A DNA stretch of 64,000 nt from Haloarcula salinisoli (GTDB taxonomy: Archaea > Halobacteriota > Halobacteria > Halobacteriales > Haloarculaceae), in contig NZ_RKLQ01000002.1 of NCBI RefSeq assembly GCF_019599405.1, forward strand, positions 558,001 to 622,000, given 5' to 3'. Below are positions 1 to 64,000 of this stretch, in pieces (positions within the stretch are counted from its first letter, which is position 1; the number at the start of each line of letters is the position of its first letter). A program made the position numbers and the translations under genes. The notes beneath the pieces are model-generated. The model was not told the origin of the DNA. It saw nothing but the letters and a program-made list of their open reading frames with translations, and did not search any database.

Positions 1-555
1 CCCGACGACAGTTAGGTCGTCGTTCGGTTGCAGAATCTCGTGGCGTAGCGTCACCTCGTCGTACTCCCGTGCCTTACTGACCATGATGGTACCGTCACCG
101 CGATCGTCGTCACCGTCGCGGACGCCCTCGTCGACCGCCTCGAGGCTCTCCAGCGTCGGATTGTGCCGCCGGTCGACGTGCGTGTTCTCGTCCGAGGCAG
201 TCAGCTCGGCGCCGTAGGGCGGGTCGATTCGGACCGACCCGGTCCCGTCGGTCAGACGAAACTCCCCCGTCCGCTGTCCGCCTGCGAGGCGCTCGTCACT
301 GTCGGTCTCGTCGTCGTCCATCTCGCCTTTTACCTCCCAGTCGACGACTACGCCCTCCGCGCCGGTTATCGGTGACTGCACGGTCGACTCGGCGTCGACC
401 CGCCCTTCGAGTTTGACCTGCCCCGGCGTCAGACTGTCGACCGTCGTGGTCGCCGTCTCCGCGATAGCCTGTTGCTCCCGGTACACCGTCAGCGTCGCGT
501 ACCCGCTCGCGAGCGCGAACGCTGCCATCGCGGCCGCAGGGACCAGTTCCGCCAT
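1..555 (-). CDS. GIDE-like domain membrane protein, C-terminus cut by window edge
   Basis: An open frame reads leftward from ATG at 555 and runs off the window with no stop, so only about 185 N-terminal residues are seen. Residues 5-24 are hydrophobic (one membrane segment, MAELVPAAAMAAFALASGY). After it comes a pattern of L..G.V..... SPITG..GVVVDWEV ... F.L.DGTGSV.I.PP, which resembles the extracytoplasmic GIDE-like domain of haloarchaeal membrane proteins related to the E3 ligase GIDE family. The start lies 4 nt after the stop of the upstream lipoprotein, with a GAGG-type ribosome site, so the two are probably co-transcribed. The biochemical role is unknown, and the family call rests on pattern recognition only. 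Confidence 0.6.
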   Translation of the reverse strand, partial: MAELVPAAAMAAFALASGYATLTVYREQQAIAETATTTVDSLTPGQVKLEGRVDAESTVQSPITGAEGVVVDWEVKGEMDDDETDSDERLAGGQRTGEFRLTDGTGSVRIDPPYGAELTASDENTHVDRRHNPTLESLEAVDEGVRDGDDDRGDGTIMVSKAREYDEVTLRHEILQPNDDLTVVG

Positions 556-559
556 CCTC

Positions 560-1147
560 TCACCTCGGCGTGGCGGTGCCGCCCTCGGTCCCGTCCTGTA
601 CGAACGTGGAGTCCACTATCGCGTAGACGTACCAACTCCCCTGGTAGGTACGCGTTTCGTACGTCGTCGTTCGCTCGGACGGCGCGATCTCCTGGTCGCC
701 GTCCTCTGAGGGGTACCTGAGGCTGAAGTTCACTTCCACCAGCGCCTCGGTGTCGGACTCCTCGACGACCGTGACCGAGTTCACCGTCACCGTTCCTTCT
801 CCCCCCGTCTCCTCTGACTCGGTCGTCGCAGTCCCGTCGGGGTGGACGAGTTCCGACATCGCGTCGCTGTCGTTGTTCTGACCCGCCTGGATGTACGCCT
901 CCACGACCGCCGCTGGACCGTCGGACCCGCCGTCCGTACTGTCGTCGGTTCCGCTGTCTACCGGTTCCGCGGTGGGGCTGCTGGTCTTGTTTCCGACCTG
1001 GCGGTCGGTCGGTTCCGCGGTACCGCTGCTCGTCCCGTCCCCGCTGCCGTCACTCGAACACCCTGCCAGCCCCGCTACCGCCACCGACGCGCCGAGACCT
1101 CGCAGTAGCCGGCGCCGGGCCAGCAGCTGCGAACCGGTGCCGCTCAT
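560..1147 (-). CDS. Tat-exported lipoprotein, NTF2-like candidate
   Basis: A 195 aa protein. The N-terminus has a twin-arginine stretch (RRRLLRG) and a lipobox (LAGC, Cys at about 30), so it is predicted to be exported folded by Tat and lipid-anchored outside the cell. A Ser/Thr/Gly/Asp-rich linker (about 31-75) leads to a globular part (about 78-190) starting AAVVEAYIQAGQNNDSDAMSEL and ending YQGSWYVYAI. This looks like an NTF2/SnoaL-type fold of the kind often seen on haloarchaeal lipoproteins. No catalytic residues can be assigned. It is the first gene of a likely two-gene unit with the GIDE-like membrane protein downstream. Confidence 0.75.
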   Translation of the reverse strand: MSGTGSQLLARRRLLRGLGASVAVAGLAGCSSDGSGDGTSSGTAEPTDRQVGNKTSSPTAEPVDSGTDDSTDGGSDGPAAVVEAYIQAGQNNDSDAMSELVHPDGTATTESEETGGEGTVTVNSVTVVEESDTEALVEVNFSLRYPSEDGDQEIAPSERTTTYETRTYQGSWYVYAIVDSTFVQDGTEGGTATPR

Positions 1148-1565
1148 CGGCCACCTCGCCCGGTGGTGGCCGCTGGACGCTCAAGTTCGGTGTCCAGCCC
1201 ACCACGATGCGCTCGCTCCATCCCTGATATTGTCATGCTTTCACGTCGGTTGAAATGAGACGTTGTGATAAATTGGGACGCTAAATATGTAGTGTCCGGT
1301 TCTCAGTCCGCGCCCGGTGTGACGTCTGTCCGTTCCGCTTTCGACGTCGGTAACGCGGTCCTCGAGGACCGCCAGTCGCCATGACGCTTCCACCTCGGTC
1401 GTGGCCCCCGAGTCCCGCGAGACGGACGCGCCAGTCTCGGCCTGCCACCCGATAGTATCCGTGCCATACGCCCGGTTGCACAGGAGAGGGTGAGTTGAAA
1501 ACTGACGCTACACAGCTAGTGTCGCTGTCACACTGCGCGTCGCGCGCGGGGTCGGGGCCAGCCCG
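1148..1565. other. intergenic region without a recognised gene
   Basis: About 420 nt between the lipoprotein start and the end of the HTH_10 regulator. A short AT-rich stretch near 1265-1292 (gataaattggg, taaatatgtag) could hold the lipoprotein promoter. Short open frames here have shadow-like Arg/Gly-rich composition. I see no RNA gene. Confidence 0.4.
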
Positions 1566-3488
1566 CTAGTCTCCGCCGAGGAGGGCAGCGAAGACCTCGC
1601 GCTCGGCTTTCCGCAGATGTCCCTGAACTGTCGCCGACGTCAGCCCGAGCGCCGCGGCGACCTCTTCGCCAGTGCTCTCGCGGGGCCAGTCGAAGTAGCC
1701 CGACCGGTAGGCCGCCTCGAGGACCTCCTGCTGCCGGTCGGTCAGCCCGTCGAGGGCGCCGCTGGGCTGGCCGCCGGTCGCGACTTCGCGGTCGCGCTCG
1801 CGGCTCGCGAGGAGTGAGGCCGACGGATACACCTCGACGATACGGTCGGCGATTCCCTGCACGTCGGCGTCGACCGGCGCTTCGACGGTGAGGCGAGCAA
1901 CGTCCGGCGCCGCGGTGGCCATCTGGACGGCCGCGCCGGCAGCAGTGACGCGCTCGAGTAGCGACGACCGGTTGACGACCACTTCGAGTCGTCCCGACTG
2001 GCCGTCGTCGGTGATCGGTCGGACACGCTCCACTCTGGGTTCGTCGGCCAGCCTGTCGGCCACCGCGGCGGGACCGGCCCCGTCGACCGACAGGTAGAGC
2101 ACCCACCCGTCGCCGCTGGGCACGTATCCGTCCAGAGAGACGGTACAGCCGAGCGCCGCCGCGATTGTGGCATACGGCGTTTCGACGTCCGTCGCGTCGA
2201 AATCGAGCTCGACGACGCCGTCGGCAAACAGCAGTTGCCGGGTTCGTTCTGCATCGAGGACGACGCCGACGAGTCGGCCGAGCACTTCGAGTCCCGTCCG
2301 CTCCCGTGGTGTCATCCCGTCCCGCTGACCGGACCCGAGGACCAGCACGCCGTGGACGGTCTCCCTGTGCTGGAGCGGAACGGCGGTAATCGACTCGACC
2401 CCCTGTGTCTGCTCGCGCCACCGCGGCGTCGACTCCCCTATCGTGACCGTTCCGGTCTCGATTGCTCGCGCTACGGGACCGGACCGGTCCGTCTCTATCC
2501 GGGTAGGGCCCCCGTCGATTCCGCTCGACGTGCTATATCGAACGTACCTTTCCCCCGGCTCGGACTGCCCGAGCCATGCGAACTGGTAGAAATCCGAGGC
2601 CGCGATACGTTCACAGAGCACTTGCACGGCGATGTCCCCCTGTCCCGTCCGTATCGATTCCTTCGCCGTCTCGAACAGGAGGTCGGTGATACGGTTCAGC
2701 GCCTCCAGCTCGTCACGCTGGCGCTCGAGGTCCCGTTCGCGTTCTTTTCGCTCCGTGATGTCTCGGGCGACACCGCACCTGAACGCACGCCCTGACACCG
2801 GGTCCTCGAACGTCGTTCCGCTGAACTCGTGGGTGATACGCTCCCCGTCGCTCGTGAGGATATCGACCTCGACGCGCCGGTCCTCGATGCTCTCTATCGC
2901 TTCCATCAGGCCAGGAACGTACTCGTGCTGGTCCGGCGGGATAAACTCGTGTGCGTGCATCTCCGCTATCTCCCCGTAACTGTAGCCGGTCGTCGCGGCG
3001 AGTTCCTCGTTCCAGAAACACAGACGTCCGTCGTCGTCGATGATGTAGACCACATCGTCGACGGTGCTCAGAACGGTGCGTGCCAGTTGCGCCGTTGTCC
3101 CAGTCGGGAGCTCGACCATCTCCCCGTCGTCGCTTCTATCCCCCGATTCGGCCGGTCGCTCGTCGACACACCAGACGACCGTCCCGTCGTCTGCCGGCGC
3201 CGACAGCGCCAGCTCGACCGGTACACGCCCCGCCCCTACCATCCACGTCGCGCCCCTCCAGCGACCGTCAGTCCGGGCGGTTTCGAGCGCGTCCGCGATT
3301 CGTCCCACTTCCGCCGACTCGAACAGCGTTTGCCACGAGCTGTCCACCAGCTCGTCACGGCCCCGTCCGACTGCAGCGGCGAACGTCGGAGAGACGTACG
3401 TGAGTGTCTCGCCACACTGGATGCCGACACCGAGGGGGACCGCCTCGGCGAGATGCCGCCAGCCGACCAGCGGGTTCGATTCGGTCAT
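1566..3488 (-). CDS. PAS-PAS-GAF-HTH_10 transcriptional regulator (bacterio-opsin activator family)
   Basis: A 640 aa sensor-regulator. Domains in order are PAS (about 10-105), a second PAS (about 130-245, containing VVYIIDDDGRLCFWNEE) with a short coiled linker, GAF (about 265-420), the Bat-associated GAF/HTH region (about 425-570) and a C-terminal HTH_10 (about 585-636, LTDRQQEVLEAAYRSGYFDWPR). Such proteins bind DNA through HTH_10 and sense redox, light or ligands through PAS/GAF. The ligand here is unknown. I chose ATG 3488 (MTESNPL); an in-frame ATG six codons upstream is possible. It stands alone, divergent from nothing obvious, and ends near a 400-nt gene-free gap. Confidence 0.85.
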   Translation of the reverse strand: MTESNPLVGWRHLAEAVPLGVGIQCGETLTYVSPTFAAAVGRGRDELVDSSWQTLFESAEVGRIADALETARTDGRWRGATWMVGAGRVPVELALSAPADDGTVVWCVDERPAESGDRSDDGEMVELPTGTTAQLARTVLSTVDDVVYIIDDDGRLCFWNEELAATTGYSYGEIAEMHAHEFIPPDQHEYVPGLMEAIESIEDRRVEVDILTSDGERITHEFSGTTFEDPVSGRAFRCGVARDITERKERERDLERQRDELEALNRITDLLFETAKESIRTGQGDIAVQVLCERIAASDFYQFAWLGQSEPGERYVRYSTSSGIDGGPTRIETDRSGPVARAIETGTVTIGESTPRWREQTQGVESITAVPLQHRETVHGVLVLGSGQRDGMTPRERTGLEVLGRLVGVVLDAERTRQLLFADGVVELDFDATDVETPYATIAAALGCTVSLDGYVPSGDGWVLYLSVDGAGPAAVADRLADEPRVERVRPITDDGQSGRLEVVVNRSSLLERVTAAGAAVQMATAAPDVARLTVEAPVDADVQGIADRIVEVYPSASLLASRERDREVATGGQPSGALDGLTDRQQEVLEAAYRSGYFDWPRESTGEEVAAALGLTSATVQGHLRKAEREVFAALLGGD

Positions 3489-3709
3489 GTGGCACCCATC
3501 TCTCAAACGGTTTGTAATACTTTATGCACATCTCGGCAACATATCGCCACCCACACCGAACTCAGTCACCGGTGCTGAGCCACGGGACCTGTACTGGCGC
3601 CCCGCCAGCCGGCTGTCGGGTCGTCACTGGCGGTGGTCGCCATCGCCGCTACGGCCGGCAAGACCGGGCGACGAGGGCAGCCATGGCCCGCCGAGCCGCG
3701 CTTGCCGTG

Positions 3710-4324
3710 TTATATATCCAGGTCGGCCGTCTCGAACGCCCCCTCGTCGATGGTGGCGTCGTACTCGCGGACGGCCGAGAGGACGATTTCGAGTGTGCCG
3801 GCCGGACTCCAGCGGCCGGTGTTGACCACGAGGTCGTAGAAGGAGCGGTCCGAGAGGTCGATGTCGTAGTAGGACTCGTAGCGCGAGGCCTCGATGACCT
3901 CCCGGACTTGCATCTCCGCGGTCATCTCCTCGCGGTCGTCGGTCCGGTCGGCGCGGACGTTCGCCGGGGCGTCGAGCCAGATGCGGAGGTCCGCGCGGTT
4001 GCCGGCGAGCCACCCCGCCAGCCGGGACTCGAGGATAAAGGCCTTGTTGGCGGTCCCCCACTTCTCGGCGATGGTCCGGAGCCGCCGGTCCAGCGCCCGG
4101 TCTATCTCGTCGGACTGGCCGGCCTCCGCGATGAGCTGTGTCAGGGTCATATCCCGCTCCTCGGCCATCTCCCGGAACACTTCCCCGCCGGAGACGTAGC
4201 CACAGTCCAGCGCCGCCGAGAGCCCCTCACAGAGGGTGGTGACGCCCGAGCCGGGTGGTCCAGATACTGTCACGAAGAGATTCGAGTCGCTCAACCGGTC
4301 CGAACCGTCGTCGGTGTCGGCCAT
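3710..4324 (-). CDS. cytidylate kinase-like P-loop protein lacking the Walker A lysine
   Basis: A 204 aa protein (226 aa if it starts at GTG 4390, which overlaps the cheF stop as GTGA). It resembles archaeal type CMP kinase: FVTVSGPPGSG near the N-terminus, YVSGGEVFREMAEERD, a DRRLRTIAEK segment, ESRLAGWLAG and LRIWLDAP. The P-loop reads GPPGSGVTT, so the invariant Lys of GxxxxGK[ST] is Val. Canonical phosphoryl transfer is therefore doubtful. A divergent, possibly regulatory paralogue next to the chemotaxis genes is the most economical reading. Its overlap or near contact with cheF suggests co-expression. Confidence 0.7.
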   Translation of the reverse strand: MADTDDGSDRLSDSNLFVTVSGPPGSGVTTLCEGLSAALDCGYVSGGEVFREMAEERDMTLTQLIAEAGQSDEIDRALDRRLRTIAEKWGTANKAFILESRLAGWLAGNRADLRIWLDAPANVRADRTDDREEMTAEMQVREVIEASRYESYYDIDLSDRSFYDLVVNTGRWSPAGTLEIVLSAVREYDATIDEGAFETADLDI

Positions 4325-4386
4325 GTCCCGTCTGTCCGACGCGGGGCTTATAAACGCGGGGGCTCTGCTCGCACCACCCTGACCGC

Positions 4387-5256
4387 TCACTGGTCGGCGA
4401 TAGCGTCGCCGGCGATGGAACGCCCGCGGGCCTCCAGCTGGACCTCGCGACGGGTCCTGACCGGCTCCAGGATGTCGGCTTCCATCAGCCGGTCGTAGAC
4501 GTCTTCGACGTCGTCGATGTCCATGTCGACGAAGTCGGGGATTTTGAACGGCGAAATCCCGGAGTACAGCGCCATCAGAACCTGTGTCTCCTCGGGCGAG
4601 AGGTCGACGTCGTCGGCGGCGTTGCGCTGCTCGCCCTGTCTGACGAGCCCGCCGATGAGCGAGACGTGTCGGGGCGACCCGGAGATGTGGGTCTCGACCG
4701 AGGTCCCGTCGATGGTGTGTTCGACCTCCAGCAGCGGGCGCTCTTTGCCGCGAATCTCCTTCTGTTTCTGCTCGACGGTACCCACGTCGTCGATGTCCAG
4801 CTCGACGAAGGTGCCACTGGAGATAGCGATGTTGACGGTATCGTCCTGCTCTTCGTCTATCTTGAAGCGGGCCTTCTCCCAGGTGGCCTCCGTGACGACG
4901 CCGCCTTTAAGCGCCGGGTGTTTCACCAGGATAACTATCTGGTCGAGCAGCGTCTTGTACAGTTCGTCTTCGAACTCCTCGCTGGCCTTCGCGGAGACGA
5001 GCCACGCGTCCCGCCCGGCCTGGAGCTTGACGTAGCCGTCGACCTGTGCCAGCGACTGGTTCATCTGGCTGGCGGTGACGCTGGTGAGCTTCGAGAGTGC
5101 GATGGTGCGCTTGCCCTCGTTGGTCGCCAGTACGAGCCGTTTGTTCGACAGCAGGATGCGGCCGGGTAGCCACTCGATGTCGTTGCGCTTGCGCCCGTCC
5201 TTGACGACCTGGACGAACTTGCCTTTGGTGTCGACCAGTGCGTGTTCCCCGCTCAT
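4387..5256 (-). CDS. cheF: CheF, archaeal chemotaxis adaptor between CheY and the archaellum
   Basis: A 289 aa protein matching the DUF439/CheF family: N-terminal KGKFVQVVKDGRKR, central LSKLTSVTAS, and C-terminal helical region LSPEETQVLMALYSGISPFKIPDFVDMDIDDVEDVYDRL. In Halobacterium salinarum CheF proteins bind phosphorylated CheY and contact the archaellum switch. The gene lies between the P-loop protein and the HEAT-repeat protein in the minus-strand che cluster, which is the expected setting. The C-terminal segment looks like a small winged-helix or HTH unit. Initiation at ATG 5256 is supported by the conserved N-terminus. Confidence 0.9.
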   Translation of the reverse strand: MSGEHALVDTKGKFVQVVKDGRKRNDIEWLPGRILLSNKRLVLATNEGKRTIALSKLTSVTASQMNQSLAQVDGYVKLQAGRDAWLVSAKASEEFEDELYKTLLDQIVILVKHPALKGGVVTEATWEKARFKIDEEQDDTVNIAISSGTFVELDIDDVGTVEQKQKEIRGKERPLLEVEHTIDGTSVETHISGSPRHVSLIGGLVRQGEQRNAADDVDLSPEETQVLMALYSGISPFKIPDFVDMDIDDVEDVYDRLMEADILEPVRTRREVQLEARGRSIAGDAIADQ

Positions 5257-5335
5257 CTACCCTGAGTATACTATTCGCCCTCGTCGGTCTTAACGGGCTC
5301 GGCCGTCTGAGACGGGCCTGCGACCTGATGCCCGG

Positions 5336-6568
5336 TCATATCCGCCCTCCGAGTTTCGAGATGGCCGAAAAGGCCTTCTTCCGGACGATATCGTGTTCCG
5401 TGTCGTCGATGAGTTTGTCCAGCGCCTTCCGGGAGCGCTCGCCGCCGACCTTCCCGAGCGTGAATATCGCTTGCCCCTTCACCTGCGGGTCGACGCCGTC
5501 GTCCTCGACGAGTTTCAGCAGCCGCCGCTCGACCATGTTGTCCTCGCCGCCCAGCTCGGCGAGGCTGGTGGCGGCGAACTGGCGGAGCATCTGGTCGTCG
5601 TCTTTCAGCGCCTCGACCAGCGAGTCGAGGACTCGACTGCGCCCGTCGTCGCCGGCGACGCGCCCGAGCAGCCAGGCGGTGTTGCGCCGCTGGGCGGCCT
5701 GGGTACTCTCCTCTAAGATTTCGACCAGCGGGACCACGATGCTCTGGTCGTCCGAGCTCGAGAGCTTCTCGACGACCGTCTCGCGGATGTCGTGGCTCCG
5801 CTCGCTCGGGACGTTCGACAGCAGTTCGATGAGCGAGTAGACGGCGGTCCGACGAACCGCGGCCGACTCGTCGGAAAGCGCCTCGACGAGGTAGTCGACG
5901 GGCTTGTCGTTCTCGAAGTTGCCGAAGGCGTTGACCGCGATGCGACGGACCCGCTCGTTGTCGTCTTCGTACATCGGCAACAGCGTCTGCAGCGCCTGTC
6001 GGTTCCCGATGTTACCGAGTGCCTCGGCGGCCTCCCGCCGGACGGCGCCTTTCGGGTCCGTTAGCAGCGACTCCAGCGGGTTGGTCGCTCGCGAGTCCCC
6101 TATCTTCCCGGCCGAGCGGGCGGCCCGGGCCCGGACTCGCGGGTCCGAGTCCTCGAACCGTTCGGTGAGTTTCGGGACGCTGTCGGCCTGTTCCAGCCGG
6201 CCCAGCCCGTTCGCGGCGGCCATCCGCAGCTCGGGAATCTCCGCGTCTAAGGCCTGCATGAACGCCTTGGCTTTCACCCAGTCGGCGGCGTCGGCCTCGA
6301 GGTCGACGCCGGCCATACTCCCGATGAGTTGCTCGATGGCGTCGCCGCCCAGTTCGGAAAGCGAGTCGATAGCCGCCGCGGTCACCGCGTCGCTGTCGCT
6401 CTCGGCGGCGCCGACGAGAGCCGAGACCACGTCCCGTCGGTCGTCGTGGTCCGGGAAGTTCCCGAGGAGTTCTGCGGCCCGGAGCTGGACGCGCTCTTTC
6501 TCGCTCTCCCGTAACACGCGGATGAGCTCCTGGACGTCGCCGTCGCGTTCGAGTTGGTAGAGGCTCAT
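5336..6568 (-). CDS. HEAT/PBS-lyase repeat protein of the chemotaxis cluster
   Basis: A 410 aa all-alpha solenoid. Roughly a dozen 30-residue HEAT-like repeats are visible, with recurrent patterns such as DPRVRARAARSAGKIGD, VRREAAEALGNIGN and VRRIAVNAFGNF. There is no catalytic motif. An equivalent HEAT-repeat protein in H. salinarum (OE2401F) interacts with CheF and other che proteins, so a scaffold between the Che pathway and the motor is likely. It sits between cheF and cheR on the same strand, with 79 nt to each neighbour. Confidence 0.85.
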   Translation of the reverse strand: MSLYQLERDGDVQELIRVLRESEKERVQLRAAELLGNFPDHDDRRDVVSALVGAAESDSDAVTAAAIDSLSELGGDAIEQLIGSMAGVDLEADAADWVKAKAFMQALDAEIPELRMAAANGLGRLEQADSVPKLTERFEDSDPRVRARAARSAGKIGDSRATNPLESLLTDPKGAVRREAAEALGNIGNRQALQTLLPMYEDDNERVRRIAVNAFGNFENDKPVDYLVEALSDESAAVRRTAVYSLIELLSNVPSERSHDIRETVVEKLSSSDDQSIVVPLVEILEESTQAAQRRNTAWLLGRVAGDDGRSRVLDSLVEALKDDDQMLRQFAATSLAELGGEDNMVERRLLKLVEDDGVDPQVKGQAIFTLGKVGGERSRKALDKLIDDTEHDIVRKKAFSAISKLGGRI

Positions 6569-6647
6569 AGTGATCCGTGTAGCGAGTTATCGGGACGCGC
6601 CGACCTCGGGGTCGGCGCGATTCGGAGATGATCTACGGTAATTACTG

Positions 6648-7454
6648 TCATACCCGGCGGTAGATGCGGTGTTGCTTGTCGACCGGTTCGAAGGCGTCGC
6701 GACATTCCGCCGGCAGCGTCTCGGTCATCCCGATCATGAGATAGCCGCCCTCCTTGAGCGAGCCCCGAATCGTCTCGAAGATGGGGACCTTGAACTCGGA
6801 GTCGATGTAGATGAGCAGGTTCCGACAGAAGACGAGGTCGAAGTCCCGCTTGGCCTGGCCGCGGATGAGGTCGTGCTGTTCGAACGTGACCATATCCTTG
6901 ACGGCTTCCTTGACCTGGAAGGTGTTGCCCTCCTCCTCGACGTACTGCGCGTAGTCGTCGAGGGGCGCCAGCTCCTCGGCGATGTCGGTCGTGTGTGAGG
7001 TCTCGTAGGTCGCCTCGCGGGCCGCCTCCAGGATGTCGGCGTTGATGTCGGTGCCGAGCACCTCGACTTTCCGGGCGTCGATGTCGGGGTCGTCGAGCGC
7101 GAGCATCGCCGCCGAGTACGGTTCGCGGCCGTCCGCGCTCGGGGCCGACCAGAGCCGCACCGTGCGGTTGTTCGCGGTCAGGTCCCGCAACACCGGCCGC
7201 AGCGCCTCCCAGGCCTCAGGGTTCCGGAAGAACCCGGTGACGTTGATAGACAGCGAGTCCAGCAGCGCATCGCGCTCGTCGTCCTGTCGACGCAGTAGCT
7301 GCTTGTAGGCCCGGTAGCTGTCGGTGTCGGTCCGGCGCATCCGGGCGGTGATGCGACGGTCGAGATAGGCGTCGTTGTAGAAGCCCGACTCGAAGTCCAT
7401 CTCCGCCTCGATGAAGCCCAGAAGGCGCTGGAACTGTCGGTTCTTGGCACTCAT
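6648..7454 (-). CDS. cheR: CheR, protein-glutamate O-methyltransferase
   Basis: 268 aa. Methylates glutamates on transducers using SAM, setting adaptation against CheB. N-terminal helical domain (about 5-70) carries the RRTDTDSYRAYKQLL segment. The methyltransferase core shows INVTGFFRNPEAWEAL, the SAM-loop-like RLWSAPSADGREPYSAAML, a TDINADILEAA strand, and DLVFCRNLLIYID. All are typical CheR landmarks. Start ATG 7454 overlaps the cheA stop by 4 nt (ATGA), indicating translational coupling. Confidence 0.95.
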   Translation of the reverse strand: MSAKNRQFQRLLGFIEAEMDFESGFYNDAYLDRRITARMRRTDTDSYRAYKQLLRRQDDERDALLDSLSINVTGFFRNPEAWEALRPVLRDLTANNRTVRLWSAPSADGREPYSAAMLALDDPDIDARKVEVLGTDINADILEAAREATYETSHTTDIAEELAPLDDYAQYVEEEGNTFQVKEAVKDMVTFEQHDLIRGQAKRDFDLVFCRNLLIYIDSEFKVPIFETIRGSLKEGGYLMIGMTETLPAECRDAFEPVDKQHRIYRRV

Positions 7455-9439
7455 AGGGTCACCACGTCGAGGATGTGGACGATGTTGCCGTCGCCCAGCA
7501 CGGCCGTCCCGGAGAGGCCGGGCGTCCCCGAGAGGATGCCCTCCAGCGGTTTGACCACGACCTCCTCCTGGCTGTTGACCGAGTCACAGTGTAAGGCGAC
7601 CTGGCGCTCGGACTCCCGGATACGGACCAGCATGCCGTCGCCGTTGGCCGTCTCACCGGGCACGTCGAAGGTATCGTCCAGATGGATGACGGGGTAGATG
7701 TCGTCGTTGTGTTTGATGACTTCGGTCCCGTTGACCTGTTTCACCGACGACGTCGCCGTGATCTCGTCGACGTTCTTGATGGGGACGCCGTACTCCTCGT
7801 CGCCCACCTCGACGAACAGCACCTTCACGATGGCCATCGTCACCGGCAGGCGCAGGGCGACCGTCGTCCCCTCGCCGGGCGTGGAGTCGACGTTGACCGA
7901 GCCGTCCAGTTGCGTGACGGTGTCGTGAACGACGTCCATACCGACCCCGCGGCCGCTGGTGTCGGTCACCTCGTCGGCCGTCGAGAAGCCCGGGTGGAAG
8001 ATGAGGTCGTAGATGGCCGAATCGTCCATCGCTTCGATCTCCTCCGGCGAACGGACGCCCTTCTCGATGGCCTTGTTCTTGATGCCCTCGACGTCCAGCC
8101 CCGCGCCGTCGTCTTCGACCTCGATGATGACGTGGTCGCGCTCACGGGAGGCCCTGAGCGTGATGTGGCCCGTGGGCTCTTTCCCCGCCGCTTCGCGCTC
8201 CGCCGGCGACTCGACGCCGTGGTCCACGGAGTTGCGCAGGATGTGCATCAGCGGGTCCGATATCTCGGTGAGAATCGTCCGGTCGAGCTCGATGTCCTCA
8301 CCCTCTATCTCGAACTCGATGTCCTTGTCGAGTTCGCGAGCGAGGTCCCGGACCAGTCGGGGGAACTTCCCGACGACCTTCTTCAGCGGGATGAGCCGCA
8401 TATCCATCACCGTGTTCTGAAGGTTCGCCGTTATCTTGTCCAGCTCGTTGAGCGTCTCGCCCGCGGAATCGAGGTCCTCGGTCTCGACTGCCCGGCGCAG
8501 TTTGATACGGCTGGTCACCAGTTGCTCGACCAGCCCGTGGAGGTCGTCGAGCTGGTCGACGTCGACGCGCACCGACTTTATCTCGTCGACGCTGTGTTCC
8601 TCCTCGCCGCCGCTGTCGGCGGCGCCGTCCGCTCCACCGGTTTCGTCCGCTCCGGCCGCCGTTGTGTCGTCCGCGTCGGCCGTCGCCGCGGACAGGCTGT
8701 CGGTGACGTCCGTCGCGGTGAAGCGCTCGATCTTGCCGACAGAGTCCAGTTCGGCGTCGACCGTCGCGGCGTCGCCCGCGTCGAGATAGAGTTCGAACGT
8801 GTCCTCGAACTCGCCGTCCTCGATGTCGGCCCGGCCCGGCTCGAACGCGAGGATATCGAAGATGTCCTCGACGCCCTCCAGTGCCAGCATCGAGTCCACG
8901 CCCAGCATATCGGAGTCGCCGATGTCGACGGTCACGTGGACCACACGCCCGTCGGCCTCGTCCGGGTCGATATCCGCGTCGATGTCGCCGCCAGCGGCGT
9001 CGCCACCGTCGCCCGTCGAATCGCTGGCCGACGGTGACCCGTCACCGCCCGCGGCGCCGGCCCCCTCTTCGAGGACGGTCCGCAGCTGGGCGACCAGCTC
9101 GTCGGAGTTCGTGGTGGACTCGCCCTCGGCCTCTATCTCGTTGACGATGACCTCTATCCGGTCGACACCAGCGAAGATGAGGTCCATCACGTCCGGGTTC
9201 ACCTGCATCTCGCCCTGTCGCATGGCGTCGAGCAGGTCCTCCATCGCGTGGGCGAGGTTCGCCGCGTCGTCGAAGCCCATCGCGCCGAAGTTCCCCTTCA
9301 GCGTGTGCGCGGTGCGGAAGATAGAGTCCATCGCCGCCTCGTCGGCGGGGTCCGATTCCAGGTCGAGCAAGGAGTTGTTCAGCTCGGTTATCGCTTCCTC
9401 GCTCTCCCGAATGAATGCGTCTAGGTACTGGTCGTCCAT
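7451..9439 (-). CDS. cheA: CheA, chemotaxis histidine kinase
   Basis: 662 aa with all expected modules. P1 Hpt has phosphoacceptor His45 in TAHTLKGNFG. A very acidic region (about 110-270) contains P2. The P3 dimerisation domain is about 275-375 (VDQLDDLHGLVEQLVTSRIKL). The P4 ATPase has an N-box (MHILRNSVDHGVE), G1 (EDDGAGLD) and G2 (GRGVGMDVV). The P5 CheW-like domain runs to the end. It autophosphorylates under transducer control and passes phosphate to CheY and CheB. Its ATG shares one base with the cheB stop, and it is coupled to cheR downstream. Confidence 0.97.
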   Translation of the reverse strand: MDDQYLDAFIRESEEAITELNNSLLDLESDPADEAAMDSIFRTAHTLKGNFGAMGFDDAANLAHAMEDLLDAMRQGEMQVNPDVMDLIFAGVDRIEVIVNEIEAEGESTTNSDELVAQLRTVLEEGAGAAGGDGSPSASDSTGDGGDAAGGDIDADIDPDEADGRVVHVTVDIGDSDMLGVDSMLALEGVEDIFDILAFEPGRADIEDGEFEDTFELYLDAGDAATVDAELDSVGKIERFTATDVTDSLSAATADADDTTAAGADETGGADGAADSGGEEEHSVDEIKSVRVDVDQLDDLHGLVEQLVTSRIKLRRAVETEDLDSAGETLNELDKITANLQNTVMDMRLIPLKKVVGKFPRLVRDLARELDKDIEFEIEGEDIELDRTILTEISDPLMHILRNSVDHGVESPAEREAAGKEPTGHITLRASRERDHVIIEVEDDGAGLDVEGIKNKAIEKGVRSPEEIEAMDDSAIYDLIFHPGFSTADEVTDTSGRGVGMDVVHDTVTQLDGSVNVDSTPGEGTTVALRLPVTMAIVKVLFVEVGDEEYGVPIKNVDEITATSSVKQVNGTEVIKHNDDIYPVIHLDDTFDVPGETANGDGMLVRIRESERQVALHCDSVNSQEEVVVKPLEGILSGTPGLSGTAVLGDGNIVHILDVVTL

Positions 9440-10512
9440 TATGAGGTCACCTCAGTCGTTATCGTGTCGAGAATCCCGCTCGCAATCTCATCGATGGGCA
9501 ACACGGTGTCCACGCAGCCGGTCTCGACTGCTCGCTTGGGCATCCCGTACACGGCGGACGTGGCTTCGTCCTGTGCGATGGTGCGTGCGCCCGCGTCTTT
9601 CATCCGCACGATGCCGTCGGCCCCGTCGCCGCCCATCCCGGTGAGGATGACGCCGACGAGGGGGTCGTCGACGACGTCTGCGGCCGTCCGCATCGTCACG
9701 TCGACGGCTGGCCGGACGCTGTTTTCCGGCGGGTCCCCGGTCAGTTTCACCCGGAGCCGGCCGTTCCGGTAGTTCTTCACCTCCATGTGGCGGTCACCGG
9801 CGGCGACGAGTGCCTCGCCGCCGCCGAGTCGCGCGCCGTCGGCCGCCTCCCGTACGTCGTAGTCGCTCTTGTTGTCGATGCGCTCGGAGAACCGGCCGGT
9901 GAAGCCCTCCGGCATGTGCTGGACGATGAGGACCCGGAAATCCGCCTCCCGGGGCAGCTCCGCCATCACCTGTTCGACCATCTTCGGGCCGCCGGTCGAG
10001 GAGCCGATGACGAGCGTCGGGTCGCCGACGTACGACCGGCCCTGGGTCCCGGCCTCGCTCTCCTCCCCGCCCACCCTGGACGGCGACGAGCGTGTCCCCC
10101 GCTTGCCGACGTCGACCTGTGCGACGGAGGTGACGATCTCGACGAGCTGGTCTTTCAGCCGCGACATCTCCATGGACACCTCGCCGCCCGGTTTCCGGAA
10201 GAAGTCGACCGCCCCCTTGTCCAGCGCCTCGAAGGTCACGTCCGCGTTCTCGTCCGTGTGCGCGGACAGCATGAGCACGGGGGTGGGCCGTTCGGCCATT
10301 ATCATCTCGGTGGCCTCGATACCGTTCATCTCCGGCATCTCGACGTCCATCGTCACGACGTCGGGCTCGTGTGTGAGGACGGCCTCGACGGCCTCCCGGC
10401 CGTTCTTGGCCTCCGTGGCGACCTCGATACCCCCCTCTTCGAGGATATCCGAGATGACACTCCGCATGAAATGAGAGTCGTCGGCCACCACTGCACGCGT
10501 CCCACCAGGCAT
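9439..10512 (-). CDS. cheB: CheB, receiver-controlled protein-glutamate methylesterase
   Basis: 357 aa. The N-terminal receiver (about 1-120) has VVADDS and the phospho-Asp in VVTMDVEMPEMNG. The C-terminal esterase domain shows the catalytic Ser in GSSTGGP, His in QHMPEGFTGRFSERI, and Asp in GMGGDGADGI. It removes methyl groups from transducers and may also deamidate them. ATG 10512 (MPGGTRAVVADDS) is chosen because the upstream extension has no receiver-like sequence. It heads the minus-strand cheB-cheA-cheR run and is divergent from cheW across a 170-nt promoter region with AT-rich boxes at about 10592-10601 and 10640-10648. Confidence 0.96.
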   Translation of the reverse strand: MPGGTRAVVADDSHFMRSVISDILEEGGIEVATEAKNGREAVEAVLTHEPDVVTMDVEMPEMNGIEATEMIMAERPTPVLMLSAHTDENADVTFEALDKGAVDFFRKPGGEVSMEMSRLKDQLVEIVTSVAQVDVGKRGTRSSPSRVGGEESEAGTQGRSYVGDPTLVIGSSTGGPKMVEQVMAELPREADFRVLIVQHMPEGFTGRFSERIDNKSDYDVREAADGARLGGGEALVAAGDRHMEVKNYRNGRLRVKLTGDPPENSVRPAVDVTMRTAADVVDDPLVGVILTGMGGDGADGIVRMKDAGARTIAQDEATSAVYGMPKRAVETGCVDTVLPIDEIASGILDTITTEVTS

Positions 10513-10682
10513 CGTCAGCTCGGTCCCTGTGGGCTGTGTCTCGTGGGCGGGCGGAACATCTGCATAGCTACGCGGAACTCCCAACTGGCCCAAAATAAAG
10601 ACTCCGCCCACGTAATCAAAGTTGATAGTCCAGCACACAGCCTTTTATAGACCTACCGATGACGTTGAGATATCCGGCAGCC

Positions 10683-11117
10683 ATGTCAGCCCAGTCAACT
10701 ACAACCGGTCAGGTGCTCGAATTCAAGCTCGGCGAGGAGACGTACTGTGTCAGTATCGGCTACGTTACCGAGATTGTCGACGTGGGAGAGCTGACACAGG
10801 TCCCCAACGCCCCGGCCCACGTCGAGGGCGTGATGGACCTGCGCGGACGGACGACGTCCATCGTGGACCCCAAGACCGTCTTCGGCATTCGCGACGACAG
10901 CGACGGCCAGCGGATAATCGTCTTCGACCCGGACATCGTCCAGGACCAGGGTGCGGCTGGCTGGCTCGTCGACGAAGTGTATCAGGTCGTCCAGGTGACG
11001 CCCGACCAGATAGACCAGTCACCGGCCAACGACTCCGGTTCGATTCGCGGCGTCGTCAAGCGCGACGACGAGTTCGTCATCTGGGTCGACCCGGCGATGG
11101 TCCATAGCGCCCAGTGA
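10683..11117 (+). CDS. cheW: CheW, coupling protein
   Basis: 144 aa, one CheW domain. It shows VLEFKLGEETYCVSIGYVTEIV, VPNAPAHVEGVMDLRGRTTSIVD (the conserved NLRG-type turn) and the terminal VVKRDDEFVIWVD. It bridges transducers and CheA at the membrane. Start ATG 10683 gives the usual CheW length; the in-frame ATG eight codons earlier adds an unconserved tail. A TATA-like cttttatag lies about 38 nt upstream, shared with the divergent cheB promoter region. Confidence 0.95.
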   Translation: MSAQSTTTGQVLEFKLGEETYCVSIGYVTEIVDVGELTQVPNAPAHVEGVMDLRGRTTSIVDPKTVFGIRDDSDGQRIIVFDPDIVQDQGAAGWLVDEVYQVVQVTPDQIDQSPANDSGSIRGVVKRDDEFVIWVDPAMVHSAQ

Positions 11118-11190
11118 CGTCCCGAGCGTGTCGGGCAACAAGAGTTTTTAACAACAGCGTACGACCAACAGGTACCCAACTACAATCAGT

Positions 11191-11916
11191 ATGATACAGC
11201 TAACGAAAACCGGCATCGACGGTCTCGACGATATCCTCAACGGCGGCATTGTGAAAGACTCCACGACGCTGATAAGCGGAAATCCCGGCGCCGGGAAGTC
11301 GATACTCTGTCTCCAGTACATCTACAACGGCGTGGAGATGTTCGACGAGAAAGGCATCTACCTCTCCTTCGAGGAAAACGCGAAAGATCTCCGGGAAGCC
11401 GCCGAGTCTATCGGCTTCGACAAGTGGCCAGAATACGTCGAAAACGGCGATATCAAGGTGTACGACAAGCAGGTTCTGCTCCGTGAGAACGATTTCTCTT
11501 CCTCGCTCGAAATCCTGCTCGAGGACCTCGAAGACGACGACTACGACCGGCTCGTACTGGACTCGCTGGCGATGTTCCAGCTCTTCTTCGAGAACGAGAA
11601 GGAGAAACGCACCTACCTGCTGAAACTCACCGACATCCTCCGGGCGAACGGGCTGACGACCCTGATGACCAACGAGCAGGGTGCCGTCTTCCCCGATACC
11701 GAGATCGGGCTGGAGAACTATCTCACCGACGGGAACATCTATCTCATCCAGACCCCGACCGACTCCGGCGTCAGCCGGTACGTCTGGGTCGCAAAGATGC
11801 GCAAGCAGAACATCGAGACCGACATCTATCCGATGGAGATCGACTGGGGCGGCATCAAAGTCCACCAGAACGCCAGCGCGTTCTCGATGATGAGCGAAGA
11901 GGAATCCCCGATCTAA
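11191..11916 (+). CDS. single-domain KaiC/RAD55-like RecA-superfamily ATPase
   Basis: 241 aa. KaiC-type N-terminus (TGIDGLDDILNGGI), Walker A GNPGAGKS at about 30-37, and Walker B hydrophobics then Asp (DRLVLDSLAMF). It ends in an arch of beta strands and an acidic tail. It resembles ArlH and other GvpD/KaiC-like haloarchaeal ATPases but is a separate gene from arlH at 20119. Its position just after cheW, inside the taxis/archaellum block, suggests a signalling or regulatory ATPase. Partners and function are unknown. Confidence 0.8.
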   Translation: MIQLTKTGIDGLDDILNGGIVKDSTTLISGNPGAGKSILCLQYIYNGVEMFDEKGIYLSFEENAKDLREAAESIGFDKWPEYVENGDIKVYDKQVLLRENDFSSSLEILLEDLEDDDYDRLVLDSLAMFQLFFENEKEKRTYLLKLTDILRANGLTTLMTNEQGAVFPDTEIGLENYLTDGNIYLIQTPTDSGVSRYVWVAKMRKQNIETDIYPMEIDWGGIKVHQNASAFSMMSEEESPI

Positions 11917-12058
11917 CGCGTTATTACGACGTGAAATAGCACTCTAGTGCGTTCCCTCGGTTGAACTAAGCGTCTGGGGAGAAATTCTTTCACCGGCCGA
12001 ATCGGCCAGTATCATTGCCGATAGCTTTATTAAAGTCTGAATTTATGTTTTGATAACG

Positions 12059-12394
12059 ATGGCATCGCCGGAGCTTCTCCAGACGCTGGGAAACAAATAC
12101 AGCGCCGAGATACTCGAGGCGACTGACGAACCCATCTCGGCACAGGACCTGAGTGACGAACTCGAGATCCCCATCGCGACGTGCTATCGACGAATCGACG
12201 AACTGACCGAACACGACCTGCTCGAACTCCACGACAATATCCTCTCCGACGACCGCCGCCGCATCAAAGTCTACCGACGCAACGTCGACGAAGTGCGGGT
12301 CGATTTCGATGACGGCCTGACGATCAACGTCGAGGAACGCTCCGAAGTCACGAACAAACTCGACGAGGCCTGGCGGACGCTTTCGGATAGATAG
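12059..12394 (+). CDS. ArsR-like winged-helix transcriptional regulator
   Basis: 111 aa. The helix-turn-helix is clear: LLQTLGNKYSAEILEATDEPISAQDLSDELEIPIATCYRRIDELTEHDLL. A beta wing (RRRIKVYRRNVDEVRVDF) and a C-terminal helix follow. I chose ATG 12059 (MASPELL); an in-frame ATG three codons earlier exists. AT-rich boxes 15-30 nt upstream (gctttatta, aatttatg) suggest a leaderless or short-leader transcript. It is followed after about 100 nt by a small three-helix membrane protein, a common haloarchaeal HTH/DUF7521 pairing. Confidence 0.8.
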   Translation: MASPELLQTLGNKYSAEILEATDEPISAQDLSDELEIPIATCYRRIDELTEHDLLELHDNILSDDRRRIKVYRRNVDEVRVDFDDGLTINVEERSEVTNKLDEAWRTLSDR

Positions 12395-12497
12395 CGTCGG
12401 CTGCGACCGATTATCAGTCACTGATGCCCGATTATCAGCAGGGATATTCGCGAGCGTGGATTTAATACAGGTGTTCGCTTACCAGCGACTAGGGCCG

Positions 12498-12773
12498 ATG
12501 ATAGAACTTATCTACGCCATCTCGACGCTCGTGTTCGTCGTCGCCGGACTCACCATGGTCGGGATGGCGATGCGGGCGTACGTCCAGACGTCACGGCAGG
12601 CGATGCTCTACCTGTCGATCGGGTTCTCGCTTGCTGTTGCGGGCGCCGCTGCGACGATGATCAGCGCGTTCATCAACGATTTCGACGGGGCCCGGTCGCT
12701 CCTGCTGGTCAACAGCGGTCTGACGACGTTTGGCTTCCTGTTCGTGATGTACAGCCTCGTGACCTACGAGTGA
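12498..12773 (+). CDS. small membrane protein, DUF7521-like
   Basis: 91 aa with three predicted transmembrane helices (about 3-23, 33-54, 62-86) and short polar loops. Start ATG 12498 (MIELIYAISTL) is preferred to an upstream GTG. Small three-helix proteins like this regularly accompany an HTH gene in haloarchaea. Whether it senses a membrane signal for the preceding regulator is inference. Confidence 0.7.
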   Translation: MIELIYAISTLVFVVAGLTMVGMAMRAYVQTSRQAMLYLSIGFSLAVAGAAATMISAFINDFDGARSLLLVNSGLTTFGFLFVMYSLVTYE

Positions 12774-13005
12774 ATAATCGCCGCGGACCTGGCTACAGGG
12801 TCCGACCTCTTCGCAGCTGTCTTCTTGGATACTCTCTCGGTATGACGTTCCGAACTCACCGTGGTTGACTGACGCTGTCAGTGCAGCGTCACCGGCTTCT
12901 CGCCCGAGCGTGAACCGGTCGGGATAGTCCACGATTCTGTGGCGTCCATTTCCGTAAAGAAGGCTTAGAGGGCCTCAAGCAGTTGTTATCAGTACCGATA
13001 TTCTA

Positions 13006-13030
13006 GGGAGAGGTATTATTACCGGTGAAA
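13006..13030 (+). promoter_or_regulatory. conserved archaellin promoter box, copy 1
   Basis: GGGAGAGGTATTATTACCGG followed by TGAAA, 38-62 nt before the first archaellin ATG. Nearly the same sequence recurs at 13852-13876 before the second archaellin, and the similarity continues on both sides (gttatcag...gatatt upstream, tagattcg downstream). The GTATTATTA core is a plausible TATA box with preceding purine-rich BRE. Confidence 0.7.
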
Positions 13031-13067
13031 AATAGATTCGGATAGGGTCAACAGACCTGGAATATCC

Positions 13068-13667
13068 ATGCTCGAAACATTCAAAAACGACGACGACCGC
13101 GGGCAAGTCGGTATCGGCACGCTCATCGTGTTCATCGCGATGGTGCTGGTGGCGGCTATCGCCGCAGGCGTCCTGATCAACACGGCCGGATTCCTGCAGA
13201 GCGGTGCCGAGGAAACCGGACAGCAGAGTAGCGACCAAGTGACCAACCGACTGCAGGAAGTGAGTTCGGTGGGTGCGGTCACCGACGGCAACATCAGTTC
13301 GGTCAACATCACGGTGAAGAAAGCCCCCGGGGCGAACAACATCGACCTGAGCACGACGACGCTCCAGTTCGTTCACTCCAGTGGCTCGACTGATATGACG
13401 TATGAAACGAGTACGTCGGCCACGAACTTCACTGTCTCTGCGATTCAGGACGAGGGCGGCGAGTCCATCGTGGACGGCTCACCGGTCCTGAACGACCCAG
13501 CTGACCGGGCTCGGATCACGCTCAACACCACCGCAATCATCGGAAGCGGCGGCCTGGGCGAGGGTGACACGGCGACGATTCAGCTCAACACCCAGTCCGG
13601 CGGGACCACCGAAATCCGCCTCGTCGTCCCGGAGACGCTCTCCGGTGCCGACGCGGTCACTCTCTAA
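13068..13667 (+). CDS. arlB1: archaellin 1 (archaellum filament subunit)
   Basis: 199 aa preprotein. The class III signal ([12 protein letters not shown]) is cut before [20 protein letters not shown], the hydrophobic helix that forms the filament core after processing by the prepilin-like peptidase PibD/ArlK. The outer domain has several N-glycosylation sequons (NIS, NIT, NFT, NTT), as expected for AglB-modified haloarchaeal archaellins. The first 110 codons are almost identical in DNA to archaellin 2 at 13916; divergence is concentrated around codons 108-130. Expressed from its own promoter box. The gene symbol follows arl nomenclature; which orthologue it is cannot be decided here. Confidence 0.93.
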
Positions 13668-13851
13668 ACCTGCGCGCGTTCCTTTTTCGGCTGCTCGATT
13701 CCGACTAGCCACGGAACCGTCCCGAAAGACCGATCGACTGGTCTCGAACTCGTCCGTGCTGGGTATCACTTGCGATAGCTCCTGACTCAGCTTGGCGAGA
13801 TAAATCGGCTGTAGAGGGGCTCAGGAGGCTGTTATCAGCAAAGATATTTTG

Positions 13852-13876
13852 GGGAGAGGTATTATTACTGATGAAA
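13852..13876 (+). promoter_or_regulatory. conserved archaellin promoter box, copy 2
   Basis: GGGAGAGGTATTATTACTGA then TGAAA, 40-64 nt before the second archaellin ATG and matching the box at 13006-13030. The duplication thus included the promoter. Confidence 0.7.
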
Positions 13877-13915
13877 GGTAGATTCGTGGTAGGGTCAGAC
13901 AGACCTGAACTACCA

Positions 13916-14527
13916 ATGTTCGACAAATTACACAACGACGACGACCGCGGGCAGGTCGGTATCGGCACGCTCATCGTGTTCATCGCGATGGTGCTGGTGG
14001 CGGCAATCGCTGCGGGCGTCCTCATCAACACGGCCGGATTCCTGCAGAGCGGTGCCGAGGAAACCGGACAGCAGAGTAGCGACCAGGTGACCAACCGACT
14101 GCAGGAAGTGAGTTCCGTCGGGATCGTCACTAACGGCAACATCAGTTCGGTCAACATCACCGTCAAGAAGGCCCCTGGTGCGAACAACATCGACCTGAGC
14201 ACGACGACGCTCCAGTTCGTTCACTCCAGTGGCTCGACCGATATGACGTATGTAGAGAACGCATCGAACATCGATGCGAGCACCGAGTTCAGCGTCGAAC
14301 CGATCCAAGACGAGGGTGGTGAGTCGATAACTGTCGACTCGCCAGTCCTGAACGACCCGGCCGACCGAGCCCGGATTGTGCTGAACACCACCCAGATCGT
14401 CGGAAATGGTGGCCTGAGCGAAGGTGACACGGCAACCATCCAGCTCAACACCCAGTCCGGCGGGACCACCGAAATCCGTCTCGTCGTGCCGGAGACGCTG
14501 TCTGGCGCCTCTGCGGTCACTCTCTAA
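13916..14527 (+). CDS. arlB2: archaellin 2 (archaellum filament subunit)
   Basis: 203 aa. Start ATG 13916 ([12 protein letters not shown]) matches archaellin 1; an upstream in-frame ATG lies inside the promoter box and is rejected. Same class III signal and core helix. The central segment differs from archaellin 1 ([20 protein letters not shown] against [16 protein letters not shown]), then the proteins converge again to the end. The sequence after the stop (gcctgcgcg..ttcc) is also shared with copy 1, so the repeat unit is about 850 bp. Filament composition could be switched or repaired by recombination between the copies. Confidence 0.93.
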
Positions 14528-14603
14528 GCCTGCGCGATTTCCGTTTTCGTTTTCGACCTCGACCAGCGACGGAATTATACCGCTTCCTCACACACTGTAG
14601 TAC

Positions 14604-15173
14604 ATGAGCCGGGGGCCCGACGAACCGAATCCGGAAGACGGCAAGATTCTCTCCCCCGAAGAGCTCGAGCTTGGCGACGACGAACACGTCACACAGATCG
14701 ACGAGGGTCGATACGTGGTCTCGCCGGACGTGCGTGACAACGACGACAGCTACGGCGGCCAGCCGTCGATGCCGGAGCCAGACCCCGAGCCCGCGTCGGA
14801 ACAGGCGCCTGAGACGCCCGAGTTCACCGATGGCAACGTCCACGAGTGGCTCGCCGAACAGATGGCCGACTCCAACGCCCGCTATGGCTTCGACGTGACC
14901 GCGAAGTTCGACGGCGAAGTCGACCAGCAGCGGCTCACCTCCAACGACATCGTCACGGTCTTCGAGACGCTCATGCTCTGGTATGGCCGCCAGATGGACG
15001 GCTCGACCGACGTCCAGGACGTCCTCGGCATCCTGCTCTCGGAGTCGAACGTCCCGGTGAAGTATCCGCCCGGAAGTATCAAGACGCTGGCCCGCTCGGC
15101 CGGTCTCAGTCCCGACGACTCCATCGCGGACCTCATCGAGGCCATCGAAGAGCGCGACGGCGCGAAGCTGTAG
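14604..15173 (+). CDS. conserved acidic protein of haloarchaeal archaellum/che clusters (DUF7500-like)
   Basis: 189 aa, very acidic. The N-terminal third is disordered (PNPEDGKILSPEELELGDDEHV, then PEPDPEPASEQAPETPEF). The C-terminal two thirds are helical (VHEWLAEQMADSNARYGFDVTAKF ... IADLIEAIEERDGAKL). No enzyme motif is seen. It sits between archaellin 2 and cheY, which suggests a taxis role. The DUF name is from memory and tentative. Confidence 0.75.
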   Translation: MSRGPDEPNPEDGKILSPEELELGDDEHVTQIDEGRYVVSPDVRDNDDSYGGQPSMPEPDPEPASEQAPETPEFTDGNVHEWLAEQMADSNARYGFDVTAKFDGEVDQQRLTSNDIVTVFETLMLWYGRQMDGSTDVQDVLGILLSESNVPVKYPPGSIKTLARSAGLSPDDSIADLIEAIEERDGAKL

Positions 15174-15310
15174 CGGCGGTACGTCTTTCAGGATACCAAA
15201 CTGGCCACCTCGTGTCGACAGCTCGACCCGTTCAACTGGTCGCAGTCGGTGGTATCACACGCGATAATTTACGGGTCACATTTATCCCAGTCATTACGGT
15301 AGTAGCGGGC

Positions 15311-15670
15311 ATGCCAGACGTACTGATTGCCGACGACTCGGAGTTCATGCGGAACCTCCTGCGGGAGATCCTCGAAGAGGACCACACTATCGTCGGGGAA
15401 GTCGAGAACGGCGTCGAAGCGGTCGAAGTGTACAAGGAGCAGACCCCGGACCTGGTGATGATGGACATCGTGATGCCAATCCGGGACGGTATCGAGGCGA
15501 CAAGCGAAATCAAGTCCTCGAACCCGAACGCCAACGTCATCATGTGTACCAGCGTCGGCCAGGAGGAGAAGATGAAAGAGGCGGTCAAAGCCGGTGCCGA
15601 CGGCTACATCACCAAACCCTTCCAGAAACCCAGCGTGATGGAGGCTATCGAGGACGTCGTCCCCTCATAG
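15311..15670 (+). CDS. cheY: CheY, chemotaxis response regulator
   Basis: 119 aa stand-alone receiver. Acidic pocket Asp8/Asp9, phospho-Asp52 (LVMMDIVMP), switch Thr80 (MCTS) and Lys102 (YITKPF) are all present. CheA phosphorylates it, and in haloarchaea it acts through CheF on the archaellum motor. ATG 15311 follows a TATA-like tttatccc region. Its stop at 15668-15670 is directly followed by the cheC ATG, so the two are coupled. Confidence 0.96.
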   Translation: MPDVLIADDSEFMRNLLREILEEDHTIVGEVENGVEAVEVYKEQTPDLVMMDIVMPIRDGIEATSEIKSSNPNANVIMCTSVGQEEKMKEAVKAGADGYITKPFQKPSVMEAIEDVVPS

Positions 15671-16888
15671 ATGAACGTCGATATCCAGTCGCTCGGCACG
15701 TTCAACCAGCTCGCCCACGAAGGGGCCAAGCAGGCCACCCAGTCGCTGGCCCAGATGACCGGCATCGACGCCGCCGTCGACGTGACGAAGATCACGTTGC
15801 TGGACCGCGCCGACATCGGCGAGGACCTCGCGGGGCGGGACTTCGTCGGCGTGCAGTTCGAGTACGAGGGCGTACTGGAGGGCGACACGGTGCTGGTCTT
15901 CGACGCGGAGTCGGCCGACACCATCGCCGATTCGATGATGCCCGGCGCCAGCGACGACCCCGGGATGGCCCAGAGCGCCGTCAAGGAGATCGGCAACATC
16001 ATGATGAGCGGCTTCATCGACGGCTGGGCCGACTACCTCGACTCGACCATCGACCACTCGCCGCCCGAATACATCGCGAAGTCGGGAGCGGCAGTGCTTC
16101 CGGAGGCCCCCGAGACCGGGGACCACCGGCAGGTGTTCGTCTTCAAGTCCGAAATCGAGTGGGTCGGTGAGTCGGTGAACTTCTACATCTACATGCTCCC
16201 CGAGTACGAACCGCTCGCCGAGGCGATGGTCGAGAGCGTCGACACGGAGGGCGATGCCATCCCCATCGACAAGCTCCAGACGTTCAACGAGATGACGACG
16301 AAGGGGACCCAGCAGGCCGCCGACAACGTCGAGATGATGACGGGGATTCCGACCGACGCCGAGGTGACCCAGATAAGCTTCGCGCCCATCGAGGACGTCC
16401 CGAAACAGATAGGGACCGACACCTACGTCGGCACGGTCGTCGAGTTCACCGGCGTCCCCAGTGGCTACCTCATGGTGCTGTTCGACGAGGTCTCGGCGGT
16501 CAACGTCGCGGAGGCGATGATGCCCGTCGAGATGGACGGCGACGAACTCACCGACCAGCACGAGGCGGCCATCGAGGAGCTGGGCAACATCATGACGAGC
16601 GGCTTCGTCGACGGCTGGGCGAACGTCCTCCAGACGTCGGTCGACCACACGCCGCCGAAACTCGTCCACGACATGGGGCGGGCCATCGTCGACCCGCTGG
16701 CGGCACAGGTCGGTCAGCACCAGGAGCACGCCTTTATTATCGACTCGAAGATGCGGACCGACGATATCGAGTTCAGCGCGGAGATACACGCGCTCCCGAA
16801 CGAACAGGAACTTCGGGCGGCCCTCGACGACCTGGACGTCGACCGAGCCGACGAGACCGAGGCCGACGTCGAACAGATATTCGAATAA
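15671..16888 (+). CDS. cheC: CheC, two-domain CheY-phosphate phosphatase family protein
   Basis: 405 aa, about twice the usual CheC length because the domain is duplicated (about 1-195 and 200-395). Each half begins similarly (LGTFNQLAHEGAKQATQSL and LQTFNEMTTKGTQQAADNV). Each also keeps the phosphatase pattern S/D-x3-E-x2-N-x22-P (SAVKEIGN...P and EAAIEELGN...P; the first position is less canonical in the second half). It is expected to dephosphorylate CheY-P and interact with CheD. It abuts cheY and shares one base with cheD (TAATG). Confidence 0.93.
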   Translation: MNVDIQSLGTFNQLAHEGAKQATQSLAQMTGIDAAVDVTKITLLDRADIGEDLAGRDFVGVQFEYEGVLEGDTVLVFDAESADTIADSMMPGASDDPGMAQSAVKEIGNIMMSGFIDGWADYLDSTIDHSPPEYIAKSGAAVLPEAPETGDHRQVFVFKSEIEWVGESVNFYIYMLPEYEPLAEAMVESVDTEGDAIPIDKLQTFNEMTTKGTQQAADNVEMMTGIPTDAEVTQISFAPIEDVPKQIGTDTYVGTVVEFTGVPSGYLMVLFDEVSAVNVAEAMMPVEMDGDELTDQHEAAIEELGNIMTSGFVDGWANVLQTSVDHTPPKLVHDMGRAIVDPLAAQVGQHQEHAFIIDSKMRTDDIEFSAEIHALPNEQELRAALDDLDVDRADETEADVEQIFE

Positions 16889-17409
16889 TGAAAGTCTACG
16901 ACGGCAGCCAGACGGAGTCGGGGCAGGAGACCAAGCCCGAGCGACTGAAGGTCGGCATCGCGGAGTACGAGGTAACGACCGACTCGGCGGTGTTGACGAC
17001 CAGCGGCCTGGGCTCCTGTATCGGTATCGCGCTGTACGACGAGCCGACGGGCGCTGCCGGACTGGTCCACATCATGCTGCCCACTGCCGAGGACGTAGAG
17101 GGGGGCAACCGGGCGAAGTTCGCCGACACCGGCGTCACCGAGCTGGTCGAGGCGCTGGAGGCCGTCGGCGCCTCGGCGTCGACCATGCAGGCCAAGATAG
17201 CCGGCGGCAGCGATATGCTCGACTTCTCGGAGAACGGCTCCTCGATCGGCTCGCGCAACCTCGACCAGGTGCGAGAGACCCTTTCGGAGTTTGACATCCC
17301 CATCGCCGGCGAGGACGTCGGCGGGGACCACGGCCGGTCGCTCAGGCTGGAAGCCGACTCCGGTGACCTCGTGGTCAAGAGCGCGAACACCGAGTCGGTC
17401 GTTCTCTGA
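16888..17409 (+). CDS. cheD: CheD, chemoreceptor glutamine deamidase
   Basis: 173 aa. The CheD catalytic triad region is visible: Thr and Cys in TTSGLGSCIGIALYD and His in LVHIMLP. Further marks are the conserved KIAGGSDML and IAGEDVGGDHGRSL. It deamidates transducer Gln to Glu and is modulated by CheC. An N-terminal extension of about 22 residues (MKVYDGSQTESGQETKPERL) precedes the domain; a downstream start is possible, but the one-base overlap with cheC supports ATG 16888. Confidence 0.94.
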   Translation: MKVYDGSQTESGQETKPERLKVGIAEYEVTTDSAVLTTSGLGSCIGIALYDEPTGAAGLVHIMLPTAEDVEGGNRAKFADTGVTELVEALEAVGASASTMQAKIAGGSDMLDFSENGSSIGSRNLDQVRETLSEFDIPIAGEDVGGDHGRSLRLEADSGDLVVKSANTESVVL

Positions 17410-17663
17410 TTTCCGCTTCTGAAAATAGAGGCCCACCGCCGACGCCCGTGTCGCGTCAGACGGATGGCAGTCGTCTGTCTGCTGCACGCGCAACTCTCAG
17501 ACGCTCTATCGCCACATCTCCAGTTGAAACGGTGGCCGATATCCGGGAACCACCGAAGTTAGACTTGATTTAACAACCCGAAACGTTTAAACAACCGCTT
17601 TGTTATCAACCATGATAAGCTAGACGGAATATTCAAGGGTATCTGCAGGAATCATTGTAGACG
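17410..17663 (+). other. intergenic region with probable arl operon promoter
   Basis: The last 100 nt are AT-rich relative to the surroundings (gatttaacaacccgaaacgtttaaacaaccg, 17568-17600). They plausibly hold BRE/TATA for the arlCE-F-G-H-I-J unit. The stretch ggatggcagtcgtctgtctgc near 17462 contains a short inverted repeat (cagacggatggcagtcgtctg). No gene seen. Confidence 0.4.
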
Positions 17664-19256
17664 ATGAGTAGTTTCGCTCTCGTGCCGACGCTACAGGCAC
17701 TCGCTCCGGACGTGGCCGCGCTGGTCCCAGCGCTCGTCGTGCTGCTGTCCGGGGGCCTGGTCGGGATGAGTATCAAGAATATGTTCGACTCGATTATGTC
17801 GGACGACGAGAGCGACGACGACAGCGGTGGCGGTGACGATATGGGTGGCGGCGGGCTGATGGGCGACGACGGCGGCGGTGGCGACGGCGGCGACGACCTC
17901 GGTGGGCTGGGCGGCCTCGACGACGACGGCGACGACATGGGCGGGTTCGGCGACGACGAGTTCGGCGACATGGAGGACGCTACCGGTCCCGACACCGACG
18001 AGCTGGAACACCGGCTCGACGAACTGGAAAACGAGGTCGGGAGCCTCTCCTCGACGGTCAACACCGTCCGGACGGAGAACGAATCCATCTCCGAATCCGT
18101 CGACGAAGTCCAGGAGAACGTCCGGAAGCTGCTCGACATCTACGAGATGGTCACGCGCGGCGTGAACCCCTTCGCCGACGACGTCGACGCCGGGATGGGT
18201 GGTGGCGGCATGGGCGATGGCTCCTTCGGTCTCTTCGACGACGACGGCGGCGACGAGGAGGGCGAGGACATCGACGACGACGTCGCCAGCGCCGACGCTG
18301 AGGGCTTCTTCGACGAGGACCTCGTCGAGGACGACGGGATGGCGATGGACGACGAGATGTCCATGGACGAGGGCGACACCGACGATATGTTCGGCGACGA
18401 CCTCGACGACGGCTTCGAGGACGATGGCGGCGAGTTCGACGAGGAGTTCGAGGAGGAAGACGACATGAGTATGGACGACGGGCTCGATATGGACGAGGAG
18501 GAAAGCGACGACGGAGATTCTGACGGCGGCAAGTCCTTCGCGGAGCTAAAAGACGAGTACGAGTCGGGCGACGCAGAGTGGGCCGACGGCGAAGAGCCCG
18601 AGGACGACGGCGACGACCTGCTGGAGGACGACGAGGAGCTGCTGGACGACGGCGACGACGCCCTCGACGGCGACGGCTTCGACGCCGACGAGAGTGGCCT
18701 CGAGGACGACGACCTCTTCGACGAGGTCATCGAGGACGAGGGCGAGGAGGCCGAGGCTGGCGGGATGGACGCCGTCGAAGCGGAGCCGGAACCAGAACCG
18801 GAGCCCGAACCGGAACCAGAACCCGCGGCTGAGCCCGAGCCGGAGCCTGAACCTGTCGCCGAGCCGGAACCCGAACCGACGACCGACGCCACGCCGGACA
18901 CGGACGACGAGAGCGACGACGGCAAACCCTACCTGGCGACGATGCCGGAGGGCTTTGCGGCGGACCTGATAATCATCGAGTGGCTGGAGTTCCTGACGAG
19001 TCAGGCCGGCTACCGCGAGACGTCCCGTGCGATAGACTACTACGAGACCATCGGCTGGATCGACCAGTCCGTGGCCGACGACCTCGCGGACTACCTGCGG
19101 GGCTTCGACGACGTGGCGGATTCCGGCGACGGTCTCACCATCGACCACCACACCGAGAGCCTGCGTTACATCTCGCAACTCGACGAGGACAGCGGGGCCG
19201 AAGCCGTCGCGCTCTCGAAGCTCGTGGGAGGTGGCTCGGATGGGATTCAGCGTTAG
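17664..19256 (+). CDS. arlCE: ArlCE-type fused archaellum switch-complex protein
   Basis: 530 aa. Organisation: hydrophobic N-terminus (about 5-40), Gly/Asp-rich segment, coiled ArlC-like domain (about 110-175, ELEHRLDELENEVGSLSSTV ... MVTRGVNPFADD), long acidic low-complexity part with a Pro-Glu/Pro-Glu tract (about 370-410), and a C-terminal ArlE/ArlD domain (about 418-500, PYLATMPEGFAADLIIIEWLEFL). ArlC/D/E proteins ring the motor and receive the CheY/CheF signal in euryarchaea. The acidic tract is probably a flexible tether. The stop lies inside the arlF start region. Confidence 0.88.
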   Translation: MSSFALVPTLQALAPDVAALVPALVVLLSGGLVGMSIKNMFDSIMSDDESDDDSGGGDDMGGGGLMGDDGGGGDGGDDLGGLGGLDDDGDDMGGFGDDEFGDMEDATGPDTDELEHRLDELENEVGSLSSTVNTVRTENESISESVDEVQENVRKLLDIYEMVTRGVNPFADDVDAGMGGGGMGDGSFGLFDDDGGDEEGEDIDDDVASADAEGFFDEDLVEDDGMAMDDEMSMDEGDTDDMFGDDLDDGFEDDGGEFDEEFEEEDDMSMDDGLDMDEEESDDGDSDGGKSFAELKDEYESGDAEWADGEEPEDDGDDLLEDDEELLDDGDDALDGDGFDADESGLEDDDLFDEVIEDEGEEAEAGGMDAVEAEPEPEPEPEPEPEPAAEPEPEPEPVAEPEPEPTTDATPDTDDESDDGKPYLATMPEGFAADLIIIEWLEFLTSQAGYRETSRAIDYYETIGWIDQSVADDLADYLRGFDDVADSGDGLTIDHHTESLRYISQLDEDSGAEAVALSKLVGGGSDGIQR

Positions 19257-19668
19257 CGGCTCGGCTGCCCTCATCTTCGTGGCCGCCTTCATCGGCTTCG
19301 GGATGTTCTACTCGGCGGCGGCAAACAGCACCGAGATGGTCAACGACGCCCGCGAAGACCGCTCGGACCGGCAGCTCGAACGGACCAACACCGAAATAGA
19401 AATTACCACTGTGAACTACAACGCGACCTCGAACTACCTGAACGTCACCGTCGACAACACCGGTGCGACGGAACTCGCCGTCAGTGACGTCGACGTCCTC
19501 GTCGACAACAGCTACCAGACCGGCTACCGGACGGCCGTCGAGGGCGACACAGGGACGGACCTCTGGCTCCCGCGAGAGACGCTGGCTATCAACACGACGG
19601 TCGATACGACGCCCAGCGCCGTGAAAATCGTCACTGGCCCCGGCGTCGCCGCGACGGAGGTGGTCTGA
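19240..19668 (+). CDS. arlF: ArlF, archaellum stator-like protein
   Basis: 142 aa, one N-terminal membrane helix (about 4-24, VSGSAALIFVAAFIGFGMFY) and an outside beta-rich domain with sequons (NATSNY, NVTV, NTT). ArlF with ArlG anchors the motor to the S-layer. ATG 19240 is preferred over GTG 19231 because a strong Shine-Dalgarno GGAGGTG sits at 19227-19233, six nt before it. It overlaps the arlCE end by 17 nt. Confidence 0.88.
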   Translation: MGFSVSGSAALIFVAAFIGFGMFYSAAANSTEMVNDAREDRSDRQLERTNTEIEITTVNYNATSNYLNVTVDNTGATELAVSDVDVLVDNSYQTGYRTAVEGDTGTDLWLPRETLAINTTVDTTPSAVKIVTGPGVAATEVV

Positions 19669-19669
19669 C

Positions 19670-20122
19670 GTGGCGAGCGTCTCTGCGTCCCACCTGATAC
19701 TCTTCATCGCCTCGATGATGATCGCCGCGAGCGTCGCCGGCGTGTTCACCGACAGCATCGGCCAGCTGAGCGGCGCCATCTCCGAGCAAGGGTTCGACGT
19801 CAGCAGCGACGTCCGGACCGACGTGGAGGTGATATCCGACAGCGGGAGCGACGCCATCTACAACGACACGACCGGAAACATCACGCTGTACATCAAAAAC
19901 ACCGGGACGGAGCGCCTGGCTGCCGACCCCGGCGTGCTGGACGTCCTCGTCGACGGCCAGTTCGTCACCGACTACACGGTGACCCGCGCCGACGGCGACG
20001 GCGCCTGGCGGCCCGGTACCGTCGTCCGACTGGACATCCAGCAGCCGCTGACCCTGGGTACGGACCACCGGGTCCAGCTCACCGTCAACGGTGACGAGGA
20101 GGTGTTTGAATTCCGAACATGA
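19670..20122 (+). CDS. arlG: ArlG, archaellum stator-like protein
   Basis: 150 aa. N-terminal membrane helix (about 6-26, [21 protein letters not shown]) then a beta domain ([14 protein letters not shown] ... [11 protein letters not shown] ... [18 protein letters not shown]). ArlG forms a filament capped by ArlF that contacts the S-layer. GTG start one nt after the arlF stop; its own stop overlaps the arlH ATG by 4 nt. Confidence 0.88.
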
Positions 20123-20880
20123 GTATCGCAAGTACTGACCTGTTTTCGCTCGGACTGGACGACCACGACCGACTGAACAAGGAACTGGGTGGCGGTATCC
20201 CACCGGGCAGTATCATCCTCGTCGAGGGAGACTACGGGGCCGGCAAGTCCGCCATGAGCCAGCGCTTTACCTACGGGCTCTGTGAGGAGGGTCACGACGT
20301 GACCTACCTCTCGACCGAGCTCACCGTCGGGAGCTTCCTCGACCAGATGCACTCGCTGTCCTACGACATGGTCGACCATATGCTGGACGAGAACGTCCTG
20401 TTCCTCCACGCCGACATCGGGGACTCGAACACCTTCTCCGGAAACGACGAGAAACAGGAGCGCAAGGAGCTGCTCCGCCGGCTGATGGAGGCCGAGGTCA
20501 TGTGGGACGCCGACGTCATCGTCATCGACACCTTCGACGCTATCCTGCGCAACGACCCCAAGTTCGAGGCCCTGGTCCGCCAGAACGACGAGCGCCAGGC
20601 CGCTCTGGAGATCATCTCCTATTTCCGTGACATCATCTCGGAGGGAAAGTGCATCATGATAACCGTCGACCCGTCGACGCTGGACGAGGAGGCAATCGGC
20701 CCGTTCCGCGCCATCGCCGACGTGTTCATCGAACTCGAGATGATCGAGGTCGGCAACGATACCCGCCGCCAGATTAACGTCCTCCGCTTTGCGGGCATGG
20801 GCGAGCAGGTGGGTGACACCATCGGCTTCTCGGTGCGTTCGGGCACTGGTATCGTCATCGAATCGCGGAGCGTCGCCTAA
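20119..20880 (+). CDS. arlH: ArlH, KaiC-like ATP-binding archaellum motor protein
   Basis: 253 aa RecA/KaiC fold. Walker A is GDYGAGKSA near 40; Walker B strand is [12 protein letters not shown]-terminus [16 protein letters not shown]...[14 protein letters not shown]. ArlH binds ArlI and is thought to act as a regulatory nucleotide-sensing clamp inside the ArlX/ArlCDE ring. Start coupled to arlG by ATGA. Confidence 0.94.
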
Positions 20881-20894
20881 GGAGGACTCAAGAT

Positions 20895-22568
20895 ATGACC
20901 GACCACGGACGTGCGAAACCATCGGACGAACTGCGCCAGATTGCAGCCCGGCGGCCCCACCTGCGGGACCACCTCAAGAAGTTCAAGCAGATTACCGGTG
21001 AGTTCCCGATGCTCATCGACGAGGCCGACGGCGAGTACGAGTCCGACCGGCCCAACGTCCTCTACCCGGTCGGTGGCCCCATCTTCTGTCACGTCTACGG
21101 CGACATCGGCCAGGACACGAAGTACTACGCCATCGAACCCGAACTCGACGAGGACGAGGGCGTCGTCTTCGACAAGGTGCGCAACCGGTTGCTCCAGAAG
21201 AGCGTCAACAAGCCCGCCCCCGAGAGCGAGTCGGAGTACGACGACCGCATCGAGGAACTCCTCCAGGAGACCACCCGCATCCGCAACGAGGACAGCGACA
21301 GCGGCGTGCTGACCCGGCTCCAGAACATCACCGACGTCGGCAGCGTCGAGGTGACCCAGTCGACCTACGAGAACATCCTCTACCGTCTCAACCGCGACAT
21401 CGTCGGTCTGGGCCCGCTCGAACCGGTGATGCGCGACCCGGCCAACGAGGACATTCACGTCATCGGCCGCAGCGAGTGTCACGTCGACCACGGCGTCTAC
21501 GGGATGCTCCAGACCACCGTCGAGTGGCAAAGCGAGGAGGCCTTCGACCAGTGGCTGCGCAACATGGGCGAACGGATGGGCGACCCCGTCAGTGACTCCG
21601 ACCCCATCGTCGACTCCACCCTGCCCGATGGCTCGCGTCTGAACCTCATCTACTCCGACGACGTGAGCCTGAAAGGCCCCTCGCTCACCATCCGTCAGGG
21701 CGACGAGATACCCCTCTCCATCTTCCAGATTACGAAGTGGATGACCCTCTCGCCCGAGCTGGCGGCGTATCTGTGGCTCTGTCTCGAAAACGAGCAGACG
21801 GTCTTCGTCGTCGGGGAGACGGCCTCGGGAAAGACGACGACGCTGAACGCCATCACCTCGTTCATCCCCGACGACGCCAAGATATACACCGCGGAGGACA
21901 CCGCCGAGGTGCTGCCCCCGCACAACACCTGGCAGCAGCTCCTGACCCGTGAAGGGGAGGACGAGGGGACGAGCATCGACATGTTCGACCTCGTCGCCGC
22001 CGCGCTGCGGTCCCGCCCCGACTACATCATCGTGGGTGAGGTTCGTGGGGAAGAGGGGCGGATGGCCTTCCAGGCCGCCCAGACCGGCCACCCTGTGATG
22101 CTGACCTTCCACGCCAGCGACATCGTCTCGATGATTCAGCGTTTCACCGGCGAACCCATCAACGTCCCCGAGACGTTCATGGACGTCGCCGACGTGGCGC
22201 TGTTCCAGAACCGCGTCAAGCAGGGTGACAAGGTCCTGCGCCGGGTCACCTCGGTGCAGGAGATAGAGGGGTACTCCAAGGAGATGGACGGCGTCGTCAC
22301 CCGGCAGGTGTTCAACTGGGACCCCGTCGAGGACGAGATTGTCTTCCAGGGGATGAACAACTCCTTCGTCCTCGAAGAGCAGATCGCGACGCTGCTGGGC
22401 TACGAGGACACGCGTGACATCTACGACGACCTCCGGTTCCGCGCCGACATGATAGAACGTGCCATCCAGGAGGGCATCACCGGCTACCACGAGGTCAACG
22501 ACTTCATCTCGGACTTCCAGCGTGACGGCGTCGAAGGGATTCCGTTCAACATCTCCCGACCCGACTGA
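20895..22568 (+). CDS. arlI: ArlI, archaellum assembly and rotation ATPase
   Basis: 557 aa type IV filament secretion ATPase. An N-terminal region of about 230 residues is followed by the ATPase core with Walker A GETASGKTT, Asp box (YTAEDTAEVL), Walker B (YIIVGEVRGEEG) and His box (GHPVMLTFHA). It powers both export of archaellins and rotation, with ArlJ as membrane platform. A ribosome site AAGGAGG (around 20879-20886) precedes the ATG. Confidence 0.96.
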   Translation: MTDHGRAKPSDELRQIAARRPHLRDHLKKFKQITGEFPMLIDEADGEYESDRPNVLYPVGGPIFCHVYGDIGQDTKYYAIEPELDEDEGVVFDKVRNRLLQKSVNKPAPESESEYDDRIEELLQETTRIRNEDSDSGVLTRLQNITDVGSVEVTQSTYENILYRLNRDIVGLGPLEPVMRDPANEDIHVIGRSECHVDHGVYGMLQTTVEWQSEEAFDQWLRNMGERMGDPVSDSDPIVDSTLPDGSRLNLIYSDDVSLKGPSLTIRQGDEIPLSIFQITKWMTLSPELAAYLWLCLENEQTVFVVGETASGKTTTLNAITSFIPDDAKIYTAEDTAEVLPPHNTWQQLLTREGEDEGTSIDMFDLVAAALRSRPDYIIVGEVRGEEGRMAFQAAQTGHPVMLTFHASDIVSMIQRFTGEPINVPETFMDVADVALFQNRVKQGDKVLRRVTSVQEIEGYSKEMDGVVTRQVFNWDPVEDEIVFQGMNNSFVLEEQIATLLGYEDTRDIYDDLRFRADMIERAIQEGITGYHEVNDFISDFQRDGVEGIPFNISRPD

Positions 22569-22570
22569 CT

Positions 22571-24319
22571 ATGGCCCAGAGCGAAGCAGATAGCGGCATC
22601 GAACTGACGATTACCGAGACCGTCCAGGGGCTCGTCGAGTCGTACCGCCAGATGACGATTCCCCTGGAACGGTACCTCTTCTTTATCCTGATTCCGTCCA
22701 TCGTGTTTTTCCTCCTCTCGGCGGTGGCAGCCGTCCTGCTCGACCTGCCGATGATGGTCCGGGCGCCCATCCCGCTGCTTGGCTTCCTGGCGATGACCTC
22801 CGCCATCTTCTACCCGAAAATCCTGCTCTCACAGCGCAAGCGCGAGCTCAACAACCGCTTTCACCTCATGATTACCCACATGACGGTGCTGGCGACGACG
22901 AAGATCGACCGCATGGAGGTGTTCCGCACGCTGGCTCAGGAAGACGAGTACGGCGAACTCGCCATGGAGATGCACCGTATTGTCCAGCTGGTCGACACCT
23001 GGAACCAGAGCTTAGACGACGCCTGCCGCCGCCGCGCCAAGCAGGTGCCAAGCGAGGCCTTCGCCGATTTCCTCGACCGACTCGCCTACACGCTCGGGGC
23101 CGGGCAGTCCCTGGAGGACTATCTGCTCTCCGAGCAAGAACAGATAATCCAGCACTACACGACGGTCTATCGCTCCTCGCTCGACAGTCTGGAGGTCATG
23201 AAGGACCTCTACCTTTCGATGGTCCTCTCGATGACGTTCGCGCTGGTCTTCGCCGTCGTCCTGCCGGTGCTGACGGGGACGAACCCGACGATGACCGTCA
23301 GCGCCGTCATCGTGATGTACATCTTCGTCCAGTCCGGGTTCTATCTCGCCATCAGGTCGATGGCGCCCTACGACCCGGTGTGGTTCCACCCCGAGGAGTA
23401 CCCCTCCCCCATCGAGGAGCGCCTCGACAAATCGATGTACGTGGGTGTCGGGCTCTCCGCGGTCTTGCTGTTCATCACGCTCGGCGGGATGTTCGGCGTC
23501 TCGCCCATCGCGCTCGAGGACATCTTCTTCTTCCTCGATTCGGTTCCGCTGCCGTTCTACGCCGTCGTCCCAATCACGCCGATGGTCATCCCCGGCATCG
23601 TCTTCCGGCAGGAGGAACAGCGGGTCAAGAGCCGCGACGAGGCCTACCCGAGTTTCATCCGCGCGCTCGGCGCGACCGAGGGCGCGAAACAGTCGACCAC
23701 CGGACAGGTGCTTCGCACACTCCGGAAGAAGGACTTCGGGGCGCTGACCCCGAACATCGACGACCTCTACAAGCGGCTCAACATGCGTATCGAACCGACT
23801 GCCGCGTGGCGCTTTTTCACCGCCGACTGTCGCTCCTATCTCATCCAGACGTTCTCCGAGATGTACCTCATCGGCCGCGAGATGGGTGGCTCGCCCAAAC
23901 AGCTCGGGGAACTCATCGCCGCCAACATGAACCAGGTGCTCCAGCTGCGCCAGAAGCGGAAACAGGCCACCACGACGATGGTCGGCCTGCTGTACGGGAT
24001 TACCGCCGCCTCGACCTTCGCCTTCTTCATCGGCCTCCAGGTCGTCAACATCCTCGCCGATATGTCCCTAGACCTCAACGCTGGCAGCCGACTGGACGTC
24101 AACTCCCTCATCAACACCAGCGTCTACAACATCCCGCTCATCGAGTTCCTGCTCGTCGTCATTATCATGTTCTCGGCCATGCTGTCGGCCCTGATGATTC
24201 GAACCATCGACGGCGGCCACAAGGCCAACACCTATCTGCACTTCGTGTTGCTGTCCTGGATTGGCGGGGTGACGGGCACCTTCACGAAGTGGATGGTGTC
24301 GCAGTTTCTCTCCATATAG
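22571..24319 (+). CDS. arlJ: ArlJ, archaellum membrane platform protein
   Basis: 582 aa integral membrane protein of the TadC/PilC-like family. Hydrophobic segments lie at about 37-80, 215-260, 295-350 and 470-580, with a cytoplasmic domain rich in conserved basic and helical motifs (MEVFRTLAQEDEYGELAMEM; MYLIGREMGGSPKQLGELI). It transmits ArlI movement to the filament. Last gene of the arl unit, 2 nt after arlI; a hairpin-rich intergenic region follows. Confidence 0.95.
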   Translation: MAQSEADSGIELTITETVQGLVESYRQMTIPLERYLFFILIPSIVFFLLSAVAAVLLDLPMMVRAPIPLLGFLAMTSAIFYPKILLSQRKRELNNRFHLMITHMTVLATTKIDRMEVFRTLAQEDEYGELAMEMHRIVQLVDTWNQSLDDACRRRAKQVPSEAFADFLDRLAYTLGAGQSLEDYLLSEQEQIIQHYTTVYRSSLDSLEVMKDLYLSMVLSMTFALVFAVVLPVLTGTNPTMTVSAVIVMYIFVQSGFYLAIRSMAPYDPVWFHPEEYPSPIEERLDKSMYVGVGLSAVLLFITLGGMFGVSPIALEDIFFFLDSVPLPFYAVVPITPMVIPGIVFRQEEQRVKSRDEAYPSFIRALGATEGAKQSTTGQVLRTLRKKDFGALTPNIDDLYKRLNMRIEPTAAWRFFTADCRSYLIQTFSEMYLIGREMGGSPKQLGELIAANMNQVLQLRQKRKQATTTMVGLLYGITAASTFAFFIGLQVVNILADMSLDLNAGSRLDVNSLINTSVYNIPLIEFLLVVIIMFSAMLSALMIRTIDGGHKANTYLHFVLLSWIGGVTGTFTKWMVSQFLSI

Positions 24320-24340
24320 CTACCACTTTTTGCACCGTCG

Positions 24341-24521
24341 CGAGCGCGCTTTCGCGCGCTCGCTCGGGCAAAAACTTGGGAAAAATCGCTGCGTGCTCCT
24401 TTCGCGCACCAGAGGTGCGCGGCAGTCCGCGCGCTGCGGTGGAACCGTCTCGCTCCGCTCGACGGATGCTGCCATCAGCCTGCCCTTCCCCGTCTTCGCT
24501 CGGGAACGCCGGTGGCGTTCC
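24341..24521. repeat. short-loop hairpin cluster after arlJ (hairpin family locus A)
   Basis: Perfect inverted repeats with 3-4 nt loops: 24341-24362 (9-bp arms CGAGCGCGC, loop TTTC), 24404-24420 (GCGCACC, loop AGA) and 24503-24521 (GGAACGCC, loop GGT). They lie between convergent arlJ and the small membrane protein. No T-tract follows, so a role as an intrinsic terminator is unproven; other members occur at 36918, 39597, 46680, 49493 and 59652. Confidence 0.7.
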
Positions 24522-24542
24522 ACTCGCTCACGGCCACAGCAC

Positions 24543-24740
24543 TCAGCGGCCGTACAGCAGGTACGAGAGTGCCAGAAACGTTGCCACACCACCGACGGCG
24601 AACCCGAGGAGGCCGAACAGATACTGGCCATCGCCGGCAGCTATCGACCCGGTGACGAAGCCGACAATCGCGCTGGCGAGGACCAGGAGGGCACCCGTCT
24701 GCCACTCGTTGACGAATTCGCCGAAAGATTGCCCAGACAT
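24543..24740 (-). CDS. two-helix small membrane protein, paralogue of 36597-36791
   Basis: 65 aa. Amphipathic N-terminus MSGQSFGEFVNEWQ, then two transmembrane helices (about 17-36 and 40-60) and the C-terminal SYLLYGR. It is about half identical to the protein at 36597-36791, with near-identical ends. The promoter is shared too: TATTTGTAATCTCAG lies about 18-32 nt before each ATG. Function unknown. The two copies stand at either edge of the urease/urea/nickel block. Confidence 0.8.
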   Translation of the reverse strand: MSGQSFGEFVNEWQTGALLVLASAIVGFVTGSIAAGDGQYLFGLLGFAVGGVATFLALSYLLYGR

Positions 24741-24816
24741 GCGCCAGAATTTCTGCTGAGATTACAAATAGGTGCTGTCTCCTGACAGCACCGACGCGCA
24801 CAACACAGCCGCGACG

Positions 24817-25533
24817 CTAACTCATGAACAGCCGTCTGTCGGCCCGTTCGTGTGCCATGCCTCGCACGTCGGCAAGTGGTGCGAACGAACACATCGCCGT
24901 GAGTTCGGCGTCGTGATACCGCTCACAGACGGATTCCAGCACCGGAAACAGCCGGGAGAGCTGGGTCTGGATGGCCGTGTGGCCGAACCGTCCCAGCCGC
25001 TGGGCCGCGCCGAGCAACCCGGTGACCGACCCGTAGGCACTCACCAGCGCCGCTTCACGGGCGTCGAGGCCGGCCTGCTGGCAGACCACGCCGAGCGCGA
25101 CGGGGTAGTGGCCCGCCGTGCGGCCGTCTTCGCAGGCCTCGGTGTACGCCGCGACCAGCCCGGTGGTGTCGGCCCCGGCGAAGAGCCCCTCGTCGATTTC
25201 GGTCAGGAGGTCCAGCAGTTTCGCCCCGGCCTTCGTCGAGCTGTCCCGGAACTCCGACGGCAGCGTCGCCGCCGAGAGGCGCTCGTCGGCCGCCAGCACG
25301 CCGTCGATGTCGCCCGCGGCCGCCGACCGGTGGGCGTGGCCGAGTGCGACGATCTCCGCGGGGCCGATAACACCACGGAGATACCCTTCGACGAGGTCGC
25401 CCAGTTCGTCGGCCGTCTCGATGTCGCCCTCGTTGAGGTACTGTTCGACGCCGTAGGAGGCGGTGTACGTTCCGACGGGGAGCATCGAATCCGACAGTCG
25501 CAGTGCCGTCAGCAACGCCGCCGAGGCGGTCAT
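24817..25533 (-). CDS. ureF: UreF, urease accessory protein
   Basis: 238 aa all-helical. Typical N-terminus LRLSDSMLPVGTYTASYGVEQYL, central GHYPVALGVVCQQAGL and C-terminal LADVRGMAHERADRRLFMS. It joins UreD and UreG in the apo-urease activation complex and gates GTPase activity. Last gene of the ure operon, 30 nt after ureE. Confidence 0.93.
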   Translation of the reverse strand: MTASAALLTALRLSDSMLPVGTYTASYGVEQYLNEGDIETADELGDLVEGYLRGVIGPAEIVALGHAHRSAAAGDIDGVLAADERLSAATLPSEFRDSSTKAGAKLLDLLTEIDEGLFAGADTTGLVAAYTEACEDGRTAGHYPVALGVVCQQAGLDAREAALVSAYGSVTGLLGAAQRLGRFGHTAIQTQLSRLFPVLESVCERYHDAELTAMCSFAPLADVRGMAHERADRRLFMS

Positions 25534-25563
25534 CGCTCCCCTCCCGTACGCCGCGGTGTGTGT

Positions 25564-26172
25564 CTACTCGTGTGCATGGCTGTGTTCGTCTCCGTGCGAA
25601 TGGCTGTGGTCGTGGCCGTGGTCCGCTTCATGGGAACGCTCGTGTTCGTGGCTCGCTCCGTGGCCGTGGTCGTCGTTCACGGGCGCCCCGTCGCCGTCGA
25701 CGAACCGCTCGGCGTCGACGGTCTCGTATCGGGTCGTCGCCGCTGCCGGGAGGTACGGCCCCAGGACGTCCTCGATGATGTCGCGGTCGGCCTCGACCGG
25801 GACGTAGAGGGTTCCGTCCTCGATGGCGATATCCCAGTGCTGGTTGCCGATTCGATGGCCGAGCTCGACCGCCGTCGACGCCGCTACAGCGGACGGGAGG
25901 TCGACGACGAACGCCTCCCGGCGCTCGAAGGCGACGACGACGGCGAGCTCCGCCTCCAGTACCAGCACGTCGCCGGCCGTGAGCTCCGGCCGGTCGACCA
26001 GGACGCCGAGGTCGGTCCCGGCCTCCGTCGTCACACGGAGCCGGGAGCGCTTCCGGTCGGTGTCGTCGAGGACGACAGTCTCCAGCGTCCCAGCCTGTTC
26101 GTGGGCCGCAACGTCGTCGGCCAGCTCGGGGTCGTCGTCGACGTTGCCGACGACGCCGTCGACGCGTCTCAT
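25564..26172 (-). CDS. ureE: UreE, urease nickel metallochaperone
   Basis: 202 aa. UreE N-domain followed by a metal-binding domain (VVAFERREAFVVDL; LGHRIGNQHWDIAIEDGTLYVP with the conserved GNQH). A His-rich tail from about residue 160 contains some 18 His (HGHGASHEHERSH ... HDHSHSHGDEHSHAHE), as in bacterial His-tailed UreE that store and deliver Ni. ATG 26172 overlaps the ureD stop by 4 nt. Confidence 0.93.
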   Translation of the reverse strand: MRRVDGVVGNVDDDPELADDVAAHEQAGTLETVVLDDTDRKRSRLRVTTEAGTDLGVLVDRPELTAGDVLVLEAELAVVVAFERREAFVVDLPSAVAASTAVELGHRIGNQHWDIAIEDGTLYVPVEADRDIIEDVLGPYLPAAATTRYETVDAERFVDGDGAPVNDDHGHGASHEHERSHEADHGHDHSHSHGDEHSHAHE

Positions 26173-27086
26173 CGCCCCCGGCCCTCCAGTGGCGCACCCA
26201 CGCCGAGTAGTTGCGCCCGGGACTCGTCCCACGCCGCCTCGACGGCGCCCGTCACGTCGGCACTCCGGTCGCCCAGTACCCGGACCGTCACGCCGGCGCC
26301 GTCCGTAAGCACCGACGCCCCGGCAGCGACCGTGTGGTCGGCGAGTCGGTCGTGGAGCGCGTCGGCGAGCGCGTCGGTGTCGGCAGCGGGTGCGAAGACG
26401 TACAGCGTCCCGACGACGCCGTACTCGCCGACCGTCGCCGGGTCACGGGGGTCGCGTTCGTCGGGGCGGAGGTCGACGGCGTCCGCACAGACCAGCGAGT
26501 CCCCGACGCTGGCTTCCAGTCGGCTGTGGTAGTGGTCGAAACTGAACGGTTCGTGGTCGGTCAGGCCGTCCGGGACGAACACGTCGCCGACGACGACGGT
26601 CGCGTCCGGCGCCAGCTCGACCGTCGTCGTCTGGAGACACCGGGCGTCCTCGTTGAGGATGGTCGGGCCGGGCAGATACTCCAGATAGGCCCCGGACTCG
26701 GCGACCAGCGTCGCGTCCAGGTGTGCGTAGTTGGCCTTCATGCTGTGGACTTTCGTCGCACTCTGGGTCGTCACGTGCCCACGCGCACCCGAGCGAGCGT
26801 CCACACTGAGCGCGTGGCGGTCGCCCTGGAGGACGCCACCCGTCGGTTCCTGGAGACAGATCGTCGTCAGTCCCGGTGCGGGGTCGGTGTCGAGGGTGCC
26901 GGTCAGGTGGTACGGCACCTTCACGAGGTCCGACAGCAACCGGGTCGGATTCTCCCCCTCGCGGGCCAACACGAGGTCGGCGACCCCGTTCTTGCCGTGG
27001 CCAAAGGCCGGGGACTGTGGCAGCTGTTGCTCGCCGTACTCGCGGAACGCTTCCGGTACCCCGGTGGGAGCGCTGTCGGTACTCAC
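26169..27086 (-). CDS. ureD: UreD, urease accessory protein
   Basis: 305 aa. UreD hallmarks: [43 protein letters not shown] (TQ.atkvy-type motif), [15 protein letters not shown] and [10 protein letters not shown]. It scaffolds UreF and UreG on apo-urease, with a proposed Ni tunnel. GTG start at 27086 overlaps the ureG stop (GTGA). The longer open frame upstream in this frame is antisense-like Arg/Gly-rich shadow of ureG and is not used. Confidence 0.92.
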
Positions 27087-27703
27087 GCGAACAGAACGCT
27101 CCGTTCTATCGACTCGACGACGCTGTCGATTCCCTCCTGGGCCTTGCAGTCCGTGAAGACGGTCGGCTCGTCGCCACGGACCGCCTCGGCGTCGTCCCGC
27201 ATCACGTCGAGGTCGACGTCGACGTGGGGTGCGAGGTCGGTCTTGTTGACGACCAGCAGGTCCGCCTGGGTGACGCCGGGGCCGCGTTTCCGCGGGATGT
27301 CGTCGCCCTCGGCGACCGAGATGACGAACATGAAGTAATCTGCCAGCTCGGGATTGAACGTCGCCGCGAGGTTGTCTCCCCCCGATTCGATGAGGACGAC
27401 GTCCAGTTCCGGGTGGGCCTCGGTGAACTCGTCGATCTTCGCGAGGTTCATCGAGGGGTCCTCGCGGATGCCGGTGTGTGGGCAGGCACCGGTCTCGACG
27501 CCGGCGACGAGCTCCTCGGGGATACGGTCCGCGAAGGACTCCCGGAGCCGGTCGGCGTCCTCCTGTGTCATGATGTCGTTGGCGATGACGCCGACCTCGT
27601 AGCCGGCGTCGTCGAGCCGCGGGACCAGTTGCTGGACGAGGGCAGTCTTCCCCGACCCGACGGGGCCGCCCAGCCCGACCTTGGCAACGTCTCGGTACCC
27701 CAT
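27083..27703 (-). CDS. ureG: UreG, urease accessory GTPase
   Basis: 206 aa SIMIBI GTPase. P-loop [10 protein letters not shown], the metal-binding Cys-Pro-His in [27 protein letters not shown] (NKxD) and the family motif [13 protein letters not shown]. It couples GTP hydrolysis to Ni insertion. It starts one base into the ureA stop (TAATG) and overlaps ureD by 4 nt. Confidence 0.96.
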
Positions 27704-28029
27704 TACTCCACTTGCTCCTGACTGTCTCCACGAATCGGGTCGTGGACCGTCACGAGTTTCGTCCCGTCGGGGAAGGTCGGCTCCACCTGTACCATATCGA
27801 CCATCTCCGGGACGCCCTCCATCACGTCCTCGCGGGTCAGCAGGCTCGTCGCCTCCGAGCGGATTTCGGCGACGTCCATCCCCTCACGGGCCCGTTCACA
27901 GACCCAGTCGGAGATGTACGCCACCGTCTCCGGGTGGTTGAGTTTGATATCCCGCTCCTTGCGTCGTCTGGCAAGCTCCGCCGCCATGAAGATGGTGAGT
28001 CGTTCTTCGTCCTTGGGTGAGAGTTTCAT
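27703..28029 (-). CDS. ureA: urease gamma subunit
   Basis: 108 aa, close to the usual 100. Contains [34 protein letters not shown] (start), [30 protein letters not shown] and [20 protein letters not shown]. Structural subunit of the (UreABC)3 enzyme. It overlaps ureC by 4 nt and ureG by 1 nt. It is encoded as a separate gene, as in bacterial ureases, though the order here is B-C-A. Confidence 0.96.
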
Positions 28030-29738
28030 AGGGTGTACCTCTGGGTGAGTGGGATTTCCTCGGCCGGTTCACAGGTGACGTGCTCGCCGTCGACCTCGAC
28101 CTCGAACGTCTGGGCGTCGATGTCGATGTCTTCGGGCGCGTAGTCGTTGTGTAGCATATCGGACTTGCCGACGTCGCGAGTACCCCGGACGGGGCGGACC
28201 CGCGACTCCAGCCCGAGTTCCTCCCCGATGTCGTTCTCGTATGCGGCCTCGCTGACGAACGTCGTACTCAGGGAGTGTTTCGCCTTGCCGACCGCGCCCA
28301 TGCGGGACCGCTGTTTCACCGGCTCACAGGTCATCAGCGAACCGTTGGCCTCGCCCATCTCGCTGTGGACCGGGAAGCCGCCCTTAATGACGTATTTGGG
28401 CTTGATGCCGAAGAACTCCGGCTCCCACAGCACGATGTCGGCCATCTTGCCCGGTTCCAGGGAGCCGACGTAGTCGTCGATGCCGGCGACCCTCGCGGGG
28501 TTGAGGGTGTACTTGGCGATGTACCGCTGGATGCGGGCGTTGTCGGCGTCGGTCCCCTCGTCGGCCGGCAGCGGCCCGCGCTGGGCCTTCATCTTGTGGG
28601 CGGTCTGCCACGTCCGGCAGATGACCTCGGCCATCCGGCCCATCGCCTGGGAGTCGGAGGTCATCATGCTGATGGCGCCCATGTCGTGGAGCACGTCCTC
28701 GGCGGCGATGGTCTCCGAGCGGATGCGCGACTCCGCGAAGGCCACGTCCTCCGGGACGTCCGGGTTGAGGTGGTGACAGACCATCACCATGTCCAGGTGC
28801 TCGTCGAACGTGTTGACGGTGTAGGGCATCGACGGGTTCGTCGACGAGGGCAGCATATGCTCGTGGCCGATGAGTTCGAGCACGTCCGGCGCGTGGCCGC
28901 CGCCGGCGCCCTCGATGTGGAACGTGTGGATGGTCCGGCCGTCGATGGCCTCGAAGGTGTCCTCGACGAAGCCGGATTCGTTCAGCGTGTCCGTGTGGAT
29001 ACAGACCTGGACGTCTTCCTCGTCGGCGACGCTGAGGGCGGTGTCGACGGCGTCCGGCGTCGACCCCCAGTCCTCGTGGAGTTTGAGCCCGCAGGCACCG
29101 GCCTCTATCTGTTCGACGATAGGGTCACGGCCGCTGCTGTTCCCTTTCCCGTAGTAACCGACGTTCATCGGGTACTCCTCGGCGGCCTCCAGGAACCGTT
29201 TGATGTTCTCAGGGCCGGGCGTACAGGTGGTCGCGCCACCGCCGTAGCCGCCGCCGAACATCGTCGTGACACCGCTTGCCAGGGCGTGTTCGAACAGCTC
29301 CTTGCTGTTGAAGTGGACGTGGATGTCGAACGCGCCGGGCGTCGCGATGAGGCCGTCGGCCGGGGCGGTGTCCGTGCTCGGGCCGATGATGAGGTCGTCG
29401 TCGACGCCGTCCATCGTGTCGGGGTTGCCGGCCTTCCCGATCCCGGCTACCTTCCCGTCGCGGACGCCGATGTCGCCTTTCTGGACGCCCAGCACCGGGT
29501 CGATGACGACGGCGTTGCTGAACACCCAGTCGAGGGCGCCCTCTGCCTGGGTCGTGCCGGACTGCATCCCCATCCCGTCGCGCATCGTCTTCCCGCCGCC
29601 GAAGACCGCCTCGTCGCCGTAGGTGGCGTGGTCGGTCTCAATCTCGGCGAGGAGGTTGGTGTCGCCCAGCCGGAGTCGGTCACCCTCTGTCGCGCCAAAG
29701 AGGTCCGTGTAGGCATCCCGCGAGAGTTCGCGACTCAT
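28026..29738 (-). CDS. ureC: urease alpha (catalytic) subunit
   Basis: 570 aa. Hydrolyses urea to ammonia and carbamate. Ni ligands and catalytic residues are in place: His140 and His142 (FDIHVHF), carbamylated Lys219 (GLKLHEDWG), His in [28 protein letters not shown], and the mobile flap [12 protein letters not shown] with its Cys-His pair. Length matches bacterial UreC. It overlaps ureB and ureA by 4 nt each. Confidence 0.98.
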
Positions 29739-30118
29739 TTGTCTCCCTCCATGTAGCCGGCGTCTCTGGCTCGCTCGAAGGCCCGTTCCCGGACCTCGTC
29801 GTCGTCGAGGTCGCCGTCGACCAGTCCGCCCATCCCCTTGACGACGCGGTCGCCGCCGATGGCGACGAGGTCGACGTCCTCCTCACAGCCGGGTTCGAAC
29901 CGTATCGCCGTCCCGGCCGGGATGTCCAGACGCATCCCGTAGGCGGCCGCCCGGTCGAAGGAGAGTGCGGGGTTCGCCTCGAAGAAGTGGAAATGCGAAC
30001 CGACCTGCGAGGGTCGGTCCCCGGTGTTCTCGACGGTGACCGACGTCGTTTCACGGCCGGCGTTGATTTCGACTGGTTCGTCTGTCGTCAGCAACTCCCC
30101 CGGAACGAGGTCACTCAT
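29735..30118 (-). CDS. ureB: urease beta subunit
   Basis: 127 aa from ATG 30118 ([10 protein letters not shown]); an in-frame ATG nine codons upstream (30145) is possible. Hallmarks are [26 protein letters not shown] and [18 protein letters not shown]. First gene of the operon ureB-C-A-G-D-E-F, whose members all overlap or nearly touch. The upstream region carries several inverted repeats (next entry). Confidence 0.95.
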
Positions 30119-30196
30119 CGCCCTTCTGCCTCCATTCGCGGTCATGGTCTCTGGGTGGTGAACGCGCTGCCATAGCAGATGCCGATTCGAAAAACG

Positions 30197-30310
30197 ACAC
30201 TAAAAACGTTGCTTTTAGTGTAGTAATGGGTGATTCTAGTGAGATGGGAGCAGAGACATAAAGAAATAGTGGTGGAGAATTAAAAAGATAATTCTACAGT
30301 CGGTATACCG
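30197..30310 (-). promoter_or_regulatory. inverted repeats upstream of the urease operon
   Basis: Three symmetric elements lie in the AT-rich gap between ureB and the nickel permease. ACACTAAAA-N7-TTTTAGTGT occupies 30197-30221 (9-bp arms, about 80 nt before ureB). AGAATTA-N6-TAATTCT occupies 30276-30295. The palindrome CGGTATACCG occupies 30301-30310. The first is a good operator candidate (nickel or nitrogen control would be logical, but that is inference). The second could instead be a transcript end signal for the permease gene, which terminates at 30425. Confidence 0.5.
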
Positions 30311-30424
30311 GAGGTAGATTCGCCGTTCTCCAATTTTCCGGATAGCTGCTTCGGGAGTTAGCGAGTCTGAACAGGAACTCGGACAGAAAAGTAGCAGGCT
30401 TCAGCAGTTCAAATACGGGGCCAC

Positions 30425-31195
30425 TCAGCTCGGGAGCAAGAGCCCGCTGAGAACGTTGACCGCGAACCCCAACACGAGGACCGAGGCGACGACCTGTGAG
30501 ATGGCGTGGACGCGTTCACCGCGGTCCTTCGAGAACTTGAACAGCGAGCCGGCACCGCCACCTATCAGTGCCATCGTGGCGATAATCGTCACGGCGTAGG
30601 TGGCGACGATACCGACCATCAGGGGGGTCCCACCGCCCGGAATCGTCACGGAGATGAACGCTATCATCGAGACCGGCGGCGAGAGGGTAAACAGCGCGCC
30701 GACCGTCCCGATTTTGAGATACTCGACCGTCGAATGGTCGTGGCTGTGTTCGCCGTGGCCCTCCGCAGTCGGCCGTATCGAGGTCGGCAGGTGGACGTGA
30801 TAGTGGGAATGTGGCTGGTCGCCGTGGTCGTGGGTGTGGCGGTGGACGAGTTTTCGCGTGCCCGTCACGCCGAGATACAGGCTCAACAGCCCCAGGACGA
30901 TGCCGACGAACAGCGTCCCGAACTGCTCGAAGACCCCAGGAAAGGACGTCGTCCCGAACAGTACGTAGGCGGTGGCGACCCAGACGACGACCAGTAACGC
31001 GTGGCCGGCGGCGAAACAGCCGCCGACGAGCGCCGAGAGTTTCGGGTCGGCCGCCTCGTGGGTCAGGGCAGCGATGCCGGCGACGTGGTCGGGTTCGATT
31101 CCGTGGGTGATGCCGAGAAAGCCGGCCGTCAGGAGATAGCCGACGCCGGCGGTCAGCCCGACGCCGACTCCGACGTCGCTCAACAGGTCAAACAT
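30425..31195 (-). CDS. nickel/cobalt permease (NiCoT/UreH/RcnA superfamily)
   Basis: 256 aa. Six or so hydrophobic helices. The signature HX4DH occurs in helix 1 (HGIEPDH, His31-Asp36-His37), with a further His-rich cytoplasmic loop at about 115-150 (HRHTHDHGDQPHSHYHVH ... HGEHSHDHS). Its position next to urease, a nickel enzyme, points to Ni import, although RcnA-type members export. It is transcribed toward ureB on the same strand, with about 280 nt between, and is divergent from the urt operon. Confidence 0.85.
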   Translation of the reverse strand: MFDLLSDVGVGVGLTAGVGYLLTAGFLGITHGIEPDHVAGIAALTHEAADPKLSALVGGCFAAGHALLVVVWVATAYVLFGTTSFPGVFEQFGTLFVGIVLGLLSLYLGVTGTRKLVHRHTHDHGDQPHSHYHVHLPTSIRPTAEGHGEHSHDHSTVEYLKIGTVGALFTLSPPVSMIAFISVTIPGGGTPLMVGIVATYAVTIIATMALIGGGAGSLFKFSKDRGERVHAISQVVASVLVLGFAVNVLSGLLLPS

Positions 31196-31489
31196 CGCTC
31201 ACCCGCCTGTGGTCCCACCCCTTGTGGCCACGTGGTACTGATACGGCAGCGGTCTGTTCGACATCGAGGTGCGCGCGGCGCATTATCGGGAGGTTCTTCC
31301 CCCAGTTGGGTTATAGTGTTTGACGATATCGCAATATATGCGTTATAATCTGGACGGCTGTAGTAAATTCCCGGGTGGTGGCGGGCTACACCCGGTATCG
31401 TCCCGGTGACCGACAACACTGTTCACGCACTCAATTATTCCGGGTAAATACGAAGTCTACGAATCTACAGGAATGTAAATCTAGATTCG
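31196..31489. promoter_or_regulatory. divergent promoter region between nickel permease and urt operon, with a 9-bp inverted repeat
   Basis: AT-rich near 31307-31350 (gttatagtg, caatatatgcgttataat) and 31436-31489. ACGAATCTA (31459-31467) and TAGATTCGT (31482-31490) form a perfect 9-bp inverted repeat with a 14-nt spacer that ends on the first base of the TTG start of the next ORF. It could be an operator or an RNA hairpin at the urt transcript start. Confidence 0.45.
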
Positions 31490-31699
31490 TTGGACGATTA
31501 TCCAGTATATAAGGGAATATGTACTGGACTGATGTGTAACCATTGTATTTTCAATGGTATTGAACAAGATGGAAGGGTTTATTTGTGGTGTTTATCTCAT
31601 GAGCCAATGTCGAATATGGAACGACAAACGTTTCAGAAAGGCCCTGAACGTGTACAGTTTGACCAAAATATTGAGAAATATATGGAGGATAGGAAATGA
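31490..31699 (+). CDS. small Cys-containing protein overlapping urtA
   Basis: 69 aa if read from TTG 31490; the only in-frame ATG (31532) would remove the first Cys. Cys11, Cys16, Cys19 and Cys34 form C-x4-C-x2-C ... WC, suggestive of a zinc- or iron-binding knuckle; a charged helical tail follows (ERVQFDQNIEKYMEDRK). Its codons are notably AT-rich compared with the neighbours. The TGA stop overlaps the urtA ATG as ATGA, which argues for a real, translationally coupled leader gene. No family recognised; start codon uncertain. Confidence 0.6.
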   Translation: MDDYPVYKGICTGLMCNHCIFNGIEQDGRVYLWCLSHEPMSNMERQTFQKGPERVQFDQNIEKYMEDRK

Positions 31700-32961
31700 G
31701 TGGCCGAACGTTCAGTCGTCGATCACTGCTGGCAAGTAGCGCGACTGCACTCGGTATCTCTGTCGCCGGCTGTTCCATCGGCGGCGGCAGCAACAGCGGC
31801 CCGACGGTCGGGATTCTCGAGGACCGTTCGGGGAACTTCCAGCTCAACGGGACCTCGAAGTGGCAGGCTACTCGCCTCGCCCTCGAAGAGATCAACGACG
31901 ACGGCGGGCTGCTCGGCGAAGAGATCGAAATCGTCGACCCCGACCCCCAGTCCGACAACAGCCGGTATCAGGAACTCACCGAGAAACTGATACTGCAGGA
32001 CCAGGTCGACGCGCTGTGGGCGGGCTACTCGAGTGCGACCCGGGAAGCCATCCGTCCCATCATCAACGAGAACGAACAGCTGTACTTCTACACGACCCAG
32101 TACGAGGGTGGTGTCTGTGACAACACCATCTTCCCGGTCGGTGCGACCGCACGCCAGCAGCTGGGCATCGTGACGCCGTATCTGGCCGACGAGTTCGGCG
32201 ACGACATCTACATCATCGCCGCCGACTACAACTTCGGGCAGTTGTCGGGGGACTGGGTGAACGTCCTCGCACAGGAAAACGACTACAACATCGTCGGCGA
32301 GGAGTACATCCCGCTGGACGAGACGGACTTCTCGTCGGTCATCAACCGGATCCAGGACGAGGACCCCGACTTCATCATGTCGATGCTGGTTGGGTCGAAC
32401 CACGAGAACTTCTACGACCAGCGTGCGACCAACGAGATAACCGACATCCCAATCGGCACGTCGACGACGCTGGCCCAGGGCCACGAGCACATCCGCTACG
32501 ACCCACCCGCGCTAACCAACGTTTACGCCGGTGTCAGCTACATGGAGGAGTTCGGCGACCAGCGGGACGGCGAGAACATCGTCGAGGACTTCTACGAGCG
32601 CTGGCCCGACGCCAACTACCTCAACCAGGAAGCCCAGAACAACTACTTCTCCGTGTACCTCTGGGCTGAGGCCGTCGAGGAGGCCGGTACGTTCGACCAG
32701 CAGGAAGTCATCAGCGTTCTCGAAGAGGGCCGCGACATCAGCGCGCCCTCCGGCGAACTGACCCTCGACGGCGCGACCCACCACATGGAACACGAGATGC
32801 GTGTGGCTGTCTGCGACGAGAACCACGAGATATCGTTCACCAACAACGAACGAATCGGCCCGAGCTTCCTCCGCAGCGAGGTCGAGGGCGGGGACGGCTG
32901 TAACCTCAAAGAACAGGACAAGACCACTCAGTACGTCCCAAGTGACGTCTACGATGTCTAG
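31696..32961 (+). CDS. urtA: urea ABC transporter substrate-binding lipoprotein
   Basis: 421 aa. Tat signal (FSRRSLLASSATALGISVAGC) with lipobox Cys. The mature part is a periplasmic-binding-protein type 1 fold of the FmdD/AmiC/UrtA class (TVGILEDRSGNFQLNGTSKW, ALEEINDDGG, LWAGYSSATREAIRPII, QYEGGVCDNTIFPVGA). Captures urea outside the membrane for UrtBC. Urea rather than amide specificity is inferred from urtD/urtE signature motifs and the adjacent urease operon. Confidence 0.9.
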   Translation: MSGRTFSRRSLLASSATALGISVAGCSIGGGSNSGPTVGILEDRSGNFQLNGTSKWQATRLALEEINDDGGLLGEEIEIVDPDPQSDNSRYQELTEKLILQDQVDALWAGYSSATREAIRPIINENEQLYFYTTQYEGGVCDNTIFPVGATARQQLGIVTPYLADEFGDDIYIIAADYNFGQLSGDWVNVLAQENDYNIVGEEYIPLDETDFSSVINRIQDEDPDFIMSMLVGSNHENFYDQRATNEITDIPIGTSTTLAQGHEHIRYDPPALTNVYAGVSYMEEFGDQRDGENIVEDFYERWPDANYLNQEAQNNYFSVYLWAEAVEEAGTFDQQEVISVLEEGRDISAPSGELTLDGATHHMEHEMRVAVCDENHEISFTNNERIGPSFLRSEVEGGDGCNLKEQDKTTQYVPSDVYDV

Positions 32962-33018
32962 GCCACATGATTCAGGTCACGCACTCGACTCGCTTGCCGA
33001 CCTGGACGGTGGTACGCC

Positions 33019-33936
33019 GTGAGTGAAGCCACGCTGCCGGCCATCGTGGTGTACGACATCGCCGCGCTGTTGTTCCAGTTCCTGAACAGCTTCGGCTTCA
33101 TCATCCTCGCGACCGTCGGGCTGGCTATCATCTTCGGCATGATGGGCGTCATCAACCTCGCCCACGGGGAGTTCATCCTCATCGGCGTCTACGGGACGGC
33201 CCTGACCTATCACGCGGGCCTCCCGCTCCCGGTGGCGATGGGTGCCGGCGTCGTCGTCACGACCGTGTTCGGTGTGGTCGTCGAACGGACTATCGTCCGA
33301 CACTTCTACGACCGGCTGCTGGACTCGATGGTGGCGACGTGGGGGCTGGCCCTCGTCATCTCCCAGCTGCTGCTCATCGTCTTCGGCTCCAGCCTCGACA
33401 GCATCGGGACGCCGCTCGGGAACGTCAGCTACGGCCCGTTCTCGTCGTCGATATATCGGAGTGTGTTGCTCCCGGCCGTCGCGCTGTTGGTGCTTGCCGG
33501 GCTGTACGTGCTGTTTACCCGCACCGAGTTCGGTATCAAAGCACGAGCTACCATCGAGGACCCCGAGACAGCACGGGCGATGGGTATCGACACCGACCGG
33601 ATGTACGTCGCGACGTTCGCTATCGGCTCCGCGCTGGCGGGGCTGACCGGCGCGCTGTACGCCCCCGCACTGGGCTCGATTACCCCGAACCGCGGGAGCA
33701 CGTTCCTCGTCGAAGCGTTCGTCGCTGTCGTCGTCGGCGGCCCATCGGTCATCTTGGGCACGCTGTCGGCGTCCGGGCTGCTCAGCGTCTTCAACGCCGG
33801 CGGGAGCTTCTTCTTCGGGACGTTCATCGGGCAGATGCTGTTGCTGCTCGTCGCGATAGTCGCGCTCCGGTTCCTGCCGGACGGCATCACCGGCTACGTG
33901 GACGACTGGCGCCAGCGCAGGAGGGCCGAGGAATGA
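33019..33936 (+). CDS. urtB: urea ABC transporter permease UrtB
   Basis: 305 aa LivH-type permease with about eight helices. The conserved block MGVINLAHGEFILIGVYG and the cytoplasmic RAMGIDTDRMYVATFAIG coupling region are visible. GTG start at 33019, 57 nt after urtA; stop overlaps urtC (ATGA). It is shorter than many bacterial UrtB proteins, which carry an extra periplasmic N-terminal part. Confidence 0.92.
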   Translation: MSEATLPAIVVYDIAALLFQFLNSFGFIILATVGLAIIFGMMGVINLAHGEFILIGVYGTALTYHAGLPLPVAMGAGVVVTTVFGVVVERTIVRHFYDRLLDSMVATWGLALVISQLLLIVFGSSLDSIGTPLGNVSYGPFSSSIYRSVLLPAVALLVLAGLYVLFTRTEFGIKARATIEDPETARAMGIDTDRMYVATFAIGSALAGLTGALYAPALGSITPNRGSTFLVEAFVAVVVGGPSVILGTLSASGLLSVFNAGGSFFFGTFIGQMLLLLVAIVALRFLPDGITGYVDDWRQRRRAEE

Positions 33937-35057
33937 GCGGCGCCGTCGACTCGGTGGTGTCAATCCTCAGTGGGATTCGGGGACGGCTCGAAGGCCCCAA
34001 CACCTACGGCAACTCGCTGGTGTTCTGGGTCGCGTTCGTCCTCGCGGTCTTCTGGCTCGCCCTCTATCCGCTGGTGACCGACCCCTACACCATCATCCAG
34101 ACCTCGCGGTACTTCGCCGTCGCGTTCCTCGCGCTGAGCCTCTGTTTCATCTGGGGGTACGCCGGGGTGTTGAGCTTCGGACAGGTCGCCTTCTTCGGCG
34201 TCGCGGCCTACACCTTCGGCGCTATCGGCATCAACCTCTCGTCGGCGATGGGCGTCACCGTCGCTATCGTGGGGGCCGTCGTCGTCGGGACCCTGGCCGC
34301 CGCCCTGCTGGGCTATTTCATGTTCTACGGGGGCGTCCGGGACACCTACGTCACGATAATGACGCTCGTCGTGGCCCTCGTGTTGAACACGTTCATGGCC
34401 CAGACGGCGGGCAGCGAGTGGGCCATCGGCAAAGCCCAGCTGGGGGGGTTCAACGGGATGACCGACATCCCGAGTCTCACGCTCGGCATCGGCGAGACAG
34501 CCATGGTCTTCGAGCGGGGTGCGCTGTACTACGCGTTGCTCGTCTCGCTCGTCCTGGTCTATCTTGGCCTGCGTGTCCTGCTCAACAGCTCGTTCGGAAT
34601 GACGATGGTCGCGATTCGCGAGGACGAAGCCCGGACCGAGACGTTCGGCTACAACGTCCCGTTCGTGAAACTCGTGGTGTTCACCATCGGCGGCTCGCTG
34701 GCCGCCCTCGGCGGCGTGTTCTACGCGAGCTGGGGCAACTACGTCGACCCCAGCGTCTTCGGGATTGCCTTCGCCGCGCTCCCCGTCGTCTGGGTCAGCG
34801 TCGGCGGCCGCGAATCGCTCATCGGTGCCCTCGGCGCGACGCTGGCGATAGAGCAGATGCGAACCGCCCTCTCCAGCGGTATCGGCCCCATCGGCTCTGA
34901 GTGGGCGCTCGTCATCGTCGGTGGACTCCTGCTGGGCGTGATTCTGTTCATGCCCGCCGGTGTCGTCCCGACGGTGGACAGCCTCGTCAAGAGACTGCAG
35001 GAGCGGCGGTCCGAGCAGGGCCAGTCGGCTCAACCAACCGAGGAGGCGGTCGAATGA
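33933..35057 (+). CDS. urtC: urea ABC transporter permease UrtC
   Basis: 374 aa LivM-type permease with about nine helices. Key blocks: LCFIWGYAGVLSFGQVAFFGVAAYTFG, YVTIMTLVVALVLNTFM, AIREDEARTETFGYNV (coupling helix) and WVSVGGRESLIGALGATL. It pairs with UrtB to form the channel. The ATG overlaps the urtB stop by 4 nt; its stop overlaps urtD likewise. Confidence 0.93.
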   Translation: MSGAVDSVVSILSGIRGRLEGPNTYGNSLVFWVAFVLAVFWLALYPLVTDPYTIIQTSRYFAVAFLALSLCFIWGYAGVLSFGQVAFFGVAAYTFGAIGINLSSAMGVTVAIVGAVVVGTLAAALLGYFMFYGGVRDTYVTIMTLVVALVLNTFMAQTAGSEWAIGKAQLGGFNGMTDIPSLTLGIGETAMVFERGALYYALLVSLVLVYLGLRVLLNSSFGMTMVAIREDEARTETFGYNVPFVKLVVFTIGGSLAALGGVFYASWGNYVDPSVFGIAFAALPVVWVSVGGRESLIGALGATLAIEQMRTALSSGIGPIGSEWALVIVGGLLLGVILFMPAGVVPTVDSLVKRLQERRSEQGQSAQPTEEAVE

Positions 35058-35824
35058 CCACCCAGGACATCAACGTAAAGCAACAACCCGCTGTCGCCGC
35101 AACCGGCAGCGACACCGACACGCTGCTTGCGACCGACCAGCTCACCAAGAAGTTCGGCGGCCTCACCGCGGTCGATAGCGTCGACTTCTCGGTCACCGAG
35201 GGCGAGATACGGTGTCTCATCGGGCCCAACGGCGCCGGCAAGAGCACGCTACTCGAACTGATTACCGGCCAGCTCTCGCCGACCGAGGGCGACATCTACT
35301 TCGATGGGACCGACCTGACCGGGCTGGACACCCACGAGCGAATCGATACCGGCCTCAGTGTCAAATTCCAGTCGCCACACGTCTACGAGAATCTCTCGGT
35401 CACCGAGAATCTCCGTGTGCCGCTGCAGCGCACGGACCGCGATACAGAGCGTGTACTGGCCGAGACGCTCGAGCGAACCGCTCTGAGCGGCGATGCCGAT
35501 ACCCAGGCCAGCGAACTCTCACACGGCGAGAAACAGCGCCTCGAAATCGGGATGGCGCTAACGCTGGACCCGAAACTGATGTTACTCGACGAGCCCGTGG
35601 CCGGGATGTCGATAGACGAGACCGACGACGTCGCGGCCCTGATTCGCTCGTTGCACGACGACGGGATGACGTTCCTCGTCGTCGAGCACGACATGGAGTT
35701 CGTCCGGCGCATCTCCGAACAGGTCACCGTGTTGAACCAGGGGTCGATTCTCCGGCAAGGCCCCATCGAGGAGATCGAGTCCGACGAGGAGGTCCGCCGG
35801 ATCTACCTGGGGGAGAACGCATGA
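35054..35824 (+). CDS. urtD: urea ABC transporter ATPase UrtD
   Basis: 256 aa. Walker A GPNGAGKST, Q-loop VKFQSPHVYENL, signature LSHGEKQRLEIGMAL (the SHG-KQ-LEIGM variant is characteristic of UrtD rather than LivG), Walker B LMLLDEPVAGM and H-loop VVEHDMEFV. An N-terminal extension of about 25 residues precedes the domain. Four-nt overlaps on both sides. Confidence 0.94.
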   Translation: MTTQDINVKQQPAVAATGSDTDTLLATDQLTKKFGGLTAVDSVDFSVTEGEIRCLIGPNGAGKSTLLELITGQLSPTEGDIYFDGTDLTGLDTHERIDTGLSVKFQSPHVYENLSVTENLRVPLQRTDRDTERVLAETLERTALSGDADTQASELSHGEKQRLEIGMALTLDPKLMLLDEPVAGMSIDETDDVAALIRSLHDDGMTFLVVEHDMEFVRRISEQVTVLNQGSILRQGPIEEIESDEEVRRIYLGENA

Positions 35825-36519
35825 CGCTCGAAATCGAGAACCTCAACGCCGGCTACGACGGCACGCCGATACTCCGTGACGTGGATTTCAGCGTCGAAGA
35901 CGGCGAAATCGTCGGTATCGTCGGCCGCAACGGCGTCGGGAAGACGACGCTGTTGAAGGCGATTATGGGGCTGCTCGAACCCGATTCGGGGACGGTCCGG
36001 TTCAATGGCGCGGAGCTGACTGACGAACCGGCCAACGTCCACGCCGACCACAGCATCGGCTACGTGCCACAGGGTCGGGACGTCTTCCCGGGGCTGACGG
36101 TCGAACAGAATCTCACCATCGGCGAGGGCATCGGTAACGACGACGAGACCCGCTACGAGCAGGTCTACGACTACTTCCCGATCCTGGAAGAGCGTGCCGA
36201 CCAGGACGCCGGGACGATGAGCGGCGGCCAGCAGCAGATGCTCGCCATCGGCCGCGCGCTCGTAGGCGATCCCGACCTGCTGCTGGTCGATGAACCGTCG
36301 GAGGGTGTCCAGCCCTCTATCGTGCAATCGATTACCGAGGACCTCGAACGAATCAACGCGGAGTTCGGCACGACGATACTCTTCGTCGAGCAGAACCTCT
36401 CGGTGATTCAGGGGCTCGCCCAGCGGTGTTACGCCATCGACCACGGCGAGATAGTCGACGAGATCACCGGCGACGCGGTCAGCGACCGCGACCGACTCGA
36501 AGAGTATCTGGTCGTCTGA
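35821..36519 (+). CDS. urtE: urea ABC transporter ATPase UrtE
   Basis: 232 aa. Walker A GRNGVGKTT (typical of UrtE; LivF usually has GANGAGKTT), signature SGGQQQMLAIGRAL, Walker B LLLVDEPSEGVQPSI and H-loop FVEQNLSV. Last gene of the urt operon; no clear T-rich terminator follows before the small membrane gene on the other strand. Confidence 0.94.
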   Translation: MTLEIENLNAGYDGTPILRDVDFSVEDGEIVGIVGRNGVGKTTLLKAIMGLLEPDSGTVRFNGAELTDEPANVHADHSIGYVPQGRDVFPGLTVEQNLTIGEGIGNDDETRYEQVYDYFPILEERADQDAGTMSGGQQQMLAIGRALVGDPDLLLVDEPSEGVQPSIVQSITEDLERINAEFGTTILFVEQNLSVIQGLAQRCYAIDHGEIVDEITGDAVSDRDRLEEYLVV

Positions 36520-36596
36520 ACGCGCGGCCGCTCTCACCGCGACCGGGGCGACGCCCCCTCCTTACGAGCGGGCGAGGTGGCCCCGACTGACGCGGC

Positions 36597-36791
36597 TCAC
36601 TGGCCGTACAGCAGATACGAGAGAGCGACGAACGCGGCTGCAGTCCCGGCGACGAACGCCAGTAGCGTGACTGCCGGACCGAACTGTGAGACTATCGCCG
36701 CCAGAAATATGCCGCCGATCAGCGTGGCGAAGAGTAACAGCGCTCCGTTCTGCCACTCGTTGACGAACTCGCCGAAGGTCTGCCCGGACAT
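36597..36791 (-). CDS. two-helix small membrane protein, paralogue of 24543-24740
   Basis: 64 aa: MSGQTFGEFVNEWQ, two transmembrane helices (about 16-36 and 41-59) and the ending SYLLYGQ. The 5' parts of both genes, their promoters (TATTTGTAATCTCAG) and the 3' ends (TACCTGCTGTACGG-like) are conserved at DNA level, while the middle has diverged. Unknown function. Confidence 0.8.
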   Translation of the reverse strand: MSGQTFGEFVNEWQNGALLLFATLIGGIFLAAIVSQFGPAVTLLAFVAGTAAAFVALSYLLYGQ

Positions 36792-36917
36792 ACGCCGTAC
36801 TTTCTACTGAGATTACAAATAACTGCTGACAGCCCCGACGCTCACGGAATAGCGCGAAAGAAAACTGAGGTTCGTCTGGCCACCCCTCGCGGCGCGCGGC
36901 TCGGAATCGCTCTGCTC

Positions 36918-37022
36918 GCGGGCTCTGCCCGCTCGCAATCCGAGGTCGTCGCTCCGGGCTCGCTTTAGTCTCGCGGGTCACTCCGCCCCGCTCGACTTGT
37001 CAGAGACTTCTTCGAAGTCTCT
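36918..37022. repeat. short-loop hairpins before the aconitase 3' end (hairpin family locus B)
   Basis: GCGGGC-TCT-GCCCGC at 36918-36932 and AGAGACTTC-TTC-GAAGTCTCT at 37002-37022 (9-bp perfect arms), the latter ending right at the aconitase stop codon. Likely an RNA 3'-end structure for the aconitase transcript. Confidence 0.65.
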
Positions 37023-38996
37023 CTAGTCGTCTGCGGGCGCAGCGCCGCCTTCCTCGTGCTGGGCCTTCGTGTGGGAGAGCTTCCCACCGGCGGCGAGGAT
37101 CTCGCGCTCTCGCTCGGAGGCGTCGAGGTAACCCGACGCTTCCCAGTCGTCGTTGACCCGGATGGTGAACTCCTCCTGGCCGGAGCGCACTGCGTCGGCG
37201 GCGTCGTCGACGATTTCGATGTCGTCGCCCTGTTCGATCTTCTCGTAGGTCTCCTCGTCGATTTCGAGCGGGACGATGCCGAAGTTGAAGAGGTTCGCCT
37301 TGTGGATACGGGCGAAGCTCTGTGCGAGCACCGTCTCGATGCCGAGATACATCGGGCACAGGGCCGCGTGTTCACGCGAGGAGCCCTGGCCGTAGTTCTC
37401 GCCGGCGACGAGGACGCCGCCGTCGGCGTCGAGCGCGCGCTGGGCGAACGTATCGTCCACTCGCGAGAGCGTGAACTCCGAGAGCTTCGGGACGTTCGAC
37501 CGGTACATCAGGATGTCCTGGGTGGCCGGGATGATGTGGTCCGTGGTGATGTTGTCCTCCATCTTCAGGAGGGCCTCACCGCCGACCTCGGTCTCGAGGG
37601 GGTCCTTCAGCGGCACGTCGCCGATGTTGGGGCCCTTGATGAGCTCGTCGTCGACGGCCTCGTCGGGCGCGATGAGGTCCGACTCGGAGTTGCCGATGTA
37701 CTGGTCGGGCATCTCCAGGCCGGGGGCCTCGAGGTCGCCGAGTTCGTCGGCGAGGTTCCGTGGGTCGACGATTTCGCCGGCGATGGCCGCCGCGGTGGCG
37801 ACCTCCGGCGAACAGAGGTAGACGTTGTCGTCCTCGATACCCGAGCGGCCCTCGAAGTTGCGGTTGAAGGTCCGCAGCGAGACCGAGTCGGAGGCGGGGA
37901 CGTGGCCGATGCCGATACAGGCACCACACGTCGCTTCCGAGAAGTTGACGCCGGCGGCCATCATCTCCGCGGTCCAGCCCTCACGGGCCAGCATCTCGGA
38001 GGCCTGCTTGGAGCCGGGGGCGACGATCATCTCGGTCGTCTTGTCGATGTTGCGCCCTTCGAGCATCTTCGCGCCGGGGAGGATGTCCTCGTAAGCGCCG
38101 TTGGTACAGGAGCCGATCATGACCTGGTCGACGTCGACGCCCTCGACTTCGCTGACCGGGACGACGTTGTCCGGCATGGAGGGCTTGGCGATGAGCGGTT
38201 CGATCTCCGAGAGGTCGACGACGATCTCGTCGGCGTACTCGGCGTCCTCGTCGGGGCCAATCTCGACGTACTCGTCTTCGCGGTCCAGTCGGCTGAGGTA
38301 GTCCTTCGTGTTCTCGTCGGTCGGGAAGATAGAGGAGGTCGCACCGAGCTCGGTCCCCATGTTGGTGATGGTGGTCCGCTCGGGGACAGTCAGCGTCTCG
38401 ACGCCGGGGCCGGTGTATTCCAGCACCTTGCCGACGCCGCCCTTGACCGTCAGCCGGCGGAGCAGCTCGAGGATGACGTCCTTGGCGGTGCCCCACTCGG
38501 GGAGTTCGCCTTCGAGGCGGACGTTGACGACTTCGGGCATCTCGATGTAGTAAGCGCCGCCACCCATCGCGACGGCGACGTCGAGCCCGCCCGACCCGAT
38601 GGCGAGTTCACCCAGCCCACCGGGCGTGGGCGTGTGCGAGTCCGAGCCCAGCATCGTCTTGCCGGGCGCGGCGAAGTTCTCCTTGTGGACGTTGTGACAG
38701 ATTCCGTTGCCCGGGCGCGAGAAGTGCGCGCCGAACGTGCCGGCTGCCGAGCGGAGGAAGCGGTGGTCGTCCGTGTTCTTGAAGTCGAACTGGTAGGTCT
38801 GGTGGTCGCAGTACTGCGCGGCCAGCTCCGTCTGAACCTCTTCGAGTCCAAGCGCCTCGAACTGCAGCCAGACGAGCGTTCCCGTCGTGTCCTGTGTGAG
38901 CACCTGGTCGATCTCGATACCGATCTCCTCGCCGGGGGTGAGTTCCCCTTCGACGAGATGGTCGTCGAGAATTTTTTCCGTGAGCGTCTGTCCCAT
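37023..38996 (-). CDS. acn: aconitate hydratase
   Basis: 657 aa. TCA-cycle interconversion of citrate and isocitrate using a [4Fe-4S] cluster. Seen: GSDSHTPTPGGLGELAIG (active site), MIGSCTNGAYED and FSEATCGACIGIG (cluster Cys), then the swivelling domain with ENYGQGSSREHAAL. The size matches archaeal/mitochondrial-like short aconitases. ATG 38996 (MGQTLTEKILDDHL) is chosen; an upstream in-frame ATG adds an unconserved tail. Divergent from the dCTP deaminase gene. Confidence 0.95.
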   Translation of the reverse strand: MGQTLTEKILDDHLVEGELTPGEEIGIEIDQVLTQDTTGTLVWLQFEALGLEEVQTELAAQYCDHQTYQFDFKNTDDHRFLRSAAGTFGAHFSRPGNGICHNVHKENFAAPGKTMLGSDSHTPTPGGLGELAIGSGGLDVAVAMGGGAYYIEMPEVVNVRLEGELPEWGTAKDVILELLRRLTVKGGVGKVLEYTGPGVETLTVPERTTITNMGTELGATSSIFPTDENTKDYLSRLDREDEYVEIGPDEDAEYADEIVVDLSEIEPLIAKPSMPDNVVPVSEVEGVDVDQVMIGSCTNGAYEDILPGAKMLEGRNIDKTTEMIVAPGSKQASEMLAREGWTAEMMAAGVNFSEATCGACIGIGHVPASDSVSLRTFNRNFEGRSGIEDDNVYLCSPEVATAAAIAGEIVDPRNLADELGDLEAPGLEMPDQYIGNSESDLIAPDEAVDDELIKGPNIGDVPLKDPLETEVGGEALLKMEDNITTDHIIPATQDILMYRSNVPKLSEFTLSRVDDTFAQRALDADGGVLVAGENYGQGSSREHAALCPMYLGIETVLAQSFARIHKANLFNFGIVPLEIDEETYEKIEQGDDIEIVDDAADAVRSGQEEFTIRVNDDWEASGYLDASEREREILAAGGKLSHTKAQHEEGGAAPADD

Positions 38997-39131
38997 AACG
39001 TCCGACAATCGACGGCGCGCGGGTATAAATCCCGCGTATCCCGCCCTATTTTTCATCATCCGACACCCCCCGACGGTTGTTTCTCAGGGTTCGAACAGCA
39101 GTGTTTTCGCAATGGGGGTGCCAGCGACGGT

Positions 39132-39596
39132 ATGTTCAAGAGTGGGCAGTTCGTGGCCGAGCGACTCGACGACCTCACTGGCGCACAGATTCAGCCAAAC
39201 GGCGTCGACCTTCGGCTGGGTGCGGTGTACGAACAGGTCGAACCCGGCCGTATCGGCCGGGAGGGCAAGACCGTCGGTGACCGGCGCGAGGTCGAGCCCG
39301 AGGACGGCGTCTACGCGCTCGACGTGGGCGGCTACATCGTCGAGTACGGCGACCGCGTGGTCATCCCGGAAGGCCACGTCGGCTTTCTCTACCCCCGGTC
39401 GTCGCTGTTGCGCAACTCCTGTATGCTGGATACGGCGGTGTGGGACGCGGGCTACGAGGGACGGGGTGAGGGGCTGCTGGAGGTTCACCATCCAATCGAA
39501 CTGGAAGCTGGCGCGCGCATCGCCCAGCTGGTCCTCGCCGAGGCGGCCCACGAGGGGACCTACGAGGGGAGTTATCAGGGAGAGAATCTGGAGTAG
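39132..39596 (+). CDS. dcd: dCTP deaminase / dUTPase family protein
   Basis: 154 aa of the trimeric dUTPase fold. Landmarks are QIQPNGVDLRLGAVYEQ, YIVEYGDRVVIPEGHVGFLYPRSSLLRN (motif with the conserved Arg-Ser-Ser) and DAGYEGRGEGLLEVHHPIEL. It prevents uracil incorporation by processing dCTP or dUTP; which substrate is used cannot be told. ATG 39132. Confidence 0.88.
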   Translation: MFKSGQFVAERLDDLTGAQIQPNGVDLRLGAVYEQVEPGRIGREGKTVGDRREVEPEDGVYALDVGGYIVEYGDRVVIPEGHVGFLYPRSSLLRNSCMLDTAVWDAGYEGRGEGLLEVHHPIELEAGARIAQLVLAEAAHEGTYEGSYQGENLE

Positions 39597-39911
39597 CGAG
39601 GAACCGAACGTAGTGAGGTTCCTCGAGGCGGAACGGGGAACGAAGTGACCCGTGGAGCAGAAGCGAGGCCGACCGAAGCGTGCCCGCGCTCGAAGCGACC
39701 CGTGAGCGCCGCGTAACGCGCTCGCCGTCGTGGTACCCCCTCCCATACCGTACTGCGAATTTAAATACCACCGACGAGTAATATCGGCTGCTGGTGGTGA
39801 TGTCGGGCGACTGGTGCCTCTGACAGCCCCCGTCTCGACTCGCCCCACATAGTCCGTTCGGCCGTCGCCGTTTGCCAGAGTTTTATATAAGTTGCAGTCG
39901 CAATCTGTTAC
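39597..39911 (+). repeat. hairpin family locus C and promoter of the next regulator
   Basis: CGAGGAACC and GGTTCCTCG (39597-39605 / 39617-39625) form a 9-bp perfect hairpin directly after the dcd stop. Further degenerate copies of the same GAAG/GAGC-rich vocabulary run to about 39730. A strong TATA box, TTTTATATAA, lies at 39881-39890, 22 nt before the GTG of the next gene. No gene otherwise. Confidence 0.6.
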
Positions 39912-40574
39912 GTGATAGTCACATTTCACATAGAGACAGGGTTCCTTCGAGAGGCCGCGGGGCGACTCCCCGACGGGGCCGTCTCGATACAGCGGCTGCA
40001 CCGCACCGAGGGTGGCTGTCGGGCGGCAGTCTGGGTCGACGTCGCCGACCGTGACACTGTCGACACGGCGCTGGCCGCCGACGACACCGCTGGCCCGACG
40101 TCACATCTGGGGCCGGAGGCAGAGGGTCACTGGTACGTTGTCACGACGGTCGACGAACCGCTCGACGCGATGAGTCGCGGGTTGCTGACCGCCGACGGGA
40201 TGCTGGTTCGGGCCGACCTCATCGAGGACGAATGGGTCGTTCAGGCCCGGTTCCCCGACCGAAGCTCCTTGCTTACGTTCCGCGAGGACCTCGTCGCCGA
40301 CGGCTTCGACGTGGAAGTCAAACAGATGCGCGAAGACGAGGACGAGGCGTCGACGCAGTTCGGTGTGACCGACCCACAGCGGGAGGTCCTGCTGCTCGCG
40401 CTGGAACGGGGCTACTACACGGTCCCACGCAACGCCTCGCTCTCGGACCTGGCCGCACAGCTGGACATCTCCAGTCAGGCCGCTTCCGAGCGGCTCCGGC
40501 GGGGGACCCAGACGCTCGTCGCGAACACGCTCGCCGCGCCCGCGCGCCCGTCTATCGGGTCACGACAGCACTGA
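39912..40574 (+). CDS. HTH_10 (bacterio-opsin activator-like) regulator
   Basis: 220 aa. The N-terminal Bat-associated sensing region (about 1-150) has no PAS or GAF domain. C-terminal HTH_10 at about 158-208: TDPQREVLLLALERGYYTVPRNASLSDLAAQLDISSQAASERLRRG. GTG start; TATA box 22-31 nt upstream implies a leaderless transcript. Target genes unknown. Confidence 0.85.
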   Translation: MIVTFHIETGFLREAAGRLPDGAVSIQRLHRTEGGCRAAVWVDVADRDTVDTALAADDTAGPTSHLGPEAEGHWYVVTTVDEPLDAMSRGLLTADGMLVRADLIEDEWVVQARFPDRSSLLTFREDLVADGFDVEVKQMREDEDEASTQFGVTDPQREVLLLALERGYYTVPRNASLSDLAAQLDISSQAASERLRRGTQTLVANTLAAPARPSIGSRQH

Positions 40575-40706
40575 AATCGGGACACGCAGCGGCCCTCGCT
40601 GTTGGGGGGACGGCCTCGGGGGGCCTCCAGCCACTGCTCTGTGGGCTGTTTCACGCTCTGAAACCGCTCGTACCACGTTATACGAGTAAGGTGTGTACAT
40701 CTGCAT

Positions 40707-40973
40707 ATGAAATCGGACAACGGAACAGTGTACATGATACGGGGTCACGAAGACGACGAGTGGGTCAGCCCCGAACCTGCAGAGGCCGTGATCACCGAGG
40801 CGCTGTTCGACGCCACCGGCCTCACCGAGGACGACATCGACTACATCGGCTCGTACGTCGACGCGGCGAAACTGCGCGCGGTCGTCGGCGAAGGCGACGA
40901 CGATACAATCACGTTCGACGTCGAGGGCAACGAGATAACGGTGACGGCCGGTGGCGACGTGACAGTGGCCTAA
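40707..40973 (+). CDS. HalOD1 output-domain protein
   Basis: 88 aa. Matches the haloarchaeal HalOD1 pattern: PAEAVITEALFDATGLTEDDIDYIGSYVDAAKLRAVV followed by ITFDVEGNEITVTAGGDVTV. Stand-alone HalOD1 domains are common output modules of unclear mechanism. It sits between an HTH_10 regulator and methylglyoxal synthase. Confidence 0.8.
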   Translation: MKSDNGTVYMIRGHEDDEWVSPEPAEAVITEALFDATGLTEDDIDYIGSYVDAAKLRAVVGEGDDDTITFDVEGNEITVTAGGDVTVA

Positions 40974-41018
40974 TCGCCATCCAGTACGCATATATCTCCC
41001 CACAGTGACGCCTCGCGT

Positions 41019-41405
41019 GTGACACGAGTCGCCCTCATCGCCCACGACGACGAGAAGTCGACGATGATAGACCTCGTCGAGGAGTACGAGGCCGTGCTGT
41101 CGAATTTCGACCTGGTCGCGACGGGCACGACCGGCCAGCGCATCAGGACGGAGACGGGGCTGGACGTCGAACGCAAGGAGAGTGGTCCTGTCGGCGGAGA
41201 CACTCAGATCGGCGCGGAGGTCGTCGAGGGCGAGGTCGACGGCGTCGTCTTCCTGCAGGACCCGATGACCGCCCAGCCACACGAGCCCGACATCGGCGCG
41301 CTGGTGCGTATCTGTGACGTTCACGACGTCCCGCTGGCGACGTGTCGGTCGGCCGGCGAGTACGTCATCGAGGGGCTCGCCCGCGACGCCGAATCGACCG
41401 ATTAG
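41019..41405 (+). CDS. mgsA: methylglyoxal synthase
   Basis: 128 aa. Converts dihydroxyacetone phosphate to methylglyoxal, a phosphate-releasing bypass of lower glycolysis. Seen: [17 protein letters not shown] (substrate loop with HDxKK-like HDDEK), [25 protein letters not shown] (GGDQQIGA-type motif) and [18 protein letters not shown] with the catalytic Asp. GTG start. Its last 4 nt overlap the convergent queC end. Confidence 0.93.
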
Positions 41406-42103
41406 TCGCTGTAGTCGGGCCGCTGTTCGTACTCGATTGGGTCCTTTTCGCCCAGCGTCTGGAACGACTGCAGCCGGAACGCACAGGCGTCACAGGCCCC
41501 ACACGCGGGCTCGTCGCTCCGATAACAGCTCCACGTGTCTTCGTAGGCCACCCCGAGTTCCAGGCCGCGCTCGGCGATGTCGGTCTTCGACCACTCGACG
41601 AAGGGCGCGACCAGTGAGATATCGGTGTCGGGTTTCGTCCCAACGTCGACGACCTGCTGAAACGCCTCGAAGAAGGCGGGCCGGCAGTCGGGATACCCCG
41701 AGAAGTCCTCGCTGTGAGCGCCGATGAACACCGCCGTACAGTCGTTCGCTTCGGCGTAGGAAACGGCCATCGACAGCAGGTTCGCGTTGCGGAACGGGAC
41801 GTAGGAACTCGGAATCTCGTCGCTGTCGGTGTCGGCCTCCGCTACGTCCATCTCGTCGTCGGTCAGCGACGAGCCGCCGATTTGCTGGAGATGGCTCGTC
41901 TCGACGTGACAGAAGTCGGCCGCGTCGACGTGGTCGGCGAGCGCCCGGGCGCACTCGAACTCGCGCTGTTCGGTGTTCTGGCCGTAGCTCGTGTGCAGGA
42001 GATACAGCTCGTCGTAGCCGCGTGCCTGTGCCTCGTAGGCCGCCGTGGCGCTGTCCATGCCGCCGGAGGCGAGCACGACAGCGCGGTCGTTGGAAGTCGT
42101 CAT
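41402..42103 (-). CDS. queC: QueC, 7-cyano-7-deazaguanine (preQ0) synthase
   Basis: 233 aa. ATP-dependent PP-loop [22 protein letters not shown], and zinc Cys cluster [18 protein letters not shown]. Makes preQ0, which in archaea is inserted into tRNA position 15 for archaeosine. Last gene of queD-queE-queC, 15 nt after queE. Confidence 0.95.
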
Positions 42104-42118
42104 GGTAGCAAAAGTCAG

Positions 42119-42892
42119 TCAGGTGCCCGGCGCGTCGTTCCAGAGGTCCACGTGGAGCCGCGGCGTGTACCGGTAGCCATACTCCAGGGCCAGGTCCGCG
42201 ACGACGCGGCGGCTCTCGTCCAGCTGGTCGCGGGTCTGTCCTTCCGGCATCAGCAGGACCGCCTCGTCGGGGACGGGCACGTCGGCCGCCCCGCGAACGT
42301 CGTCGACCAGCGCCTCGATTTCGGCCATATCCTCGGGTCCGGTGACGACGAACTTCAGCTGGGTGTCGTATCGCTCGACGAACCCGGCCAGCACGTCCAC
42401 GTCGAGCCGGCGGTCCTCGTGGCGCTTGGCCCACTCGCCGTCGCCCTTCGGGTCCCGCTCGGGGGTGGGCGTGCTGGATTCGAGCTTCGGGCTCACGCTC
42501 GCCAGGTCGATGGGGGCGTCGACGGGAATGGTGCCGTTGGTCTCGACGGTGGTGTGGTAGCCCCGGTCGGCGAGTGCCTCCAGCAGGTCCACGCTTTTCT
42601 CGTGGACCAGCGGTTCGCCGCCGGTCAACACCACGTGGTCGGCGTCGTACTCGGCCACGGCGGTGACGATATCGTCGACGCCGTACCAGTCGCCCGTGGG
42701 CTCCCAGGAGGTGTGGTAGGAATCACAGAACCAGCACCGGAGGTTACAGCCGCTCGTGCGGACGAAAACCGAGGGGACGCCCGCTAGCTGCCCCTCGCCC
42801 TGCAGCGAGCAGAACAGCTCGTTGATGGGGAGGGCGTCGGCGCTTCGCTCGACAGCCTCGTCCAGCCCGTCGGTGTCGCTTGCGACCGGCAT
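42119..42892 (-). CDS. queE: QueE, 7-carboxy-7-deazaguanine synthase
   Basis: 257 aa radical SAM enzyme. Shows the N-terminal LPINELFCSLQGEGQLAGVPSVFVR, then the cluster motif CNLRCWFCD (C-x3-C-x2-C) and TGGEPLV. Converts carboxytetrahydropterin to 7-carboxy-7-deazaguanine. ATG shares one base with the queD stop. Confidence 0.94.
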   Translation of the reverse strand: MPVASDTDGLDEAVERSADALPINELFCSLQGEGQLAGVPSVFVRTSGCNLRCWFCDSYHTSWEPTGDWYGVDDIVTAVAEYDADHVVLTGGEPLVHEKSVDLLEALADRGYHTTVETNGTIPVDAPIDLASVSPKLESSTPTPERDPKGDGEWAKRHEDRRLDVDVLAGFVERYDTQLKFVVTGPEDMAEIEALVDDVRGAADVPVPDEAVLLMPEGQTRDQLDESRRVVADLALEYGYRYTPRLHVDLWNDAPGT

Positions 42893-43341
42893 CAGCGGGT
42901 ACAGAGTTCGCTGGTCTCCCGCACCGTCACGCGGACGTCCGAGACGGTGTCGGGGAGCCGGTCGGTCAGTCGCGATTCCAGCACGGTGGCCATCACCTCC
43001 GCCGTCGGCGGGTGGTCAAGCACCACCAGCGCGTTGCCGTCGCCGCTCGCCTCGAAGGCCTCGACCAGCGGGTCGCCGTCCTCGACCAGGAAGCGGTGGT
43101 CCCACTCGTCGATGACGTTCGTCACCTCGCCCTTGTCGACGACCCACCCTTCCTCGGTGAGTTCGCCCGAGAGGCGGACGGTGACCTCGTAGTTGTGGCC
43201 GTGGGGGCGCGAGCACTTCCCGTCGTGGTGCATGAGCCGGTGACCCGCCGAGATGCGGATGGGCCGGTCGCCGCCGACGACGAGCTCTCGCTCACCCGCC
43301 GCGGCGACTGGGTCCGCCGACTGGGATATTCTCTGGGGCAT
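42892..43341 (-). CDS. queD: QueD, 6-carboxytetrahydropterin synthase
   Basis: 149 aa PTPS family. Zinc His residues in SAGHRLMHHDGKCSRPHGHNYEV, the catalytic Cys in GKCSRPHGH, and WDHRFLVEDGDPL. The family-typical C-terminal Glu-containing part is present. First gene of the preQ0 operon, divergent from the next ORF. Confidence 0.94.
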   Translation of the reverse strand: MPQRISQSADPVAAAGERELVVGGDRPIRISAGHRLMHHDGKCSRPHGHNYEVTVRLSGELTEEGWVVDKGEVTNVIDEWDHRFLVEDGDPLVEAFEASGDGNALVVLDHPPTAEVMATVLESRLTDRLPDTVSDVRVTVRETSELCTR

Positions 43342-43418
43342 ATCCAGTGATTATCGGACGGCGGCATAAGTCGTTCGGCAGGCCCGGACCGTGAGAATTT
43401 GGCACAAACGATAGGACG

Positions 43419-44132
43419 ATGGAGTCCACAGAGGCGTCTATGACCCGAGACGCCGTGGAGGCGGGGTTCGAGCGCTACCTCTCGGACCTCGTCGACGAGA
43501 CGTACGAGGCCTTCGACGTGGCGGCCGTGCTCCGGGGGTCCCGAAGCGGCAGTTCCCGCGCGGTGAGCAAGCTCCTGAAGAACAGCCGGCCGCTGGAACG
43601 ACACGTCGTTCGCCCGAAGCTCCGCGAGTACCAGCGGACCATCCTCCGGCAGTTCGACCCGGTACTGGACTACGCCGCCGACACCGAGTCGGACTTTGGG
43701 GCCTACGCCGACGAGGTGCTCGCCCGGGACCTCTACTGGGATACGCTCAGGCGGGATATCCGGAGCGAGCGCCGCGAGGAAATCAGGGAGCGGCTGCTGG
43801 CCCGCCAGCGGGCCTTCGGCGACGCCCTCGCGCCGCTGGTGGCGACCGACAGCGACGACTTCTTCGGGGCTGTGGTCGCGGCCTACGACCGCGAGGCGGC
43901 GCTGTCGATGGTCGAAGAGCACTTCGTGTTCACGACGCCGCTGCAGGAGGAACGCGAGGCCTTCGCCTTCGAACTGGCTATCGACCCCGGTGACGTCCTG
44001 GGCGGGCTCGCCCGGGCGCTCCCGAACCTGGAAGTCGATTTCACTGACGAGGCGCTGCGGTCGATGCGCCAGGCCGAGAAGCGGGTCATCCCGAAGGCGA
44101 AGACGGACATCGAGCAAGCATACGAGGAGTGA
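43419..44132 (+). CDS. conserved haloarchaeal protein of unknown function
   Basis: 237 aa from ATG 43419, or 230 from ATG 43440 (MTRDAVEAGF). Mostly helical and charged. Recurrent features are VDETYEAFDVAAVLRGSRSGSSRAVSKLL, a basic stretch RRDIRSERREEIRERLLARQ, and EEHFVFTTPLQEEREAFAFEL. No known domain is recognised. Convergent with the DICT gene, 10 nt apart. Confidence 0.7.
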   Translation: MESTEASMTRDAVEAGFERYLSDLVDETYEAFDVAAVLRGSRSGSSRAVSKLLKNSRPLERHVVRPKLREYQRTILRQFDPVLDYAADTESDFGAYADEVLARDLYWDTLRRDIRSERREEIRERLLARQRAFGDALAPLVATDSDDFFGAVVAAYDREAALSMVEEHFVFTTPLQEEREAFAFELAIDPGDVLGGLARALPNLEVDFTDEALRSMRQAEKRVIPKAKTDIEQAYEE

Positions 44133-44142
44133 CGCATACGTC

Positions 44143-44847
44143 TCATTCGACGGCGTTGAACGCCTCGGCGACGAGCGCCTCGTTGTACGTCCACAGGCCC
44201 TGATAGCGACCGTCGTCGGTCTCGCGGGCGATGAGCGCGCAGTTCTGGGCGCCGCTGTCGCCGTCGTCGAACAGGATGAACCAGTAGCGGTCGAGCTCCC
44301 CGTTTTCCGTGTGGAGCCGGACCGACGTGTCGGAAAGCGGGTCGCCATCGACCCCGCCCGGGACGTACAGATGGATGTCGATATCGGTCGTCGACAGCTC
44401 CTGGTAAACGGTCCGCTGTGCCTCGAACGCGTCGGCGCGCTGGAAGCCGGCGTGGAGGCGGCCGCGGCCAGTGCGCCACGCCCGGTCTTCCAGCTCACGG
44501 GAAGTCGCAAGCAGCTGCCGGCGGTCAAGCGAGACGAAGACGGTGTCGTCGAGCAGTTCGTACACGATACGGTGTTTCCGGGCGAGCGAGTCCAGGTCCT
44601 CCGGGCGGCGAATCGGCGGGGTGAGAAACGAAAGCAGGTCCGCGAGCGAAATCGCCCCCTGGAACTCCCCGCCGTCTCTGACGACGACGAAGGCCTCGCT
44701 ACTGATAGCCGGGAGCTGCCGGTGGTCGATGGTCAGATTGCGCGTCGCCAGCGCGTCCGCGAGTTCGCTCCCGCTGTCGTCGGGCGCGTAGACGATGACT
44801 CGCTTTTCCCGGCTGGCGACGTCCGAGAGAATCTGCCCGAAGCTCAT
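44143..44847 (-). CDS. DICT sensory domain protein
   Basis: 234 aa. The N-terminal half fits the DICT domain found with diguanylate cyclases and two-component systems: MSFGQILSDVASREKRVIVYAPDDSGSELADAL, IDHRQLPAISSEAFVVVRDGGEFQGAISL, and FLTPPIRRPEDLDSL. ATG 44847 shares one base with the upstream DUF7344-like stop. The pair is widespread in haloarchaea and presumably links an unknown signal to transcription. Confidence 0.82.
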   Translation of the reverse strand: MSFGQILSDVASREKRVIVYAPDDSGSELADALATRNLTIDHRQLPAISSEAFVVVRDGGEFQGAISLADLLSFLTPPIRRPEDLDSLARKHRIVYELLDDTVFVSLDRRQLLATSRELEDRAWRTGRGRLHAGFQRADAFEAQRTVYQELSTTDIDIHLYVPGGVDGDPLSDTSVRLHTENGELDRYWFILFDDGDSGAQNCALIARETDDGRYQGLWTYNEALVAEAFNAVE

Positions 44848-45245
44848 CAGGCGGGTTCGTTCTCCGCAACCGCCGAGTCGTACTCCCCGGCGAACGCCAC
44901 CAGCTCCTCGACCGGCTCCGGATAGGTGGTTCGCGCTATCTCCTCGTCCTCGCAGGTGACCAGCCCGGCATCGGCAAGCAGCGGGAGGTGAGCGTGGACG
45001 AGTTCTATCTTGACCTTCGCCCACTCGTCGGGCCCCGCGGGCCCGTCAGCGGTGCTCTGCCAGCCGACGAGAACGTCGGTGAGTTCGTCTATCGTCATCG
45101 TCGACTGGGCCGGCAACGCCGCCAGTAGACGACGGCGTTTGCTGCTGGCCAGCGCCTTGAAGAGTTCGTCGAGCGGCGGGTAGTCGACATCACTACTGCT
45201 GGCGGAAAAATCCAGCCCGGTCAGTTGGTTTTCTGGGGCGGTCAT
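44847..45245 (-). CDS. winged-helix DUF7344-like regulator
   Basis: 132 aa. HTH core LFKALASSKRRRLLAALPAQSTMTIDELTDVLV ... VELVHAHLPLLADAGLVTCEDEEIARTTY. Probably the DNA-binding partner of the DICT protein encoded directly downstream. An ATTC-AAAAA-GAAT inverted repeat at 45289-45301 and tatatg at about 45281 mark the promoter region. Confidence 0.78.
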   Translation of the reverse strand: MTAPENQLTGLDFSASSSDVDYPPLDELFKALASSKRRRLLAALPAQSTMTIDELTDVLVGWQSTADGPAGPDEWAKVKIELVHAHLPLLADAGLVTCEDEEIARTTYPEPVEELVAFAGEYDSAVAENEPA

Positions 45246-45502
45246 GGTATCGTTGTCTCCGTTTTGACCGACACCGCTAATATATGTTATTCAAAAAGAA
45301 TCATTGACTTGCCGACCTACTGGTGGCAGATAGTTACGGACATCTCACCAGTACTGTAGAGGGCAGTCGGCGTGAACGAAAGTTTCTGTACGTCTTGGGT
45401 AGAATGTCGACATCGAGTGTGGAACAAAATAGTCTAGCGGAAAGGACCGGAAAAATGTGCAGTGCGCGCCCGATAGAGTGGTGAAACGAAACCGACGCCA
45501 GC

Positions 45503-46084
45503 TTACGGGGATTCGCTCGTCTCGAGCGTGAACTCTTCGGTGGGGTAGGCCACACAGGTCAGACAGTAGCCCTCCTCCATGTCGTCGTCCATCAGCGAAT
45601 CGTTCTGGCTGTGGCGGATGTACTCCTCAGCGGGCCCGTCGGTGATCTGGCCGGCACAGGAGATACACTGCCCCTCGCGGCAGGCGTAGGGGAGGTCCCA
45701 CCCTTCCTCTTCGCCGGCCTCGAGCAGGTTCTCGTTGTTGGCGACCTCGATGGTCTCGCCCTCCTTCGCGAACTCGATTTCGTAGTACTCGACCTCGTCG
45801 TCGGCGATGGCGTCGGGGTCGAAGCCGGCTTCCTCTTCTTCCTCCTCGGACTCGCCGAGTTCGCCCTCGGCCTCGCCGGCCGGAATCGCCGCCGCGCTGC
45901 CGCCACCGATACCGCGGTTGTACGGCTCCGGGAAGTCAGTCTCCGGAACCGTCGCGGCCCGCTGTTCGAGGACCTCCTGCGAGATGTCCTCCGGTGCCTC
46001 CCAGCCAGTCCCCTTCGCGTAGTGTAGGGCTACGACGATGAGGGTAAGCGTGAGCCCGGAGAGGACGCCTACGAATGATACCAT
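45503..46084 (-). CDS. membrane-anchored [2Fe-2S] ferredoxin
   Basis: 193 aa. One N-terminal helix (about 4-21), an acidic linker (about 70-100) and a plant-type ferredoxin domain with Cys135, Cys140, Cys143 and Cys174 (C-x4-C-x2-C-x30-C). It differs from the soluble haloarchaeal ferredoxin by the anchor and by the missing N-terminal acidic insert. Electron partner unknown. Confidence 0.9.
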   Translation of the reverse strand: MVSFVGVLSGLTLTLIVVALHYAKGTGWEAPEDISQEVLEQRAATVPETDFPEPYNRGIGGGSAAAIPAGEAEGELGESEEEEEEAGFDPDAIADDEVEYYEIEFAKEGETIEVANNENLLEAGEEEGWDLPYACREGQCISCAGQITDGPAEEYIRHSQNDSLMDDDMEEGYCLTCVAYPTEEFTLETSESP

Positions 46085-46201
46085 ATCGGTGGCTTTGGAG
46101 TACTGATTTAATTAGCTGTTGTTTTTTCGGCCACAGCGTCGGCCGATGGCAGACCAGCCGCTATCCGAAACGCTTTATTTCGGGTTTTGAAATCCATATT
46201 T

Positions 46202-46630
46202 ATGGGGTTCAGAGAACAGTGGGCCGAACTCGGTACAGGTGTGAAGGTTATCATCGGGCTCGTGCTTCTCGTCGGCCTGATCCCGCTCCTGGTTATCCTC
46301 GCGGCGATAGTCGCCTCGTTCGTGCTCGGATTCGGTAGCGGCGGCGAGGCTGCGGCGGCCCCACAGGCTTCGTGGGGATACGAGTACAACGAGACGAACG
46401 AATCGTCGGGTAAACTCACTATCATCCACGAGGGGGGCGACTCCATCGAGGTGTCGAAGCTCACCGTGGAAGTCGGGTCAGACACTGTCGACTGGGACGC
46501 CGATTCAGAGCGGATCAGTGTCGGTGACAGCACCACAGTCGAGGCCGGACCTGACGAGGTTGTCAGAGTCGTGTGGAGAAGTGGCGGAGAGGAGACGATT
46601 ATCGGAGAGTGGGACGGACAGGGCTACTGA
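46202..46630 (+). CDS. pilin-like secreted or anchored protein
   Basis: 142 aa. Hydrophobic helix at about 15-43 without a clear class III cleavage motif. Then a beta domain APQASWGYEYNETNESSGKLTIIHEGGDSIEVSKLTV typical of the C-part of haloarchaeal type IV pilins. ATG 46202 follows a TATA-like gctttattt by about 22 nt. The absence of the usual prepilin site makes pilus assembly uncertain. Confidence 0.7.
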   Translation: MGFREQWAELGTGVKVIIGLVLLVGLIPLLVILAAIVASFVLGFGSGGEAAAAPQASWGYEYNETNESSGKLTIIHEGGDSIEVSKLTVEVGSDTVDWDADSERISVGDSTTVEAGPDEVVRVVWRSGGEETIIGEWDGQGY

Positions 46631-46679
46631 GTAACGGGCACTAGCTCTCACGATGTTAGGCGGCACTACACGCGATGGT

Positions 46680-46855
46680 AGCGAAACCAGCGATTTCGCT
46701 CACTTCCGATGGACTCCGTCCATCGACCTTCACGAACGCTGCGTGTTCGTTCACTTCCGATGAACGAAGTTCATCGGCGTTCGCGAACCCTTCCGGGTTC
46801 GCTCACTTCCGGGAGACGACACGCGTCTCCCGTTGTTCGCAGAACCTGCGGTTCT
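46680..46855. repeat. array of seven hairpins with TCACTTCC linkers (hairpin family locus D)
   Basis: Seven consecutive inverted repeats lie between two convergent genes. 46680-46700 has AGCGAAA arms. 46707-46725 has CGATGGA. 46732-46750 has ACGAAC. 46757-46777 has CCGATGAAC, 9 bp, loop GAA. 46783-46802 has GCGAACCC, loop TTCC. 46810-46832 has CGGGAGACG, 9 bp. 46841-46855 has AGAACC, loop TGC. Copies of CACTTCC separate them. Every stem sequence is different, but both arms match within each hairpin. Confidence 0.85.
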
Positions 46856-46857
46856 AC

Positions 46858-47757
46858 TCACTCCCTGCGGGGAACCTCGTGGCGACCGAACCCGTAGCGG
46901 AGCCGGCTTGCGAGCCGCCGCGAGAAGCGGCCGTCGTCGGCCCGCGAGCCGAAGCGTTCACCGAGTGCCTGGTAGATGAGCGGCACCGGCACTTCCTGTT
47001 CCAGTGCCTCCTGGACGGTCCAGGTCCCCGTCGACCCACCCTCGACGCGGTCGGCCACGTCGCCGAGGTCGTTGCCCTCCTCGCGGAACGCCTCCTCACA
47101 CAGTTCCAGCAGCCACGAGCGGATGACGGCGCCGTTGTTCCAGGTGCGCGCGACGGCTTCCAGGTCGAGGTCGTAGCGGCCGTTGGCCAGCAGCTCGAAC
47201 CCCTCGCCGTAGGTCTGCATCAGCGCGTACTCGACGCCGTTGTGGATCATTTTGACGTAGTGGCCCGAGCCGGCCGGGCCCATGCGGTCGTGGCCCTCGG
47301 GCCCGGTCGCGACGGCGTCGAAGACCGGCACGAGTTCGTCGTAGGCCCACTGCTTCCCGCCGACCATCAGCGAGAAGCCAAGCTCCGCGCCGGCGGGGCC
47401 GCCGGAGGTGCCACAATCGAGATACGCCGCTTTCGTCTTCGCCGCTCGGCGGACGGAGTCCTCGAAGTGGGAGTTGCCGCCGTCGACGACGACGTCGTTG
47501 CGGTCGACGTGTGGTTCCAGTTCGTCCAGTGCCGCGTCGACGGGGTCGCCAGCGGGGACCATCAGCCAGATGCGCTTGTCGCCCGACAGCGACTGCGCGA
47601 GGTCCGGGATAGAGTCCGCAGGCTGTGCCCCTGCGTCGGCGGCGTCGGCGACCGCCTCCTCGTCGATATCGAAGACGACCACGTCGTGACCCGCGTCCAG
47701 CACGCGGTCGACGACGATGCGTCCCATGCGTCCGAGTCCGATGACGCCTAGTTCCAT
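46858..47757 (-). CDS. gnd: 6-phosphogluconate dehydrogenase (decarboxylating), short type
   Basis: 299 aa. Rossmann GLGRMGRIVVDRVLDAGHDVVVFDIDEEAV, where the Asp after the second strand hints at NAD preference. Further marks are CGTSGGPAGAELGFSLMVGG, GPAGSGHYVKMIHNGVEYALMQ with the catalytic Lys, and a short C-terminal domain. Oxidises 6-phosphogluconate to ribulose 5-phosphate in the oxidative pentose phosphate pathway. The 299 aa form resembles the GntZ/YqeC class, not the 470 aa E. coli Gnd. Confidence 0.93.
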   Translation of the reverse strand: MELGVIGLGRMGRIVVDRVLDAGHDVVVFDIDEEAVADAADAGAQPADSIPDLAQSLSGDKRIWLMVPAGDPVDAALDELEPHVDRNDVVVDGGNSHFEDSVRRAAKTKAAYLDCGTSGGPAGAELGFSLMVGGKQWAYDELVPVFDAVATGPEGHDRMGPAGSGHYVKMIHNGVEYALMQTYGEGFELLANGRYDLDLEAVARTWNNGAVIRSWLLELCEEAFREEGNDLGDVADRVEGGSTGTWTVQEALEQEVPVPLIYQALGERFGSRADDGRFSRRLASRLRYGFGRHEVPRRE

Positions 47758-47816
47758 ACTCTGGCCTCAGCGAGCGGGCAGGTAGGGATTGCGATTCGGG
47801 CCGGTGCGACGGCAGG

Positions 47817-48227
47817 TCACCCGATAGTCAGCATCTCGTACCCCTCGTCGGCCAGGTCGGCGACCGACGGCGCGTGTTCGGTCTCGTCGCTGAGGAGCTC
47901 GATTCCGGACCGCTCGCAGGCCTCGACGACGTCGAACGCGTTCGCACAGTAGCCACAGGCACCGGCGAGCAGTCCCCGCTGTTCTATCTGTTCCCAGTCG
48001 TAGCTGAACGGAAGGTCCGGGCGCTCCTCGAACGCGGAGGGCCACTTGGTCGCCTGCCCGTCGAGGAACACCTGAACCTCGTAGCCGGCGTCGTCGAACT
48101 CCAGCGCGTAATTGAATGCGTTGTTGGCGACAGGGGCGTTGTCTGGCCCGGCGGAAAGTAGTATCGCGTACCTGTTCTCCGTCGCTGTGTCGTCCGAGCC
48201 GCCGGCGAATGCGTCGAGCAGTCCCAT
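47817..48227 (-). CDS. DsrE-family protein
   Basis: 136 aa. DsrE-like sulfurtransferase fold: YAILLSAGPDNAPVANNAFNYALEFDDAGYEVQVFLDGQATKWP, with CGYCANAFDVVEACERSGIELL carrying the Cys pair in the position typical of this family. Precise role unknown; sulfur relay is possible. Confidence 0.8.
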   Translation of the reverse strand: MGLLDAFAGGSDDTATENRYAILLSAGPDNAPVANNAFNYALEFDDAGYEVQVFLDGQATKWPSAFEERPDLPFSYDWEQIEQRGLLAGACGYCANAFDVVEACERSGIELLSDETEHAPSVADLADEGYEMLTIG

Positions 48228-48384
48228 GTATACTCATGGAAAACTGCCGCGGTGTCGGATAAGTGGTTTCCAGATTCACACCCAATTTTGTCCCGTCTTG
48301 GGGCTGCTGGCCGTCTCTCTGTTGGCCAACCACACTCATCCACTGGGCGGTACCCTTTCGACCCCGGCTACCCTCTCCTCGTCC

Positions 48385-49467
48385 ATGGACGAACGCGTAC
48401 GCGAACACGCACGCACACTGGTCGAGTGGAGCGCACGCATCGAAGACGGGGACGACGTCGTCCTCGAGGTCGGCGAGGGCGCCCACGACCTGGGCGTCAC
48501 CGTCGCCGAGCAGCTGGGCGAGAAAGGCGCGAACCTGCTTGCGACGTATCGTTCGCCGGAGCTCCAGCGGGCCTACCTCCGGGCCCACGACGGCGACTTC
48601 GAGGCCGACCCCGGCCACGAACTGGCGCTGTACGAGGCCGCCGACAGCGTTCTCATCCTGAAGGGGTCGAACAACACTGCCGGCAGCGCGGACGTGCCCG
48701 GTGACGTTCGGCAGGCCCACTCGAAGGCCCGCCAGGCCATCCGGGAAGCCCGCCTCGACACCGACTGGGTCTCGACCCAGCACCCGACGCGGGCGATGGC
48801 CCAGCAGGCCGGGATGGCCTACGCCGAGTATCAGGAGTTCGTCTACGACGCGACGCTGCGGGACTGGGAGGCGCTGGCCGAGGAGCAAGCGAGACTCAAG
48901 GACATCCTCGACGACGGCGAGACGGTCCGCATCCGAAACGAGGGAACGGACCTCACCCTGGACATCGGGGACCGTATCGCGGTCAACTCCGCGGCTAGCG
49001 TCGCCTACGACTCCCACAACCTCCCGTCGGGCGAGGTCTTTACCGCCCCGGCCGACACCGCCGGCGTCGTCACCTTCGACGTGCCGATGACCATCCAGGG
49101 CCGTCGCGTGCGCGACGTGAAACTGACGTTCAAGGACGGCGTCGTGGTCGACTACGCGGCCGAACAGGGCGCCGACGTCATCGAGGAGGTGTTAGAGACC
49201 GACGGCGGTTCGCGACGGCTGGGCGAGCTGGGCATCGGGATGAACCGCGGCGTCGACCGGGTCACCGACAACATCCTCTTCGACGAGAAGATGGGCGGTA
49301 CCGTCCATCTGGCGCTGGGGCGGGCCTACGACGCCTGCCTGCCCGAGGGCGAGGCCGGCAACGACAGCGCGGTCCACGAGGACCTCATCACCACGATGGG
49401 CGAGGGGTCGCGTCTGGAGGTCGACGGCGAGACGGTGCAGGTCGACGGGCAGTTTGTGTGGGAGTGA
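48385..49467 (+). CDS. M29-family aminopeptidase
   Basis: 360 aa. Thermophilic metallo-aminopeptidase family (AmpS/PepS-like). Features: N-terminal VREHARTLVEWSARIEDGDDVVLEVGEG, LPSGEVFTAP with the metal Glu, and C-terminal LGELGIGMNRGVDRVTDNILFDEKMGGTVHLALG with Glu/His ligands. Start at ATG 48385; the open frame upstream overlaps the divergent DsrE gene and is ignored. Confidence 0.92.
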   Translation: MDERVREHARTLVEWSARIEDGDDVVLEVGEGAHDLGVTVAEQLGEKGANLLATYRSPELQRAYLRAHDGDFEADPGHELALYEAADSVLILKGSNNTAGSADVPGDVRQAHSKARQAIREARLDTDWVSTQHPTRAMAQQAGMAYAEYQEFVYDATLRDWEALAEEQARLKDILDDGETVRIRNEGTDLTLDIGDRIAVNSAASVAYDSHNLPSGEVFTAPADTAGVVTFDVPMTIQGRRVRDVKLTFKDGVVVDYAAEQGADVIEEVLETDGGSRRLGELGIGMNRGVDRVTDNILFDEKMGGTVHLALGRAYDACLPEGEAGNDSAVHEDLITTMGEGSRLEVDGETVQVDGQFVWE

Positions 49468-49575
49468 GCGAACCCCGAGGATTTCGCGAACGCCGATGAA
49501 CGTAGTTCGTCGGAAGTGAGCGGAGCCGCAGGCTCCGCGAGAACCGCCGGAGGGAAGCGCTGTCGCTCCGATGTC
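49468..49575. repeat. hairpin family locus E
   Basis: CCGATGAAC-GTA-GTTCGTCGG (49493-49513, one mismatch) and CGGAGCC-GCA-GGCTCCG (49521-49537), joined by GGAAGTGAG. This is the reverse complement of the CACTTCC linker of locus D, so the same vocabulary is used in the opposite orientation after the aminopeptidase stop. Confidence 0.7.
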
Positions 49576-49758
49576 GTCAGTTAAATCCGCGAAAGGGGTG
49601 GGGGGTGGGGGGTGGTGGCACCCAAAGTGGGTGCAGTCGGTGCTTCGACAGTGGTGGTAAAGAAGGTTCCGGCCGAGGTGTTGCGGTTTTCGTTACTCGA
49701 ATGACGAATCCTCCCCGCGGCGATAACACATATGTGCCGCCACCGCATACCACTGCCC

Positions 49759-50247
49759 GTGACGACGGTGTCGTCGGACGGCGCGAACGGCGTCGCCGAC
49801 ATCCGTATTCGCACGGCCGAACGGGCGGACCTGCTGGCGATACACCGCATCGAGCAGGCGGTGTTCCCCCAGCCCTGGCCGTTCTCGGCGCTGGAGAGCT
49901 ATCTGGGGGAGTCGGGCTTTCTCGTCGCCGAGACCGACACCGACGAGGCTCGCGTCGCCGGCTACGTCATCGCCGACACCGTCCCCAATCACGGGACGCC
50001 GCTGGGCCACGTCAAGGACCTCGCAGTCTGTGAGGAACACCGGCGTGAAGGCGTCGCGACGGCGCTCTTGCGTCGGGCGCTCTCCAAGCTGGAGTCGGTC
50101 GGCGCGGACTCGGCCAAGCTGGAGGTCCGGGCCGAAAACGAGGAGGCACTCCGACTCTACCGCCAGTTCGGCTTCGAACACCGCAAGACCATCCCGAACT
50201 ACTACAGCAACGGCGAGGACGCGCTTGTGATGGTCCGGTTGCTGTAG
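49759..50247 (+). CDS. rimI: RimI-like N-alpha-acetyltransferase (GNAT)
   Basis: 162 aa. GNAT fold: IRIRTAERADLLAIHRIEQAVFPQPWP, GYVIADTVPNHGTPLGHVKDLAVCEEHRREGVATALLRRAL (acetyl-CoA loop, R-x2-G-x-A), and AENEEALRLYRQFGFEHRKTIPNYYSNGEDALVM. The archaeal homologues acetylate protein N-termini. GTG 49759 is chosen for fit to homologues; an in-frame ATG at 49732 would add nine residues. Confidence 0.88.
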   Translation: MTTVSSDGANGVADIRIRTAERADLLAIHRIEQAVFPQPWPFSALESYLGESGFLVAETDTDEARVAGYVIADTVPNHGTPLGHVKDLAVCEEHRREGVATALLRRALSKLESVGADSAKLEVRAENEEALRLYRQFGFEHRKTIPNYYSNGEDALVMVRLL

Positions 50248-50335
50248 TCGTTGCTGTCTGAACCGACGATACCCGCGGTCCAGCGCACGTCGAATCAGAC
50301 CCGATTTATGACGGCAGCCCCTCCACACAGCTACC

Positions 50336-50719
50336 ATGGGATACGCCTGTCCAGTCTGTTCGGACCCGCAGGCCGACGCCACGCATCTGGCGAACCACCT
50401 CGCCTTCACCGCGCTGACCGGCGGCGACGACCACGAGGCGTGGCTGGACGACCACGTCCCCGAGTGGGGGCAGTTCGGCGAGACGGAACTGGCCGAGCAC
50501 GTGGTCGACCACGCCGAGGAGCGGGAGTTCCCGCAGGTGTTCGAGGAGAGTGGTACGGGTGAGCACGCTCCCGACGACCTGCCATCGGGCGCAGACAGCC
50601 ACCGCGGCGCGGCGTCGGTGAGTGACGAGGACGCCGAAGTGCTCGCGGAGGCCCGCGAGCTGACAAAGGAGATGCTCGAAGCGGAGGACGAAGACGCGGG
50701 CGAAGACGAAACCCAGTAA
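50336..50719 (+). CDS. conserved haloarchaeal zinc-finger-like protein (DUF5810-like)
   Basis: 127 aa. The N-terminal YACPVCSDPQADATHLANHLAFTAL gives a C-x2-C ... H-x3-H zinc-finger arrangement. An acidic helical tail follows. Usually followed in haloarchaea by a DUF5809-type gene, as here. Function unknown. Confidence 0.8.
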   Translation: MGYACPVCSDPQADATHLANHLAFTALTGGDDHEAWLDDHVPEWGQFGETELAEHVVDHAEEREFPQVFEESGTGEHAPDDLPSGADSHRGAASVSDEDAEVLAEARELTKEMLEAEDEDAGEDETQ

Positions 50720-50743
50720 TCCCGCGAGTGTCTACGAGCGGGC

Positions 50744-51157
50744 ATGGAGACCGAGGGGCAGTTCTCGCCGTCGACAGCCGCTGTGGCGCGTGACCGCTAC
50801 GAGTCGCTGGGCTCGACCGCACAGGTCGTCGTCAAGGAGGTCGCCAAGGCGATGGGCCTCGACAAAGCGGAGTACCGCGAGCGGGTCACTGGCGAGGTCG
50901 TCGAGACGGCCCGGGACGTACTCTTTGCGGAGTCGCTCGCGGTGACGGTCGGCAGCCGCGAGGAGTTCGACGCGTGGCGCGACGAGACGGACCACGAGGT
51001 CGAGGTCATCGGCGCGGACAACGTCGACAACGTCGTCTGGCACGCCCCCGACTTCGCCGAGACGGCCGTCGCCGCGACCTACCAGTCCGAACGCGACGCC
51101 GCCGTCGGCACGCTCCGCCGGCAGGCCTTCGGCCGCATCTACAGCGAGGTCGTCTGA
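50744..51157 (+). CDS. conserved haloarchaeal protein (DUF5809-like)
   Basis: 137 aa: FSPSTAAVARDRYESLGSTAQVVVKEVAKAMGL, YRERVTGEVVETARDVLFAESLAVTVGSREEF and VWHAPDFAETAVAATYQSERDAAVGTLRRQAFGRIYSEVV. Soluble, alpha/beta, no known motif. The stop overlaps the next ATG by one base. Confidence 0.78.
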   Translation: METEGQFSPSTAAVARDRYESLGSTAQVVVKEVAKAMGLDKAEYRERVTGEVVETARDVLFAESLAVTVGSREEFDAWRDETDHEVEVIGADNVDNVVWHAPDFAETAVAATYQSERDAAVGTLRRQAFGRIYSEVV

Positions 51158-51627
51158 TGCGCCGGGTCACCCGGAACTTCCTGCTGGCGATGGCTGTCGT
51201 CGGCGTCCTGTTGCTGGCGATGGGAGCCCTGCCGAGCTACCTCCGGAGCGGTGACCCCTACTACATGACCGCGACGCCCGTCGGCGAGGTCGATAACGGT
51301 ACCGCGAACGCGACGGGCGGGACCACCGCCACGCCAACCGCCGCGACAGCCAGCACAGAGAACACGAGCGTCGTCGACGCGGGGACTCTCTCCGAGCGGC
51401 GCTACCCCTACACCACGGAAGCGCTGGAAAACGCGACAGACGATAGCGCGGGCCAGTCGACGGCCTACTACCGGGGGCCGGTCGGCATCAAGGGCGCCTT
51501 TACCCACTCGCCGTTCGACGAGTACGACTCACTCGCCCAGCAGTACCCCGCGGCCGTCGACGGTGACGCCGTCCGCGTGAGCCACGACGGAACCGTTTAC
51601 CGGCTGGCGGTGACACAGACCCCATGA
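51157..51627 (+). CDS. membrane-anchored haloarchaeal protein of unknown function
   Basis: 156 aa. An N-terminal basic start and one helix (about 8-27, FLLAMAVVGVLLLAMGALP), then a Thr/Ala/Asn-rich linker with sequons and a compact C-terminal part (SAGQSTAYYRGPVGIKGAFTHSPFDEYDSL). Located outside the membrane by topology. Its start shares a base with the preceding stop, and its stop overlaps the Nudix ATG by 4 nt, so it is real and co-translated. Confidence 0.75.
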   Translation: MRRVTRNFLLAMAVVGVLLLAMGALPSYLRSGDPYYMTATPVGEVDNGTANATGGTTATPTAATASTENTSVVDAGTLSERRYPYTTEALENATDDSAGQSTAYYRGPVGIKGAFTHSPFDEYDSLAQQYPAAVDGDAVRVSHDGTVYRLAVTQTP

Positions 51628-52166
51628 GCCGCGACCCGACCCACGAGTGGCCCGTCCTCGAAAGCACGGCCGAGTACGAGACCGGCTGGTACACCGGCGG
51701 CTACGACCGCGTGCGCCAGCCCGACGGCTCCGAGAAACAGTACTACTGGGCCGACTTGCCCGACGCCGTCGTCGTCGTCGCCCGCACCGGCGACGAACTG
51801 GTCCTGGTCGACCAGTACCGCCCCACCATCCGCCAGCAGTGTCTCGAACTCCCCGCCGGCATCGTCGAAGACGGCGAGTCCTACACCACCGCCGGCGCTC
51901 GGGAACTGCGCGAGGAGACCGGCTTCGAACCGTCGGGCGTCTCGCTGTTGGAGTCGTTCGACTGTGCGACCGGCGTCCTGCGCCATCGCCGGGGTATCGT
52001 CTTCGCCGAGGGGCTCACCCCGACCGACCAGGAACTCGACGACAACGAGTTCCTCTCGGTGACCACGGTCCCCATCGACGACGCGCTCGACGTCGCCCGG
52101 CGCGAACCGGCCAACGACGCCACTATCGAGGGTGTGTTGCTGGCACAGGCCGAGGGGCTCATCTGA
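51624..52166 (+). CDS. Nudix hydrolase, ADP-ribose pyrophosphatase-like
   Basis: 180 aa. Complete Nudix box G-x5-E-x7-RE-x2-EE-x-G in GIVEDGESYTTAGARELREETG. Upstream VLVDQYRPTIRQQCLELPAG is typical of ADP-ribose pyrophosphatases (NudF-like). Hydrolyses nucleoside diphosphates linked to another moiety. Confidence 0.9.
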   Translation: MSRDPTHEWPVLESTAEYETGWYTGGYDRVRQPDGSEKQYYWADLPDAVVVVARTGDELVLVDQYRPTIRQQCLELPAGIVEDGESYTTAGARELREETGFEPSGVSLLESFDCATGVLRHRRGIVFAEGLTPTDQELDDNEFLSVTTVPIDDALDVARREPANDATIEGVLLAQAEGLI

Positions 52167-52278
52167 TTTCGGGCTGTCCTGACTTGTCGTCCGTCGTGTC
52201 CGGTTCCAGCGAGTCCACCGGCGCCGTGACCTCACAAACCGCAAGCGGCTAATGTGTTCACTGTCCTATCGTTCGTTC

Positions 52279-52671
52279 ATGGACGGCGAAATCGGGAACG
52301 AAGAGATGCGAGAGCTTCTGGACGCGGACGGCACGGAGATAATCGACATCCGCTCCCCGGCGGCGTTCCGGCGGGGCCACATCCCCGGTAGCGAGAACGT
52401 CCCGCTGCCCTCGCTGGTCGACAGCGTCGAGCAGTTCGACGACGCCGAGCGGGTCGTGACGGTCTGTCCGAAGGGGAAATCCAGCGTCCAGGCCGCTCGT
52501 CTCATCGCCTCTTACGAGGGGTTCGACGGCCGGGTTGAGAGCTTCGAACCGGGGCTGACGGGCTGGGACGGCGGATTCGCCGAGGGCGACGGGGCGGCCA
52601 GCGACGGCGGTAGCGAAGGGGCTGGCGCCGACTCGACGCCAGCCGACGAAGGTCCGGACGCTCCGTTCTGA
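52279..52671 (+). CDS. rhodanese-like domain protein
   Basis: 130 aa from ATG 52279 (MDGEIGNEEM). Rhodanese pattern: IIDIRSPAAFRRGHIPGSENVPL, active-site loop VCPKGKSSVQAARLI with Cys, and GWDGGF near the end. An acidic Gly/Ser tail follows. Possible thiosulfate or persulfide carrier. Confidence 0.88.
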   Translation: MDGEIGNEEMRELLDADGTEIIDIRSPAAFRRGHIPGSENVPLPSLVDSVEQFDDAERVVTVCPKGKSSVQAARLIASYEGFDGRVESFEPGLTGWDGGFAEGDGAASDGGSEGAGADSTPADEGPDAPF

Positions 52672-52806
52672 AGGCCCGTTCCGAGCGCGCCGGTCGCAGA
52701 TGGGCCACTCTATACTCTATTGGGGGGTGTTTCGTCAGCAACGCGAGGCCGAACAGAACCGGCGTTATCTGTCGGTTCTCCACGCGAACTGTGGGGGTCG
52801 GCCAGC

Positions 52807-53589
52807 TCACCGAAGTTCGGTCAGCCGGCTGCCCAGCACCTCCCGAATCGCGCCGCTGTCCCCACCGATACGGAGTATCTGATAGCCGGCGTCGATAGCC
52901 GCCTGGGCCGCCATCGGGTCGTTCTGGATGCGGCCGATGGGGACGTCGGCAGCGAGACAGGCTTCCAGTGTGCGGTCGACAGCCGCCTCGACGGCGTCGT
53001 CGGTGTCTGCCAGTGGCTCGCCGCCCGACAGCGACATCGAGAGGTCCGCCGGCCCGACGAAGGCAAAGCCAAGCTGGGGGATATCGAGTATCTCCTCGAC
53101 GTTGTCGACGGCGCGCTGGTTCTCTATCATCGTCCCGACCAGCACCTCGCTGTCCTCGCCGCCGACGAAGCTGTCGACGTAGCCCGCCCACTTGCCCGAC
53201 CGTCCCACGCCGACCCCACGGTCGCCCACGTCCCCGTCGTGAGCGAAGTAGGCGGCCTCGACCGCCGGGCGCAGCTGGTCGGCGGTCTCGATACGGGGCA
53301 GCAGGATAGTCCGCACACCGGCATCCAGCACCTTCCGGACGAGGGCGGGTTCGGGCTTGGGCAGCCGGACCAGCAGCTCGATACCGCCCGCTTCGGCGGC
53401 CCGCGTCAGCTCCGCCAGCGCGGTGCTGTCGTACGGGCTTGGGCCGCCGTGTTCGAGGTCCAGCCAGACGTAGTCCAGCCCGACGTCGCCCATAATCTCG
53501 ATGACCGTCGGCGAGTAGGTCGCCGCGGCGGCGCCAAAGACCGTCTCGCCCGATTCGAGCGCCCGCCGAAGCCCGTTCTCGCTTCTCAT
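52807..53589 (-). CDS. HpcH/HpaI-family aldolase
   Basis: 260 aa. Divalent-metal-dependent class II aldolase related to 2-dehydro-3-deoxy-glucarate and 4-hydroxy-2-oxoheptanedioate aldolases. Seen: VWLDLEHGGPS with the catalytic His, RTILLPRIETADQL with the metal Glu, GTMIENQRAVDNVEEIL and FAFVGPADLSMSLG-like (FVGPADLSMSLS). ATG 53589 (MRSENGLRRAL). The physiological substrate cannot be deduced. Confidence 0.88.
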   Translation of the reverse strand: MRSENGLRRALESGETVFGAAAATYSPTVIEIMGDVGLDYVWLDLEHGGPSPYDSTALAELTRAAEAGGIELLVRLPKPEPALVRKVLDAGVRTILLPRIETADQLRPAVEAAYFAHDGDVGDRGVGVGRSGKWAGYVDSFVGGEDSEVLVGTMIENQRAVDNVEEILDIPQLGFAFVGPADLSMSLSGGEPLADTDDAVEAAVDRTLEACLAADVPIGRIQNDPMAAQAAIDAGYQILRIGGDSGAIREVLGSRLTELR

Positions 53590-53824
53590 GGTGTTCGCTC
53601 CGCGGTGGCGCCTGTCGACCCACCGGGTCGCACAGCCGGGCCGGACGCGGCGGCCCGGAGCGGCCATCGCCGGTCGAAGCGCTGTCGACACGTGCCTGCC
53701 ATGTGTGGCATACACTAACATATTACTGGCGGCGACTTAAAATGTAGCCCGAACAACCTGTCTGGGGGCCACCAGGTCGGGGCAGGCCTGCTGTGTGGCG
53801 CTGTCCCAAACCATAATGTGACAG

Positions 53825-53841
53825 AAATTGTTATACAATTT
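53825..53841 (+). promoter_or_regulatory. 17-bp palindrome abutting the lpd-like start codon
   Basis: AAATTG-TTATA-CAATTT, perfect 6-bp arms around a TATA-like centre, ending one base before ATG 53842. Candidate operator or start-masking hairpin. A GTG at 53818 would place it inside the coding sequence. Confidence 0.55.
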
Positions 53842-55257
53842 ATGAGTCACGCAGACAGCGCGCTCGCGACGGACCTCCTCGTCATCGGGGCCGGGCCGGG
53901 CGGCTACACGGCGGCGATTCGGGGCGCACAGCGGGGACTGGACGTCGTCCTGGTCGAGCGGGAGACGGTCGGCGGCGTCTGTATCAACCACGGCTGTATC
54001 CCGGCCAAATCGCTCATCCACGCCGCCGGGTTCCAGAAAGACATCCAGCACTGGTCGGATATCGGCATCGAGACGGGCGAGGTGTCGGTGGACTTCGACG
54101 CTATCCAGGACTGGAAGAACGACGTCATCGAGCGGCTGACCGACAACATCCGCGCGGGGCTGGACGACCACGACGTCCGGCTCCTGGGCGGGACGGCGAG
54201 CTTTCGGGACTCCTCGACCGTCGTCGTCGAGGGCGAGCGGGGCGACCGAACTATCGAGTTCGACAACGCTATCGTCGCGACCGGCTCCGAGCCGCTCGAA
54301 CTCCCCGGGCTGGGGTTCGACAACGACCGCGTCATCTCCTCGCGGGAGGTCCTCCAGCTCGACGCGGTGCCCGAGGAGCTCGTCGTGGTTGGCGGCGGCT
54401 ACATCGGGATGGAGGCCGTCACGAAGTTCGCCAAGTTCGGCTCGTCGGTCAGAGTCGTCGAGGCACGCGACCGCGTTCTGGGGATGTTCGAGGAGGAAAT
54501 CGTCGACACCATCCAGGAGACCAGCGAGATGTACACCGACGGTATCTACACGAACGCCATGGCCACGGGGCTGGAGTACGACGACGAGGGCCGGCCGGTG
54601 TTACTCGTCGACCACGACGGCACGGAACGGCGGCTCTCGGCCGACTACGTCATCGTCGCGGCGGGGCGGGACACGACGGCGGCTCGGGACCGTATCGCCC
54701 TGGAGAACACGGACGTCGAACTGACCGAGAGGGGGTACATCGAGACGGACGACCAACTGCGGACGACGGACGAGAACATCTTCGCCGTCGGCGACGCCGC
54801 GGGCGAGCCGTTCCTGGCCCACGTCGCCTACGAGGAGGGAAAGGTCGCCGCCGCCGCTGCGGCCGGCGACGACGCCGCGCTGGGCACCGATTACCTCCCC
54901 TCTGTGATGTACACCGACCCGGAGGTCGCGGTGGTCGGCCACAGCGAGTCCGAGGCCCGTGAGGCGTACGCCGACGTGCTGGTCGGCCGGGTGCCGATGT
55001 CCTCCTCGGGTCGCGCGCTCTCGGCGAACAAACCGGCGGGCTACGTGAAGGTGGTCGCGGCCCCCGACGGCGAACTGCTGGGTGCACAGGTCGTCGGCGC
55101 CCGCGCCTCCGACACTATCGCCGAGGCGACGCTGGCGCTGGAACTGGACGCCACTGTCGACGACCTCAGGGGGACGGCCCACGCCCATCCGACCTTCCCC
55201 GAGGCGCTGGCGGACGCCGCTGCCGACGCCGTCGGGGAGTCAATCCACTCCCACTAG
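53842..55257 (+). CDS. lpdA: dihydrolipoamide dehydrogenase-like flavoprotein
   Basis: 471 aa pyridine nucleotide-disulfide oxidoreductase. FAD motif VIGAGPGGYTAAIRGAQRG, redox Cys pair GGVCINHGCIPAK, NAD motif VVGGGYIGMEAVTKFAKFG, FAVGDAAGEP, and the C-terminal HAHPTFPEAL His-Glu dyad. Oxidises protein-bound or free dihydrolipoamide. No E1/E2 2-oxoacid dehydrogenase genes are adjacent, so it is a stand-alone copy. ATG 53842; a GTG eight codons upstream is possible. Confidence 0.9.
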   Translation: MSHADSALATDLLVIGAGPGGYTAAIRGAQRGLDVVLVERETVGGVCINHGCIPAKSLIHAAGFQKDIQHWSDIGIETGEVSVDFDAIQDWKNDVIERLTDNIRAGLDDHDVRLLGGTASFRDSSTVVVEGERGDRTIEFDNAIVATGSEPLELPGLGFDNDRVISSREVLQLDAVPEELVVVGGGYIGMEAVTKFAKFGSSVRVVEARDRVLGMFEEEIVDTIQETSEMYTDGIYTNAMATGLEYDDEGRPVLLVDHDGTERRLSADYVIVAAGRDTTAARDRIALENTDVELTERGYIETDDQLRTTDENIFAVGDAAGEPFLAHVAYEEGKVAAAAAAGDDAALGTDYLPSVMYTDPEVAVVGHSESEAREAYADVLVGRVPMSSSGRALSANKPAGYVKVVAAPDGELLGAQVVGARASDTIAEATLALELDATVDDLRGTAHAHPTFPEALADAAADAVGESIHSH

Positions 55258-55371
55258 CGCCGTTCGACCCTGGTATCTCACGCTTGTCACTGCCTGCCAT
55301 TCGGCTGCTCGCTACCTGGCACTTGCTAGCACATCCAAACAGCTATGGACATTTAGCATTATAGTCATATC

Positions 55372-56391
55372 ATGCAGTCTACAGGCAACGAGGCAGTACG
55401 CATCGGGCTGAACGGCTTCGGGCGCATCGGACGCACCGTCTTCCGGGCGGCGCTCCACGACGACCGCGTCGACATCGTCGGCATCAACGACCTCATGGAG
55501 AACGAGGAGATGGCCTACCTCGCGAAGCACGACACCGTGATGGGGACCCTCGACGGCGTCGACCTCCGCGACGGCGAACTGGTCGTCGAGGACGCCGACT
55601 TTTCGGCGCCGCTGTTCGGCGAACGCTCGCCGGCAGACCTCCCGTGGGACGACCACGACGTCGACGTCGCCTTCGAGTGTACGGGTATCTTCCGCACCCG
55701 CGAGGACGCAAGCCAGTATCTCGAGGCGGGCGCCGACAAGGTGGTCATCTCCGCGCCGCCGAAGGGCGAGGACCCGGTCAAACAGATCGTCTACGGCGTC
55801 AACCAGGACGAGTACGACGGCGAGGAGATCGTCTCGAACGCCTCCTGTACCACGAACTCCGTCACCCCGGTGGTGGACGTCCTCGACGAGCAGTTCGGCA
55901 TCGAGTACGGCCAGCTGACCACCGTCCACGCCTACACCGGCTCCCAGAACCTCGTCGACGGGCCGAGCGGGAAGCCCCGTCGGCGCCGCGCGGCCGCCGA
56001 GAACATCATCCCGACGACCACCGGCGCCGCGAAGGCGGTCACCGAGGTCCTCCCGCAACTGGAGGGCAAGCTCGACGGGATGGCCATCCGCGTCCCGGTC
56101 CCGGCGGGCTCGATAACCGAACTCCTCGTGAACCTCGAGGAAGACGTGACCGCGGGCGATGTCAACGCGGCGTTCCGCGAGGCGGCCGATGGCCACCTCG
56201 AAGGGGTCATGGGCGTCACCGACGAATCGGTCGTCTCCTCGGACATCGTCGGGCTCCCGTACTCGACCTACGTCGACCTCGACCTGACGAACGTGGTCGG
56301 CGGGATGACCAAGATATTCACCTGGTACGACAACGAGTACGGCTTCTCCAGCCGGATGCTCGACGTCGCCGATCACATCACCGAGAACTGA
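55372..56391 (+). CDS. gapA: glyceraldehyde-3-phosphate dehydrogenase, bacterial type (type I)
   Basis: 339 aa. NAD-binding IGLNGFGRIGRTVFRAAL and the Asp in VGINDL (NAD preference). Active site SNASCTTNSVTP with Cys159, VHAYTGSQNLVDGPS and WYDNEYGFSSRMLD. This is the bacterial-type enzyme used for sugar degradation in haloarchaea, distinct from the archaeal type II GAPDH. ATG 55372 follows a tagcattatagtc box by about 20 nt. Convergent with pyk. Confidence 0.95.
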   Translation: MQSTGNEAVRIGLNGFGRIGRTVFRAALHDDRVDIVGINDLMENEEMAYLAKHDTVMGTLDGVDLRDGELVVEDADFSAPLFGERSPADLPWDDHDVDVAFECTGIFRTREDASQYLEAGADKVVISAPPKGEDPVKQIVYGVNQDEYDGEEIVSNASCTTNSVTPVVDVLDEQFGIEYGQLTTVHAYTGSQNLVDGPSGKPRRRRAAAENIIPTTTGAAKAVTEVLPQLEGKLDGMAIRVPVPAGSITELLVNLEEDVTAGDVNAAFREAADGHLEGVMGVTDESVVSSDIVGLPYSTYVDLDLTNVVGGMTKIFTWYDNEYGFSSRMLDVADHITEN

Positions 56392-56457
56392 ACCGAAGCT
56401 GCGGTCGGGGTGGGTGACTCGTGCCCGTCCGGACCGAGACCCGTTTTCCGCGCCGAA

Positions 56458-58215
56458 TTACCGGTCGTCCTGCCCGTTCTGGTGTATCGCGTCGTCGTAG
56501 ATGACGCCGCGTTCGGCGTCCAGTGTCACCACGTCGCCCTCTGTGGCCTTGTCGGAGATGCTCGCGCCGGAGACCATCGGAATCGACAGCTCCCGGGCGA
56601 CCACCGCCGCGTAGCCGGTCGTGCCCTCGTGGGCGTCGACGATGCCGGCTATCCGCCCGGTGTCGCCGGTGAACTCCCCGTCGAAGTGGTTCGGGACGCT
56701 GAGTATCGCGCCGTCGGGCACGTCGTCTATGTTCCCGTCGCCGACCCGGTGGAAGGGCCCGGAGACGAGCCCCGGAACCACCGACTCCCCCCGGCCGACG
56801 GTCTCGGAGGCGACGTGAATCTTCAGCATGTTCGAGGTGTTGACCCCTTCCAGTTCCGTCATCATCCCCGAGAGGACGACGACCGTGTCGCCGCTTTCGA
56901 CTGCCTCCGTCTCCAGGCCCGACTGGACGGCGCTGTTGATGATGGCACCCGCGCCCTCGGCGGTGTAGGGCGTCGTCGCGGGCGTGATACCCCACGAGAG
57001 GGTCAGCCGGCGCTGGACCTCCACGTTGGGTGTCGAGGCGACGATGGGAATCGACGGCCGGAACTTCGCGGCCTTGAGCGCGGTGTAACCCGATTCGGAG
57101 GCGGCGACGATGGCGTCCGCGCCGATGTCACGCGCCAGGAACCGGGCCGAGCGAGCCAGCGCGTCGGCCCGCGACGCGTCGGCGTCGGGCACGTGCTGTT
57201 CGCGGTTCTCGTCGTACTCCGGGGCGTCCTCGACGTCCTGAACGATGTTGGCCATCGTCTCGACGACGCGCACCGGATGCTCGCCCATGGCCGTCTCGCC
57301 CGAGAGCATCACGGCGTCGGTGCCGTCAAGCACTGCGTTGGCCACGTCGGAGGCCTCCGCACGGGTCGGTCGTCGGGCCGTCGTCATCGAGTCGAGCATC
57401 TCCGTGGCGGTGATGACCGGGACCCCCGCCTCGTTGCACTTGCGGATGATGCGCTTCTGTATCATCGGGACGTCTTCGAGCGGGAGCTCCACCCCGAGGT
57501 CGCCGCGGGCGACCATGATGCCATAGGACGCCTCGATGATTGAGTCGATATTGTCGACGGCGATGTCCCGTTCGATCTTGGAGATGATGGGGATGTCCGC
57601 CCCGAGCTCCGAAAGTGTCTCCTCTATCTCGCGGACGAAATCCCCGTCACGGACGAACGAGGCCGCGACGAAGTCGACCTCTTTCTCCGCGGCGACCTCC
57701 AGCTCGGTCTGGTCTTTCTCGGTGACGGTCGGCAGTCCCAGTTCGACGCCTGGGACGATGACGCCCTTGCGCCCGCCTAACTTCCCACCGTTCCCGACGG
57801 TCGCCGTGATAGTCTCGCCGTCGACCTCGTCGACGGTGGCCGCGATACGGGCGTCGTCCAGCAGGATGCGGTCGCCCGGCTCGACCGCGGAGATGTCGTG
57901 TGAGAGGCCGATCTCCTCCGGCGTGGCCTCGCTGCCTACGACGAATCGCACCGTCGACCCGGCCGCAAGCTGGATGGGCTCGTCCAGCGGCGCCGTCCGG
58001 ACCTCGGGGCCGGGGAGGTCGTGCATCACTGCGACCGGGGCCTCCGTGTCCTCGTCGACCTCGCGGACCCGTTCGATGACTGTCCGGCGGTCCTCGGGCG
58101 TACCGTGGCTCGCGTTCATCCGGGCGACGGCCATCCCGGCCTCGGCCAGCCCGGTCAGTGTCTCCACCGAGTCCGAGGCCGGGCCGATGGTGCAGACGAT
58201 CTTCGCGGACCGCAT
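56458..58215 (-). CDS. pyk: pyruvate kinase with extra C-terminal PEP-utiliser-like domain
   Basis: 585 aa. N-terminal KIVCTIGPASDSVE, VARMNASHGT, the active loop IISKIERD, MVARGDLGVELP, TATEMLDSM and VMLSGETAMGEHPV. After residue about 480 comes an extra domain (ESVVPGLVSGPFHRV ... HEGTTGYAAVVARELSIPMVSG) related to the mobile PEP-utilising domain, as in some Bacillus and haloarchaeal kinases. Last step of glycolysis. One nt separates it from the enolase stop. Confidence 0.95.
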   Translation of the reverse strand: MRSAKIVCTIGPASDSVETLTGLAEAGMAVARMNASHGTPEDRRTVIERVREVDEDTEAPVAVMHDLPGPEVRTAPLDEPIQLAAGSTVRFVVGSEATPEEIGLSHDISAVEPGDRILLDDARIAATVDEVDGETITATVGNGGKLGGRKGVIVPGVELGLPTVTEKDQTELEVAAEKEVDFVAASFVRDGDFVREIEETLSELGADIPIISKIERDIAVDNIDSIIEASYGIMVARGDLGVELPLEDVPMIQKRIIRKCNEAGVPVITATEMLDSMTTARRPTRAEASDVANAVLDGTDAVMLSGETAMGEHPVRVVETMANIVQDVEDAPEYDENREQHVPDADASRADALARSARFLARDIGADAIVAASESGYTALKAAKFRPSIPIVASTPNVEVQRRLTLSWGITPATTPYTAEGAGAIINSAVQSGLETEAVESGDTVVVLSGMMTELEGVNTSNMLKIHVASETVGRGESVVPGLVSGPFHRVGDGNIDDVPDGAILSVPNHFDGEFTGDTGRIAGIVDAHEGTTGYAAVVARELSIPMVSGASISDKATEGDVVTLDAERGVIYDDAIHQNGQDDR

Positions 58216-58216
58216 C

Positions 58217-59413
58217 TCAGGCCTGCCCCTCGATGCGCAGCAGTTCGTTCAGCTTCGCGGTTCGCTCGCCGCCGACCGTCCCGGTCTTGATGAAGGGCGC
58301 GTCGGTGCCGACCGCGACGTGGGCGATGGTGGTGTCCTCGGTCTCGCCGCTACGATGTGAGATGACCGACTCGATGTCGTTCTCGGCGCCGCGCTCGATG
58401 GCGTCGATGGCGTCGGTGAGCGTCCCTATCTGGTTGGGCTTGATGAGGATGCTGTTGGCCGACCCCTTCTCGATGCCCTCCTGCAGGCGCGAGGTGTTGG
58501 TCACGAACAGGTCGTCCCCGCAGATGAGCGTCTCCTCGCGGACCCGGTCTGTCAGTTCGGCCCACTCGCCGAAGGCGTTCTCGTCGAGTGGGTCTTCGAC
58601 GTACTTCAGGCCGTACTCGTGGACCATCTCCTCGACGTAGTCTATCTGTTCCGCGGTGGATTTCACGTCGTCGTCGTAGACGTACTCGCCGTTCTCGTGG
58701 AGCTCGGAGGCGGCCATATCCAGCCCGAAGCCGATTTCGAAGCCGAGCTCGTCGGCGACGGTCGTCGTCGCGTCGTCGACGATGTCGAACGCTTTCGCGT
58801 CGTCGATAGGTGGCGCCCACGCCCCCTCGTCGCCCTTGTTCGTCGGGATGCCCTCGGCCTGGAGCAGCTCCTTGATGTGGGCGTGGACCCGCGCGTTCGC
58901 GAGGACCGCCTCTTCGACGCTCGGTGCGCCCACCGGCACCGAGAGGAACTCCTGGATGTTGGTCGCCTCGGCGGCGTGGGCGCCGCCGCCGATGACGTTC
59001 CCCAGCGGCGTGGGGGTCGTGTTCCCGCGGAAGGTCCCCCCGAGGTGGTGGTACAGTGGGATACCGATGCTGTCGGCGCCGGCCTTGGCGGCGGCCATAC
59101 TGATGGCGACGGCCGAGTTGGCACCGATCTCCGAGAAGTTCGTGGTCCCGTCTGCCTCCCGTAGCGCGGCGTCGACCGCCCGCTGGTTCTCCGCGTCGAC
59201 CTCGCTCTCGAGGTCGGGAATCGCTTTCTCCTCGGCTCGCTCGATGGCCTCGGCCGCGTCCAGTTCGATGGCCTCGTGTTCGCCCGTCGACGCCCCGCTG
59301 GGCGCCGCCGCGCGGCCGAAGCCACCGCTCGTCGTCGAGACGTCCGCCTCGACCGTCGTGTTTCCTCTCGAATCCAGTACGCGTCGCAGTGTGATGTCGG
59401 TGATGCGTGTCAT
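58217..59413 (-). CDS. eno: enolase
   Basis: 398 aa. Enolase marks: [31 protein letters not shown]-like loop, [62 protein letters not shown] and [14 protein letters not shown] with catalytic Lys and His. Interconverts 2-phosphoglycerate and PEP. Forms an eno-pyk unit that makes the last two glycolytic steps together. Confidence 0.95.
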
Positions 59414-59737
59414 GGGTGGTCCACGGGAGATGCGCGACTGCGTGACATGTGGCCAAGCCGTAAGTTCTCTCCCGTTGTCAAACTATTCAAACAACGCGAT
59501 GAAAGTCTTTCCGGTGGTTCTGGCGACTTTCAGGCGCTCACATGCCAGTATTCGGATGCCGCCGACTACCGACGAGACGGCCCGGAATCGCGCCGCCCCG
59601 CGTTGCTTCGAGGACGCCGTCGCTTCGCCGCGCGGCTACGCCGCTTGGCATCGAGGCGCGTAGCGCCTCGCTTCGCTCAGCCATCTCCGCCCTGCTCCAC
59701 GGCTCACTGCGTTCGCCGTGTCGCTACGAGGCGACCG
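59414..59737. repeat. intergenic region with hairpin family locus F
   Basis: Between the enolase start and the glpA-like stop. CGAGGCGC-GTA-GCGCCTCG at 59652-59670 is a perfect 8-bp stem. Flanking sequence (gcttcgccgcgcggctacgccgc, cacggctcactgcgttcgccgtg) is of the same type. The eno promoter is probably in 59455-59500 (caaactattcaaacaacg). No gene seen. Confidence 0.6.
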
Positions 59738-60973
59738 TCACTCCGTTCCGGTAGCCTCGCCGACCACGTCCTCGTCGGTCGGCCCCTGCCCGTCGAACTC
59801 GGCGACGACCGCGTCCAGCTCTGCCGGGTCCTCGACGTGGGGGAGCCGTTCGTCGGCGGTCGTCGACTCGGCGTCGACGCCCAGCTTGTCACAGGCCAGG
59901 TCGGCCGCCGCTTCGGCCATCTGCCGGTAGGTGGTCAGCTTCCCGCCGACGATGCTGGCCATGTTCTCGACGCCGTCGTCGGCGTGGTCCAGCAGGAAGA
60001 ACCCCCGGGAGATACCGCGGCCGCCGCGGGCCTGCTCGTCGGGCGCGAACAGCGGTCGGATACCCCACCAGGTCCGTATCTCGGGGGCGTCTTCGACCGG
60101 TGGGAGCATATCCCCACACTCCGCTCGGGTCCGCTCCTTTTCGGCCTGGTCGGTCTCGTACTCGTCCGGATCGTCGACGTCGACGCTCGTCGTCCCAAGC
60201 ACGACCTCGCCCTCGTGGGGGACGACGATGTCGCCGTCGTCCGGGTCACGACAGCGGTTCAGCACCGGCTCCAGGTCGTCGTACTCGACGGATATCATCA
60301 CGCCGCGGTTGGGCTGCATCTCGACGTCTATGCCGGCCATCTCGGCCAGCTTGCCAGCCCAGGCCCCGGTCGCGCTGACGACGTAGTCGGCCTCGATGGT
60401 GTCGGAGACGTCACCGCCGACCTCGACGCCGGTGACCGTGTCGTCGTCGACGTCGATGCCCTCGACGGGCGCGTGAGTGTGGACTGTCGCGCCGTGGTTT
60501 CGGGCGTCGGCGGCGTTGGCCGCACAGAGCCGCGACGGGTAGATGACCGCGTCGGGCACCGTCATCGCCCGGACTGTCTCCTCGGCGAGATTCGGGACCC
60601 GCTCGCGGGCCTCGTCGCCGTCTAGCTCCTCGACCGGGATGCCGATGTCCTCGCAGGCCGCCCGTTTCTCGTCGAAGTAGTCGGGGTCGTCCGCCTCGAG
60701 CTGGACGAACAGCCCGCCAGTATCGCGGATGCACGCGCCCGCGATGTCCCGGAGTATCTCGTTCTCTTCGAGACACTCCTCGGCCCCCACGCGGTCAGCT
60801 TCGGCGTAGCGGGCACCGCTGTGGAGCAGTCCGTGGGACCGCCCGGACGTTCCGCTGCCGATGCCACCGCGGTCGACGAGCGTTACGTCGACCCCGCGGA
60901 GCGCGAGGTCGCGAGCGATTCCAGCGCCGGTGGCACCGCCACCGACGACGAGTACGTCTGTCTCCTGTGACAT
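59738..60973 (-). CDS. short GlpA-like FAD-dependent glycerol-3-phosphate dehydrogenase homologue
   Basis: 411 aa. FAD motif VLVVGGGATGAGIARDLALRG, DRGGIGSGTSGRSHGLLHSGARYA, NRGVMISVEYDD, DIVVPHEGEVVLGTTSVDVDDPDE and IVGGKLTTYRQMAEAAA. It matches the catalytic part of GlpA/GlpD but lacks the roughly 130-170 C-terminal residues (BFD-like [2Fe-2S] domain) of full GlpA. No glpB, glpC or glpK is adjacent. It could be a truncated paralogue or a different hydroxyacid oxidase. Confidence 0.8.
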   Translation of the reverse strand: MSQETDVLVVGGGATGAGIARDLALRGVDVTLVDRGGIGSGTSGRSHGLLHSGARYAEADRVGAEECLEENEILRDIAGACIRDTGGLFVQLEADDPDYFDEKRAACEDIGIPVEELDGDEARERVPNLAEETVRAMTVPDAVIYPSRLCAANAADARNHGATVHTHAPVEGIDVDDDTVTGVEVGGDVSDTIEADYVVSATGAWAGKLAEMAGIDVEMQPNRGVMISVEYDDLEPVLNRCRDPDDGDIVVPHEGEVVLGTTSVDVDDPDEYETDQAEKERTRAECGDMLPPVEDAPEIRTWWGIRPLFAPDEQARGGRGISRGFFLLDHADDGVENMASIVGGKLTTYRQMAEAAADLACDKLGVDAESTTADERLPHVEDPAELDAVVAEFDGQGPTDEDVVGEATGTE

Positions 60974-61110
60974 GTCTTGTCATTAGGACAATTGACATAT
61001 CACTCTATCGACGGTGTTGCAACTGGTAGCTATCGGGCGAGTAAACGGGTCCGGCGCCGCCGCTCACCGGTCACGGAATGGTGGCTCAGTATACGCTATC
61101 GTCACAAGGG

Positions 61111-61144
61111 GCTCAGCGGGGGTAACTGCTCGTCATCGCCACCA
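61111..61144 (+). repeat. island repeat, copy 1 (core only)
   Basis: Core GCTCAGCGGGGGTAAC, then TGCTCGTCATCGCCACCA. Matches 62254-62287 and 63636-63669. The 5' ATCTATTAATAG extension of copies 2 and 3 is missing or degraded. Weak similarity continues about 30 nt downstream (gctgaaaagttcgtct). It lies in the gene-free gap 60974-61245, before the TumA-like gene. Confidence 0.75.
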
Positions 61145-61245
61145 CTGTCTCGTTCACGTTCGTCGCTGAAAAGTTCGTCTATTACCGAGGGACTGGTACC
61201 GAAATTCAAGACCCTACAGCGGTACCGTCTCCAGTGTGAGACGAC

Positions 61246-61653
61246 CTACGGTGCAACGGGTGCGTCACTGTCGGTGTCGAGTCCGTGCAACGGGACATCA
61301 CCGGAGAACTCGAATTCGTCGTACCAGACCGTCGGTCGTTTTGCTCGTCCCTCGTCTTCCAGTTCGATGAGCCCGTAGTCGGCAAGTTCGTGAACGTTTT
61401 CAGTTACTTCCGGGGGATGTCGATCGACGATACGTGCGAGCTCGCGGATGCTTGCGGGCTCGTATTCGACGATGGCTTCGAGCAGTTCGAGATTCGTGGG
61501 TCGGAAGATACGGCCGAACGTTGCGAGGCTCTCGATGCTGAGTCGGGACGGGTTCGGGTCCACCTCTTCGCCGTCGTCGATGGATGCGAGCGTCTCCTCG
61601 AGGCCGGTGCGGTTGGGGCGCGTGCCAATCGTGATGTGGAGCGTCTGGGTCAT
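61246..61653 (-). CDS. TumA-like (HVO_A0114 family) HTH antitoxin
   Basis: 135 aa. Winged helix: FGRIFRPTNLELLEAIVEYEPASIRELARIVDRHPPEVTENVHELADYGLIELEDEG. Upstream part TLHITIGTRPNRTGLEETLASIDDGE; acidic C-terminus. Second gene of a pair with the TumE/DUF6516-like protein, 23 nt behind it. It probably binds the tandem operators before tumE and represses the pair. ATG 61653 (MTQTLHI). Confidence 0.82.
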   Translation of the reverse strand: MTQTLHITIGTRPNRTGLEETLASIDDGEEVDPNPSRLSIESLATFGRIFRPTNLELLEAIVEYEPASIRELARIVDRHPPEVTENVHELADYGLIELEDEGRAKRPTVWYDEFEFSGDVPLHGLDTDSDAPVAP

Positions 61654-61676
61654 GGATGGTGTCGTGATGTGGTTGG

Positions 61677-61973
61677 CTACCATTCGATGCGTTTCTCGGG
61701 TGGGAGCGCAGCACGCCAAGCCCGATAGAGTGGTTGGAGGCCCTCGTATTCGATTTCGAATACCTGTCCCCCGATATGCAGTTCGTGCGGACCGTGATGG
61801 TTGTCGAAGCGGATGATGGGCTCTTCAGCGCCGGCTTCGCCGTAGTGAAAGGCGTACTTGATGCCCTCCGGATACTGGTCGGAGTCGGGCACATCGAGGA
61901 TACGTATCCGGACGACAGTTCCGTCGTCATAGGCTTGAATTTCATCTTCCAACACCTCGACGTCGTCTCCCAT
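61677..61973 (-). CDS. TumE-like (DUF6516) toxin
   Basis: 98 aa. Compact beta-rich protein: VVRIRILDVPDSDQYPEGIKYAFHYGEAGAEEPIIRFDNHHGPHELHIGGQ ends with YRAWRAAL. The YAFHYG and RFDNHHG...H segments are typical of DUF6516/TumE. Predicted toxin of the pair with the HTH gene; the biochemical activity is unknown to me. Confidence 0.8.
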   Translation of the reverse strand: MGDDVEVLEDEIQAYDDGTVVRIRILDVPDSDQYPEGIKYAFHYGEAGAEEPIIRFDNHHGPHELHIGGQVFEIEYEGLQPLYRAWRAALPPEKRIEW

Positions 61974-61980
61974 CGATGGT

Positions 61981-62027
61981 TGTTAGTCTGTATCCTAACA
62001 ACATGAGTGTTAGGGTATATACTAACA
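61981..62027 (-). promoter_or_regulatory. tandem TGTTAG-N8-CTAACA operators at the TumE promoter
   Basis: Two perfect 6-bp inverted repeats: 61981-62000 and 62008-62027. Their centres are 27 bp apart. The N8 of the distal one reads TATATACC on the minus strand, a good TATA box 41-48 nt before the toxin ATG. The proximal one would cover the transcription start. Good evidence of autoregulation. Confidence 0.8.
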
Positions 62028-62050
62028 GTGTAGAAACGACGGCTCGCGGT

Positions 62051-62064
62051 CAAATCGCGATTTG
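62051..62064. promoter_or_regulatory. 14-bp perfect palindrome CAAATCGCGATTTG
   Basis: Lies 24 bp upstream of the distal TumE operator, inside the 400-nt gap 62028-62428 that holds no recognisable gene. Possible additional protein-binding site. Confidence 0.5.
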
Positions 62065-62233
62065 GTCACTACAGTGCCTGTGTTTGACCGAGTCAAGTAG
62101 TCCGAAATAGAGCGTCCTCGATTCTGCGTACCCCGTATAATCAGACGAGGTTGAACAGCCATATGACTAATTACGGGTTCCACAAACTCCGCTCCATCGT
62201 CAATGGGGGCGACTACTCCCAAACCCTTCACCG

Positions 62234-62287
62234 ATCTATTAATAGAAACTGTGTCTCAGCAGGGGTAACATTTCGTCATCGCCACCA
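62234..62287 (+). repeat. island repeat, copy 2
   Basis: 54 bp: ATCTATTAATAGAAACTG, then TGTCTCAGCAGGGGTAAC, then ATTTCGTCATCGCCACCA. Contains the palindrome CTATTAATAG. Same orientation as copies 1 and 3. Sits before the nucleotidyltransferase gene. Confidence 0.85.
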
Positions 62288-62428
62288 CGCCAGTGTAGAG
62301 TCCCCCCCGGGAAAAACTCGTTTGTTGACGGCCGTTCGAGGATTTGGATCGCCATGGGAGAGTTTTCAGAGGGGAGACGACTAACCACGGCCCAACTTAC
62401 TTTATAACTCGTTGCATATAATCGGACA

Positions 62429-63112
62429 GTGTCCGAGCTAACGAAACAAAAAGCGACAGTCTGTATCGATGTCAGCACCGGAGAGGATGTGTTTCGCCTC
62501 AGTGCGGCCGACGAGATACTCGGCCTTCTGGTGGACGCTCACGAGACGGAGTTTTCGATTCCCGAACTCGTCGACGCGACAGGTGCCGCCCGCTCGACGG
62601 TCTGGCGGGCCGTCGACCTGCTCAACAGCCTCGGCGTCGTTCGTGTGCGTGAGACGCCACAGCGTAACTACGTCTCAATCAACCCTGAGCGTCTGCAGAA
62701 GGACGACCCGATACTGGCTATCGAACAGGCCGAGTTCCACGACCCGATTCGAGCGTTCGTCGAGCGCGTTTGGAACGAATTCGACGAGAGCGACGACATC
62801 AAGGAACTCGTCGGCGTTGTCGTCTTCGGCAGCGTCGCCCGTGGCGAGGCCGACAGACGGAGCGACATCGACCTGTTCGTCGTCGTCGACGGCGACCGGA
62901 CGAGTGCCCGCCGCCGCACAACCGACGTGGTGAGTGACCTCTCGGAAGAACGGTTTGACGGCGACCGGTTCGCGTTCGAACCGTACGTCGAGTCCGTCGA
63001 CAGCACCCGCCGAGCGGGGCCGAAGCTCCGTGAGATATTCGAAGAGGGTACCACCGTAGTCGGGAGCGAGCGGCTCCAGTCGATTCGTAAGGCGGTGTTC
63101 GCCGATGAGTAG
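62429..63112 (+). CDS. HTH-fused MNT-type nucleotidyltransferase
   Basis: 227 aa. N-terminal winged helix (about 20-85, ILGLLVDAHETEFSIPELVDATGAARSTVWRAVDLL). C-terminal minimal nucleotidyltransferase: VVVFGSVARGEADRRSDIDLFVVVDG holds the GS-x10-13-DxD core. MNT proteins act as antitoxins that AMPylate HEPN toxins; here the HTH could add repression. GTG start, TTTATAA box 22-28 nt upstream. It overlaps the HEPN-like gene by 8 nt. Confidence 0.85.
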   Translation: MSELTKQKATVCIDVSTGEDVFRLSAADEILGLLVDAHETEFSIPELVDATGAARSTVWRAVDLLNSLGVVRVRETPQRNYVSINPERLQKDDPILAIEQAEFHDPIRAFVERVWNEFDESDDIKELVGVVVFGSVARGEADRRSDIDLFVVVDGDRTSARRRTTDVVSDLSEERFDGDRFAFEPYVESVDSTRRAGPKLREIFEEGTTVVGSERLQSIRKAVFADE

Positions 63113-63593
63113 CACGCGTATCGGGCAGCTTCTCGACGACGCACAGGCCGCTTTCGACCGACGGCCCAGCGACATCGAAACGGGGCTCGATGTGTCCGAC
63201 GCCGCTTTGCTTCAGCTTCGGAAAGCGTGCCGACTGCTCGCCGGTGCGGAAGCACTGCAAGAACAGGGCTACTACACGCTCGTCATTGAGGCGTCGTTCG
63301 TCGCGATAGAACGAACGGTTGAGTTTCGGCTTCTCGAACGGGGGACGATGGAGCCGACAGATTTGCCCGGGACGCATCCAGGTGTGTATCGGGAGGCGGC
63401 ATCGGCCGGTATCTTCGACGCATCGATGGCGAACGACCTCGCCGACCTGTGGCGGGACCACCGAGCGAAGACGTACTATCAGGACGGACTCGCGGCGGCG
63501 GAGCGCGCTGATACGATGTATGCGCTTGCGAAGGAAGTTCACGCCTTCGTAGTGGGGCGGTCTTCGCAGGGCCACGAGTGTCTCTATGAGTAG
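63105..63593 (+). CDS. HEPN-like partner of the nucleotidyltransferase
   Basis: 162 aa, all-helical: LQLRKACRLLAGAEALQEQGYYTLVIEASFVAIERTVEFRLLERG and ANDLADLWRDHRAKTYYQDGLAAAERADTMYALAKEVHAFV. The fold and context fit HEPN proteins. The canonical R-x4-6-H RNase motif is not evident; the equivalent stretch reads RAKTYY. Predicted toxin or accessory of the MNT/HEPN module. Confidence 0.78.
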   Translation: MSSTRIGQLLDDAQAAFDRRPSDIETGLDVSDAALLQLRKACRLLAGAEALQEQGYYTLVIEASFVAIERTVEFRLLERGTMEPTDLPGTHPGVYREAASAGIFDASMANDLADLWRDHRAKTYYQDGLAAAERADTMYALAKEVHAFVVGRSSQGHECLYE

Positions 63594-63615
63594 ACCAGCC
63601 GCTGTCTATTGAGTC

Positions 63616-63669
63616 ATCTATTAATAGAAACTGGGTCTCAGCGGGGGTAACTGCTCGTCATCGCCACCA
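63616..63669 (+). repeat. island repeat, copy 3
   Basis: 54 bp: ATCTATTAATAGAAACTG, then GGTCTCAGCGGGGGTAAC, then TGCTCGTCATCGCCACCA. About 90 percent identical to copy 2 and agrees with copy 1 across its core. It lies 23 nt after the HEPN-like stop. Confidence 0.85.
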
Positions 63670-63793
63670 TCGATACATAGTCGACCGGGGCTGAAAACGG
63701 TCCGTTCCCGGGCCGGTGATAGCGCTCCGTTTCTGTCCCGTTGATTCAGTCGAACGTCGGTGGGACATCGCATCCAGGGGGGAGACCGCCAGC

Positions 63794-63857
63794 CAGTATT
63801 AATAATAGTAAACTCAGAATAAGAGCATTTAATAGAACTGAGCCCAGTGTTAATAAC
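63794..63857 (+). promoter_or_regulatory. AT-rich promoter with two CAGTRTTAATAA repeats
   Basis: CAGTATTAATAATA near 63794 and CAGTGTTAATAACA ending at the ATG of the next gene are similar direct repeats 51 nt apart. CTCAG (63813) and CTGAG (63838) form a weak inverted pair between them. Possible metal-regulator sites, by analogy with the lipoprotein they precede. Confidence 0.4.
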
Positions 63858-64000
63858 ATGGGGTACACCCGACGCCGTATGCTGGCCGCCACCGCGGGTA
63901 TCGCCGGTCTCGGCGCCATCGCCGGCTGTTCTGGCGGGTCCGGACAGTCGAACGCCGCCGCAGTCCAGTCATCGTTTTTCGTCTTCGACGACATCGCCGA
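63858..64000 (+). CDS. Tat lipoprotein, probable zinc/metal ABC transporter binding protein (3' end cut)
   Basis: Only 47 residues are visible. MGYTRRRMLAATAGIAGLGAIAGC is a Tat signal with lipobox Cys; the mature start SGGSGQSNAAAVQSSFFVFDDIA resembles haloarchaeal ZnuA-like cluster A-I binding proteins, which open with (V/Q)ASFF.F.D. The call is tentative because the gene is truncated by the window end. Confidence 0.55.
   Translation, partial: MGYTRRRMLAATAGIAGLGAIAGCSGGSGQSNAAAVQSSFFVFDDIA

Follow-up and report, generated by a model that had tools for sequence, protein, structure and literature searches.

A dispersed, REP-like two-hairpin repeat of haloarchaea, probably mobile and targeted to gene and tRNA ends

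In the genome of Haloarcula salinisoli, seven hairpins that differ in stem sequence follow one another between two convergent genes, one for an archaeal type IV pilin (PF07790) and the other, gnd, for 6-phosphogluconate dehydrogenase. What kind of element forms such a row, and is its pairing kept for the sake of RNA or of DNA? We addressed these questions in a 64,000-nucleotide stretch of the genome (NZ_RKLQ01000002.1, positions 558,001 to 622,000; hereafter the window) and by comparison with related genomes. The row of seven is made up of 3.5 tandem units of a small two-hairpin repeat of DNA. This repeat is a dispersed, REP-like palindromic element, probably mobile, and targeted to GGRANTGA at the ends of genes and tRNAs.

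The hairpin array at the end of gnd

The array comprises seven inverted repeats in 177 bp (46681-46857), which alternate on the minus strand as A-B-A-B-A-B-A (Table 1). Read with its linkers the order on this strand is GGGAGTGA-A1-GAACAA-B1-GGAAGTGA-A2-GAACG-B2-GGAAGTGA-A3-GAAGGT-B3-GGAAGTGA-A4. An initial reading made from the sequence alone had placed a CACTTCC-type linker between all the hairpins. The kind of linker was right, but TCACTTCC occupies only every second junction (three of six), with a variant, TCACTCCC, at the gnd end, and the remaining junctions are short linkers of the GAANG type. Because these two kinds of linker alternate, the period of the array is two hairpins (51-55 nt). 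The same reading had named the convergent neighbors correctly, but the array does not stand free between them: it begins at the gnd stop codon. The pilin-like gene (46187-46630), which lies between gnd and a ferredoxin gene, is missing there in several relatives (e.g. G002, G041 and G024).

Table 1. Features of the two arrays in the window
Feature	Position	Strand	Sequence or remark	Basis
Leading linker GGGAGTGA	46858-46865	-	TGA at 46858-46860 is the gnd stop codon; same linker at other gene ends	sequence and ORF list
Hairpin A1	46839-46857	-	GTAGAACC gca GGTTCTGC	sequence, folding; covariance match
Hairpin B1	46810-46832	-	CGGGAGACG cgtgt CGTCTCCCG	folding and covariance match
Linker GGAAGTGA	46803-46810	-	plus strand TCACTTCC	
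Hairpin A2	46783-46802	-	GCGAACCC ggaa GGGTTCGC	folding and covariance match
Hairpin B2	46757-46777	-	CCGATGAAC ttc GTTCATCGG	folding and covariance match
Linker GGAAGTGA	46751-46758	-	plus strand TCACTTCC	
Hairpin A3	46732-46750	-	ACGAAC acgcagc GTTCGT	folding and covariance match
Hairpin B3	46707-46725	-	CGATGGAC gga GTCCATCG	folding and covariance match
Linker GGAAGTGA	46700-46707	-	plus strand TCACTTCC	
Hairpin A4	46681-46699	-	GCGAAATC gct GGTTTCGC; half unit closing the array	
Second array, same family	49460-49556	+	starts at M29 peptidase stop codon; units 49460-49519 and 49512-49556	covariance match

That there are seven hairpins in a row is borne out far beyond chance. The segment contains seven stems of at least 6 bp, five of which reach 7 bp or more; in none of 2000 first-order shuffles did the number of these longer stems exceed two. 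Its folding z-scores are -5.6 on the plus and -6.1 on the minus strand, with none of 200 shuffles equally stable, and nowhere else in the window do three or more hairpins of 7 bp or longer form a cluster. The window as a whole contains 92 hairpins where a first-order Markov model predicts 44, an excess that might be expected if the array had arisen by chance, or from coding sequence in decay, within GC-rich intergenic DNA. We give that explanation practically no credence: besides the result of the local shuffles, it is refuted by the recurrence of the two-hairpin unit and its linkers, with covariation, across genomes. A search of 46000-47600 with the 4227 Rfam models found no match at E<=1, and on related loci these models recovered the neighboring tRNAs only.

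A recurrent unit with variable stems

The unit is about 51-63 nt in length and reads GGRANTGA, hairpin A, GAnNG, hairpin B, such that in a series it follows the plan NTGA, hairpin A (7-8 bp), GAnNG, hairpin B (8-10 bp), GGRA. The last three positions of the NTGA motif at the foot of the hairpin are T in 93%, G in 97% and A in 97%. Of 116 units, 62 carry GGGAGTGA or GGGACTGA as the linker and 41 have the antisense T-arm on the right. A first alignment of 16 units from three genomes, aligned on sequence alone, revealed two-sided changes in 12 of 18 pairs, a signal that was lost when the partners were slid by 1-3 columns; the units having been chosen as hairpins, this is covariation among chosen hairpins and not an unbiased rate. 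In a set of 93 distinct units both partners change in 15 of the 18 pairs, and two-sided cells number 324, although the share of paired cells is inflated because these units were collected by a model search.

A covariance model of the unit (R1) gave 57 matches at E<=1 in the H. salinisoli genome, tandem arrays included, the best having an E-value of 1e-18. Matches were recovered in 63 of 77 genomes of Haloarculaceae (E<=0.01), and the covariance search across haloarchaea that the sequence-only reading had envisaged found them in 81 of 145 genomes of the class (E<=1e-4). In a phylum-wide sample of 119 genomes there was no R1 match outside haloarchaea, all eight positives being haloarchaeal, though the other members may differ in GC content. 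The family is unusual in that its shape and short linkers hold the members together while the stems turn over. Only a few units from separate loci reach 86-95% identity, and the closest ones sit in the same larger repeat; the divergence of stem sequences between copies exceeds what is usual for a recently moved element, which counts against a mobile reading. No description of the repeat was found in the open-access PMC literature searched. Thus, the element for which no name had been found is apparently an undescribed two-hairpin repeat, real and recurrent, yet it is not confined to a single locus and belongs to a known general kind, as a variant within the REP-like small palindromic repeats and not a new class of system.

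Orthologous sites reveal both turnover and retention of the hairpins. At the gnd site no array is present in other species of Haloarcula, and in G002, G041 and G024 there are apparent decayed remnants with imperfect hairpins. Behind the gene for ribosomal protein S10 (PF00338), which we examined in 13 species of Haloarcula, GAGGACTGA is followed by a hairpin in 8 of them. The stems show compensatory changes: GTGAAGC/GCTTCAC, GTGAGGC/GCCTCAC, GCGAAGC/GCTTCGC, GCGAACC/GGTTCGC and GCGAAAC/GTTTCGC, and two more with one G.T pair. The S10 end also bears units in another genus (G070) and in another family (G238), in the latter as near-identical tandem copies; in many other haloarchaea this end is empty. 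At locus L163 related species share units that occupy differing positions in their arrays, which points to gain and loss of units. The proposal that structure and not sequence is kept here thus holds both across units and at the orthologous S10 site; pairing is conserved at orthologous loci, and decayed coding sequence does not account for the stems. The number of hairpins, whose variation between strains had been proposed as a check, differs in our comparison between species.

Filled and empty sites, and tRNA ends

Filled and empty sites were compared between species and between paralogues. The H. salinisoli genome also contains another palindromic repeat, GCCCCTTTCAGTCCC...GGGACTGAAAGGGGC, represented by about 75 exact half-sites that mostly form inverted pairs. 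Its empty copies are 60-62 bp long (54 bp in one subtype), and three filled copies measure 115-117 bp and contain one A+B unit after GGGACTGA, an insert of 54-56 bp. At the gene end of locus L169 an array is present in H. salinisoli where four relatives have bare GGGACTGA and one has GGGACTAA. Furthermore, the Y1 tnpA genes of L235 and L248 contain an in-frame unit of 17 codons, in antisense orientation, between the residues PK and YR, and the tnpA of the close relative L233 is without it. Together, the filled and empty copies of the repeat, the empty gene ends of relatives and the in-frame tnpA unit show that the units are inserted. The GCCCCTTTCAGTCCC...GGGACTGAAAGGGGC repeat itself occurs on G000 C1, C2, C3 and C5 (e.g. 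L338, L341, L344) and in other haloarchaeal families (L323, L324, L330). A degraded version of the PK/YR insert, with a stop codon, is seen in the tnpA genes of L236 and L237.

From the sequence of these sites GGRA(NTGA) is taken as the target; because the unit itself ends in GGRA, duplication of the target and a right end borne by the element are inseparable. At the ends of protein genes the GGRANTGA-like sites read xGG GAG TGA or xGG GAC TGA, and they resemble the antisense T-arm of tRNA genes (GGGATTTGAAC). When the in-frame open length upstream of TGA was determined for all units, the control frames were open about as often, so that placement at stop codons rests on the identified genes and their orthologues.

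A tRNA gene lies within 600 nt at 51 of 80 unit-bearing loci, and the units near tRNA genes are consistently oriented: antisense on the 3' side (50 vs 5) and sense on the 5' side (18 vs 6). Copies of tRNA ends flank the units. At seven loci (L183, L187, L166, L176, L157, L208 and L337) copies of the tRNA 3' end (acceptor and half T-arm, about 13 nt) or of the 5' end occur beside complete tRNA genes, with a hairpin unit between copy and gene; L183 and L187 have in addition an inverted copy that pairs with the tRNA-end copy. A short att at the tRNA 3' end has been reported for an SNJ2-type integrase (PMC8371274), and att remnants of such integrases are a lead only for the source of the tRNA-end copies. 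Searches of viral contigs with two strict exact patterns, and a distant BLAST search against plasmids, recovered nothing, which is weak evidence on carriage by viruses or plasmids given that the patterns were exact.

Pairing constraint and spread of the repeat

Sense RNA under selection should tolerate G.U pairs but not A.C. The imperfect pairs in the unit stems comprise 29 G.T and 22 A.C (p=0.40), as against 56 to 1 (G.U vs A.C) in the tRNA acceptor and T stems from the fetched loci (Fisher p=8e-8 for the difference). The preference for G.U over A.C expected of a functional sense RNA is hence not seen in the unit stems, and since the model search should favor G.U its bias runs against this near-equal result. 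From the near-equality the pairing constraint looks strand-symmetric, that is DNA-like and not that of a sense RNA, which fits a function as single-stranded DNA or cruciform, or correction of one arm by the other.

The sequence-only reading had looked to RNA-seq and RNA covariance, and tandem hairpins in the 3' UTRs of gnd, S10 and other genes could indeed terminate transcription, stabilize the RNA or block read-through, under selection for the RNA fold. Arrays start at stop codons in sense orientation, the S10 hairpin is kept with compensatory changes in those eight species, and in Haloferax volcanii 503 of the RNA 3' ends have a hairpin upstream (PMC7237163). We nevertheless regard this as unlikely: apart from the strand symmetry, which the tRNA stems at the same loci do not share, many units lie outside 3' UTRs, next to tRNA genes or within other repeats and coding sequence, including the antisense one in frame in the transposase gene; most relatives are without hairpins at gnd, and there is no U-tract within the gnd array. 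A role in transcription termination is possible at some gene ends but is not general. The invariant UGA...GA around stem A might be read as a K-turn, which we set aside by reasoning because the first unit of an array is without an outer helix. Somewhat less unlikely, though still doubtful as the whole explanation, is upkeep of the stems by mutation without selection, in which quasi-palindromes are corrected by template switching in replication, one arm serving as template for the other. The stems would thereby remain perfect as they drift, and the units would spread through duplication in tandem and through recombination between GGRANTGA microhomologies. In favor of such a process, changes on both sides of a stem are far more numerous than changes on one side, the imperfect pairs are strand-symmetric, and the near-identical copies behind S10 in G238 represent local amplification; yet the decayed, imperfect hairpins at gnd in G002, G041 and G024 persist, and alone it fails to explain precise insertion into other repeats and tnpA. 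It may act together with a mobile element.

Alternatively, the unit might be a terminal-only PATE, a remnant of an IS200/IS605 transposon of which the two end palindromes are left and which TnpA moves. Terminal-only PATEs of Haloquadratum measure 52 bp and have two fused near-terminal palindromes, matching the unit in size and plan (PMC3119063). This origin is improbable, because at the Y1 tnpA loci of the genus (ends of seven inspected, all thirty searched with R1) the ends are unlike the unit and the strongest R1 matches are insertions inside tnpA. The H. salinisoli genome has a single Y1 copy, of the IS605 type, and genomes without a detected Y1 gene (G015, G019, G021, G043) still carry units. 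Given these differing ends and the units in such genomes, Y1 transposases are not the obvious source; an IS200/IS605 origin through tnpA was set aside on the mismatch of the ends at these Y1 loci. No cognate enzyme was found among the Y1 transposase genes of the genus, none of which has the unit as its ends.

We therefore favor, as reasonably likely, the reading in which the array is 3.5 tandem copies of a dispersed repeat that enters GGRANTGA-like sites, moves as DNA and grows in tandem by regenerating its site. It draws directly on the two-hairpin unit, its dispersal and site preference, the filled and empty sites, gain and loss in tandem, and the pairing kept with variable stems. Under this reading units would enter DNA at short GGRANTGA-like sites, and the end of each unit would regenerate the site such that more could be added in tandem. 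Movement would take place at the DNA level, most likely in the form of folded single strands, with a putative host or trans-acting enzyme reading the shape and a short flank. A requirement at the DNA level, or repair that perfects the palindrome from its two arms, would keep the stems paired as their sequence drifts, and at some gene ends the hairpins may be recruited secondarily as 3'-UTR structure. A stronger version, which we put forward only tentatively, is a family of mobile DNA defined by shape, in which the putative enzyme moves folded single-strand two-hairpin units by reading nothing but the fold and the GGRANTGA flank, leaving the stems free to evolve. If true, the targeting of gene stops and tRNA ends would make this a safe-site element that has spread through haloarchaea.

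Several known systems offer comparisons. Rickettsia palindromic elements are likewise palindromic units of about 50 bp, found also in frame in coding genes; the present unit differs in organisms and sequence, and its copies stand in tandem and mainly at the ends of genes and tRNAs. Integron attC sites are recognized as a folded single-strand shape whose stem sequence may vary, a likeness that is analogy only, no cassettes or integron features having been seen with the haloarchaeal units. The bacterial REP, BIME and REPIN sequences (PMC3733652, PMC3116915) are short palindromes, often extragenic and clustered, with dozens of copies per genome, some intragenic, and they have a short conserved unpaired motif at the hairpin foot; many dispersed, often clustered copies are present here too. 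The foot is GTAG or CGTC in REP/REPIN and NTGA after GGRA in the haloarchaeal unit, which is further set apart by two different hairpins per unit, head-to-tail arrays, far more variable stems and an archaeal host. A RAYT (Y1) gene flanked by the repeat, as in REP/REPIN, was found at none of the Y1 loci of the genus. Closer in host are the PATEs and small mobile repeats of Haloquadratum walsbyi (PMC3119063), which are also transposase-free. By description, terminal-only PATEs lack a target duplication, and their 52 bp compare with our array period of 51-55 nt and insert of 54-56 bp; PATEs share their ends with IS605-type transposons, whereas our units match no Y1 element ends examined in the genus. 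SMR-A, again by description, is unlike the unit, at about 110 bp with inverted terminal repeats (PMC3119063).

Small palindromic repeats are well known in bacteria and little described in archaea. Selection on RNA, selection on single-stranded DNA and repair could each maintain palindromes, and the haloarchaeal repeat provides a natural setting in which to test which of them does. The comparison of G.T with A.C as a measure of strand symmetry separates the first of these from the other two, and it carries a warning that covariation in an intergenic alignment alone is not evidence of a functional RNA. Two multi-hairpin clusters (L149 and L017; G000 C2:1267241 and C1:457072) have a related GGGAGTGA but other further linkers (GATCTG, GCATCA), and are perhaps a sister family. 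Elsewhere in the window, at 49575-49640, a G-rich run, GGGGTGGGGGGTGGTG, and a hairpin, GCACCCAaagTGGGTGC, lie upstream of an acetyltransferase-like ORF and are kept in all Haloarcula relatives examined.
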